Source: a virus
Length of the DNA: 34,718 nt
IMG/VR virus record: IMGVR_UViG_3300001391_000020
Location: 1 to 34,718 of that record
Direction: 5' to 3' (one strand)
Numbering within the stretch: the stretch's first letter is position 1; the number at the start of each line of letters is the position of its first letter. This document shows positions 1 through 34,718 of this stretch, one piece after another. Made by a program: the position numbers and the translations under genes. The notes beneath the pieces were generated by a model. It saw only the letters and a list, made by a program, of their open reading frames with translations. It ran no database searches and was not told where the DNA came from.

Positions 1-37
1 GGCTACTTGTGTTAGTTTAATTAACCGCCTGCTTCGA
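1..37. repeat. Terminal direct repeat, left copy
   Basis: These 37 bases are identical to 34682-34718. The simplest reading is a circular or circularly permuted genome opened inside the early-region hairpin module. A related copy at about 690-725 differs between the shared CTACTTGTGTTAG block and the AACCGCC block, so the end-to-end identity is not just the family consensus. A true short terminal repeat cannot be excluded. Confidence 0.8.
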
Positions 38-63
38 TACTCTGAGGCAGGCATAAACGGAGG
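27..63 (+). promoter_or_regulatory. Hairpin-RBS module, copy 1
   Basis: AACC is followed by an imperfect stem (GCCTGC... with ...GCAGGC, 27-52) and a CGGAGG ribosome site just before the ATG at 68. Same module as at 715, 1090, 1456, 3276, 3509, 4765 and 34564. Inferred role: mRNA processing, stability or translation start of the next gene. Confidence 0.7.
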
Positions 64-67
64 CAAT

Positions 68-656
68 ATGATTTATTCGAACAAATCGTTCACAGCCAGG
101 GACGTTGAAATGTCCTTCGGGCATGGTTGAAGGGATTTTTACCGTCGGTGGAATTTGGGCCCGGGGGCGGGCAGAGGGTGTTTAGTACCCTCTGCGGCAG
201 ATGTAGTAGAGGGAATAAATGAGGGCTTGACCGTGAAGCTCTCGATGTCAGGAAAACCTAAAATAGTGGAGGCTTACGACCCGACTATTTATATTATTAT
301 TTCCACGGGCAACGGGTATACCCGGCGTGGGGATGGAAGTGTCGAAATTTTTAAAGATAGTGCAAGAATCCTTGCCGAAGGGAACGGCGCCGATGGTGAC
401 GCCGGCCGTATCGGTATTTGGGGGGGCGTACGTCCTTCAGGTGCTCAGTGCTAATTTTTGCATAAAAGTTACATATTCCGGAGGGGCGAATTCTAACCCT
501 GACGGGGTAAATTGGTTCCTTTTTCAAGAGGGCGATACCCTCAGATTTGTCAGCTTGAAACAGCTGGCGGATTATCTTGATACGCAGGATACCACCCCTG
601 CGTGGGCATTGACTGACGCTGAAGATTTCAATCAGCGTATTTATTTTAAGTCTTGA
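68..656 (+). pseudogene. Frame-disrupted early gene of unknown function
   Basis: An ATG at 68 has the standard module RBS and begins MIYSNKSF, like the gene at 1123, but reaches TGA at 128-130. Reading continues open in the same frame from 131 to 454, and a second open frame runs from 327 (GTG, no RBS) to 656. Neither later frame has a convincing ribosome site, whereas every neighbouring gene does. The downstream segment (around SLKQLADYLDTQ and VNWFLFQEGDTLRF) looks protein-like, so I read this as one gene of roughly 190 residues broken by small indels, several next to G-runs (near 160, 330 and 420). Base composition is richer in G+C than its neighbours. Sequencing error near the contig end is as likely as real decay. 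I do not recognise the family. Confidence 0.4.
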
Positions 657-659
657 TAT

Positions 660-696
660 AAGTAGCCTGCTCCGGGATTTCCGGGGTGGGCTACTT
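660..696 (+). promoter_or_regulatory. Strong hairpin upstream of module copy 2
   Basis: A 16-bp stem (660-675 with 681-696) closes a five-base loop, all positions Watson-Crick or G:U. A second copy with different stem bases but preserved pairing lies at 34653-34689, so the pairing is conserved rather than the sequence. It has no U-tract, so it is more likely an RNA processing or stability element than a simple terminator. Confidence 0.6.
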
Positions 697-714
697 GTGT
701 TAGATAATTTAACC

Positions 715-751
715 GCCTGCTTCGGAACATCGAAGCAGGCACGAAGGGGGT
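715..751 (+). promoter_or_regulatory. Hairpin-RBS module, copy 2
   Basis: Perfect 10-bp stem: GCCTGCTTCG (715-724), loop GAACAT, CGAAGCAGGC (731-740), then GAAGGGGGT ending five bases before the ATG at 756. This is the clearest copy of the family. Confidence 0.75.
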
Positions 752-755
752 AATT

Positions 756-1043
756 ATGATAGAAGATTATCAATCTTATGCAGTCATCACGACTGCATTT
801 AAAAATTTGGATTTTAATTTTTACCTTCCCAACCCCCTAAAGGTTTGGGAAGAAGATGCTGTCCAGGAAGAGTTGTTTCAGCTCCTGGACAGAATGGAGG
901 CTAAATTGCCTCCTGATAATAAAGACGGGTGGAACACCGTCTATAAAGAAGCTTTTGCCAGCCTCGTTAATCGGTTGGTGAATGAGTACGAGAGTATTCA
1001 CCCCGACCTGGGGATTCGCTCCAGAGGGGAAGTTACTATATAA
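756..1043 (+). CDS. Small acidic early protein, unknown
   Basis: 95 residues with no family I recognise. The start is fixed by the module RBS a few bases upstream. The product is acidic and probably mostly helical (acidic stretch around VWEEDAVQEELFQLLDRMEAKL, then YKEAFASLVNRLVNEYE), with no signal peptide or membrane segment, so a cytosolic protein is expected. It is an early gene in the same transcript as the ring nuclease that follows, in a stretch of small accessory genes where host-takeover and anti-defence proteins are typical. Any such role here is inference from position only. Confidence 0.75.
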   Translation: MIEDYQSYAVITTAFKNLDFNFYLPNPLKVWEEDAVQEELFQLLDRMEAKLPPDNKDGWNTVYKEAFASLVNRLVNEYESIHPDLGIRSRGEVTI

Positions 1044-1089
1044 GGAATGCAGTATTTTAGCCTGCAAATCGCCCATTAAGGGCTTAACC

Positions 1090-1119
1090 GCCTGCTTCGA
1101 AGCAGGCTTAAACGGAGGT
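1090..1119 (+). promoter_or_regulatory. Hairpin-RBS module, copy 3
   Basis: GCCTGCTTCGAAGCAGGC (1090-1107) is a perfect loopless palindrome, as if the GAACAT loop of copy 2 were deleted. It is followed by ACGGAGGTTTT and the ATG at 1123. Confidence 0.7.
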
Positions 1120-1122
1120 TTT

Positions 1123-1449
1123 ATGATTTATTTATGTAATGCTTTTTCTCTGTCGATGCTCAATATCGACAAGGAAATAAAACTTAAGGTGAACACCTTG
1201 ACAGTTGATGAAGTCGTCAACTTAGTAGGAAAAGGTTTCATAAGCGCAGTGGGTCACGACTCTACTGCGTCAGTGTTAACCGCCCAATTGGGCATAGACG
1301 TGGCTACCAACCGTGTCAATGTCAAGTTGAGCATGGACGACATACTAATAGTCGCTCAGTTGAATGAAAGGTTGCCGGAGGGAGTCATCTTGACAGCAGG
1401 CGACCTTATGACCCTAAAAGTGGCTTTTTTGAAAGTCACTATAATTTAA
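1123..1449 (+). CDS. DUF1874 / AcrIII-1-type viral ring nuclease (anti-CRISPR)
   Basis: 108 residues matching the STIV B116-like (DUF1874) family along its length: an N-terminal LCNAFSLSML block, the IGHDST-like block AVGHDSTASVL (42-52), NRVNVKLSMDD (63-73) and AQLNERLPEGV (78-88), ending FLKVTI. Family members include AcrIII-1, which cleaves the cyclic tetra-adenylate second messenger of type III CRISPR systems and so switches off Csx1/Csm6-type effectors. The catalytic residues described for the SIRV1 protein (His47, Arg85, Glu88) have counterparts His45, Arg83 and Glu86 with identical spacing. I chose the ATG at 1123 because it follows the module RBS; an upstream GTG at 982 would lie inside the previous gene. 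Cytosolic, early expressed. Family assignment is strong; cA4 cleavage by this copy is inferred. Confidence 0.88.
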   Translation: MIYLCNAFSLSMLNIDKEIKLKVNTLTVDEVVNLVGKGFISAVGHDSTASVLTAQLGIDVATNRVNVKLSMDDILIVAQLNERLPEGVILTAGDLMTLKVAFLKVTII

Positions 1450-1455
1450 TTAACC

Positions 1456-1491
1456 GCCTGCTCAGAACATCGGAGCAGGCACGAAGGAGGT
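1456..1491 (+). promoter_or_regulatory. Hairpin-RBS module, copy 4
   Basis: GCCTGCTC (1456-1463) pairs with GAGCAGGC (1473-1480), then GAAGGAGGT just before the ATG at 1496. The stop codon of the ring nuclease (1447-1449) lies in the lead-in sequence TTTAATTAACC of the module. Confidence 0.7.
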
Positions 1492-1495
1492 AATT

Positions 1496-2032
1496 ATGTC
1501 AAGTTTTGCGAGTTTAGGGAACATGGAGCATTTAGACAATATTTTTAGGAGTCTTTCAGACTCCACGTACAAAATGGTCTGCTTCAGAGATGAACAGACT
1601 GTAGTAACAAGGGCGTGCAGCCCTTATAAGTCCCATACTGAATTAGAATTTTCGTATGGGCATGGCCAGCCCCATTTGGCCATAATTCAAAATAAAAGAT
1701 TTGTCCTTGCGATAAGTGAGGATGATGAGTTTGATATCATGGGGGGCGTGAATGTAGGTATGCTACGCATGCCCACCATTTACATGGAGCGCATTTTCAA
1801 GGTGTTCCAAGATCTCGGCATCATTCTGCCGGGATGGTGCTTGCAGTACGATGAGCACAGGAATGGTAGAATGTTTTTTGTCTGTTATGCATCAAATTTT
1901 AAGGGGTATGATGACGAAGGCCAGCCCCTTTTTGGTTTTGGGAATAGTCAGGTTTCTTTTAGGGGGTTCAAGATAAGAATGACCCCTCCTGAAGAAATTG
2001 AAGAATTGAAGAGTCGAATGCGGCGGGAATGA
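1496..2032 (+). CDS. Early protein of 178 residues, unknown
   Basis: I do not recognise this protein. It appears soluble, with a mixed alpha/beta look: hydrophobic strand-like stretches (LAIIQNKRFVLAI; GRMFFVCYASNF), a Gly-rich GGVNVGM segment near the middle and a charged helical C-terminus (PPEEIEELKSRMRRE). No signal peptide or membrane helix. The start follows a perfect module RBS. It overlaps the next tiny gene by four bases (ATGA), indicating translational coupling. It shares the transcript of the ring nuclease. Confidence 0.8.
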   Translation: MSSFASLGNMEHLDNIFRSLSDSTYKMVCFRDEQTVVTRACSPYKSHTELEFSYGHGQPHLAIIQNKRFVLAISEDDEFDIMGGVNVGMLRMPTIYMERIFKVFQDLGIILPGWCLQYDEHRNGRMFFVCYASNFKGYDDEGQPLFGFGNSQVSFRGFKIRMTPPEEIEELKSRMRRE

Positions 2033-2136
2033 TTGATAAATTGATAAAGGTTTTAGAAGCCTACCTGAAAAAAAAGGCTTCGATTTCAGAGTTGCGCACT
2101 GCATTTAGGGAGTTTATGCAGGCGTTAAAAAAATAA
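2029..2136 (+). CDS. 35-residue basic peptide
   Basis: The ATG overlaps the preceding stop codon (ATGA), and reading is open for 35 codons to TAA just before the terminator. The product begins MIDKLIKVLEAYLKKK and is basic and likely one or two amphipathic helices. The ribosome site (GGCGGGA) is weak, consistent with reinitiation after the upstream gene. Function unknown; reality rests on the coupled start and its fit between gene and terminator. Confidence 0.5.
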   Translation: MIDKLIKVLEAYLKKKASISELRTAFREFMQALKK

Positions 2137-2147
2137 ACTCCCGACTT

Positions 2148-2196
2148 AAAGCCGGCTGGCTTTCCTATATTTTTAGGATTGTTAGCCGGCTTTTTT
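2148..2196 (+). terminator. Rho-independent terminator inside the early arm
   Basis: AAAGCCGGCT (2148-2157) pairs with AGCCGGCTTT (2184-2193) and a run of six T follows. The 26-base loop can form a further stem. No promoter is evident between it and the gene at 2222, so downstream expression needs read-through or antitermination. Confidence 0.75.
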
Positions 2197-2221
2197 AATT
2201 TAATTTTTAAAAGGAGATGCC

Positions 2222-2629
2222 ATGAATTTTTTATTAACCTTTATTCCTGACAATATTGATGGGAAATTTATATCTGAACACAGAGATATAGGTGTTGCAG
2301 GTGTAGACAAAATTATGTTAGAGGTGGGTAGTATGTACTTATCTCTAATTCAAAGTAAAATATCCATTTTCAATATGGATGCTGTAACAGAAAAGCTTAC
2401 GTTGGATGAAGCCCGGGAAACAGGTCGTTTTGTCCACACTAATGAAGTTGAAGTTCATGTCAGAGGGGACTTAGAAAAATTTATAGTGGAAAAAGTTCTT
2501 GTAGAAAGAAAGGAGGATGACAAAATAATTGATGCCCTTCTAACGTACGAGGTGGATTTCGATAAACTATATCAAGCATGGAAAGCTGAGGGTTACCCTT
2601 CGGAATTTCAAAGCTTTGATGAATTTTAA
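2222..2629 (+). CDS. Early protein, paralogue A of a duplicated pair
   Basis: 135 residues, closely similar to the protein at 3544-3924. Shared blocks include HRDIGVAGVDKI, LEVGS, ARETGRF.HTNE, EKFIVEKV and LTYEVDF.KLYQAW. The family is unknown to me; the mix of short strands and helices suggests a soluble fold. The RBS AAAGGAG lies six bases before the ATG at 2222. It is the first gene after the early-arm terminator. Compared with its paralogue it has an extra acidic C-terminal tail (FQSFDEF). Two divergent copies in one small genome suggest selection for two specificities or amplification under pressure from a host system. Confidence 0.8.
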   Translation: MNFLLTFIPDNIDGKFISEHRDIGVAGVDKIMLEVGSMYLSLIQSKISIFNMDAVTEKLTLDEARETGRFVHTNEVEVHVRGDLEKFIVEKVLVERKEDDKIIDALLTYEVDFDKLYQAWKAEGYPSEFQSFDEF

Positions 2630-2642
2630 AAGGAGATTAAAA

Positions 2643-2816
2643 ATGAAAAAAAATAAAGTAACAAATTTACTGATGCGTTCAATGTTCGAAGACTTGCGTC
2701 AGTTAGATGCAAGCTTTGATTTTCGAAAAGAAGAAAAAATAATAAGACAAATAAACAACGAAAGAAAAAAGAAAAACAAAATAAAATTAAGTAAGAAAGA
2801 TTTCTATATTTTTTAA
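2643..2816 (+). CDS. 57-residue lysine-rich protein
   Basis: Start at 2643 chosen for the AAAAGGAG ribosome site; an upstream in-frame ATG at 2616 lies inside the previous gene. The product is strongly basic, with charged helices (FRKEEKIIRQINNERKKKNK) and the ending KLSKKDFYIF. That ending matches, in protein and DNA, a segment near the N-terminus of the gene at 4446 (KINKKDYYIF), where the protein continues with another domain. So this gene may be a truncated or recombined relative. A nucleic-acid-binding role is plausible from charge but unproven. Confidence 0.7.
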   Translation: MKKNKVTNLLMRSMFEDLRQLDASFDFRKEEKIIRQINNERKKKNKIKLSKKDFYIF

Positions 2817-2828
2817 GGGAGGGTTAAA

Positions 2829-2996
2829 ATGAAAGAACATATAATAAAATTGCTTGAAGACTTAATATCCGAGATGAGTCGGATAGATGGCGCTGTGATA
2901 GAAAAGGCATATTATGCCGATGTCGTAGAGCATTTGAAGGAGGTTTCAATGTCTCTAATAGTCAATTTTGAAAAGGAGGCAAGAGATGAGTTTTGA
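2829..2996 (+). CDS. 55-residue helical protein
   Basis: ATG at 2829 preceded by GGGAGGG. The product begins MKEHIIKLLEDLISEM and looks wholly alpha-helical and amphipathic. Its N-terminus resembles the 16-residue peptide at 34604 (MKEFIKWLEKEF). It overlaps the next gene by 11 bases; the GGAGG that serves the next start lies inside this gene. Function unknown. Confidence 0.65.
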   Translation: MKEHIIKLLEDLISEMSRIDGAVIEKAYYADVVEHLKEVSMSLIVNFEKEARDEF

Positions 2997-3273
2997 GCAA
3001 TATGAAAAAAAGAGCAATATAAAAAAAGCAGGCAGACTCCTTGAAGGTAGTCATACATATAAAAATGACTATTTTTATAGTGCTGTTACCTCTGTGTTAG
3101 ACAGAGGTATATATAAAATAGAATATTTTTCCCACGAAGGCGAAGCAATAGGAGGCGAAAAGTTTTCAGAAAAGTGGGATTTTGCCCGTCGTGTTTTAGA
3201 AATGGGCACGCCTGAAAAATGGAATGATTTTTGTTATATAAAAAGAGATGACGAATTTTGGGATATAATTTAA
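2986..3273 (+). CDS. 95-residue early protein, unknown
   Basis: Start at 2986 (MSFEQYEKKS) chosen because AAAAGGAGG lies seven bases upstream; an earlier in-frame start at 2968 has no such site. Soluble, rich in Lys, Tyr and acidic residues, with strand-like stretches (IYKIEYFSHEGEAIGG) and a Trp-containing helix (FSEKWDFARRVLEMG). No recognised family. Its TAA stop (3271-3273) is part of the TTTAACCGCC lead-in of the next hairpin module. Confidence 0.75.
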   Translation: MSFEQYEKKSNIKKAGRLLEGSHTYKNDYFYSAVTSVLDRGIYKIEYFSHEGEAIGGEKFSEKWDFARRVLEMGTPEKWNDFCYIKRDDEFWDII

Positions 3274-3275
3274 CC

Positions 3276-3306
3276 GCCTACCTGTATATGGTAGGCAAAT
3301 GGAGGT
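3276..3306 (+). promoter_or_regulatory. Hairpin-RBS module, copy 5 (stem covariant)
   Basis: GCCTACC (3276-3282) pairs with GGTAGGC (3290-3296) around a seven-base loop, then AAATGGAGGTTTT before the ATG at 3310. Against the family stem GCCTGCTT/AAGCAGGC, base changes occur on both sides and preserve pairing, which argues for selection on RNA structure. Confidence 0.72.
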
Positions 3307-3309
3307 TTT

Positions 3310-3501
3310 ATGATTTACTATACGAAAAGAAAAGGCGTAGAATATTACGCTAATTTAGACGCTCTGACTGTTCAGCGTGTCGAGTATAGGAAAGACCATG
3401 TTAGATGGCTGGAGGGTAGATATGAATTTAGCAACGAGATAGATTACTTCACTGCCCTACTCCTGATCGCCAATGCGACGTTCTGGAACCGAGTACGCTA
3501 A
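3310..3501 (+). CDS. 63-residue early protein, unknown
   Basis: Begins MIYYTKRKGVEYY, sharing the MIY start of the genes at 68 and 1123 that follow the same module; the start context GGAGGTTTTATGATTTA is nearly identical. The product is basic, tyrosine-rich and small, with a hydrophobic stretch near the C-terminus (FTALLLIANATFW) too short and polar for a confident membrane helix. Unknown function. Confidence 0.7.
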   Translation: MIYYTKRKGVEYYANLDALTVQRVEYRKDHVRWLEGRYEFSNEIDYFTALLLIANATFWNRVR

Positions 3502-3508
3502 TTTAACC

Positions 3509-3540
3509 GCCCAAACATCAGGGTGGGCACAAAAGGAGGT
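3509..3540 (+). promoter_or_regulatory. Hairpin-RBS module, copy 6
   Basis: GCCCA (3509-3513) pairs with TGGGC (3524-3528), followed by ACAAAAGGAGGTAGT and the ATG at 3544. A third stem sequence at the same place in the module, again keeping complementarity. Confidence 0.65.
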
Positions 3541-3543
3541 AGT

Positions 3544-3924
3544 ATGGAATACTCATTAACTTTTAAACCTGACAGTGTCGCCGGTAAATTCATGGTCAAA
3601 CACAGAGATATAGGTGTTGCAGGTGTCGACAAAATATTTTTAGAGGTAGGTAGTGCATCTCTATTTCTAATCGGAAGCAAAATAATTACCTGGGACGTCC
3701 CCGTAAGGGAAAACATTACATTAGAGAGGGCTCGGGAAACTGGGCGATTTACTCATACTAATGAGATTGTAGTCCGTGTGGGAGGCGGCGTAGAAAAATT
3801 CATTGTTGAAAAAGTTGTCGCTGAAAAGCATGACAAGATAATCAATGTGTTTCTAACGTATGAAGTAGATTTTAATAAACTATATCAAGCATGGGAAGCT
3901 AAAGGTTATCCCACGACTTTTTAA
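3544..3924 (+). CDS. Early protein, paralogue B of a duplicated pair
   Basis: 126 residues, paralogous to 2222-2629 (same HRDIGVAGVDKI, ARETGRF and EKFIVEKV blocks, and LTYEVDFNKLYQAW near the end). Start at 3544 is fixed by the module RBS. The middle differs most: KIITWDVPVRENI replaces KISIFNMDAVTEKL. It lacks the acidic tail of paralogue A and ends GYPTTF. Three small genes separate the copies, so this is not a recent head-to-tail duplication. Function unknown; the paired copies imply diversification. Confidence 0.8.
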   Translation: MEYSLTFKPDSVAGKFMVKHRDIGVAGVDKIFLEVGSASLFLIGSKIITWDVPVRENITLERARETGRFTHTNEIVVRVGGGVEKFIVEKVVAEKHDKIINVFLTYEVDFNKLYQAWEAKGYPTTF

Positions 3925-3949
3925 AGTTTTGGTTTAAAGGAGGCAAAAA

Positions 3950-4429
3950 ATGGAAGACGATATCCAAAAAATGTACAAAGAGGTTGAACAAGAACAGGAC
4001 AACGATAAGAAACTCTCAGCAAATTTGACACAACTCTATCTCCTTCACCAAGGGATAGAGGCAAAATTTGGGTTTATCGATTTCAGCCTGATAGGAGAAT
4101 CATTTATGCATAAAATGAAAACACTCCGGAATTCGGAGTTGAAAAAGATGAAAAGGGTGGGCACAAACGGAGGTATAAAAAAAACAATGCCTGAAAGGTT
4201 GAATCATGGAGTTTATTGTGTGACAGACGATGAACGTATAGAAGTAAAAAGTATAGGTTCAAAGGATAACCCCCTTTACGAAATTGCGATAGTAGGAACT
4301 AATATGACTCATAATTTCGAAGTTGGTTATCGTGAAACATTATCTGAAATTTTAAACTTCATGAAATTCAACAAAAAATTGTCGGCATGGAAAAACATCG
4401 TGCCCCCAAACACCATTCTTAACTGGTAG
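3950..4429 (+). CDS. Early protein with a hairpin-RBS module inside its reading frame
   Basis: 159 residues; RBS AAAGGAGG before the ATG at 3950. The N-terminal half is acidic and helical (MEDDIQKMYKEVEQEQDN). The C-terminal half, from about residue 80, reads like a separate domain (HGVYCVTDDERIEVKSIG..., strand-rich). Between them the DNA at 4155-4175 (GGGTGGGCACAAACGGAGGTA) nearly equals the RBS part of module copy 6, and an ATG follows at 4187. So the gene may be a fusion of two former genes through a module that lost its stop codon, or may produce a second product from the internal start. Family unknown. Confidence 0.7.
   Translation: MEDDIQKMYKEVEQEQDNDKKLSANLTQLYLLHQGIEAKFGFIDFSLIGESFMHKMKTLRNSELKKMKRVGTNGGIKKTMPERLNHGVYCVTDDERIEVKSIGSKDNPLYEIAIVGTNMTHNFEVGYRETLSEILNFMKFNKKLSAWKNIVPPNTILNW
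4123..4174 (+). promoter_or_regulatory. Relic or functional hairpin-RBS module inside a gene
   Basis: ACTCCG (4123-4128) pairs with CGGAGT (4134-4139), and 15 bases on a GTGGGCACAAACGGAGGT block matches module copy 6. The next in-frame ATG (4187) is farther from GGAGGT (12 bases) than in functional copies (3-4 bases), so internal initiation would be weak. Confidence 0.45.
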
Positions 4430-4445
4430 GCAAATGGAGGTTTTT

Positions 4446-4763
4446 ATGATTAAGAAAAAGAAAAAGAAAAAGAAAATAAATAAGAAAGATTATTATATTT
4501 TCTTACAATGGCGACCTGGGATTTTAAACATGATGGATTGCCAACAATTCATAACTCTCGTCGTAGACGGGACTTATGAGACGTTGAAGGATAATTATTA
4601 TCTCCCTGACCTGCCGGAACGCATAATAAAAGCAGAATTGCGGGAAATGCTGGGGACAATCAAGCTCCCAAAAAGAGATGACTTCAGCGATGTTTTATAT
4701 GACAAAATTTTAAAATTAGGGTGCGACTTTGAAAGTTGTTACCCAGATATGATGATCACATAA
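4446..4763 (+). CDS. 105-residue early protein with a poly-lysine N-terminus
   Basis: Start at 4446 (ATGATTAAG), four to five bases after GGAGG; the in-frame ATG at 4434 would remove this spacing. The protein opens with a run of eight lysines, then INKKDYYIF, which matches the C-terminus of the 57-residue protein at 2643. It then has a soluble helical domain (QQFITLVVDGTYETL... ERIIKAELREMLG). The Lys run is encoded by alternating AAG/AAA and is an obvious slippage spot. Nucleic-acid contact is plausible from charge. The TAA stop (4761-4763) lies in the lead-in of module copy 7. Confidence 0.72.
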   Translation: MIKKKKKKKKINKKDYYIFLQWRPGILNMMDCQQFITLVVDGTYETLKDNYYLPDLPERIIKAELREMLGTIKLPKRDDFSDVLYDKILKLGCDFESCYPDMMIT

Positions 4764-4764
4764 C

Positions 4765-4802
4765 CGCCTGCGTCGGTACTTCAAGCAGGCATAAACGGAG
4801 GT
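4765..4802 (+). promoter_or_regulatory. Hairpin-RBS module, copy 7
   Basis: GCCTGC (4765-4770) pairs with GCAGGC (4785-4790) around a 14-base loop, then ATAAACGGAGGT. At the position where the other copies have ATG there is ATT (4806-4808); the first ATG is at 4818. Confidence 0.65.
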
Positions 4803-4817
4803 ATTATTACAGACAAA

Positions 4818-5018
4818 ATGAATGTCAGATTAGCCTGCTGGGGAGTGCAGTATAGGGATTTTTGGGCAGTGTGGCAGGAGCCTGTAGATGGGGGCGAATG
4901 TATACTGGGTGGGGCAGGTTGCCTGGAAACGTTTAACAACGTCAATGCCCTGAAGGGAGCTATGAAAGAGATAGCGCCCCTAAGGAAATGGAAAACTGCT
5001 AAGGAAGTTTTATTCTAA
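4818..5018 (+). CDS. 66-residue early protein, possible ATT start
   Basis: Small Trp- and Gly-rich protein (LACWGVQYRDFWAVWQEP...) with three cysteines (LACWG, GECILGGAGC), no CxxC pair and no known family. The ATG at 4818 is 15 bases from the GGAGGT of the module, while every other module has three to five. An in-frame ATT at 4806 sits exactly at the usual distance, so the protein may start there (70 residues) or the original ATG may have mutated to ATT, leaving weaker expression from 4818. Confidence 0.6.
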   Translation: MNVRLACWGVQYRDFWAVWQEPVDGGECILGGAGCLETFNNVNALKGAMKEIAPLRKWKTAKEVLF

Positions 5019-5038
5019 CCAAAAAAGATTAATTTAAC

Positions 5039-5067
5039 GTGGTATGTGCAGAAATTGCACATACCAC
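5039..5067 (+). promoter_or_regulatory. 12-bp hairpin before the 44-residue gene
   Basis: GTGGTATGTGCA (5039-5050) pairs perfectly with TGCACATACCAC (5056-5067) around GAAAT, followed by AGAGGAGAT and the ATG at 5083. The sequence is unrelated to the AACCGCC family but the placement is the same: hairpin, then RBS, then start. Confidence 0.65.
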
Positions 5068-5082
5068 ACAAGAGGAGATATT

Positions 5083-5217
5083 ATGGAAAATTTTAAGAAA
5101 GCACTTTTAGAAGCAATGCAGGAAGGTATCAAAACCCTAAACCTTGATGAGAAGCTCATCAAGGAAATTAATGAAGAAATAGGGAAGAAAATAAAGGAGG
5201 TTCAAAATGACAAATAA
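5083..5217 (+). CDS. 44-residue helical peptide upstream of the methyltransferase
   Basis: Starts MENFKKALLEAMQEG and is predicted wholly helical and charged (KLIKEINEEIGKKIKEVQND). RBS AGAGGAG. Its last codons overlap the start of the methyltransferase by 11 bases, and the AAAGGAGG for that gene is inside this one, so the two are coupled. Unknown function; it could serve mainly to drive ribosomes into the next gene. Confidence 0.65.
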   Translation: MENFKKALLEAMQEGIKTLNLDEKLIKEINEEIGKKIKEVQNDK

Positions 5218-6139
5218 TCTTAGGTTAGGGTTGCCATATATGGGCTCCAAAAGAAAAATAGCCGGGCTCATATTGGGCAAAATAATGGTAGACAATCCAA
5301 AAACCAAATATTTTTATGATTTATTTGGTGGTTGTGGAGCGGTAAGTTTACGTGCTTTACAGTACCCCCAGATAGAAAAGGTTGTATACAATGAGATAGA
5401 TGGGGGAGTTGTTGCGTTATTGAGAGATATTGTCAACAATGGGGTAACAGATAAATATTATAAGTGGATCGACAGAAGCACATTTGAGGCAAACCATGAT
5501 CTTGATACATGGTTTGGTGGATTATGCAAGGTAATATGGGGCTTTGGTAGCACTCATGATCACTATTTATTTGGGAAATCGATCGAAGAGAGCAAGCGAC
5601 TTGCTCACGAAATAGTAGTCAATAGAGATATGGTCGCATTAAAACTTCTTTCAGATATGTTCAAAATACATATTCCTATTCCAACAGGGTCAACTATCAC
5701 AGAAAGAAGGCTGGAATTTAAGAAAATTATAAAAAATATATATGGCAGATTTGACTTGCCTCAGTTAACCAACATAGAACTTATGAGCAAGATCAGGAGG
5801 TTTGAGCCAGCAGAAAGGATAGGCCTGTTGGCAAAAATTAAAGCATTACCATTCAATAAGCTAAGCATACAAAATAATAGTTATGATGAAACGGTAATAA
5901 ATACTCCGATAGATGAAACTATTATCTACCTTGATCCACCCTATAAGAATACTCATCAATATTTAAGGACTGTTGATTATACTGAATTGACAAAATGGAT
6001 AATAAATAGCAAATACAAGGTGTACATATCAGGCTATGAGTTCGATCTACCCTTAGTGATGGAGATAAAACATAATAGTAGCCTATCTGACAATAATTTT
6101 AAGACAATAGAAAGATTGTTCAAAGGGGGTTCAAGATGA
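5207..6139 (+). CDS. Adenine-specific DNA methyltransferase (D12 class, Dam-like)
   Basis: 310 residues. N-terminal YMGSKRK (11-17) is motif X, DLFGGCG (38-44) is the S-adenosylmethionine-binding motif I, and DPPY (243-246) is the catalytic motif IV that flips and methylates adenine at N6. The order X-I-IV is the alpha (Dam/MboI/T4 Dam) class, usually GATC-specific, but specificity cannot be read here. No restriction endonuclease lies nearby, so it is an orphan methylase, best explained as protection of phage DNA from host restriction or marking for replication. Overlaps its neighbours on both sides (11 and 4 bases). Confidence 0.9.
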   Translation: MTNNLRLGLPYMGSKRKIAGLILGKIMVDNPKTKYFYDLFGGCGAVSLRALQYPQIEKVVYNEIDGGVVALLRDIVNNGVTDKYYKWIDRSTFEANHDLDTWFGGLCKVIWGFGSTHDHYLFGKSIEESKRLAHEIVVNRDMVALKLLSDMFKIHIPIPTGSTITERRLEFKKIIKNIYGRFDLPQLTNIELMSKIRRFEPAERIGLLAKIKALPFNKLSIQNNSYDETVINTPIDETIIYLDPPYKNTHQYLRTVDYTELTKWIINSKYKVYISGYEFDLPLVMEIKHNSSLSDNNFKTIERLFKGGSR

Positions 6140-6441
6140 CAAATGAAAAAGAGGCGCTTGCTACGCAAGCAGTGATAGATTGGTGCATGGTAGGGTATGA
6201 TCCCTATTGCACTGATAATGAATGGGACTATGATGAAGCCTTAACTGTGAGTGATGCGCAGGATATGATACGAGAAAATATTAATCCCTCTACTTATTCT
6301 GCCCGGATAAACAAAGAGATAATGTCTATTTTTAATGAATATTGCCATTTTTGCAATGATAGCATAGGGGACATTGTTTTATACGATTTGAAACAAAATA
6401 TTATAAAAATAATAGAAAAAGGAGATTCAAATGAAAATTGA
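6136..6441 (+). CDS. 101-residue protein coupled to the methyltransferase
   Basis: The ATG overlaps the methyltransferase stop codon (ATGA at 6136-6139), with a GGGGGTTC ribosome site inside that gene. The product has five cysteines (WCMVGYDPYCTDN; EYCHFCNDS), including a CHFC pair, and is acidic. A metal-binding pair is possible but no canonical zinc motif is complete. No family recognised. Overlaps the following regulator by 11 bases. Confidence 0.75.
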   Translation: MTNEKEALATQAVIDWCMVGYDPYCTDNEWDYDEALTVSDAQDMIRENINPSTYSARINKEIMSIFNEYCHFCNDSIGDIVLYDLKQNIIKIIEKGDSNEN

Positions 6442-6625
6442 TAAAGAAAAAGTAATGAATGTTTTAGTCAGAAAGAGATGGACATTTTCTGACTTAGCAA
6501 AAAATATGGGAATGACTAAGCAGTTAGTTTCGTTACGCATAAGTGGCAGGCAGGTGATCAGGCTAAAGACATTATATGCCTTTGCCGATATTTTGGGTGT
6601 TAAACCTGAGGATATTATAATTTAA
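6431..6625 (+). CDS. Cro/XRE-type helix-turn-helix regulator
   Basis: 64 residues forming a single helix-turn-helix domain: WTFSDLAKNMGMTKQLVSLRISG (17-39) carries the two helices, followed by LKTLYAFADILGVKPEDII, the typical C-terminal part of XRE domains. No extra domain, so a Cro-sized dimeric DNA binder. RBS AAAAAGGAG is inside the preceding gene. Its target is unknown; the divergent promoters at 29704-29771 and the early promoter at 34359 are candidates. With no integrase or lysogeny genes, it probably times transcription rather than maintaining lysogeny. Confidence 0.82.
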   Translation: MKIDKEKVMNVLVRKRWTFSDLAKNMGMTKQLVSLRISGRQVIRLKTLYAFADILGVKPEDIII

Positions 6626-6645
6626 ATTCCATAAAGGAGTAAAAT

Positions 6646-6912
6646 ATGTTATACTTAATTGATAGATTAGATACTAAGAATATGTTATTGAAAATACCAA
6701 GCATGGATACGATAAAACATATGCTCAATACTAAAACTCATGTGTCGCACTTGACGCATGAAAGCAATATAAATATAGGATTAAGGTTTTCAACAACGCT
6801 TAACAAGAATATCAACAGAGATTTTAAACCCCTAAATGGGGATAAAATATTGTACTTTGAAGGTGTTAAAATTTATTTAATTGATTTTAAGGAGGAAAAA
6901 TGTTCAGAATGA
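6646..6912 (+). CDS. 88-residue early protein, unknown
   Basis: RBS AAAGGAG seven bases before the ATG. Strand-rich at both ends (MLYLIDRLD; KILYFEGVKIYLIDF), and basic. No recognised family. Its stop overlaps the next start by 13 bases with AAGGAGG inside its end, so it is coupled to 6900-7091 and forms part of the recombination cluster transcript. Confidence 0.72.
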   Translation: MLYLIDRLDTKNMLLKIPSMDTIKHMLNTKTHVSHLTHESNINIGLRFSTTLNKNINRDFKPLNGDKILYFEGVKIYLIDFKEEKCSE

Positions 6913-7091
6913 CTTTAGTCTTCAATGATGAAGACAAAATACTTCTACAAAATTTTTACAGAGAGAAGTTTATCATAGGTGACACTATTACATCGGTGTC
7001 ATTTAACAAGTTTTTTACAAAGTTCGTAATTGAACAAATAAAAGAAAAAGCTTTTTGGAACCCTAAAGAGGAGAATGAAAATGACAAATGA
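6900..7091 (+). CDS. 63-residue early protein, unknown
   Basis: One short strand (MFRMTLVFND) followed by two helices (EDKILLQNFYREKF; FNKFFTKFVIEQIKEKAFW). This resembles a ribbon-helix-helix layout, though I cannot see a diagnostic motif. If so it would be a small DNA-binding protein. Coupled to both neighbours by overlap; located just before the recombination genes. Confidence 0.65.
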   Translation: MFRMTLVFNDEDKILLQNFYREKFIIGDTITSVSFNKFFTKFVIEQIKEKAFWNPKEENENDK

Positions 7092-7917
7092 AAAAGATTT
7101 ATCATTAGTAGAAGTAAAAAGCCAAGTAAACCTAATCCAGGAGGTTTTACGTGGTGTAATGAAAGAAGATGAGCATTTTGGAGTCATACCAGGCTGCAAA
7201 AAACCCACGCTATTAAAGCCTGGGGCTGAGAAACTATTACTGTTGTTCAAATTAACCCAGCGGACGGCAGTTGAAAGAACTAACCTGCCAAATGCGCATG
7301 TGGAGTTTTCAGTAACAGTTAGTCTGAACCACAATGATACCTATGTAGGAATGGGCATAGGTATATGCTCCACAATGGAAAGCAAATATCGCTACAGGAA
7401 TGAAACCCTGGGTGCCGTCCCGCCTACCTATTGGAGTGTTTTCAAGAAAGATAAGCTTGAAGCAAGCCGGATTATCGGCGAGGGAAATGTAGTAAAGAAA
7501 CAAGGAGGCAGTTGGGTGATATCACGTAGGATTGAAGCCGATAATCCGGCTGATTTCTATAACACATGCATAAAGATGGCAAAAAAAAGAGCGCTTGTAG
7601 ATGCAGTGCTCACAACAACAGCATCATCGGATTTGTTTACACAAGATCTCGATGAGATGACACCTGAAGAATTAAGTGCTATCGGTAGACCTGAGGCACT
7701 TGAGTTAAAAAATAGCACTAAATTTAAGGAGGACAAGACCACCGTGGCAAAAAAAGAAATATTGTCATGTGAAAATATGGAGGAATTGTCAGGCTTATGG
7801 GACGGCCTGGATAAGCATACAAAGGCGGACAAGGACGTCATGGGTGCTAAAAATCAAATGAAAAATAGTTTTGAAAAAGAAACTGTTAAAACAAAGGAGG
7901 AAGAAAAAGATGGATAG
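7081..7917 (+). CDS. Conserved phage recombination-cluster protein (annealase candidate)
   Basis: 278 residues. Start at 7081 chosen because AAAGAGGAG lies seven bases upstream; the ATG at 7075 is too close. The N-terminal block VMKEDEHFGVIPGCKKPTLL, continuing into KPGAEKLLLLFKL, and the block MAKKRALVDAVLTTTASSDLFTQDL are features I recall in conserved phage proteins next to exonuclease and SSB genes. The C-terminus is charged and probably disordered (KETVKTKEEEKDG). Position before a Cas4/YqaJ-like nuclease and SSB suggests a single-strand annealing or related recombination role. That function comes from context, not from a recognised RecT, Erf or Sak motif. Confidence 0.7.
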   Translation: MTNEKDLSLVEVKSQVNLIQEVLRGVMKEDEHFGVIPGCKKPTLLKPGAEKLLLLFKLTQRTAVERTNLPNAHVEFSVTVSLNHNDTYVGMGIGICSTMESKYRYRNETLGAVPPTYWSVFKKDKLEASRIIGEGNVVKKQGGSWVISRRIEADNPADFYNTCIKMAKKRALVDAVLTTTASSDLFTQDLDEMTPEELSAIGRPEALELKNSTKFKEDKTTVAKKEILSCENMEELSGLWDGLDKHTKADKDVMGAKNQMKNSFEKETVKTKEEEKDG

Positions 7918-8818
7918 ATCAACAATAGGCGGTTCAGATATTGCAAGCTTATACAATATCGAATACGGGTGTAGAAGAAAATTGTTCTATACCATAAAGG
8001 GTGTGCCTGCTGATTATCCTTTCGTAGGGAACAGTCAGACGCAAAGGGGGAATGACCTTGAAGAACTTATCGCACAAAAATTCAAGGTAGAAAACAAGGT
8101 AAGTGTGCGTAGGAGAAACATACCCTTGGTGCATAAGAAGTACCCCTATCTGACAGGACATATAGATAGGTTAGTGAACCATAATGAAATTTTAGAAATA
8201 AAAGCACCTGCTAATTCATTTTTGGTTGAAAATAACAAAATTGCAGAAACTTATCATTTGCAATTGCAACATTATCTTAACCTATATGGAACTGATGTGG
8301 GTTATTTTGCAATATTCCCATTGTCAGACTGGACGTTGCATACGTTCAGAATAGAAAGGGAACAACCTCTAATTAATGATATTGAAAAAGAAGCAGCCAA
8401 TTTTTGGACTAAACATATAGAAGGTGCCGTTGAGCCTGATAGGCTTGATGATTTCAATGATAAAAGATGCAAGAATTGCCCTTATCGCACCATGTGTCGT
8501 GGTGTCATGCAGACTGAAAAAGATGAAAGGGTTGATTTAGTTGATTTTGGTCATATTGACAATCAATATGCATCGTTGATGGACAGGAAGTCTTTGTTAG
8601 ATAATGAAATCAAAGATATTAGAGATGTAATTATCAAGCAAATGGAAAAGCAAGATGTTAGGCGTGGTTTCACAGAACATTATAATTACGTCTATGAAGT
8701 CCAAAAAAGGACAACTGTAAGCGCAACTAAACTAAAAAAGAAAAACCTGAGATATATAATATGCTTAGTGAAGATACTTTCACTAAGGTATTATCTATCC
8801 GCAAAAAAGGAGGTTTGA
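7910..8818 (+). CDS. Cas4/YqaJ-like PD-(D/E)XK exonuclease with Fe-S cysteines; C-terminus frame-disrupted
   Basis: Start at 7910, after AAGGAGGAAG. Opening GGSDIASLY resembles YqaJ nucleases. The active site is visible as HIDR (Asp86) and LEIKAP (Glu96, Lys98), with HLQLQHYL behind it. Cys21 plus RCKNCPYRTMC (Cys187, 190, 196; CX2CX5C) reproduce the one-plus-three cysteine pattern of the 4Fe-4S cluster in Cas4 and AddB nucleases. Expected role: 5'-3' end resection with the neighbouring annealase candidate and SSB. In the zero frame the last 25 or so residues are atypical (NLRYIICLVKILSLRYYLS). A -1 shift at A AAA AAG (8734-8740) gives EKPEIYNMLSEDTF then TKVLSIRKKGG, which fits the usual YqaJ ending and stops at 8832, overlapping SSB. 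Confidence 0.85.
   Translation: MDRSTIGGSDIASLYNIEYGCRRKLFYTIKGVPADYPFVGNSQTQRGNDLEELIAQKFKVENKVSVRRRNIPLVHKKYPYLTGHIDRLVNHNEILEIKAPANSFLVENNKIAETYHLQLQHYLNLYGTDVGYFAIFPLSDWTLHTFRIEREQPLINDIEKEAANFWTKHIEGAVEPDRLDDFNDKRCKNCPYRTMCRGVMQTEKDERVDLVDFGHIDNQYASLMDRKSLLDNEIKDIRDVIIKQMEKQDVRRGFTEHYNYVYEVQKRTTVSATKLKKKNLRYIICLVKILSLRYYLSAKKEV
8734..8740 (+). other. Candidate -1 frameshift site in the exonuclease gene
   Basis: The heptamer A AAA AAG is in the correct phase (CTA AAA AAG) for bacterial dnaX-type -1 slippage. A 9-bp stem with a six-base loop lies downstream (8764-8772 with 8779-8787), but 23 bases away, farther than the usual 5-9. An AAAGGA lies about 24 bases upstream, also farther than classic. 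A missing A in the assembly is the main alternative. Confidence 0.45.
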
Positions 8819-9232
8819 ATGGCAAGCTATAACAAAGCAATTCTGATAGGTAGATTAGGTGCAGATTGCCAGACGGCAGTCAGCGCTAATCATAATCCTG
8901 TTGTTAAATTTTCGATGGTAACGTCGGAAATATTTAAAAACAAGAGTGGTGAAAAACAGGAAAATGCCACATGGCATAATATCGTCATATTTGGCAAACT
9001 CGCAACATCGCTTGAAAGATTTCTTCTAAAGGGAACACAAATCCTAATGGAAGGCAGGATTGAAAATAAAAGTTATGAGCAGGAGGGTGTTATGAAATAT
9101 TACAGTAGCATCATTTGCTCCAAATTGGTGTTATTGAGTTCGGAACCTAAATCGTCTGCCCCTGAAAAGGATCCGACCGATGAAACTGAACCCAAAAAGG
9201 ACATAGAACCTGAAGATGATGTACCTTTTTGA
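8819..9232 (+). CDS. ssb: Single-stranded DNA-binding protein
   Basis: 137 residues with the OB-fold signature of bacterial SSB: YNKAILIGRLGADC at the N-terminus, VVKFSMVTSE, WHNIVIFGKLA, and LKGTQILMEGRIENKSYE. The C-terminal tail is acidic and ends DDVPF, the protein-interaction tip of bacterial SSBs (family consensus DDDIPF). It would coat single-stranded DNA during recombination and replication and recruit partners through that tip. Its start overlaps the -1 frame end of the exonuclease; AAAGGAGG is nine bases upstream. It is the last gene of the early arm. Confidence 0.95.
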   Translation: MASYNKAILIGRLGADCQTAVSANHNPVVKFSMVTSEIFKNKSGEKQENATWHNIVIFGKLATSLERFLLKGTQILMEGRIENKSYEQEGVMKYYSSIICSKLVLLSSEPKSSAPEKDPTDETEPKKDIEPEDDVPF

Positions 9233-9280
9233 GCTAAAACGCTATAGGCGCACGTAAAGGGGTGTTTAAGGCGTTTAAAT

Positions 9281-9350
9281 AAAAACGGGCGTGATTGTAT
9301 CTAATCTGTTAGAAGTTTAATAGAATTTGCAGTCTCTGCCCGTTTTTTTT
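9281..9350. terminator. Bidirectional terminator between converging operons
   Basis: AAAAACGGGC (9281-9290) pairs with GCCCGTTTTT (9338-9347), with T-runs in both directions. The loop of 47 bases contains the 3' end of the left-going gene at 9301. It separates the right-going early arm from the left-going late arm. Confidence 0.7.
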
Positions 9351-9696
9351 GTTCTATGGCTATCATGGTAGGCAAGTATAGTTTTCTACCTATAAATGGT
9401 GTTTGTTGTCCGCCTAATTTCGGTTGTTCAAGAAGTTTTGCACTAAATATTTCGCTCACCTTCGCTGTGATAACAAAATCGTAGATCAGATTTATTCGGA
9501 GTTTTAATATATGGTGTTCCATATTAGATAATTCTGGTTGCATTGCCTTTGGGACATTCACAACAAGATATCCATCTGATGTTGCAATTACCAAAAAGGG
9601 TTTTTTGTGTTCCACGCATAAACCTTCTATGATAAAATGGGTAGGGATTCTTTTGAAGTGGAAAATATCCCTAACCATTCGCTTAATGCTTTTCAT
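9301..9696 (-). CDS. Last late-operon gene, unknown
   Basis: 131 residues. Strand-rich (HFIIEGLCVEHKKPFLVIATSDGYLVVNVP) and basic, soluble, with no recognised family. Its ATG overlaps the stop of the 55-residue gene (ATGA), so it is translationally coupled. Located after the terminase genes at the 3' end of the late transcript; the terminator stem begins inside or just after its stop codon. Confidence 0.75.
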   Translation of the reverse strand: MKSIKRMVRDIFHFKRIPTHFIIEGLCVEHKKPFLVIATSDGYLVVNVPKAMQPELSNMEHHILKLRINLIYDFVITAKVSEIFSAKLLEQPKLGGQQTPFIGRKLYLPTMIAIEQKKRAETANSIKLLTD

Positions 9697-9860
9697 CTGT
9701 TCAGCTTAAACATTTTTTCTAATACCGAGACTCTCACATTACCGCCTAATTTAGCTCTCTTAACTGTATCCCAGTTAATATGATAAAATTTAGCCTGCTG
9801 AGAGTTAAGCATTTTCAAATTGTCGTAAGCGGATCTTAAATGCTGTGGCAACTTTTGCAT
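9693..9860 (-). CDS. 55-residue basic protein after the terminase genes
   Basis: ATG at 9860 with AGGAAG seven bases upstream. The product starts MQKLPQHLRSAYDNL and contains INWDTVKRAKLGGNVRVSVLEKM, which resembles a short helix-turn-helix or homing-type DNA contact but is too short to assign. It overlaps the C-terminal coding part of 9805-10296 by 56 bases and the next gene by four. Basic, so DNA binding in packaging is possible. Confidence 0.6.
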   Translation of the reverse strand: MQKLPQHLRSAYDNLKMLNSQQAKFYHINWDTVKRAKLGGNVRVSVLEKMFKLNR

Positions 9861-10296
9861 GTTTAATCTTCCTATATGTAATTAAATTAGTGTATGACCT
9901 ACACTTTTTAAAACCTTGTACTTTTATTTTAGCACGGCAATCTGCACGTAATAATATGTCCATGTATGCCATAGGGTTCTTTTCGAACCTTATCTTATCA
10001 TTAAGCCTTGAATGGGTAAAGACTAATTCCTTGTTTTGGATACAAGCGTCTAAATTGAAATAATATAGACATTCGTCAGGATAACCCATGCTTTGAATAT
10101 TGTATAAAGCATATTGCTTGATGTTTTCGGGATCCCCTAATTCAATAAGCATCGAAGCTATTGCTTGCGTCCAATCTGAATTTTTCCTACGTTCCCGTAA
10201 TGTCTTCACATCTACACCGCATAAATAAGATATCTTTTTCACTGTGTAGACGTCCTTCAGGCTATCATAAAGTAGATCAATCTCTCCGTTTAACAT
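9805..10296 (-). CDS. HTH protein beside the large terminase (small terminase candidate)
   Basis: 163 residues. The N-terminus has a helix-turn-helix-like segment (TVKKISYLCGVDVKTLRERR, about 18-37) like those at the start of small terminase subunits, followed by a helical and basic C-terminal part. It overlaps the end of the large terminase by 20 bases. Small terminases recognise packaging DNA, and this is the only late gene with such a motif, so it is the best candidate. Lying downstream of the large subunit is unusual. A transcription regulator is the alternative. Confidence 0.5.
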   Translation of the reverse strand: MLNGEIDLLYDSLKDVYTVKKISYLCGVDVKTLRERRKNSDWTQAIASMLIELGDPENIKQYALYNIQSMGYPDECLYYFNLDACIQNKELVFTHSRLNDKIRFEKNPMAYMDILLRADCRAKIKVQGFKKCRSYTNLITYRKIKHAKVATAFKIRLRQFENA

Positions 10297-12094
10297 TAAA
10301 TGCCTTTAAGAGTATATTTTTTTTAAATTCAACATCGGGATCAAAGCTTTCTAACTTGTCCCTAACACTTTGTTGGATATTTAGAAATTCCTTCTCTGTT
10401 TTGCATCTCATTCTAATATATTCGTTCCAAGCCATTGCGCATAAAGCTGTGCCTATCACTCTGTCATCATGTTTGCCTTTTATTGCACCTATGTAAGCAC
10501 CTTCCCGTGTAACCCAGTTAAGCTCATCAAACAGTTCTTTGGATTTTATTTCAATAGTATTATTATTGACAAAGGATTGCAAAACGCTCATAAGAGGTTC
10601 TTTCGTACTTTGGGTAGTTTTCCATTGCCTAAGCAAACCAAAGGAATAACTATCATGTCTTCTATAGGTAAACTCACGTAATCGCTTTGCATATTGGAAA
10701 ATAGTAGTCTTCTGTGTATCGTGTTCTGTAATCCATTTTTTATATAAATCAATAAATTGTAAGACAGCCTCACCACCGCCTGACACTTCTATTATAGCGT
10801 AAGCATTATATCTGCCACACAAAGATAATAAAAGCCAAGTAAAATGGGACATATCTATCAGACAGTCTGCGAACTCTGCTACCTGAATGAGCTTATCCTT
10901 GTAGCATTTATAAATTGAGATTACAGCGTTGTCCGAGTTAGGACTTGAACTATAAGCAGGATCCGCACCCAGAACATATCGAGCACCTGCAACATAGTCT
11001 TCGTAAATGGCAAGTTTACCATTTGGTGTTTCTTTGATTATAGTATCACTTGGCTCCTGATAAAAAATAACACTCTCTCTTCGTATAGGTTCGAAGGCAT
11101 CTTTGTTTTTCATCATATCAGAAGTAAAAAACTTAGAACCTGAAAATCTAAATGCGTCTGATTCTGTAAATGGATATTCCTGCAACATAGTATCCATCTT
11201 GGATAGTCCATATGAGCTAATTGTTTTTTCGGCTAATTGCTTACGCCACCAGGCTAATTGTTGATTAGATATTTCGTAGCCATAAGTCTCCTTGACAGCG
11301 TTAACAGCTTCTATCTCCCACCCCTGAGGGTTGCCACCAAAAAAAGAATATTCATCGCCTTTCAATGAATATGTATCTTTTTGCCACCAACCTAAAAACA
11401 ATGCCTTTTGAAATGGACTATTCTTAGCGGTACGCCACATATCGTAAAAATGATTATAGCCATTCGCTGTGCTTTCGTAGATGTACATACGATCAGGATA
11501 CTCATCGGAAAGTGTTGGGGCAAAAGCATTATAATCTTCCATATTGGCAAAAAAAGCCACTTCCGTGGCGTGTAGATAGTTTGTTGCACCACCTCTATCC
11601 ATGCTACCTTGACTATTTCGTTTAGTACTTGGTGCTAAAAAGTTAAGTACAGACCCGTTAGTAAATCTCAGGAATTCATTATTATTATATAGGGTAAGAT
11701 ATTTAGCGTCTAATCGTGTATGGTTATAGATGTTTAGAATAATAGCCCTCGTCTTCTTTAACATCTTGTAATCGCCTGATATGACGGCTCCTTGCAAATC
11801 TCTGTGTTGAAAGGCATAATAAAGGTCGAGTGCAGAAAAGATAGTTGTAGCACCTGCCTGTCTTGACTTTAATATTACAGCTGTTTTTTCTTTTTGGAAC
11901 ATCACTGTAAGCAAGAGCCATTGAGTGTAATACCATGTGTTAGGATCAAACGTAACCAGACCCTTGTCTTTGGTCAGTATCTTTAAGTGCAAACACCAAC
12001 TTAGGAATTTGAGAGCTTTCTTGTCTAAACTCTTAAAGATAGCCTCTTTTTCATTCCTAAATATATTGTTATCAGGATTGAAAATGAACTTCAT
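10277..12094 (-). CDS. terL: Terminase large subunit
   Basis: 605 residues, the normal size for the packaging motor. ATPase half: Walker A KSRQAGATT (76-84), a Walker-B-like strand ending HATEVAFF (175-182), and the coupling motif ESTANG (207-212). Nuclease half: first acidic residue in LGADPAYSS (Asp378), second in AIIEVSGGG (Glu436), third in KGKHDDRVIG (about 563). These form the RNase H-like metal site that cuts concatemers. It pumps DNA through the portal into the prohead. The start overlaps the stop of the 62-residue membrane gene by four bases. Confidence 0.95.
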   Translation of the reverse strand: MKFIFNPDNNIFRNEKEAIFKSLDKKALKFLSWCLHLKILTKDKGLVTFDPNTWYYTQWLLLTVMFQKEKTAVILKSRQAGATTIFSALDLYYAFQHRDLQGAVISGDYKMLKKTRAIILNIYNHTRLDAKYLTLYNNNEFLRFTNGSVLNFLAPSTKRNSQGSMDRGGATNYLHATEVAFFANMEDYNAFAPTLSDEYPDRMYIYESTANGYNHFYDMWRTAKNSPFQKALFLGWWQKDTYSLKGDEYSFFGGNPQGWEIEAVNAVKETYGYEISNQQLAWWRKQLAEKTISSYGLSKMDTMLQEYPFTESDAFRFSGSKFFTSDMMKNKDAFEPIRRESVIFYQEPSDTIIKETPNGKLAIYEDYVAGARYVLGADPAYSSSPNSDNAVISIYKCYKDKLIQVAEFADCLIDMSHFTWLLLSLCGRYNAYAIIEVSGGGEAVLQFIDLYKKWITEHDTQKTTIFQYAKRLREFTYRRHDSYSFGLLRQWKTTQSTKEPLMSVLQSFVNNNTIEIKSKELFDELNWVTREGAYIGAIKGKHDDRVIGTALCAMAWNEYIRMRCKTEKEFLNIQQSVRDKLESFDPDVEFKKNILLKAFNVKRRD

Positions 12095-12279
12095 AATTTC
12101 TTTTTTATTTTATTAATAAAGTTGCTGTCTTTTATTATCTCTGATTTTAATTCTTTCTTAAGGTTAGTCGCTTCTTTATGTACATCTTTTTGTATCTGTT
12201 TGAGTATATTGTAATGTTTGATCACATACACAATATCTATAAGTAGAATTATTAAAGCTATAATTAAGAAAATAAGCAC
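12091..12279 (-). CDS. Small membrane protein with coiled-coil tail (spanin or holin type)
   Basis: 62 residues: an N-terminal hydrophobic helix (LIFLIIALIILLIDIVYVI, about 2-20), then a charged helical stretch (KHYNILKQIQKDVHKEATNL...) suggesting a coiled coil, ending KKKL. This is the layout of an inner-membrane spanin or an antiholin-like protein. It sits in a run of small membrane proteins before terL, where T7-like phages place holin and spanin genes. Exact role uncertain. Confidence 0.65.
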   Translation of the reverse strand: MLIFLIIALIILLIDIVYVIKHYNILKQIQKDVHKEATNLKKELKSEIIKDSNFINKIKKKL

Positions 12280-12289
12280 ATGAGCCTCC

Positions 12290-12859
12290 TCAGAAATTAT
12301 ATTTGATTTTTAAGCCTATAAAATTAATAGGCTCTTGGTTAATAAACAATGTGTCATTTACGCTGAAAGAAAATCCTTTTATCTGCATGAACCCATAGTT
12401 AAAGCCCATTAACAATCCTTGCCTTGTGCCAACCTTGCTACTGATATATCCGTAACTAAATGACAATGTCTTAACACTGTCGAAGCTTAGCCAGGTTTTG
12501 GAATAGGGTAATTCATTGAAATATAGACTGCCCTGTCCTGTCTTAGTGTCTAAGAAGGCTGTTACCATAGTTTTACCTTTATATGCAGGTACCTTCCCTG
12601 TAGTCAATATCTTGATATTGTCTTTTTTTAACGTAGTGTTAAGGGGCGTTTTTAGCCTCTTAACATACACGTTTTTGGGTATATACCTGATTTTTACACT
12701 ATTAAAGGTCTTATATTTGCTCCTTAACTCACTTTTTATTTTAGTCAAATTCTTAATGGGAGGTTGCATCATCGTAGATGTGTTATTCCACTTCAAGAAA
12801 ACTGCTACTAAAATAGCTACAATAATAATAAATACAATATCTAATATTCTATTTTCCAT
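12290..12859 (-). CDS. Membrane-anchored protein with a beta-rich C-terminal domain
   Basis: 189 residues from the ATG at 12859 (AAAGGAATAG upstream); an earlier in-frame ATG at 12877 lacks a site. One N-terminal membrane helix (LDIVFIIIVAILVAVFL, about 6-22) is followed by a basic linker and an aromatic-rich region of alternating strands (LMGFNYGFMQIKGFSFSVND...) ending in KYNF. A C-terminal phenylalanine after such strands is typical of outer-membrane beta proteins, so an envelope-spanning role in lysis or superinfection is possible. No family recognised. Confidence 0.65.
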   Translation of the reverse strand: MENRILDIVFIIIVAILVAVFLKWNNTSTMMQPPIKNLTKIKSELRSKYKTFNSVKIRYIPKNVYVKRLKTPLNTTLKKDNIKILTTGKVPAYKGKTMVTAFLDTKTGQGSLYFNELPYSKTWLSFDSVKTLSFSYGYISSKVGTRQGLLMGFNYGFMQIKGFSFSVNDTLFINQEPINFIGLKIKYNF

Positions 12860-13076
12860 TACTATTCCTTTTGACAATATTGTTGACTGTCTTGCTTATA
12901 TAACTACCCACTGTGCCACCCCATATTACTTCAAGAAAATTCATTATGTTAGGTGGCATATCTTGTTTAGCAAAAAACACATAATAAACTAAAATTGCAA
13001 TAGAAACAATAAAGGTTCCTGATATTAATATAATAGTTTCTTCTATGTTAGAATTAAAGTCTAAGTATTTATTCAT
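12849..13076 (-). CDS. Two-helix membrane protein, holin candidate
   Basis: 75 residues. A first membrane helix (TIILISGTFIVSIAILVYYVFF, about 14-35), a short turn with prolines (PPNIMNFL), then a weaker second helix (VIWGGTVGSYISKTV) and a basic tail (VKRNSNGK). Size, topology and the charged C-terminus fit phage holins. Coupled to the upstream gene by an ATGA overlap and overlapping the next gene by 11 bases. Confidence 0.65.
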   Translation of the reverse strand: MNKYLDFNSNIEETIILISGTFIVSIAILVYYVFFAKQDMPPNIMNFLEVIWGGTVGSYISKTVNNIVKRNSNGK

Positions 13077-13333
13077 TTTTTATCCCTTGCGAGATACTGA
13101 TATATCTCATTGTCGGGTTCCAATATTAGCAATAGCCCAACTACATTTAATTCCTTGTTAGTCTGCAAGACACCCAACGCTCTATGGAAATCCTTGATCG
13201 CTATAAGAAACAATAGAAACCTAATATTGGGCGTGTGCATATGCAAGGATAGCCCTGAATATATCCTATAGATATCGTGTCTCGATGCGAACTGTTCTAA
13301 TGCTTTGAACTCATCAGTAGATATACTGGTCAT
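13073..13333 (-). CDS. 86-residue late protein, unknown
   Basis: I place the start at 13333 (MTSISTDEFKALEQF) because it forms an ATGA overlap with the preceding stop and has GGCGAGG upstream; a longer frame from 13417 would overlap the previous gene by 88 bases. Two hydrophobic stretches (IRFLLFLIAIKDF; LNVVGLLLILE) are short for membrane helices. No recognised family. Lies between holin-like genes. Confidence 0.65.
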   Translation of the reverse strand: MTSISTDEFKALEQFASRHDIYRIYSGLSLHMHTPNIRFLLFLIAIKDFHRALGVLQTNKELNVVGLLLILEPDNEIYQYLARDKK

Positions 13334-13521
13334 TTTAGGTACCTCGCCAAGTCTATAATGAGTGCCGATATTATCAGAATACTGATACTCATTAAGAACC
13401 AATTTAAGGCTCTCCAATGACCTTCTATCATTTTCATATGCTCCTCTAACTTTACCACCTTAAGGCTTAATTCCTGAATTGCTACCATCAATTCTTTTTC
13501 TATTCTTTCTATTACTTCCAT
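13330..13521 (-). CDS. XhlA-like protein: coiled coil plus C-terminal membrane helix
   Basis: 63 residues from the ATG at 13521. The first half is a heptad-like amphipathic helix (EVIERIEKELMVAIQELSLK...), and the C-terminus is a membrane helix (WFLMSISILIISALIIDLA, about 41-59). This matches the haemolysin XhlA type of holin-associated protein. Ten bases of its start overlap the end of the frame-disrupted membrane gene, which supports that gene being real. It ends in an ATGA overlap with the next gene. Confidence 0.7.
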   Translation of the reverse strand: MEVIERIEKELMVAIQELSLKVVKLEEHMKMIEGHWRALNWFLMSISILIISALIIDLARYLK

Positions 13522-13761
13522 TTGGCACCCCACTTCCATAAAAATATAAGAGTCAATAAGAAAAAGATCGTAGCACCCACTATCCTTAACACACTCGGGT
13601 GCCATATCACAATAGAAAATACTACCAAATTAGATATAAACATGCCAATTACAAACCCTAACTGAATTAAGTCAAATACATACTTCTGTTTAAACAGGAA
13701 AATTGCGTTCCTGTCTGTAGAATTTCTTTTTTTTGGCTAGAACGGTTTCTATTTCGTTCAT
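13512..13761 (-). CDS. Two-helix membrane protein split by a poly-A frameshift
   Basis: An ATG at 13761 with GGGAGGAAT upstream begins MNEIETVLAKKKK and in its own frame stops after 23 codons. Omitting one base in the run of eight A (13727-13734) gives a continuous 82-residue protein. Its tail carries two membrane helices (DLIQLGFVIGMFISNLVVF; VLRIVGATIFFLLTLIF) and ends KWGAKWK at 13512. That downstream frame is open to a stop overlapping the next start by ten bases and has no good start of its own (a TAG lies just upstream). So either the assembly has one A too many or expression uses slippage. A holin-type role is likely. Confidence 0.6.
13727..13735 (-). other. A8-G slippery run in the membrane-protein gene
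   Basis: On the coding strand GCC AAA AAA AAG precedes the break. A +1 shift (or -2) is needed to join the frames, not the -1 that AAAAAAG usually gives. Polymerase slippage on A8 or a sequencing indel is therefore more likely than classic ribosomal frameshifting. Confidence 0.45.
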
Positions 13762-13771
13762 TATTCCTCCC

Positions 13772-13954
13772 TCATTTAAAATAATCAGCTTCAAGATCTT
13801 TTATGTTAAGTTTATTATACACAGATAGGAAATCAGAGGCAAGTTTGACAACCGCTTGTTTGTTCATTATATCCATGTCCTCTACCTCATCTAACATATT
13901 GTTAATTATCTTTTCAACTTTTATCGCCATCGTAGGCTTTTTATCTACTTTCAT
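13772..13954 (-). CDS. 60-residue helical late protein
   Basis: Starts MKVDKKPTMAIKVEK with GAGAGGC upstream, overlapping the end of the 1232-residue gene by 14 bases. Acidic centre (DEVEDMDIMNKQ), predicted all-helical, soluble. Unknown function; it comes between the internal virion genes and the lysis-like membrane genes. Confidence 0.65.
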   Translation of the reverse strand: MKVDKKPTMAIKVEKIINNMLDEVEDMDIMNKQAVVKLASDFLSVYNKLNIKDLEADYFK

Positions 13955-16900
13955 TTTGCCTCTCCATTTGCTTTTTTAATGAAACAGTTTGGGATATTAT
14001 ATGATTAAATATATTGTGCCACCTAAATATAGGTAAGTTATATTCCTTCGCTGTTGGGCTATGTTCAAGTTTGTATAAGTATTTAGTTTTAAATTTGTCT
14101 ATTTCAGATTGTAATATTGTTGTTACATTTGGGTTATCCTTTTGATTATACGCAATTCTGGCAAGGCTTAATGTGATATAGGGGTTTATATCAGTTATAG
14201 CCTCATTAACTAATGCTCGTTTCAAACTACTGCTACTCTTTGCGTAATGACTATAGAAGTCAAGAACAGCTTTTTTAGATTGAGCCAACGAATGTTTGTT
14301 CAATGGTGTTGGTGAAAAGTATTGAGCAGTAATGCCTCGTGCATATTTAAGAGGGTGAACCCTTATCCCTAATATATTGCTGACTGATGATGATATTACT
14401 CCGCTTGCCGTAGGGTTGTCCATGAAATCAGAAGCAATAAATGGGAGCAATGGTTTGACTATTGAAATAGCAGGTTTTTTCTCTCTTATCACTTGTTGCA
14501 AATTCATTGCTACCTGAGGGAATACGCCTAATTTATCTTTCAACTCATACAATAATTCTAACGTACCTGCGTTTAGGCCACCGTCTCTTAATGCTAATAT
14601 GGAACGCAAGATAACATTAGGATATTCCTTCTCGTACCCTAACACGTCTATTCTATTGTTGTTTGAATAGGTATTGAATAATGAAGATGGGGCGCTTAAT
14701 TCGTTAGGGAGTTGCGTCAAGCTGTTGGGCTGTCGGCTATATACTTGGGCTGCCTGTCTTAGCATTATGTTAAAAATAAACATGTTATGATAATATTTTA
14801 TTATTTTCTCATCGCTTAATGAGACACCATAACCCATTTGCTTTAAAAGAGACATTCCCCAGTCGGGAGCAAAAAATAATGTTCGGATAAGTGATTTAGT
14901 TTTGTCGGGCATTCTTAGAGATAGCTCAGGTAACCCACCAAAGAAACTATTGATAATATTCAATTGTTTTTCGGCTTGTGCAGGCTGTATGTTGCCTTTG
15001 TCTAACTGAGATGCTACATCACCTATGGCATCTATTTTATAAGCATTATACATTTTATTCCAAAGTATATTGTCCATATATTTCATATACTTATTGCCTA
15101 AGAATATCCGTGCTATTCTACCCCCCTTAGCAAAGGATACAGAGATAGGTCTTTCTATGTAAGTAGCTAAATTTACGTTATGTTTATTAAGAATATCCCT
15201 CGCCTGATTAAAGGTAGCCAACATATTTTTATTAAAGGCAGGCCTGCCCATTCTTAACAAACTGAATATACGTTGTGGGGTCTCGCCATTATAATACGCA
15301 GATTTAGACAATGAAAATAAATGAAAGGGTGTAAGCGCAACCCTAAATCTTTTTATACCTGTCATAGCCTTATCAAATATATTATTGACTTCATTAGATT
15401 GGCCTAATATCCTGCGATATATTTCATGTGTATCGCTATCATGTATAAACTTTTGTAAAAAATCAGCATTATAACCCTTGCTAATATCCCCAGCTGTCAA
15501 TCCTTCTGACATATGGGAGTTTTCATATATTTTACGCATAATAAATTTAGCAATATTTATATTGTTAGGATTTTCTGAGACATAATCAAGTTTTTGTTTG
15601 AGCATCTGCAACGCATTATCTGTCTGAAACAGTGCTTGAGGTAACCCACGCAACACGTATCTCATATCTTTAGGGCTTAAGTGTGTATCGTCTGATAATT
15701 TTGCGCCCCAATAATTTTCATCTATAGGAGACTTGGCTAATATATCGTTTAAATTTTGCAACTGCATTAGCCTGTCTGAATGCGTCCATGTCTTAGTTAA
15801 TCGATGTGTTATATCCCCTCTCTCTAATTGCACAGCATTACGCTCTACCAACTTTTGCGGATCCATTATCCTACTCTTGATAGCATTAAGTGGATCATCT
15901 GCTAAGGAAAAATAATTATCAAAAGGAATGGTAATATTGTGTTGTATGTTAGCTATTTTATCGCTATAATCTTGAATAATATTATTTATTTTTTGTGCAA
16001 TTTTGTCTTTCTTTTTCTGCAAATTCAAGGCTATATTATCCGAGCGTTTAGTCGCCCTTGTTATTCCCTGCGTTACTTTAGTCGATAGACTGTCAGTATG
16101 CTTATTTATGTCTAAATGATTCGTTAATACTGCTTTATTCAAGGACGCTTGGGTTGTGTGCCCTCTCTTTTCAATATCAGATACTATTTTATCCCTTAGA
16201 TTATCCGTCGAAGAATCTATCGTTTTGGCACTTGCCAACTGTTTATCGGCAAATGCAACTCCCTTGTCTATTGAATTTGATAATTTGTAGCCTACTTGGG
16301 TAGCAAGTTTACGTAACCTTGCAATCTCAGGAACGCTAATTTTAGTTTCTATGAGTTTACTTATCTTATCTATTTCGTCTATGTTCTTGCCCATGCTTTT
16401 AATATAGGGGATAACCTCGTATTGTTTTCCTATCCTTTTTAATTTATTTATAGCACTTGACGCACGAGCAATAGTTGTATTTATTTGCTTGGGCAATTTG
16501 GCTGATTTGAGACTATCAGATATTTTTCCATAAGCCATTCTTGACTCTGCTAATGCACCTTGAATATCTTTAGAAAAATAGGCTTTCCTAATATTGATAA
16601 GTTGTTTTAGTTGCATGGGTTTGAGATTGTAATCCTTGGCAAGAATGTCTAAATCTTCTGTTAGACCACCATTATTAAAAAAACCCGGGACACTGTTATA
16701 TAGATTGCTACCTAATCCTATAGCTTCCACCGCTCCAGGATTTTTCTCTACTGTGTCCATAAAAACATTAGCCGCTAAAGAAGCAGATGTCTTAACTTCA
16801 TTAACATGCAATAAAATATTATAGACCTTTTTTTCTATAGCAGAAGGTACAGCGTGAAAAATATTAAATAATCTGTTGTCGGTTATTTTAGCACCCTTCT

Positions 16901-17639
16901 TAATACCTATCTTAATACCACCCACTACATTCTTAGGTGTATGTGCTTTTATGGTTTCCATAATTTTCAGAGCTTCACGTGGGATAAAGTGTCCTACTTG
17001 GGCAAGAAGTCTGGGTATGTATTCGGAGGATCCACCTAATGCACCGCCTATTGCACCGTTGATTAACATTCTGTTCCCAATATTCTTATAATTATTGTTC
17101 GCAGTGGCACCTGCAAGTGTAGCCGTAGCTCCTGCCGATCCGTAAGCCATTGCTTTTATTATAGCCTTTTTAAATATTTCAGAATCTGCTACATGTTCCA
17201 ACAATGGCCTTAATGCACTCTCTCCAATTGCTTCCCCTGCCTTGCCAATAGGATCAAGCGTGAGTAACAATATTAAACCGCCTATACTTTTAGGCATGAT
17301 GAATTTATATGTTTCATTGCCTATTTGTGCAACCTGTCGGATCGGCTTAGGCACATTGAGCGAACTATTGATACCAATGCCTATTTGAGTAGGAATATTT
17401 CTAAGGATTTGCAGAGCCTTATCTTCGTGCCTACGCATATCTCCAGCAGTGTAATGCAGTGTCGGAATAGGCATATCACTTGGCCGAGTATTTCTGATTG
17501 TTTCGCCTGCTAACGGGTCAGGTGGTAGTGGTATATTATATTTAGGTATATTATATTTAGGTATATTATATTTAGGCGGATCAACCCCCCAGTCAGGTGT
17601 ATTTGCTAAAACATTCGCTATTAAATCTTCTTTTTTCAC
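13941..17639 (-). CDS. Large internal virion / DNA-ejection protein (T7 gp16 position)
   Basis: 1232 residues, GTG start at 17639 overlapping the upstream stop by four bases. Near the N-terminus is a threefold PKYNI repeat (about 22-36). A glycine/alanine-rich hydrophobic part follows (IGGLILLLTLDPIGKAG...; AYGSAGATATLAGATAN). The long middle is helical with coiled-coil stretches (about 370-610). It is the last and longest of four consecutive helical structural proteins behind the tail nozzle gene, which is the place and size of T7 gp16-like ejection proteins that form the trans-envelope channel. I see no convincing transglycosylase or polymerase motif. Function inferred from order, size and composition. 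Confidence 0.7.
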   Translation of the reverse strand: MKKEDLIANVLANTPDWGVDPPKYNIPKYNIPKYNIPLPPDPLAGETIRNTRPSDMPIPTLHYTAGDMRRHEDKALQILRNIPTQIGIGINSSLNVPKPIRQVAQIGNETYKFIMPKSIGGLILLLTLDPIGKAGEAIGESALRPLLEHVADSEIFKKAIIKAMAYGSAGATATLAGATANNNYKNIGNRMLINGAIGGALGGSSEYIPRLLAQVGHFIPREALKIMETIKAHTPKNVVGGIKIGIKKGAKITDNRLFNIFHAVPSAIEKKVYNILLHVNEVKTSASLAANVFMDTVEKNPGAVEAIGLGSNLYNSVPGFFNNGGLTEDLDILAKDYNLKPMQLKQLINIRKAYFSKDIQGALAESRMAYGKISDSLKSAKLPKQINTTIARASSAINKLKRIGKQYEVIPYIKSMGKNIDEIDKISKLIETKISVPEIARLRKLATQVGYKLSNSIDKGVAFADKQLASAKTIDSSTDNLRDKIVSDIEKRGHTTQASLNKAVLTNHLDINKHTDSLSTKVTQGITRATKRSDNIALNLQKKKDKIAQKINNIIQDYSDKIANIQHNITIPFDNYFSLADDPLNAIKSRIMDPQKLVERNAVQLERGDITHRLTKTWTHSDRLMQLQNLNDILAKSPIDENYWGAKLSDDTHLSPKDMRYVLRGLPQALFQTDNALQMLKQKLDYVSENPNNINIAKFIMRKIYENSHMSEGLTAGDISKGYNADFLQKFIHDSDTHEIYRRILGQSNEVNNIFDKAMTGIKRFRVALTPFHLFSLSKSAYYNGETPQRIFSLLRMGRPAFNKNMLATFNQARDILNKHNVNLATYIERPISVSFAKGGRIARIFLGNKYMKYMDNILWNKMYNAYKIDAIGDVASQLDKGNIQPAQAEKQLNIINSFFGGLPELSLRMPDKTKSLIRTLFFAPDWGMSLLKQMGYGVSLSDEKIIKYYHNMFIFNIMLRQAAQVYSRQPNSLTQLPNELSAPSSLFNTYSNNNRIDVLGYEKEYPNVILRSILALRDGGLNAGTLELLYELKDKLGVFPQVAMNLQQVIREKKPAISIVKPLLPFIASDFMDNPTASGVISSSVSNILGIRVHPLKYARGITAQYFSPTPLNKHSLAQSKKAVLDFYSHYAKSSSSLKRALVNEAITDINPYITLSLARIAYNQKDNPNVTTILQSEIDKFKTKYLYKLEHSPTAKEYNLPIFRWHNIFNHIISQTVSLKKQMERQNESR
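17531..17575 (-). repeat. Three tandem 15-bp units inside the ejection protein gene
   Basis: GTATATTATATTTAG repeats exactly three times on the plus strand and encodes the N-terminal PKYNI triplicate. In-frame unit number could vary between isolates. Confidence 0.9.
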
Positions 17640-18571
17640 GGGGTTAAACCACTTAAACTATCGCCAAATGGACTGTTGCCTGGTTTCATTGTATTAGTAA
17701 CTGTTTGAATATTTAATAAAGCCCTGCGCCCTATCTTACTATTGGCGTCAGCGCTTCTTGTCCTTGCATTTATTCTATTTGTAGAGGCATTTTCTCGTTT
17801 GACTTTTAGCCCATCAATTTTCAATTCGTATGCCTTGGCATCTTCTGATAATTTGGCGTTCAACGCAATGGCTTGTCGGATTACTTGTTCATGATCTATC
17901 AATGTTCGCAATGTCATATTCTTATTTGCGTCTTTTAATTTCAATACTTCGGCGTTCGCATCTTCGCCTGCCGTTATCTTTTTTAAGACTGAAGTATATT
18001 CTTCTATCTTATTGTTGGTATCAATCTTATAGTTCTCTAATTTGCTGGCAAATTCCTTGTTAGCTATCATAAATTTATTTATATTATATTTCCTTAGGCT
18101 CCCAATCATACCATTAAATGTTTCTGCCAATCCTGTCAACCCGCCACCTTCGGGGCTAAGAGACAACACACTCATTATAGCCATGACATATGGGAACAAT
18201 TGCTTAACATTATCGGTCATTGCCACATATGTAGGTGGCTTAGGTGCGTCTGCTATGTTTAAATTAAGTGCTTGTATTCTATCTTTCGTATTATTAATTT
18301 CGTTTATCATATCATTGTTTGCAACAGTGCCTTTTTCAGATGTTTTGCTTATCTTACCATTAATTTCGTCTAATTTCTTATATAAATCCCCCGCATTATT
18401 CATATTGGTCAAGGTGGTATTCTCGTCCCCTGTTTGATCTGTTATTTGAGATTTTATAACAGGCTTAGGAACAACAGGACTTTCGGGAAAACCTGTTGGT
18501 GCTTTCAATTGCATTCCCATTAATTTCATATTCGGTGTTAATGTTGGTAACCTTAGGGTAGGTGAACTCAT
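17636..18571 (-). CDS. Helical internal virion protein
   Basis: 311 residues. The N-terminus is proline-rich and probably extended (SPTLRLPTLTPNMK; GFPESPVVPKP). It continues as charged coiled-coil-like helix with one less polar stretch (PYVMAIMSVLSLSPEGGGLTG, about 125-145). The C-terminus is Asn/Arg-rich. Four-base overlaps with both neighbours place it in the ejection-protein cassette, probably as a T7 gp15-like core component. No sequence family recognised. Confidence 0.65.
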   Translation of the reverse strand: MSSPTLRLPTLTPNMKLMGMQLKAPTGFPESPVVPKPVIKSQITDQTGDENTTLTNMNNAGDLYKKLDEINGKISKTSEKGTVANNDMINEINNTKDRIQALNLNIADAPKPPTYVAMTDNVKQLFPYVMAIMSVLSLSPEGGGLTGLAETFNGMIGSLRKYNINKFMIANKEFASKLENYKIDTNNKIEEYTSVLKKITAGEDANAEVLKLKDANKNMTLRTLIDHEQVIRQAIALNAKLSEDAKAYELKIDGLKVKRENASTNRINARTRSADANSKIGRRALLNIQTVTNTMKPGNSPFGDSLSGLTP

Positions 18572-19467
18572 TATCTTATCCTCCTATGTTCGCTTCTATA
18601 TTTGTCCTCTTTGAGACGGTATGCTTGTAGGGCTTTATTGTATTGCGCTTCTTGCACCCTTTCTGTCGCTGCTTTACCTTTTATCTCGGTATTTATATTA
18701 TCAACCTGAGTATTAATTTCTGATGGTAAATCATAGCTAATACCAAGATAGTTAGAAAATAATTTTGCCATACTTGCATTATACTTTTCGTTAGAACTTA
18801 ACGCTGTACTTAGAGCCTTGTAGGGTACTGTATAATCATAGCCATACTGTTGCCCTATCCATTCCAACGAATGTTGCACAGCACCTGAGGTCAATGCAAG
18901 TGTTTCATTCTTTAATGTATCAGGCGTATCTAAGGTTTTTATTGCGTCTTTCGCTGTGTTTTGTGCATTAGCATAATCCAATGTTTCTTTTGAAAATTCA
19001 TTAGTTTGTTTATCTAAATAGCTGTTATATTCCCTTGATATTCCAGCATTACCTAACAGGCTGTTTTCATTAGCCCTTGCATACCCCATAAGATTTTCAC
19101 GGGTAAAGGTAGGTGCCTTTTTGGCGTTCAATGCATTCATGCCTGTTGTATATTCATTCTGGAATATCTTTGTAACATAATTTGGAGTATTAGGATCCAT
19201 CAATGCCTTGATGCCGGAAGAAGGATCTGAAAAATGTTGCACTCTTTGCAAATTGTTATATTCATTGCCAGATATTACTTTAGACGATACAGGAACAGTA
19301 CTGACAAATGGTGTCGCCTGAAATGGAGTTGGTGCTACAGGAGCTGATGCTACACCCTGTGTTTGGTGCCAACGGTTATTACCTGCCCTGTTCCTGACGC
19401 TATAGGTAGGAACAGCACTTCGCTGTTTATTTGCATCTGCCTGTGTCCACGCTGAATGATATCTCAT
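18571..19467 (-). CDS. Internal virion protein, Ala/Gln/Asn-rich
   Basis: 298 residues beginning MRYHSAWTQADANKQRS. Low-complexity N-terminus with proline and valine (APVAPTPFQATPFVSTVPV), then helical segments rich in Asn, Ala and Gln and a charged C-terminus (YRLKEDKYRSEHRRIR). No signal peptide or membrane helix. Its place between a gp14-like protein and the larger internal proteins suggests an ejected core protein. Overlaps both neighbours by a few bases (ATGA at its start). Confidence 0.65.
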   Translation of the reverse strand: MRYHSAWTQADANKQRSAVPTYSVRNRAGNNRWHQTQGVASAPVAPTPFQATPFVSTVPVSSKVISGNEYNNLQRVQHFSDPSSGIKALMDPNTPNYVTKIFQNEYTTGMNALNAKKAPTFTRENLMGYARANENSLLGNAGISREYNSYLDKQTNEFSKETLDYANAQNTAKDAIKTLDTPDTLKNETLALTSGAVQHSLEWIGQQYGYDYTVPYKALSTALSSNEKYNASMAKLFSNYLGISYDLPSEINTQVDNINTEIKGKAATERVQEAQYNKALQAYRLKEDKYRSEHRRIR

Positions 19468-20222
19468 AATGTTTTTTCCCCCTGCGATAATGGAGGGAAT
19501 GCATTGTCAACAGCATTCGGATCAGTCAATAAATTGCCACTGGTACCACCATAACTCGTATCACCTGGCACTATGGCACCCCCACTTGACGTACCTCCTG
19601 CAAGTTTTCCTATTGTGTTGACTAAGTTGCCAAAACCTTCGCCTATCTGTTGGTTCTTTTGGCTCTGGATCTGATGGTTCATCAATTCTAATTGAGTTTG
19701 TTTTAACGCAGTATTAGCATTTTCTGTATTAATGCCTGCCTGTGTTCTCCATTTGTTCTCCAGCGCCGTAATTCCCTCAGTAGAAAATCCTGCAGTAGAA
19801 AGGCCACTTTGCAACTGAGACTGCAACATATGAGATTTTAAATTAGCAGAATAAGTGCTTAGGTTTTGCATAGCAGACTGCCATTGTGTGCTATCAGCAG
19901 TAAATCCCTGAGATGCTAAACGTTCCTCCACTTTCTTTTTCATGTCGGTCATTTGACTTTCAAACTCACCTGCATAAGCAGGTGAAAGTTTGCCTGCTGA
20001 ATAGTTAGCCATAGCAGTTTGAGCTACCTGCCTTGCTTGCGAACTTAACTGCGTATTCTGTGCTATCTGTGTGTTAAGCTTGGCCATCTCCACTTGCGGT
20101 ATTTTAAATGGAGTAATCTTTGGCATTGTAAGCCCATGCTGTGAAAAACTCTTAACCATAGAGTAAACTGTCGCTAAACTGGATATAACTTCTGCAGCAA
20201 TTAGTATTCCTCCTCCAGCCAT
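19464..20222 (-). CDS. Internal virion protein, T7 gp14-like
   Basis: 252 residues. A hydrophobic N-terminal segment (AGGGILIAAEVISSLATVYSM, about 2-22) is followed by a long Gln/Ala/Ser-rich helical region (AKLNTQIAQNTQLSSQARQ...) and a Gly-rich tail (GGTSSGGAIVPGDTSYGG). This pattern and its place directly after the tail nozzle region match the small internal virion proteins of T7-like phages that insert in the outer membrane on ejection. RBS GGAGGATAAA. Assignment by pattern, not alignment. Confidence 0.7.
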   Translation of the reverse strand: MAGGGILIAAEVISSLATVYSMVKSFSQHGLTMPKITPFKIPQVEMAKLNTQIAQNTQLSSQARQVAQTAMANYSAGKLSPAYAGEFESQMTDMKKKVEERLASQGFTADSTQWQSAMQNLSTYSANLKSHMLQSQLQSGLSTAGFSTEGITALENKWRTQAGINTENANTALKQTQLELMNHQIQSQKNQQIGEGFGNLVNTIGKLAGGTSSGGAIVPGDTSYGGTSGNLLTDPNAVDNAFPPLSQGEKTL

Positions 20223-20542
20223 TATTTTATCCTCCTATATTCATTGTTAAATATATTTATTATGTAATATGATTTTTTAACCTTCCTATAATATGCTATT
20301 CTTAAAGAAGGAATGACCAATAAAAGTTTGGCTACAAATTCTTTTACATTCGTTGAATTGATGTAATGGATAAATATTGCATCACCCTTTTTTTCAACTA
20401 TGACAAACCCTAAATTATCCATATATGCCATATTCTTGTTTAATACTTCTATAAAATCAATTTTCTCTTTATCGGTCAGTTTGAACAATCCTATCAATGA
20501 ATTTTTCATTTTACATTTTTCAAGTTTGTTTAATAAGTACAT
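20222..20542 (-). CDS. 106-residue protein in the tail region, unknown
   Basis: Alternating helices and strands (EKIDFIEVLNKNM; LGFVIVEKKGDAIFIHYI; EFVAKLLLVIPSLRIAYYRK), basic, with no evident ribosome site before the ATG at 20542 or the internal ATG at 20509. The order is that of T7 gp13, but I see no family motif; an acetyltransferase-like fold is a guess only. Ends immediately at the start of the gp14-like gene. Confidence 0.6.
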   Translation of the reverse strand: MYLLNKLEKCKMKNSLIGLFKLTDKEKIDFIEVLNKNMAYMDNLGFVIVEKKGDAIFIHYINSTNVKEFVAKLLLVIPSLRIAYYRKVKKSYYIINIFNNEYRRIK

Positions 20543-20546
20543 AATA

Positions 20547-20999
20547 CTATTTTACACCATAAGCATTGAAAAGTAAATTCAAAGCTTTCAATAACATGGT
20601 ATGAGTTGCATGCTCTGCATAGATAAAATTGTTATAAAAACCTCTCTCAGTCCCTACTGCAACCTGAAAAGGATTGAGCAATGGGTGCGTTACCATAGGT
20701 GGTTTATTGTAGTCTATCAATTTGGCGCCTAATTTATTGAGCCATTGATAAAAAGAGTTATGTTGAAAATTGTCATAATATAAAAACTTATTCAATGACG
20801 CTTTATCCTTGCTATTGAAAAACATGTACAAGTTATTAATTTTATAGGGTGAATTTTTAAGAGCAACTTCTAAGCCATTTAGACCTGAAAATAAAGTTTG
20901 ATGATCTTGAAAATGTCCATTAATCCAGGTACTCATAAATACATTCAAATTATCCATTTTGCCTATATGATAAGATAATATTTTACTGGAATAATTCAT
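20547..20999 (-). CDS. 150-residue virion-cluster protein, unknown
   Basis: Start at 20999 with AGGAG eight bases upstream, inside the end of the nozzle gene. Aromatic and Asn-rich (MFFNSKDKASLNKFLYYDNF; GFYNNFIYAEHATHTM), mixed alpha/beta. Located just after the tail nozzle protein, where T7-like phages carry small acetyltransferase-like virion proteins; parts are reminiscent of that fold but no acetyl-CoA motif is visible. Soluble. Confidence 0.65.
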   Translation of the reverse strand: MNYSSKILSYHIGKMDNLNVFMSTWINGHFQDHQTLFSGLNGLEVALKNSPYKINNLYMFFNSKDKASLNKFLYYDNFQHNSFYQWLNKLGAKLIDYNKPPMVTHPLLNPFQVAVGTERGFYNNFIYAEHATHTMLLKALNLLFNAYGVK

Positions 21000-22720
21000 A
21001 CCAAACTCCTACCGAGTGTTCCTTCGGCAAACATATTAGATATTTCATATATTGCGTCTGATGTTTCTGATATTTCAAACCTACATTCAGTACCACCCGT
21101 AACAATATTGAAAATAAGTGAATCTGCCTTGCGCCCCGTAAATTTACTTTTATTAGACACGAAGATACTATTAATTGCCCAAGACATATAGGAGCCAAAT
21201 TGGTTCCATAATCCCACATATGCAGAAGCATGGTTTAAATCTTTATTCTGTTGATTGTGCTTTTGCGCTATGCATTGAACTTTGAATGTAGTTTTGCCTG
21301 AAATACTAATAAAATTTATGATTAAATATCTAAAAACCTTGTACATAAAAGGATAACCAAAGTCAAAGTTCTTAGTAGTAAACCCACTATACATCGCATT
21401 AGTTCCTGCGAACATCTTGAACAATGATTTGTTACCGAAGGCATGTAATGAATGGTCTGTTATGCTATATGTCTGATAAGTACCCATTATGTTTTGTCCT
21501 ATATCTATGGTATAAAACCTACCCAAATCTATGCAATAAGCTAATATAAAATTAATGGTAGTGTCTGTAACGGGTGATAATCCTTCTACGGGCATTAAAT
21601 AAAAGTTAAGATTATTTATCGTGGTGATTGATGCAGGATAATCGCTTATTGTATAATCTGATAAATCAATTTTATATGAGAATTTCTTACTCTGCGTGCT
21701 TTCGATTGTCCATAGCCCATATTCATTGCGTAAATATATTACATTATTGAAATTGACTACAGAATTAGGATAGAATGTCCCCATATTATTGAACAGGACA
21801 GTCATGTACCAATTGTTAGGATCATTGGATATGGTAGTGCCTGTGAAGGCAACAATAGCATGATCGCCTATCATATAAAGGCTGTCCATATATGGCAATA
21901 TCTTATAGATAGATTGCTTAAGACTTGATATGGCTACAGTGAAAAACCCACCTCCATTCTTAGAGGTAAAATCAATAAAGGAACCTGGCGCACTATAATT
22001 TATTGTTTCGTTTGAGCCTCCAAAAACCCTCCCCTCCCAAACGCCTATTGAAAATCCCTTGATAGTTTCCGCAACATGCATAAAGCCATTGACAAGTGTA
22101 ATAGTAACCCAGTCTACTGTGCCATCAATCGTTACATCGCCTACAATGGTGGAAATAGGGGCAGTACTACCTGTTGTACCTGCTGTGATGCACGTATAAA
22201 CTGTTGTCGTAGAAGTATTACTTATTATATCCCCAACATCATATGCAGTTGCTGCCGTCCATGTCAAGATCGTAGGATTATAGTTTGGTTGATAGGAAAA
22301 TAAGCCGGTATTGTTGTCTATAATCAAAAGCCATTTTGTATTCCATATATTAATATCCACATCGGTGGCTTTGTTAGAGAAAGTACCCGCAGGCGCTATG
22401 GTAGCGTAAACACCATTAGTTACCGTGCCTGCCTCCCCATTTTTTAAAATTAATAGATCAACCATTGCACCATTTATTTCAGTGTTTATCTCTTTAATTA
22501 TATCGGCAGGCAAACCAGATACAATTACTTCATAACCTGTTATTTTCCGTATAAGATTGGCTGACAGAGGTAAGAGGTTGACAATACTGACCATGTCATT
22601 GTCTTGGATTTGGTTAGGCGGTTCTGTGGTGTTGAGACCAGCTATCCCATCAATAGTAAGCGTAAACTTTTTAAAAGGATCTCGGGAGGCCAGATGAAGG
22701 TTCGATTGTTCCTTTTGCAT
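20996..22720 (-). CDS. Tail nozzle / tubular protein B-like, with an inserted wall-binding-type motif
   Basis: 574 residues. The N-terminus has the typical opening of podovirus tail nozzle proteins: FTLTIDGIAGLNTTEPPNQI, then DNDMVSIVNLLPLSANLIRK. The rest is beta-rich, consistent with a beta-propeller. At about 152-210 there is a segment LTWTAATAYDVGDIIS... VYTCITAGTTGSTAP, resembling the repeat found in many tail and carbohydrate-binding proteins (AW.AsTAY.vGdvv). So an accessory sugar-binding module seems to be inserted. It forms the distal tail tube through which DNA exits. GAGG lies before the ATG. Confidence 0.78.
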   Translation of the reverse strand: MQKEQSNLHLASRDPFKKFTLTIDGIAGLNTTEPPNQIQDNDMVSIVNLLPLSANLIRKITGYEVIVSGLPADIIKEINTEINGAMVDLLILKNGEAGTVTNGVYATIAPAGTFSNKATDVDINIWNTKWLLIIDNNTGLFSYQPNYNPTILTWTAATAYDVGDIISNTSTTTVYTCITAGTTGSTAPISTIVGDVTIDGTVDWVTITLVNGFMHVAETIKGFSIGVWEGRVFGGSNETINYSAPGSFIDFTSKNGGGFFTVAISSLKQSIYKILPYMDSLYMIGDHAIVAFTGTTISNDPNNWYMTVLFNNMGTFYPNSVVNFNNVIYLRNEYGLWTIESTQSKKFSYKIDLSDYTISDYPASITTINNLNFYLMPVEGLSPVTDTTINFILAYCIDLGRFYTIDIGQNIMGTYQTYSITDHSLHAFGNKSLFKMFAGTNAMYSGFTTKNFDFGYPFMYKVFRYLIINFISISGKTTFKVQCIAQKHNQQNKDLNHASAYVGLWNQFGSYMSWAINSIFVSNKSKFTGRKADSLIFNIVTGGTECRFEISETSDAIYEISNMFAEGTLGRSLV

Positions 22721-22723
22721 TTT

Positions 22724-23308
22724 TTACCTCGCTAATATATTTTTGGGTATAGTTGATAGCCTCACTGAATAAAGTTGTCTAAAATATTGAGATAGTGATT
22801 GATTTTGATCCAATATAGCGGTATATGATGTTGCTAATAAAATAATAGGATCATAAAAAATAGGATTAATTATTTCAACATCTGTACCTAAAACAAGATC
22901 AGCAGGAATATATGCAACTTTCCATTCGCTCTTGAAAGGGCTTGATGGTATAGGATAATAATTAATTTGTTGATTCATCAAAAAGTACTGCTCCGGATAG
23001 CCATTATAATTAGTAAAATCATAGCTATCAGAAACAATCCTTTCTAAGGCTATCCTTAAATTACCTTGGACAATTCTTACATCGTAAACCGCATTTACCC
23101 CATTTGTACCTATGGTATTGGCAATGGCGGTATCATACGCACCTTGCCCAGTTGTTAGGGTAAAAGCATAAGTCCCAAGCAATGCTGATAGTGAGCTACT
23201 AACCTCACGCCTTGCCATATTAACGGCATTATATACCAAAGCAGGGGTGAGGTTCGCAGCGGCTAAAATATTGCTTATTATTGCGTTGTAATATTGTTCA
23301 AGGGTCAC
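22724..23308 (-). CDS. Head-tail connector / tail tubular protein A-like
   Basis: 194 residues, GTG start at 23308 overlapping the upstream stop (GTGA). Size, helical N-terminus (AAANLTPALVYNAVNMARREVSSSL) and position between the capsid gene and the nozzle gene match gp11/gatekeeper adaptors that sit under the portal. The later part is strand-rich (WKVAYIPADLVLGTDVEII) with a Tyr-rich loop (YPEQYFLMNQQINYYPIP). Assignment by position and size; moderate certainty. Confidence 0.72.
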   Translation of the reverse strand: MTLEQYYNAIISNILAAANLTPALVYNAVNMARREVSSSLSALLGTYAFTLTTGQGAYDTAIANTIGTNGVNAVYDVRIVQGNLRIALERIVSDSYDFTNYNGYPEQYFLMNQQINYYPIPSSPFKSEWKVAYIPADLVLGTDVEIINPIFYDPIILLATSYTAILDQNQSLSQYFRQLYSVRLSTIPKNILAR

Positions 23309-23607
23309 TTAATTTCCTTGTTTTTATTTCTATTGATACTCTCAGCAGGTTCAAGTTCTTTTTTGAATCTGCCAACCTTGAATTGAGATATAAATAATTT
23401 CATATCATCAATGGACATTTGAGATTTTCCATGTCTGCGTACACAAACTTGCAATGCATCATATAAATTTTGTTCGCTTTTAGCATTATAGTCATAGAGA
23501 AAATAAGCTCTACCTGCATCATCGGGAATTTCAGTAATACCTTTCCCAACCTTATATGTTACATTGCCGTACGTAATTTCAAATTCTATCGGTGAGTCGA
23601 CCCACAT
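23305..23607 (-). CDS. 100-residue structural-cluster protein
   Basis: Begins MWVDSPIEFEITYGNVTY (strand-rich), then helices and a basic tail ending NKNKEIK. RBS AAGGAGG. Lies between the major capsid gene and the connector, so a head completion or small connector protein is plausible. No recognised family. Confidence 0.65.
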   Translation of the reverse strand: MWVDSPIEFEITYGNVTYKVGKGITEIPDDAGRAYFLYDYNAKSEQNLYDALQVCVRRHGKSQMSIDDMKLFISQFKVGRFKKELEPAESINRNKNKEIK

Positions 23608-23617
23608 TTTTGCCTCC

Positions 23618-24649
23618 TTAGGCTAAAGCTATGCTTGGAGCTGAGTTAAGTTTAAAATGAGAAGAAGGCAAGTCACTCCACAACTGCCCTGACATAGTTA
23701 AAACCTGAACAAAACCCAAAACACCAGTTGGCGTTAAGCTTTCAGGTTCCGTCATTTTGAAATGAAAATCAGGATTAACACTGAATTTTAAATGATCTGA
23801 ATTCAGAAAATACATTGTATCACCTGTTATATTGGGATCTACTACTATAGGAACTCCACCTATGCCTACTGATTGAACTTCCCATGTCCTATCTTTTACC
23901 ATGCCTTTTATATCGCTTACAACCATTCTTTCATTGTTAGTGAAGGAGGTTGCTAACGCCTGAAAAACTGCATAGGAGCATAAGCCTAAATTAGGCAAAC
24001 CACCCGCATGGCTATTCAAATAACTCTGAATATAGTATTGAACCTGCGCCCACGCAGCACCTGTCTGAGTGTTAGTGTAAACGGCTGCATTCCATTTAGG
24101 TTCAAGACTCCTTGAAATGTTGCCATAGTTAGGGGAAACAGTGCCATCATCAACCATGTCTTGTATTCCATTCATGGCTAATGTGTTTGTTCCTGCCGAA
24201 CCAAGCAATGCACTCGACAAAAATTCGATGTTAGACTTGTACGCATCATTTAACCTTGCTGAGATATTATCAATAATAGTTTTCTCAGCGCCTGAACCCT
24301 GTGTTAAGGATAATTCAGGTTGCGTATAGCCCACGGCAGTGGCCACAAGAGATTGGTTCCACATTGCAGATATGATAGGATTTTTCGTAACAGGTGAAGA
24401 AAAATTACCTGAAAAATCCGTGTACTCAGGAACCTGTCCGTACGTTTCCGTTAATACAGGCTGTGTTATAGGCGAAAAACCGCCTGCCCTTTCATCGGTT
24501 GCCTCATCTAAAATGAATTTCAAAAATGGTGTTGCTTTGCGTAAATTCTGCACAACTAGGGTATCACTTACATTTCTTTGTGTTATCTCTATAAATGATT
24601 TAGCCCCTTGTGCATCGGTGGGATAATACCCCGTTCCAACTAAAGCCAT
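23618..24649 (-). CDS. Major capsid protein
   Basis: 343 residues, preceded by AGGAGG. Position after scaffold and decoration candidates and before the connector, its size, and its composition fit a HK97-fold coat protein. Visible features: N-terminal helical arm (SFIEITQRNVSDTLVV), an extended loop region (AGGFSPITQPVLTETYGQVPEY), a spine-like helix (EKTIIDNISARLNDAYKSNIEF), and strand-rich C-terminal domains (VQSVGIGGVPIVVDPNITG; FHFKMTEPESLTPTG). Hundreds of copies would form the head shell. It is the most capsid-like protein in the cluster, though I have not aligned it. Confidence 0.82.
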   Translation of the reverse strand: MALVGTGYYPTDAQGAKSFIEITQRNVSDTLVVQNLRKATPFLKFILDEATDERAGGFSPITQPVLTETYGQVPEYTDFSGNFSSPVTKNPIISAMWNQSLVATAVGYTQPELSLTQGSGAEKTIIDNISARLNDAYKSNIEFLSSALLGSAGTNTLAMNGIQDMVDDGTVSPNYGNISRSLEPKWNAAVYTNTQTGAAWAQVQYYIQSYLNSHAGGLPNLGLCSYAVFQALATSFTNNERMVVSDIKGMVKDRTWEVQSVGIGGVPIVVDPNITGDTMYFLNSDHLKFSVNPDFHFKMTEPESLTPTGVLGFVQVLTMSGQLWSDLPSSHFKLNSAPSIALA

Positions 24650-24661
24650 ATTTACCTCCGT

Positions 24662-24943
24662 TTATTTTAATCCTATTAAAGTCATGGTTATAATAGCCGC
24701 ACTACTATTATAAACCTGAAAATTTATACCGTCTGAAAATATTAACATTCCCGAGGCAGATGGTGCAATACCTACCCAAGTAGCTGTACCTGTGGGCGTT
24801 GTGTTAGCTTGTATTTCGCCTGCCGTTATAACATAATACCAACCCTTCGGTATTATAGTTGAACCTGTAATCGGAACATTCAAAGTGGTGGCAGGTTTGA
24901 AAAAATTGGCGTAGGTGTTTACACCTACTGTAATTGGCATCAT
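24662..24943 (-). CDS. Head decoration protein candidate
   Basis: 93 residues, almost entirely beta-strand (TLNVPITGSTIIPKGWYYVIT; WVGIAPSASGMLIFSDGINF), Gly/Thr-rich and with few charges. RBS AAGGAG. Small beta proteins directly upstream of the capsid gene commonly decorate the head shell. Function inferred from position and fold type. Confidence 0.62.
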   Translation of the reverse strand: MMPITVGVNTYANFFKPATTLNVPITGSTIIPKGWYYVITAGEIQANTTPTGTATWVGIAPSASGMLIFSDGINFQVYNSSAAIITMTLIGLK

Positions 24944-24956
24944 AATTTCTCCTTAT

Positions 24957-25481
24957 TTACCGCAATGTACTTCTTATGTCTGTCAGAGCGGCTTGTTTAG
25001 CTTCGTTAATATTTTTAAAACCCCTTTCGCTTATGGGATTAGCATATGAATTCGAAAAATCAATATCCTCTACGGATTTGTTAGTCTTAGCATATAAACT
25101 TATTGCTGCAAGATCATTCTGAATAGAGTTAGCTTCTTTAAAAGCAACAATATCCTTTATGTCATTGCGGGTCAAATTATGTTCTGCAAGTTTATTTTCA
25201 ACAGCACCCTTATTTTTTTCTGCTTCTATTGCAGTCAATTTTTCTTGTAGTGGAGTTACCTGTTCTTTGACCAATTTTCTTGCCATATCCTCACTCGGAT
25301 CGGACAAGTTCAAGCCTAAGCTTAAATTCTGGTTGATATCTCTGAACTTATCTTTAGCTATGGGATCAGACATTATTTTACTGACCACTCCGTTCATTTG
25401 AGCACTTTCGGCATCAAGTGCTTCCACTCTTGCTCTTAAATCATCGTCCATTAAGTCTAATTCTTCGTTGCTAAATTGCAT
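24957..25481 (-). CDS. Scaffolding protein candidate
   Basis: 174 residues, strongly charged and helical, acidic overall (NEELDLMDDDLRARVEALDAE; EQVTPLQEKLTAIEAEKNKG), with no cysteine. Position between portal and capsid genes and this composition are typical of scaffolds that guide prohead assembly and then leave. RBS AGGAGG. No separate head protease is seen, so the scaffold probably exits uncut. Confidence 0.75.
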   Translation of the reverse strand: MQFSNEELDLMDDDLRARVEALDAESAQMNGVVSKIMSDPIAKDKFRDINQNLSLGLNLSDPSEDMARKLVKEQVTPLQEKLTAIEAEKNKGAVENKLAEHNLTRNDIKDIVAFKEANSIQNDLAAISLYAKTNKSVEDIDFSNSYANPISERGFKNINEAKQAALTDIRSTLR

Positions 25482-25493
25482 TTTATCCTCCTG

Positions 25494-26429
25494 TTAATCT
25501 ATTTCATAAGATACTGTTGCTAATGCTCCAGCGTTACCGGCACTTGAGCCTGTTGTATGCGTGAATGTTGCGCTCTGCCCTGTCGTCATCGGTAAATATG
25601 CCGTTGTAAAACCATTTAACCACGTATACCTTGTCGCAATTATCACTAATCCTGGTAATGTTGCCGTAGTCGTGCCTTGAGAAGTAAAGTCCGCATTACC
25701 CCCTACATCTATCCGCAACATTGCTCTCCCATTAGCTGGCGCAGTGATTGACGGCGTAGTGACTGTTAAAGGGGTTGCACCGCCACTTACGGCACCTACG
25801 GGGGCTATATTTTTGATAGGTGCAGATAAATACCAGTGTCCACCGTCGCAAAATATCCTTAAATAATGATTATTTCTCCACGAAGCATAACTGTTCACGC
25901 CAGTTCCATTCGGCAATAGGATATTATCTGTCCCTGCGTCAATGACAAAACTATTTCCGTCAGCATACGAATAGAACAGATAGTTTATTCCTGGTGCCAT
26001 TGGAGGCAACGTTGCAGTAACAGAAGCCCCATTAGTAATATATATTGTGTTACTTGCGCCTGCAGTAAATGAAGCAGTCTTTATTTCTACTGTTCTAACA
26101 TTCTTCGCTAATTGAGAAGCACTAAATCCACCTATAGTAGTTGCAGTAGTTGCAGTAGTTGCAGTAGTTGCAGTCGCTGTGTTTGATACCCATATTGCGC
26201 CATCGTATACGTAAATTTCATTCAAATCTGTTCTTACGCACACTGCTCCCACCTGTGGACTAATAGGAAAAATAGTATCCGTAGTGAACATTGAAGTCAA
26301 AGCTGCAAAATTATCATCTATCATTGACATATTCACTACTGGTACGGAATTACCTGCAGGATCTGGCACAGTGGGTAATGCCGCAGGATCAAGAGCGCTA
26401 AATATAATCGGTACAACAGGGTTACTCAT
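25494..26429 (-). CDS. Tail-fibre or receptor-binding-like protein
   Basis: 311 residues. N-terminus SNPVVPIIFSALDPAALP... and VGAVCVRTDLNEIYVYDGAIW, a strand pair common in fibre proteins. A Thr/Ala run (TATATTATTATTATT) follows from a DNA tandem repeat. The C-terminal part is beta-rich, Gly/Thr-rich and low in charge (GGATPLTVTTPSITAPANG; FTHTTGSSAGNAGALATVSYEID). No intramolecular chaperone peptidase motif is seen. It lies between portal and scaffold, not after the gp16-like gene as in T7. It could instead be a head fibre, given its position among head genes. Confidence 0.62.
   Translation of the reverse strand: MSNPVVPIIFSALDPAALPTVPDPAGNSVPVVNMSMIDDNFAALTSMFTTDTIFPISPQVGAVCVRTDLNEIYVYDGAIWVSNTATATTATTATTATTIGGFSASQLAKNVRTVEIKTASFTAGASNTIYITNGASVTATLPPMAPGINYLFYSYADGNSFVIDAGTDNILLPNGTGVNSYASWRNNHYLRIFCDGGHWYLSAPIKNIAPVGAVSGGATPLTVTTPSITAPANGRAMLRIDVGGNADFTSQGTTTATLPGLVIIATRYTWLNGFTTAYLPMTTGQSATFTHTTGSSAGNAGALATVSYEID
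26137..26172 (-). repeat. Four tandem 9-bp units in the fibre-like gene
   Basis: GTAGTTGCA repeats four times and encodes the Thr-Ala-Thr run. Copy number changes would keep the frame and alter linker length. Confidence 0.9.
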
Positions 26430-26432
26430 GTG

Positions 26433-26564
26433 TTATCCTTTTTTTATTTTAGCCCACTGACTGGCCAATTGATTATTTATCACTTCAGAATCATCTTTAA
26501 CTTTAGCGTAAGTGAAGCCTGGTTTCGGCTTAACATTATTTTGTCCAAATTCTGTATTTTTCAT
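26433..26564 (-). CDS. 43-residue structural-cluster protein
   Basis: ATG at 26564 with AGGAGGATAAA upstream. The product opens MKNTEFGQNNVKPKPGFTYA and ends QWAKIKKG; small, basic and soluble. The strong ribosome site and tight fit between neighbours support it as a real gene. Unknown function. Confidence 0.65.
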   Translation of the reverse strand: MKNTEFGQNNVKPKPGFTYAKVKDDSEVINNQLASQWAKIKKG

Positions 26565-26565
26565 T

Positions 26566-27027
26566 TTATCCTCCTGTTAATGAACTTAACCCTTGTGGTG
26601 CGCCTGTTTGTGGTGCGCCTGTTTGTGGTGGTGCTGTACTCGCTCCTCCTGCCAAATTACTAATTGCACCTGCAACATCTTGAGGTGCTACATTTTGCAT
26701 ATTAGGCGGTAATACTGATACCAATGAAGTGATTAGGGAATTTAAATCCACAGGTTCGCCCTTATCGGATATTTTAGATAGAGCCTTTATGGCAATCAAA
26801 ATTTCCTTACCTTCATCAGTATTGGATCCAAATGCCATTAACAATGCCTCGAGTAATTTCACATTAAGAGACACTATGCCACCTGCCAACTTTTTTATTC
26901 CGCCCGCAGGCATTCCATTTAACATATCTTTAATCCTGCCAGCTATCGGAGCCGTCATATCGGGGCTACCGCCTAATCCTTCTGCTGTTTGACCTTGTGA
27001 TAGCATATCCTTCAAAGTATTTATCAT
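26566..27027 (-). CDS. 153-residue structural-cluster protein with a Gly/Pro tail
   Basis: RBS AAGGAG before the ATG at 27027. Helical, moderately hydrophobic core (GGIKKLAGGIVSLNVKLLEALLMAFG; ILIAIKALSKI) followed by a low-complexity tail containing an exact PQTGA repeat (15-bp DNA repeat near 26597-26630). Directly after the portal gene. It could be a minor head or internal protein. No family recognised. Confidence 0.68.
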   Translation of the reverse strand: MINTLKDMLSQGQTAEGLGGSPDMTAPIAGRIKDMLNGMPAGGIKKLAGGIVSLNVKLLEALLMAFGSNTDEGKEILIAIKALSKISDKGEPVDLNSLITSLVSVLPPNMQNVAPQDVAGAISNLAGGASTAPPQTGAPQTGAPQGLSSLTGG

Positions 27028-27043
27028 TTTACTCTCCTTAAGT

Positions 27044-27088
27044 TTACCTGCGTTTTCCTCTTTCCGTCCTTTCAGGTTCTCTTGCCAT
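27044..27088 (-). CDS. Possible 14-residue peptide after the portal
   Basis: An ATG at 27088 with GGGGGTGAT upstream encodes MAREPERTERGKRR. The ribosome site is good but the frame is tiny; it may only keep ribosomes moving between the portal gene and the next start at 27027. Confidence 0.25.
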   Translation of the reverse strand: MAREPERTERGKRR

Positions 27089-27093
27089 AATTA

Positions 27094-28659
27094 TCACCCC
27101 CCTTGCGGTGCCGTAGATCTCGCCGTTTTTTTAGGTGGTTCCACAGGCTGAGGCGGATTCATTTTTATTTCCTCTTCTTTCTTTAATATAGCTCTTTTGA
27201 TTTGTTCTTTGTATGGTATAGGCAAAACATCTACCAACAATATCGGTGGGATAATACCCTTATCGGATAAATCAAACATAATTTGAATATTTTCGTTGTT
27301 CGAAATAGGACTTGATGTATGGGCGAATATTTCTATCCTATATGGTGCTGAATATTGAGATAGAATAAAAGTTCTATCATTATTGTCTGTTATATACGTT
27401 ACGGTATCATTGGCTTGAAATAATTGCCCAGTGTAAGTAAAGATAGCTTCTAATTGAGCCTCTATAATATGTGCTGTTTTCTTGAGTGGTGCTGCACCAA
27501 ACTGTGCAAGGATACCCGCATACCCCTTGCTTCTAACATTTTTAGCAGAATGCCCCATCATTATTTCATTAACTGAAGTTATTTTTTCAAGCGTTTCAGT
27601 CAAAACATTCAATTCGCTGAATACACTTGGCAAATCTAATCTTGGTAGATATGGTTCCACCTTAGTATTTTGACCCTCTACAATAAAGAGTCCATTAGGT
27701 TTCCTTAATTCCTTTATATCCTTTTGAGCCTCTTCTTTCATAACTTGAGCGCCCTGTAATATCAATGGGGGGTGGATAAGTAATTCACTTGCTCCTTCTA
27801 TCTCATTCATTAATTTATTTTGTTTATTCTGGATATTCCCTATCATTTCTATCAGAGATAAACCCCATATGTTATTAATTACAGGGTATGGGCTAATGGC
27901 AAAAAAGGAATGTCTGCGTACACCCATCGGAGTGTTACGCAATACCTTTCCTGCCGCTATAATGGCTCTGTACCACTGTGTACCTTCAAAGTACCATAGT
28001 TCCCTGACTGGATATACGGGCGCTCCTGCATTGGGTATATGAGAATTACTGGACAGCTTATGGATAGTTCCTAACGTCCCTTTGGTTCCGTATGGTGCGC
28101 CCGATAATTTTATTCCTAAAGTACTTTTAAACTCATCATCTTGCCCTTTGAATAATTTGAGCGCTTGGGGAAATTGATCCTTTAATGCTCTTTCTGTAAA
28201 CATTGTTTCATGGGCAAAAACTTGATATTTATCATCGATAGGCAATCCTTCATATAGAAAACCTATTGACTTAGGATTGATATAGACATATTCAACACTG
28301 TTGTTTTTCCATATTACCTTTACAAAAGATGTGCCATCTTTGAGAGAGTTAAGCACAATCTCAGCCATTTTTACATCTAATCTATTGTCAAAAAAATTAG
28401 CCTTAACTACATCTACTATCTTTGCCAGTATCATAGCATCTTTGTCTTGTAATGGCGCACTGGTTTGGCTATCTAATATTATATTTTCGGGTGAAAATAT
28501 TAAACTATTGACACTGCTAAGTTCACCAAAGACAGTTTTAAAAACATTATTGTCATTATCAGTGTAATACATGCTTTGATAATAGTCGTATTTTGAGCGT
28601 CTCTTATCAACATTAAAAAAACATTGCTTAGTCAGTTTTAATATTTCTTCAGGTTTCAT
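27094..28659 (-). CDS. Portal protein
   Basis: 521 residues, a typical podovirus portal length. The segment NIQNKQNKLMNEIEGASELL, followed by IHPPLILQGAQ and later VNEIMMGHSAKNVRSKGYAG, continuing to a long helix (KKTAHIIEAQLEAIFTYTGQL), is characteristic of portal wing and crown regions. The C-terminus is proline-rich (NPPQPVEPPKKTARS). Twelve copies would form the head vertex where terminase docks. Its ATG overlaps the upstream stop (ATGA). It is the first large gene of the head cluster. Confidence 0.85.
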   Translation of the reverse strand: MKPEEILKLTKQCFFNVDKRRSKYDYYQSMYYTDNDNNVFKTVFGELSSVNSLIFSPENIILDSQTSAPLQDKDAMILAKIVDVVKANFFDNRLDVKMAEIVLNSLKDGTSFVKVIWKNNSVEYVYINPKSIGFLYEGLPIDDKYQVFAHETMFTERALKDQFPQALKLFKGQDDEFKSTLGIKLSGAPYGTKGTLGTIHKLSSNSHIPNAGAPVYPVRELWYFEGTQWYRAIIAAGKVLRNTPMGVRRHSFFAISPYPVINNIWGLSLIEMIGNIQNKQNKLMNEIEGASELLIHPPLILQGAQVMKEEAQKDIKELRKPNGLFIVEGQNTKVEPYLPRLDLPSVFSELNVLTETLEKITSVNEIMMGHSAKNVRSKGYAGILAQFGAAPLKKTAHIIEAQLEAIFTYTGQLFQANDTVTYITDNNDRTFILSQYSAPYRIEIFAHTSSPISNNENIQIMFDLSDKGIIPPILLVDVLPIPYKEQIKRAILKKEEEIKMNPPQPVEPPKKTARSTAPQGG

Positions 28660-28958
28660 TTTTGTGTATAGTTAATATGAGGGACTTCAAAGAAAGCATT
28701 GGTACCTGCATTAGATAGCCCCTGAGGGCATTCTTTTTTATCAATATAATGCGGAACCATATTTTCTTTAATATCCCCTACTTTATTTAGAATTTTATTT
28801 TTGTCTTTCGAGGTGAGTTTCCTGAATTGATGTTCTCTTATTTCGTTGAATGTCTTATTTTGCTGTTCTGTTCGTTGATGTCTTTCTTGCCTTTCACTGA
28901 CAAGTTGATAATTGCTTTCTAATAACCTGTCTATCTTTCTAACCAATTTTTTATCCAT
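28656..28958 (-). CDS. 100-residue charged protein before the portal
   Basis: Very polar and helical (ESNYQLVSERQERHQRTEQQN; HQFRKLTSKDKNKILNK). There is no ribosome site; the ATG at 28958 lies about where transcription from the promoter at 28966-28993 should start, so the mRNA may be leaderless. Unknown function; overlaps the portal start by four bases. Confidence 0.65.
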   Translation of the reverse strand: MDKKLVRKIDRLLESNYQLVSERQERHQRTEQQNKTFNEIREHQFRKLTSKDKNKILNKVGDIKENMVPHYIDKKECPQGLSNAGTNAFFEVPHINYTQK

Positions 28959-28965
28959 ACACCAT

Positions 28966-28993
28966 ATTATACATTAAAATAGTATTATGTAAA
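28966..28993 (-). promoter_or_regulatory. Second late sigma-70 promoter
   Basis: On the minus strand TTTACA (28993-28988), 16 bases, TATAAT (28971-28966). Expected transcription start is near 28959, at the ATG of the 100-residue gene. Would boost portal and structural gene expression. Confidence 0.6.
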
Positions 28994-29003
28994 GAATAAA
29001 AGT

Positions 29004-29645
29004 CTACGTTATGGAAAATCTCTTATCAACCATGTCTATTTTTTCGTGAGTTTTCTTTTTAATATAATCATCTAACTTTTGAGATGCCTCTTCTACTCTA
29101 CTGTTATCAGTATCGGTAAGCCCTCTCAGTTTGAATTTATTCCTACATATATTGCATTGTCCATATATAGCCATAACCTCATGTTCGCAGGGTGGGTTAG
29201 TATTATCAACAATCAATTGCCTAAAAGTATTATCACTTAATCTACCTGCCTCATAAAGCAACCATTGGATCTTTTCAGGTGGCAAGGAGGGTATATAGTC
29301 TTGACTGTTTTTAGCAGTTCTTCTAAAACACATATGGCTAATAGCTCTTGCCTTAGTGAATGATATAGGCGGGATAGTATAATCCTTTAATGTTCTATAT
29401 GCTTTCATACTACTATGCGCTATATAGGGTTCTATGCTTATCCTGGTAATAAACTGACTAAAGGTTTTTATTTCGGGTGAGTAACTGCGGAATAGATTGT
29501 TCTTTTTTAATTCGTAAAGCTCCTTGCCAACTACCATATAATTAAATAGCATATTTTTGAATGCATACTTAATTCTATCGAGGTGTGCTAATACCTCTAT
29601 CCTATCTTTTTTATTTATTTTTACTATCTTATATTTTTTTCCCAT
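29004..29645 (-). CDS. Zinc-ribbon protein, first gene of the late arm
   Basis: 213 residues, basic. A predicted zinc site is PCEHE (Cys153, His155) with QCNICRNKF (Cys164, Cys167), inside an otherwise helical protein. Its N-terminal third (RIKYAFKNMLFNYMVVGKELYELKK) is reminiscent of DUF3102-like phage regulators, though I am not sure. Being first behind the late promoter, it could act on late transcription or packaging. No convincing Shine-Dalgarno lies before the ATG at 29645; a strong hairpin is found there instead. Confidence 0.7.
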   Translation of the reverse strand: MGKKYKIVKINKKDRIEVLAHLDRIKYAFKNMLFNYMVVGKELYELKKNNLFRSYSPEIKTFSQFITRISIEPYIAHSSMKAYRTLKDYTIPPISFTKARAISHMCFRRTAKNSQDYIPSLPPEKIQWLLYEAGRLSDNTFRQLIVDNTNPPCEHEVMAIYGQCNICRNKFKLRGLTDTDNSRVEEASQKLDDYIKKKTHEKIDMVDKRFSIT

Positions 29646-29659
29646 AGTTGTTTACGGAG

Positions 29660-29684
29660 ACGGGTTACCGTTATAGTAACCCGT
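29660..29684 (-). promoter_or_regulatory. Hairpin in the late leader
   Basis: ACGGGTTAC (29660-29668) pairs with GTAACCCGT (29676-29684) around seven bases. It lies between the late promoter and the first late ATG, so it would form in the 5' leader. It may be an operator, a leader stabiliser or a regulator of a start that lacks a ribosome site. Confidence 0.6.
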
Positions 29685-29703
29685 TTGGCAATATGATAAT
29701 ACA

Positions 29704-29731
29704 ATTATAAACTATTTTCCTTAGATGTCAA
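29704..29731 (-). promoter_or_regulatory. Late-arm sigma-70 promoter
   Basis: Minus strand TTGACA (29731-29726), 16-base spacer, TATAAT (29709-29704): both boxes perfect. Transcription would start near 29697 and run left through the structural genes. Confidence 0.8.
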
Positions 29732-29742
29732 CCGTTTTTTTC

Positions 29743-29771
29743 TTGACATATTTAATACAAAAATATATAAT
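29743..29771 (+). promoter_or_regulatory. Replication-arm sigma-70 promoter
   Basis: TTGACA (29743-29748), 17-base spacer, TATAAT (29766-29771): a perfect consensus. Back to back with the late promoter, with only 11 bases between the two -35 boxes, which together form the inverted repeat ATGTCAA/TTGACAT. One regulator bound here would affect both. Confidence 0.88.
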
Positions 29772-29806
29772 ATTTGTATATCTAATATAACTTAAAAGGA
29801 GTAAAA

Positions 29807-30355
29807 ATGATTAAAAATGACAAGTGGATTATGAGTAAGGCAATTAGTGGCAAAATGATATTTCCATGGTTTGCCGTTGAAGGTAGACAAGGTGTCATAT
29901 CAAGGGGCTTATCGTCCTTCGGATATGATATGACATTATCCAACCAATTCAAAATTTTTACAAATATCAACAATACTATCGTTGATCCTAAGGATTTTGA
30001 CAATAAATCCTTTGTTGATTTTGAAGGTGATATTTGTATCATTCCGCCTAACTCATTCGCATTAGGAATGACAATAGAATATTTCAAAATACCCAAAAAT
30101 ATCATGACTTTATGCGTGGGCAAATCGACTTACGCAAGGTGTGGCATTATTGTGAATGTTACCCCTTTTGAACCTGAATGGGAAGGTTACGCTACTATAG
30201 AAATTTCTAATACAACACCATTGCCGGCTAAAATATATGCTAATGAAGGCATAGCACAATTAATATTCTTTGAAGGTGAGGAACCTACGCATACATATAG
30301 GAGCAAGGGTGGCAAATATCAAGGGCAAAATAAAATAACACTACCAAGGGTATAG
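29807..30355 (+). CDS. dcd: dCTP deaminase
   Basis: 182 residues, full length for the family. SSFGYD (36-41), [10 protein letters not shown] (105-114), the strand [20 protein letters not shown] with catalytic Glu132 in TIEIS, and the C-terminal [13 protein letters not shown] nucleotide lid are all present. It converts dCTP to dUTP, the first step toward dTTP, raising thymidylate supply for phage DNA. No dUTPase gene is evident, so the host enzyme would finish the step unless this copy is bifunctional. First gene after the consensus promoter, RBS AAAAGGAG. The sequence resembles versions I associate with proteobacteria and Campylobacterota. Confidence 0.95.
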
Positions 30356-30364
30356 GAGGGAATA

Positions 30365-30619
30365 ATGTTATTACCTAAAACTAAGATATTTACAGAATTT
30401 AAAAGGTTCGTTGCGAGTTCTCCTAAAACATCGCATGAAATAGCAACACAGATAGGGATAAGATATGTAACATTGAATCGTATCCTTAACGGTAGACAGA
30501 CACCTTCGTTGAAGTTGCTGTATAAAATAAAACATATAACAGGTCTAAGTTATGAAGCTATTCTTGAGCCTTACGAGTATTATTTTGCTAAACGTAATAA
30601 TATTGACATTGAAGGTTGA
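30365..30619 (+). CDS. Cro/XRE-type regulator with a C-terminal extension
   Basis: 84 residues: helix-turn-helix at TSHEIATQIGIRYVTLNRIL (about 22-41), then NGRQTPSLKLLYKIKHITGLSYEAI, the classic XRE pattern. AGGAGG lies before the ATG. The last 68 bases overlap the start of the secreted lysin gene. It is the second such regulator in the genome (other at 6431) and is close to the divergent promoters, so it is the prime candidate to repress or switch them. Confidence 0.8.
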   Translation: MLLPKTKIFTEFKRFVASSPKTSHEIATQIGIRYVTLNRILNGRQTPSLKLLYKIKHITGLSYEAILEPYEYYFAKRNNIDIEG

Positions 30620-31064
30620 TGCGCTTAGCTTGTCGTATCAATATAACCATTTAAGCAAGCGTCAATTCTCTGTCATGAAGCAATCTTGCAGGTCAGGAGT
30701 AGCAGATAATCTTTGCCTGACGCTCACTGCTATCGCATGGCAGGAGAGTGATTTTGGATTGTACCAAATTAACTTGCAAGACCCAAGTGCCGGGATATAT
30801 CATATCAATGTCAGTATCGCACTTAAGTCTGCCCATTTATCCAACACTCCATTTAATCAAAACCGTGTAGCCCAATGGCTAATAAGATATCCAAAATGGT
30901 CTGCAAAACTTGCGTTAAATGAACTTAAATATTGGCTAAAATATCGCAAGGGAGACTGGTTTAAAGCAGTCGGCAGTTATAATGGGGGTTTTCATTGGAA
31001 TAGGGGATACGCAAGAGCAATTACTAACAAGGTAAGATTTTTAAAAACAAAAATAACATTTTAA
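30552..31064 (+). CDS. Secreted SLT-type lytic transglycosylase
   Basis: 170 residues. A signal peptide is clear: MKLFLSLTSIILLNVIILTL, with cleavage likely after VDA (about residue 24). The mature part resembles the soluble lytic transglycosylase fold: TAIAWQESDFG with catalytic Glu65, GIYHINV in place of the usual GLMQI, and the later KAVGSYNGG for AYNAG. It would cleave the glycan strand of peptidoglycan in the periplasm. The start at 30552 is supported by AGGT seven bases upstream and by the signal peptide, despite a 68-base overlap with the regulator. It may act in lysis or in remodelling the wall early. Confidence 0.8.
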   Translation: MKLFLSLTSIILLNVIILTLKVDALSLSYQYNHLSKRQFSVMKQSCRSGVADNLCLTLTAIAWQESDFGLYQINLQDPSAGIYHINVSIALKSAHLSNTPFNQNRVAQWLIRYPKWSAKLALNELKYWLKYRKGDWFKAVGSYNGGFHWNRGYARAITNKVRFLKTKITF

Positions 31065-31075
31065 GGGAGACTAAA

Positions 31076-31477
31076 ATGAACAAATTAGAAGAAAGTATCA
31101 AAAAAGATGAAGGATTAAGGCTAAAAATGTACAAAGATACCAAAGGGATTATGACTATAGGTTATGGTCATAATCTGATGAATGGTATAACCGAAGAAAT
31201 TGCGGAATTTATCCTGCAAAGTGATATTAATAAAGCAGAGAATGGCTTAATAAGCATTTCATATCCTTGGGGCAAACGTTTAACTACAATAAAGCATGAT
31301 GCTATTGTGGAATTAATTTTTTGGATAGGGGTAGAAGGTTTTTTAAGTTTTAAAAAAATGGTATCCGCACTTGAAGCGGGTAATTATTATAAAGCTTCTG
31401 CGGAATTGTTAGACAGTCAGTTAGGTCGCAATTTTCCAGATAGGGTAAATAAATTGGCTAAGCGGATAAGCAGATAA
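31076..31477 (+). CDS. T4-type endolysin (GH24 lysozyme)
   Basis: 133 residues. DEGLRLKMYKDTKGIMTIGY with GH next is nearly the T4 lysozyme opening; the catalytic triad is Glu12, Asp21 and Thr27, spaced as in T4 (11, 20, 26). It is shorter than T4 lysozyme (164) but keeps the C-terminal RVNKLAKRI end. It hydrolyses muramidase bonds of peptidoglycan. No signal peptide, so release needs a holin, which would come from the late arm. RBS GGGAGAC, in the replication transcript. Confidence 0.93.
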   Translation: MNKLEESIKKDEGLRLKMYKDTKGIMTIGYGHNLMNGITEEIAEFILQSDINKAENGLISISYPWGKRLTTIKHDAIVELIFWIGVEGFLSFKKMVSALEAGNYYKASAELLDSQLGRNFPDRVNKLAKRISR

Positions 31478-31487
31478 GGAGATAATA

Positions 31488-31910
31488 TTGAAAGTAATAT
31501 CAATAGACCCCAGTAGTATTAAGCCTGCTTATTGCATAGCAGAGGGGCATCTTATACAGGAGTTTGGACAATTACCCTTACACCCTCTCTCAGCGTGGAT
31601 TAATCTCATGTCTGATTGCGATATGATGATAATGGAAAGTCAGTTTTTCAAGGTCAATATTAGTTCCTTGATTAAACTCACGAAGAGTGTAGGAATGATT
31701 GAAAGTATAGCTTATATAAATGATATGCAAGTTATTGAAATCTATCCAATTACATGGCAGTCAAAATTATTAGGAAAACATAAAAGAGATGCCTTAAAGA
31801 AACTATCTAAACTTAGAGCATCAGAAACTACAAAAACTAAAATTAAAAGTAATGATATTGCAGACGCAATTAATATTGCAGAATATTATTACAAATTTAT
31901 CGAGGGATAG
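31488..31910 (+). CDS. RuvC-like Holliday junction resolvase
   Basis: 140 residues from a TTG start at 31488 (AAGGAGAT upstream). The RNase H-like nuclease residues are in place: Asp7 in SIDPSS, Glu50 in MIMESQFF, and Asp123/Asp126 in NDIADAINIAEYY, the same D-x2-D end as bacterial RuvC. It would resolve branched DNA made by recombination and prepare concatemers for packaging. Its stop abuts the next start by one base. Confidence 0.82.
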   Translation: MKVISIDPSSIKPAYCIAEGHLIQEFGQLPLHPLSAWINLMSDCDMMIMESQFFKVNISSLIKLTKSVGMIESIAYINDMQVIEIYPITWQSKLLGKHKRDALKKLSKLRASETTKTKIKSNDIADAINIAEYYYKFIEG

Positions 31911-31911
31911 T

Positions 31912-32742
31912 ATGGCTAAACGCAGAATGATAAGTAAGGATATTGTAGACACAGATAATTTTTTAGATATGCCTATTTCATCACAAAATTTATACTTTCA
32001 TCTTTGTGTTCGTGCAGATGATGAGGGATTTATAGGAAAAGTAAAAACTATTATGAGAATGGTATCCGCTACAGCAGACGATTTGAAAATATTAAAATCA
32101 AAAGGGCTAATAATTCCTTTTGATGATGGGATATGCGTAGTGGTTCATTGGTTTTTACATAATACCATTAGGAGTGATAGATATTCTGAAACAAATTATA
32201 TTGAAGAGAAAGAGACTTTAAAAATAACACAAAACAAAATTTATATGTTAGATAATTCAGGGATATCTTTGCCAATTATTAAAAAAATACCAAAATCAGG
32301 GTCACATAAAACCCTTAAAAATAAAGAAGTTACACCAAATGGCAACCAAATGGCAACCAAATGGCAACCAAATGGCAACCATGTGGCACCCCAGTGTAGT
32401 GTAGTTAAGTGTAGTGTAGTTAAGGTTAGTGTAGTTAAGTGTAATAAAGAAAAGATAAAAGAAAAATCCGCCCCCAATGAAATTTATGGTGAGTTAAATA
32501 ATGTACTTTTAAAACTTAATGAGTTTAATAACCTCGTAGATAAGTATGGTGAGGCTAAGACTAAGCTATATGTAGATCGATTATCCACTTACATAGCATC
32601 TACAGGAAAGCGTTACAAGTCTCATTATGCTACTATTTTGACATGGGTCAGAAAAGATATACCTGAGACTAAAATCAATAGCAAATACAAGGAGGTAGGC
32701 AATGTTATCAACACAGACAGATTTAAGGTTAGACAAGGTTAG
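31912..32742 (+). CDS. Replisome organizer (replication initiator)
   Basis: 276 residues from the ATG at 31912; the GGG in CGAGGGATAG is the ribosome site, and an upstream in-frame start lies in ruvC. The N-terminal domain MAKRRMISKDIVDTDNFLDM and the following SSQNLYFHLCVRADDEGFIG are typical of phage replisome organizers, which bind origin repeats. The middle is low complexity because it is encoded by two repeat arrays (32334-32444). The C-terminal helical domain (YGEAKTKLYVDRLSTYI...) probably contacts the helicase loader. It overlaps the loader gene by 41 bases. Confidence 0.85.
   Translation: MAKRRMISKDIVDTDNFLDMPISSQNLYFHLCVRADDEGFIGKVKTIMRMVSATADDLKILKSKGLIIPFDDGICVVVHWFLHNTIRSDRYSETNYIEEKETLKITQNKIYMLDNSGISLPIIKKIPKSGSHKTLKNKEVTPNGNQMATKWQPNGNHVAPQCSVVKCSVVKVSVVKCNKEKIKEKSAPNEIYGELNNVLLKLNEFNNLVDKYGEAKTKLYVDRLSTYIASTGKRYKSHYATILTWVRKDIPETKINSKYKEVGNVINTDRFKVRQG
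32334..32388 (+). repeat. Five 11-bp iteron-like repeats
   Basis: ACCAAATGGCA occurs four times without gaps, plus a fifth variant (ACCATGTGGCA). An 11-bp period places sites on one face of the helix. It lies inside the organizer gene, as lambda iterons lie inside gene O. Confidence 0.9.
32394..32444 (+). repeat. 15-bp repeat array beside the iterons
   Basis: GTGTAGTGTAGTTAA occurs twice, then GGTTAGTGTAGTTAA and a partial copy, followed by AT-rich sequence (about 32443-32465). The second array and AT-rich tract complete an origin-like layout. Confidence 0.88.
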
Positions 32743-33322
32743 GAGCAGGATAGAAAGAGATCCAACTTGCTTATTTTATAGGGAATATAATATCCCCTTA
32801 AGATTTCGTTGTAAGACTTTTGGCAATTTACAATTAGAAAATAAGAATACTTATAAAAATAGTCTTATAAATGGAAATAGTCTATTTATCACAGGAGATG
32901 TCGGGGTAGGCAAAACTCACTTAGCTATAGCCCTTGCCATAGAATATTTTTTAGCCAACCTTTCTTTTACGAATGGCATCACCGTGAAAAATAAGATAAT
33001 TAATTTCCTACCTGCATCAGAATTATTCATTGCATTAAAGGCTACCTTTGACAACAGAGAAACAGAACGTGATATCTTAGACTTCTACAGCACCTCTGAC
33101 TTGTTAATTCTTGATGACTTAGGGTCAAATAATATATCGGAATGGGCTAAGCAAATTATATATACAATCATTGACCGCTCTTACCGTAATATGAAGGCAG
33201 TTATAATCACGAGTAATTTATCTCTTGATGAATTTGCCGTAGCATATGATGATCGCATTGCAAGTAGGCTTGTAGAAATGGGGGAAATTATACGGTTAAA
33301 AGGTAAGGATAAAAGAAAATAA
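32702..33322 (+). CDS. DnaC-like helicase loader ATPase
   Basis: 206 residues. AAA+ features: Walker A GDVGVGKTH (65-73), Walker B LLILDDLG (134-141), sensor-like VIITSNLS (167-174), and DDRIASRL with the arginine-finger position (184-191). Homologues load the host replicative helicase at an origin marked by the organizer. RBS AAGGAGGTAGG is inside the organizer gene. No helicase is encoded, so the host DnaB is the expected partner. Confidence 0.88.
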   Translation: MLSTQTDLRLDKVRSRIERDPTCLFYREYNIPLRFRCKTFGNLQLENKNTYKNSLINGNSLFITGDVGVGKTHLAIALAIEYFLANLSFTNGITVKNKIINFLPASELFIALKATFDNRETERDILDFYSTSDLLILDDLGSNNISEWAKQIIYTIIDRSYRNMKAVIITSNLSLDEFAVAYDDRIASRLVEMGEIIRLKGKDKRK

Positions 33323-34358
33323 CCACCTATACTCATAAACTAACAGAATATAGCCTTAAAGTCTTTTAAAGGTTTTACCCTTAACCATTACCTTAATTAT
33401 GTATTATAAGATGAATTTAAGGGTGTACTGTTCCATTTTGGGGTACATTAACTTATATACAATGTGCAAAGTTAAATTAAATCGTAGATTAGACTTGATT
33501 GGGGGGAGAGAGTGATGCAACCCTATATAAGCCTTGTTGACTTGCCATTTTATCCCTGACGACTTATAACTTTTGGATATTTCGCTATAAAGTATAAAAT
33601 ATAAAAGTGGCAAATAAATACTTGCAGCTTCAATTTTGTTCAATACTTTTTTTGTATAATTCTGATGTAAAACAATATTGTCAGAATTACGGTGTTACAT
33701 ATGTTACAATAAAATAGATACATCATTATTTATTTATTATTTATTATTCTTAATTATTCTTAATTTTTATTAATTTTTATTAATTATTGGGATTATTTTT
33801 CTGTATAATGGCATGAAATTTGAATAAATTACCCAACTACATTTATCGGGAAAATCAAAGGTAAAATCGAATGTAAAGGATTGAATATAAAGGAATAAAT
33901 AGCTATGTTATGATAAAATAAAGGAATATAGGCATAAATAGACAATAATAGCACGTAAGTCATTGATTTTATTAAGAAATATTACCTCCCATCTTCCCTT
34001 TTGTCAGAATGACAAAATAATAAATCTGTACTATCAATTTTTCTGAGGTTTCGGATATATAACTACATGTATGCGTATAAGCTCCCACGTGCCTGCCTGC
34101 GTGCCTGCTTGCCTACCTGCCTGCTTACCTACCTGCTTCTATATATATATACACAAGAAGGAACAAAGCAATATAAGATTATATATTATATATATGTATA
34201 TATATATATATTTTAGGTATATATATATATATTCTTATATATATAATATAAGTGCAAGAATTGTGCCGTTATTGGATATGTAACATATATTTGCTATACG
34301 GAACACAAAAAAAAGATAAAAATAATTCGTATTTTTCTTAAAAAAACAAAGAAAAGAC
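33323..34358. other. AT-rich non-coding region
   Basis: I see no supported gene here. It holds a weak hairpin just after the loader gene (33353-33375). An 8-bp inverted repeat AATTCTGA/TCAGAATT lies at 33658-33665 and 33681-33688, and TTGCCA...TTTTAT sequences at 33541 and 33603 form an imperfect inverted repeat. There are AT-rich short repeats (33731-33787), a tetranucleotide TGCC/TACC tract (34090-34138) and (TA)n sequence (34140-34250). Candidate roles: replication, packaging or transcription control. Confidence 0.7.
34090..34138 (+). repeat. Degenerate tetranucleotide tract
   Basis: About twelve units of TGCC, TGCG, TGCT or TACC, followed by (TA)n. A GC-bearing block in otherwise AT-rich non-coding DNA; the six-frame reading of 70 codons across it is a by-product of the repeat. 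Confidence 0.8.
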
Positions 34359-34387
34359 TTGACAAGCATATATAGAAATGATATAGT
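34359..34387 (+). promoter_or_regulatory. Early-arm sigma-70 promoter
   Basis: TTGACA (34359-34364), 17-base spacer, TATAGT (34382-34387). It would start near 34394 and run through the leader RNA, the 16-residue gene and, across the circle junction, the whole early arm. Confidence 0.85.
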
Positions 34388-34418
34388 ATACATATCAAGT
34401 GAGATTGTATCGCTTGCA

Positions 34419-34553
34419 AGTGATTTGCCTGACCCGTGTATGCTTATCGAAGGGGGTTAGGCGTAACATCGGCGTCCTCTCGCACAAAACAGCCGTGCGA
34501 GCACTGATGGAACCTATCGTCATTAGGTTGACAGAAAGGTCAGGCAAATCGCT
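34419..34553 (+). ncRNA. Predicted four-way-junction leader RNA
   Basis: A closing stem of 16 pairs (34419-34434 with 34538-34553, one G:U) encloses three arms: TATGCT/GGCGTA (34439-34444, 34460-34465), a long arm CATCGG/CTGATG (34467-34472, 34504-34509) topped by CTCGCAC/GTGCGAG (34479-34485, 34495-34501), and AACCTA/TAGGTT (34511-34516, 34524-34529). The linker GACAGAAA joins back to the closing stem. An alternative stem ATCGCTT/AAGTGAT (34409-34424) would compete with it. It lies just behind the early promoter. No known RNA family recognised. Confidence 0.7.
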
Positions 34554-34563
34554 ATTATGAACC

Positions 34564-34599
34564 GCCTGCTCGGAACATCGAAGCAGGCTTAAAAGGAGG
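34564..34599 (+). promoter_or_regulatory. Hairpin-RBS module, copy 8
   Basis: GCCTGCT (34564-34570) pairs with AGCAGGC (34582-34588), with the GAACAT loop core kept, then AAAAGGAGGTTTT and the ATG at 34604. Confidence 0.72.
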
Positions 34600-34603
34600 T
34601 TTT

Positions 34604-34654
34604 ATGAAAGAATTTATAAAATGGCTTGAGAAAGAGTTTAACCTCAAGAAATGA
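34604..34654 (+). CDS. 16-residue leader peptide
   Basis: MKEFIKWLEKEFNLKK follows one of the best ribosome sites in the genome (AAAAGGAGG). Amphipathic helix by composition. It is the first reading frame behind the early promoter and leader RNA, and ends where the second strong hairpin (34653-34689) begins. It could be a functional micropeptide or a leader peptide that couples translation to that hairpin. Confidence 0.5.
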   Translation: MKEFIKWLEKEFNLKK

Positions 34655-34689
34655 GTGGCCTGCCTCGGAAATCCCGGGGTGGGCTACTT
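34653..34689 (+). promoter_or_regulatory. Strong hairpin, second copy
   Basis: A 16-bp stem (34653-34668 with 34674-34689) with several G:U pairs, matching the hairpin at 660-696 but with compensating stem changes. It is followed by the shared CTACTTGTGTTAG sequence and module copy 1 across the circle junction. Confidence 0.6.
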
Positions 34690-34718
34690 GTGTTAGTTTA
34701 ATTAACCGCCTGCTTCGA
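34682..34718. repeat. Terminal direct repeat, right copy
   Basis: Identical to bases 1-37; joining the two ends restores a complete hairpin-RBS module in front of the frame that begins at 68. Confidence 0.8.

Follow-up and report, generated by a model that had tools for sequence, protein, structure and literature searches.

Why should the early transcript of a DNA phage open with a long and elaborately folded RNA? The question is raised by the right end of a viral record of 34,718 nucleotides (IMGVR_UViG_3300001391_000020; the whole of this stretch is called the window here). A reading made from the letters of the DNA alone (the sequence-only reading) had pointed there to an undescribed structured leader behind an early promoter and had considered an antitermination RNA, a riboswitch-like sensor or a stable small RNA. 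The computational analysis described here supports a structured leader RNA at this place, as predicted by folding, and indicates that it is one part of an early transcript folded almost throughout rather than an isolated RNA.

The leader RNA and its place in the genome

Identical stretches of 37 bases occupy both ends of the record and similar repeat units lie near them; the genome is probably a circle of 34,681 bp. Since the end overlap makes the record circular, the leader at the right end continues into the left-end genes, and the claim that it lies upstream of the early operon holds on this condition, resting as it does on the 37-bp overlap. The structural genes (terminase, major head protein and a portal-like gene) are encoded on the - strand, recombination genes occupy 7.1-9.2 kb, and recombination and methyltransferase genes together reach 9.2 kb. 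The position of the first large gene (69-656) has a frameshifted look, with a start of 20 codons at 69 followed by open reading frames in other frames (155-454 and 327-656); G-runs within it could reflect sequencing or assembly errors.

As the sequence-only reading had claimed, a strong sigma-70 promoter lies directly upstream of the leader (Table 1). Outside the late arm only two + strand promoters match at 11 or more of 12 positions, namely this one (34359-34387) and the one at 29743-29771, which stands back to back with a - strand promoter at 29731-29704, both matching at 12 of 12; judged from first-gene coordinates, the leaders of this pair can measure no more than some tens of bases. The leader fold begins about 7 nt past the early promoter. 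It forms the front of the early transcript, which crosses the circular junction and has its predicted start near 34394, about 2 nt from the 5'-terminal hairpin. Further upstream, in the 1-kb intergenic region before the promoter, tandem repeats of the CCTGCCTGC type and, behind them, long AT palindromes (34080-34253) make a possible replication origin.

The four-way junction with three arms claimed for 34394-34560 was recovered: together with a separate 5' hairpin it constitutes both the minimum-energy and the centroid fold. The minimum free energy is -65.9 kcal/mol (z -5.2), a value matched in none of 600 fresh shuffles, and a helix of at least 16 pairs arose in none of 1000 shuffles of the leader. 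The closing stem had been called perfect; it does have 16 pairs, of which 15 are Watson-Crick and one is G-U, and it is the sole 16-pair long-range helix on the + strand of the genome. The antisense of the leader folds more weakly (-53.3), and the junction is still predicted up to about 70 C. Neither a terminator nor a start codon with a good Shine-Dalgarno sequence (SD) was found inside the leader; a 17-codon open reading frame at 34507-34560 has no good ribosome-binding site.

Table 1. Coordinates of the features discussed (positions in the window unless another contig is named)
Feature	Position	Strand	Details
Sigma-70-type promoter	34359-34387	+	TTGACA-17-TATAGT, TG before -10; 11/12 match
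Separate 5'-terminal hairpin	34396-34416	+	7 pairs, 34396-34402/34410-34416; pair probability 0.97
Four-way junction	34419-34553	+	closed by helix 34419-34434/34538-34553
Arm 1 of junction	34439-34465	+	helix 34439-34448/34455-34465
Arm 2 of junction	34467-34509	+	helix 34467-34485/34495-34509
Arm 3 of junction	34511-34529	+	helix 34511-34516/34524-34529
Predicted metastable co-transcriptional hairpin	34427-34462	+	34427-34435/34454-34462, prefix folding
Hairpin + SD unit, first copy	34562-34599	+	before 16-codon ORF 34604-34654
Long hairpin spanning circular junction	34651-34691	+	18 pairs; near-copy at 653-703
Hairpin + SD unit	25-63	+	
Long hairpin	653-703	+	24 pairs with G-U, loop 3
Hairpin + SD unit	713-750	+	
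95-codon ORF built of consecutive hairpins	756-1043	+	directly before AcrIII-1; codon-shuffle z -7.6 and -9.0 in two runs
Hairpin + SD unit of AcrIII-1 gene	1088-1118	+	
Putative AcrIII-1 / STIV_B116-like (DUF1874) ring nuclease, anti-type III CRISPR	1123-1449	+	PF08960, E 2e-22
Hairpin + SD unit	1454-1490	+	
Intrinsic terminator within early arm	2148-2199	+	SD 11-17 nt behind
Hairpin + SD unit	3274-3305	+	compensatory stem change G-C to A-U
Hairpin + SD unit, diverged	3507-3539	+	
Hairpin + SD unit	4764-4801	+	
Hairpin + SD unit	5037-5078	+	entirely different 12-pair stem, same place
Small ORFs of consecutive long hairpins beside AcrIII-1, other contigs	L238 9600-9878; L240 5268-5945; L247 9515-9847, 10488-10829		

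Is this a known RNA? No Rfam family matched in the window at gathering score, and another Rfam scan returned one chance match (10.5 bits against a gathering score of 41), in agreement with the description of the leader as undescribed. Identity as tRNA or tmRNA was rejected as ARAGORN gave no match. Homologues of the leader were found neither in 29 other records nor in 46 loci (0.84 Mb; one chance match, E 4.5), overall about 1 Mb of DNA from related phages; exact DNA patterns yielded no relatives of the leader and, for the hairpin-SD unit described below, eight matches, all unrelated. Protein scans with the helicase loader, the terminase and an early paralogous family detected no close relative, and terminase alignments produced distant cousins only, from all of which the leader is absent. 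The closest relative found is a 34.6-kb contig in a Desulfurellales metagenome-assembled genome (MAG) (JALVTR010000085.1), with 15 structural-arm proteins in common at about 21-42% identity, which may hint at the host range. A comparison of relatives of this MAG with the phage's first 12 kb, in which CRISPR spacers would count, gave no convincing host.

Does the leader switch?

The sequence-only reading had proposed that a competing stem at 34409-34424 could open the closing helix in a switch-like manner. The near-palindrome exists, but its pair probability is 1.5e-7, and forcing the stem yields -55.1 instead of -65.9 kcal/mol, a cost of about 11 kcal/mol. Riboswitch-like opening by this stem was therefore rejected. 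A different rearrangement is predicted during transcription. In prefix folding, from which the register of this hairpin derives, transcripts ending between about 34467 and 34539 have the 5' strand GCCUGACCC (34427-34435) in a helix with 34454-34462, and the final junction wins only once GGUCAGGC, the 34538-34553 strand, is made. Displacement of the early hairpin is thus a predicted refolding step that is silent on any ligand.

Such refolding towards the closing helix, the compactness of the junction and the lack of a terminator or well-placed start codon are what would be expected if the leader were an autonomous regulator, be it a ligand sensor, a protein-binding autoregulatory site or the source of a stable small RNA. 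On the other hand, neither an Rfam match nor a homologue turned up in the searches, the first SD is not sequestered by the junction and the competing stem is negligible, and we regard autonomous regulation as quite improbable.

Transcription beyond the early terminator

An antitermination role was suggested by the layout of the early arm. The terminator claimed at 2148-2196 is present and strong, the next SD follows directly behind it, and no + strand promoter matching at 10 or more of 12 positions was found between 1 and 9800, in line with the sequence-only reading, which saw no promoter after the terminator; the genes beyond would therefore need read-through or a weak promoter. It could be imagined that the leader binds the emerging RNA polymerase as a put-like processive antiterminator and carries it past the terminator into the genes up to 9.2 kb. 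The put RNAs of phage HK022, found near early promoters, are about 70 nt long with two stem-loops; they bind the zinc-binding domain of the beta' subunit of RNA polymerase, and their effect extends over 10 kb or more (PMC9378689). In common with them, the leader is a structured and presumably cis-acting RNA that begins close behind an early phage promoter (promoter 34359-34387, first pairs at 34396) and is followed by terminators. Its predicted form, however, is not that of a two-stem RNA of about 70 nt but of a 5' hairpin followed by a four-way junction, together about 160 nt. Moreover, the terminator may merely leak, promoters matching at 9 of 12 positions could serve the downstream genes, and antitermination leaves hairpins inside genes unexplained. 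Altogether a put-like function appears unlikely.

Hairpins before ribosome-binding sites

The leader is followed by further structure. In front of many early genes stands a hairpin of the type CCGCCUGC...GCAGGC that ends 4-7 nt before the SD (Table 1). Copies of this hairpin-SD unit carry changes on both sides of the stem (G-C to A-U, U-A to C-G). This covariation within the genome supports RNA hairpins of this kind in general; the leader itself is not probed by it. A similar layout is known from cluster K mycobacteriophages, in which the conserved 13-bp sequence GGGATAGGAGCCC of the SAS/ESAS repeats is accompanied by upstream 17-bp inverted repeats (PMC3203893). Both systems place repeated inverted repeats directly before ribosome-binding sites, those of non-structural genes in the case of SAS. 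Here, however, the stem is variable, the SD is no fixed 13-mer, and host and sequence are unrelated; identity of the hairpin-SD units with SAS/ESAS was thus rejected, as the sequences differ and the layout alone is in common.

The early mRNA of phage T7 is polycistronic, made from host promoters, and carries stem-loops with RNase III sites between its genes, of which gene 0.3 encodes a counter-defence protein. By analogy, an early polycistronic message with intergenic stem-loops and a counter-defence gene may be common to T7 and the phage studied here, and the hairpins could be processing or translation signals, with the long helices as RNase III-type cleavage sites and the pre-SD hairpins setting or protecting processed 5' ends roughly as in T7. 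The distance of 4-7 nt, the compensatory changes, the one wholly different stem in an equivalent place and helices of 16, 18 and 24 pairs at the transcript front would agree with such a role. A processing role, though, leaves the folding excess within coding regions unexplained, an excess without counterpart in T7, the coding regions of which are not unusually folded in an equivalent test. We consider processing signals a rather unlikely explanation of the whole.

Folding throughout the early transcript

How far does the folding reach? On the + strand of the first 2.5 kb, 23 hairpins with 7 or more pairs were counted where 4.6 (sd 1.7) are expected. The count for the - strand is 11. Of the hairpins in this stretch only 8 are left once G-U pairs are disallowed. 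The excess on the transcribed strand and its dependence on G-U pairs indicate structure at the RNA level. Among 736 segments of 2.4 kb each, taken from 92 sequences for the hairpin comparison, the early segment ranks first. Folding z values of the + strand, calculated in 120-nt steps and averaged over blocks of 1.2 kb, start at -3.2 and rise to -2.2 and then -1.7 in the next two; most of the late arm (9.6-28 kb) lies near 0. The excess goes beyond codon choice, as early genes compared with synonymous codon shuffles have a mean z of -3.6 in sense and -2.2 in antisense direction (paired p=0.0009), compared with -1.6 and -1.0 for genes elsewhere (early versus other, p=0.007). In a shorter-window test the ORFs of T7 have a mean of -0.5 and those of lambda a mean of -1.0.

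Two - strand genes of the late arm (12290-12877 and 27094-28659) also fold strongly in sense direction beyond codon shuffles, so that the excess extends beyond the early arm. Two early paralogues of an unknown family (2222-2629 and 3544-3924), the proteins of which are 64% identical, differ in that the first is strongly structured and the second is not.

Could hairpins have arisen by mutation, through template switching at quasi-palindromes, or by chance? Events of this kind are a source of hairpins where repeats abound and the sequence changes fast, and the upstream stretch at 34080-34253 is repetitive. They would, however, produce equal numbers of Watson-Crick hairpins on both strands, whereas G-U pairs and the transcribed strand dominate, and the compensatory changes of the hairpin-SD units speak against them as well. 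An origin apart from RNA function is therefore very improbable.

Genome-scale ordered RNA structure has been described for RNA viruses. The term is used for example in PMC6563262, and coding regions structured throughout are what the two cases have in common; here the genome is that of a DNA phage and the structure is found mainly in the early operon.

The AcrIII-1 gene and folding of AcrIII-1 mRNAs

Proteins of the AcrIII-1 family destroy cyclic tetra-adenylate and thereby block type III CRISPR signalling. By family match (PF08960/DUF1874, the family of SIRV1 gp29) the product of the gene at 1123-1449 is an AcrIII-1 ring nuclease; it has relatives of solved structure (PDB 2j6b, 2x4i and 6scf) and keeps the GH..TA and RLPEG motifs with the conserved His and the RLPEG Glu, and is a putative cyclic tetra-adenylate nuclease. 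The resemblance concerns the protein context and not the leader RNA. Other carriers of AcrIII-1 are several of the terminase cousins as well as Hydrogenobaculum phage 1 and Thermoanaerobacterium phage THSA-485A.

A first survey suggested that the AcrIII-1 coding RNAs of tailed phages are unusually folded, an excess absent from the AcrIII-1 genes of crenarchaeal viruses and two cyanophages. In 12 held-out contigs AcrIII-1 had a mean z of -3.5 versus -1.4 for 95 neighbouring ORFs (p=0.003, Mann-Whitney; p=0.005, paired), on sequences partly related by descent and with few shuffles. For 17 pooled loci, a set that takes in the phages that suggested the idea, the values were -3.9 for AcrIII-1, -2.1 for same-strand and -0.5 for opposite-strand neighbours, with distant small ORFs near background (-1.2 and -0.8); the p values of this comparison were 5e-7 and 0.002. 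ORFs flanking AcrIII-1 in three of the contigs (L238, L240 and L247) reach codon-shuffle z values of about -6 to -11, and small ORFs made of consecutive long hairpins lie beside the gene (Table 1). A report linking folding with AcrIII-1 was not found in the open literature searched, the coverage of which was partial.

Arrays of about eight different perfect hairpins each, with short loops and within some hundreds of bases that look non-coding, were seen in the cousin IMGVR_UViG_3300037010_001706 (1200-1440 and 6840-7180) and in contig L204. As the arrays of the former have no detected AcrIII-1 nearby and two late genes of the present phage are structured, the link between folding and AcrIII-1 is not exclusive.

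A protective leader of a counter-defence mRNA?

What, then, might the leader do? Tentatively, and at somewhat less than an even chance, we favour the explanation that it serves as a protective leader at the 5' end of a structured mRNA for counter-defence. The first transcript to be made would open with the 5'-terminal hairpin and the four-way junction, and the body of the mRNA would be folded too, with hairpins before many ribosome-binding sites and within coding regions. Such folding may shield the early counter-defence mRNA in cis until its products, including AcrIII-1, have accumulated. The leader could act in a cap-like manner by blocking attack on the 5' end, and the folded body could leave little single-stranded RNA open to RNA-guided type III CRISPR complexes and to RNases of the host. 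Protection is favoured since it covers the leader, the hairpins in coding regions and the link to AcrIII-1 together, of which antitermination, processing and a ligand switch each cover a part. The fold and its rarity, the bias towards the transcript strand, the codon-independent excess in genes, the AcrIII-1 gene and a similar excess in that gene of other tailed phages are computed; the transcription start, protection, and which defence is countered, we infer.

A broader proposition, that tailed phages fold the mRNAs of their AcrIII-1 early operons, from a junction leader through the coding regions, against RNA-guided or RNA-cutting defences that act before the anti-CRISPR protein is made, is more doubtful. 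If it were true, counter-defence would be encoded in mRNA structure. By itself a junction leader of about 160 nt outside Rfam would be of moderate interest; more unusual is an early mRNA of a DNA phage that is folded throughout beyond the requirements of its proteins, together with the recurrent association with AcrIII-1 in other tailed phages. Should protection be confirmed, the folding signal might serve to search for more counter-defence genes, and if the protection were against type III CRISPR or RNases, mRNA folding would constitute a second, protein-free layer of counter-defence.
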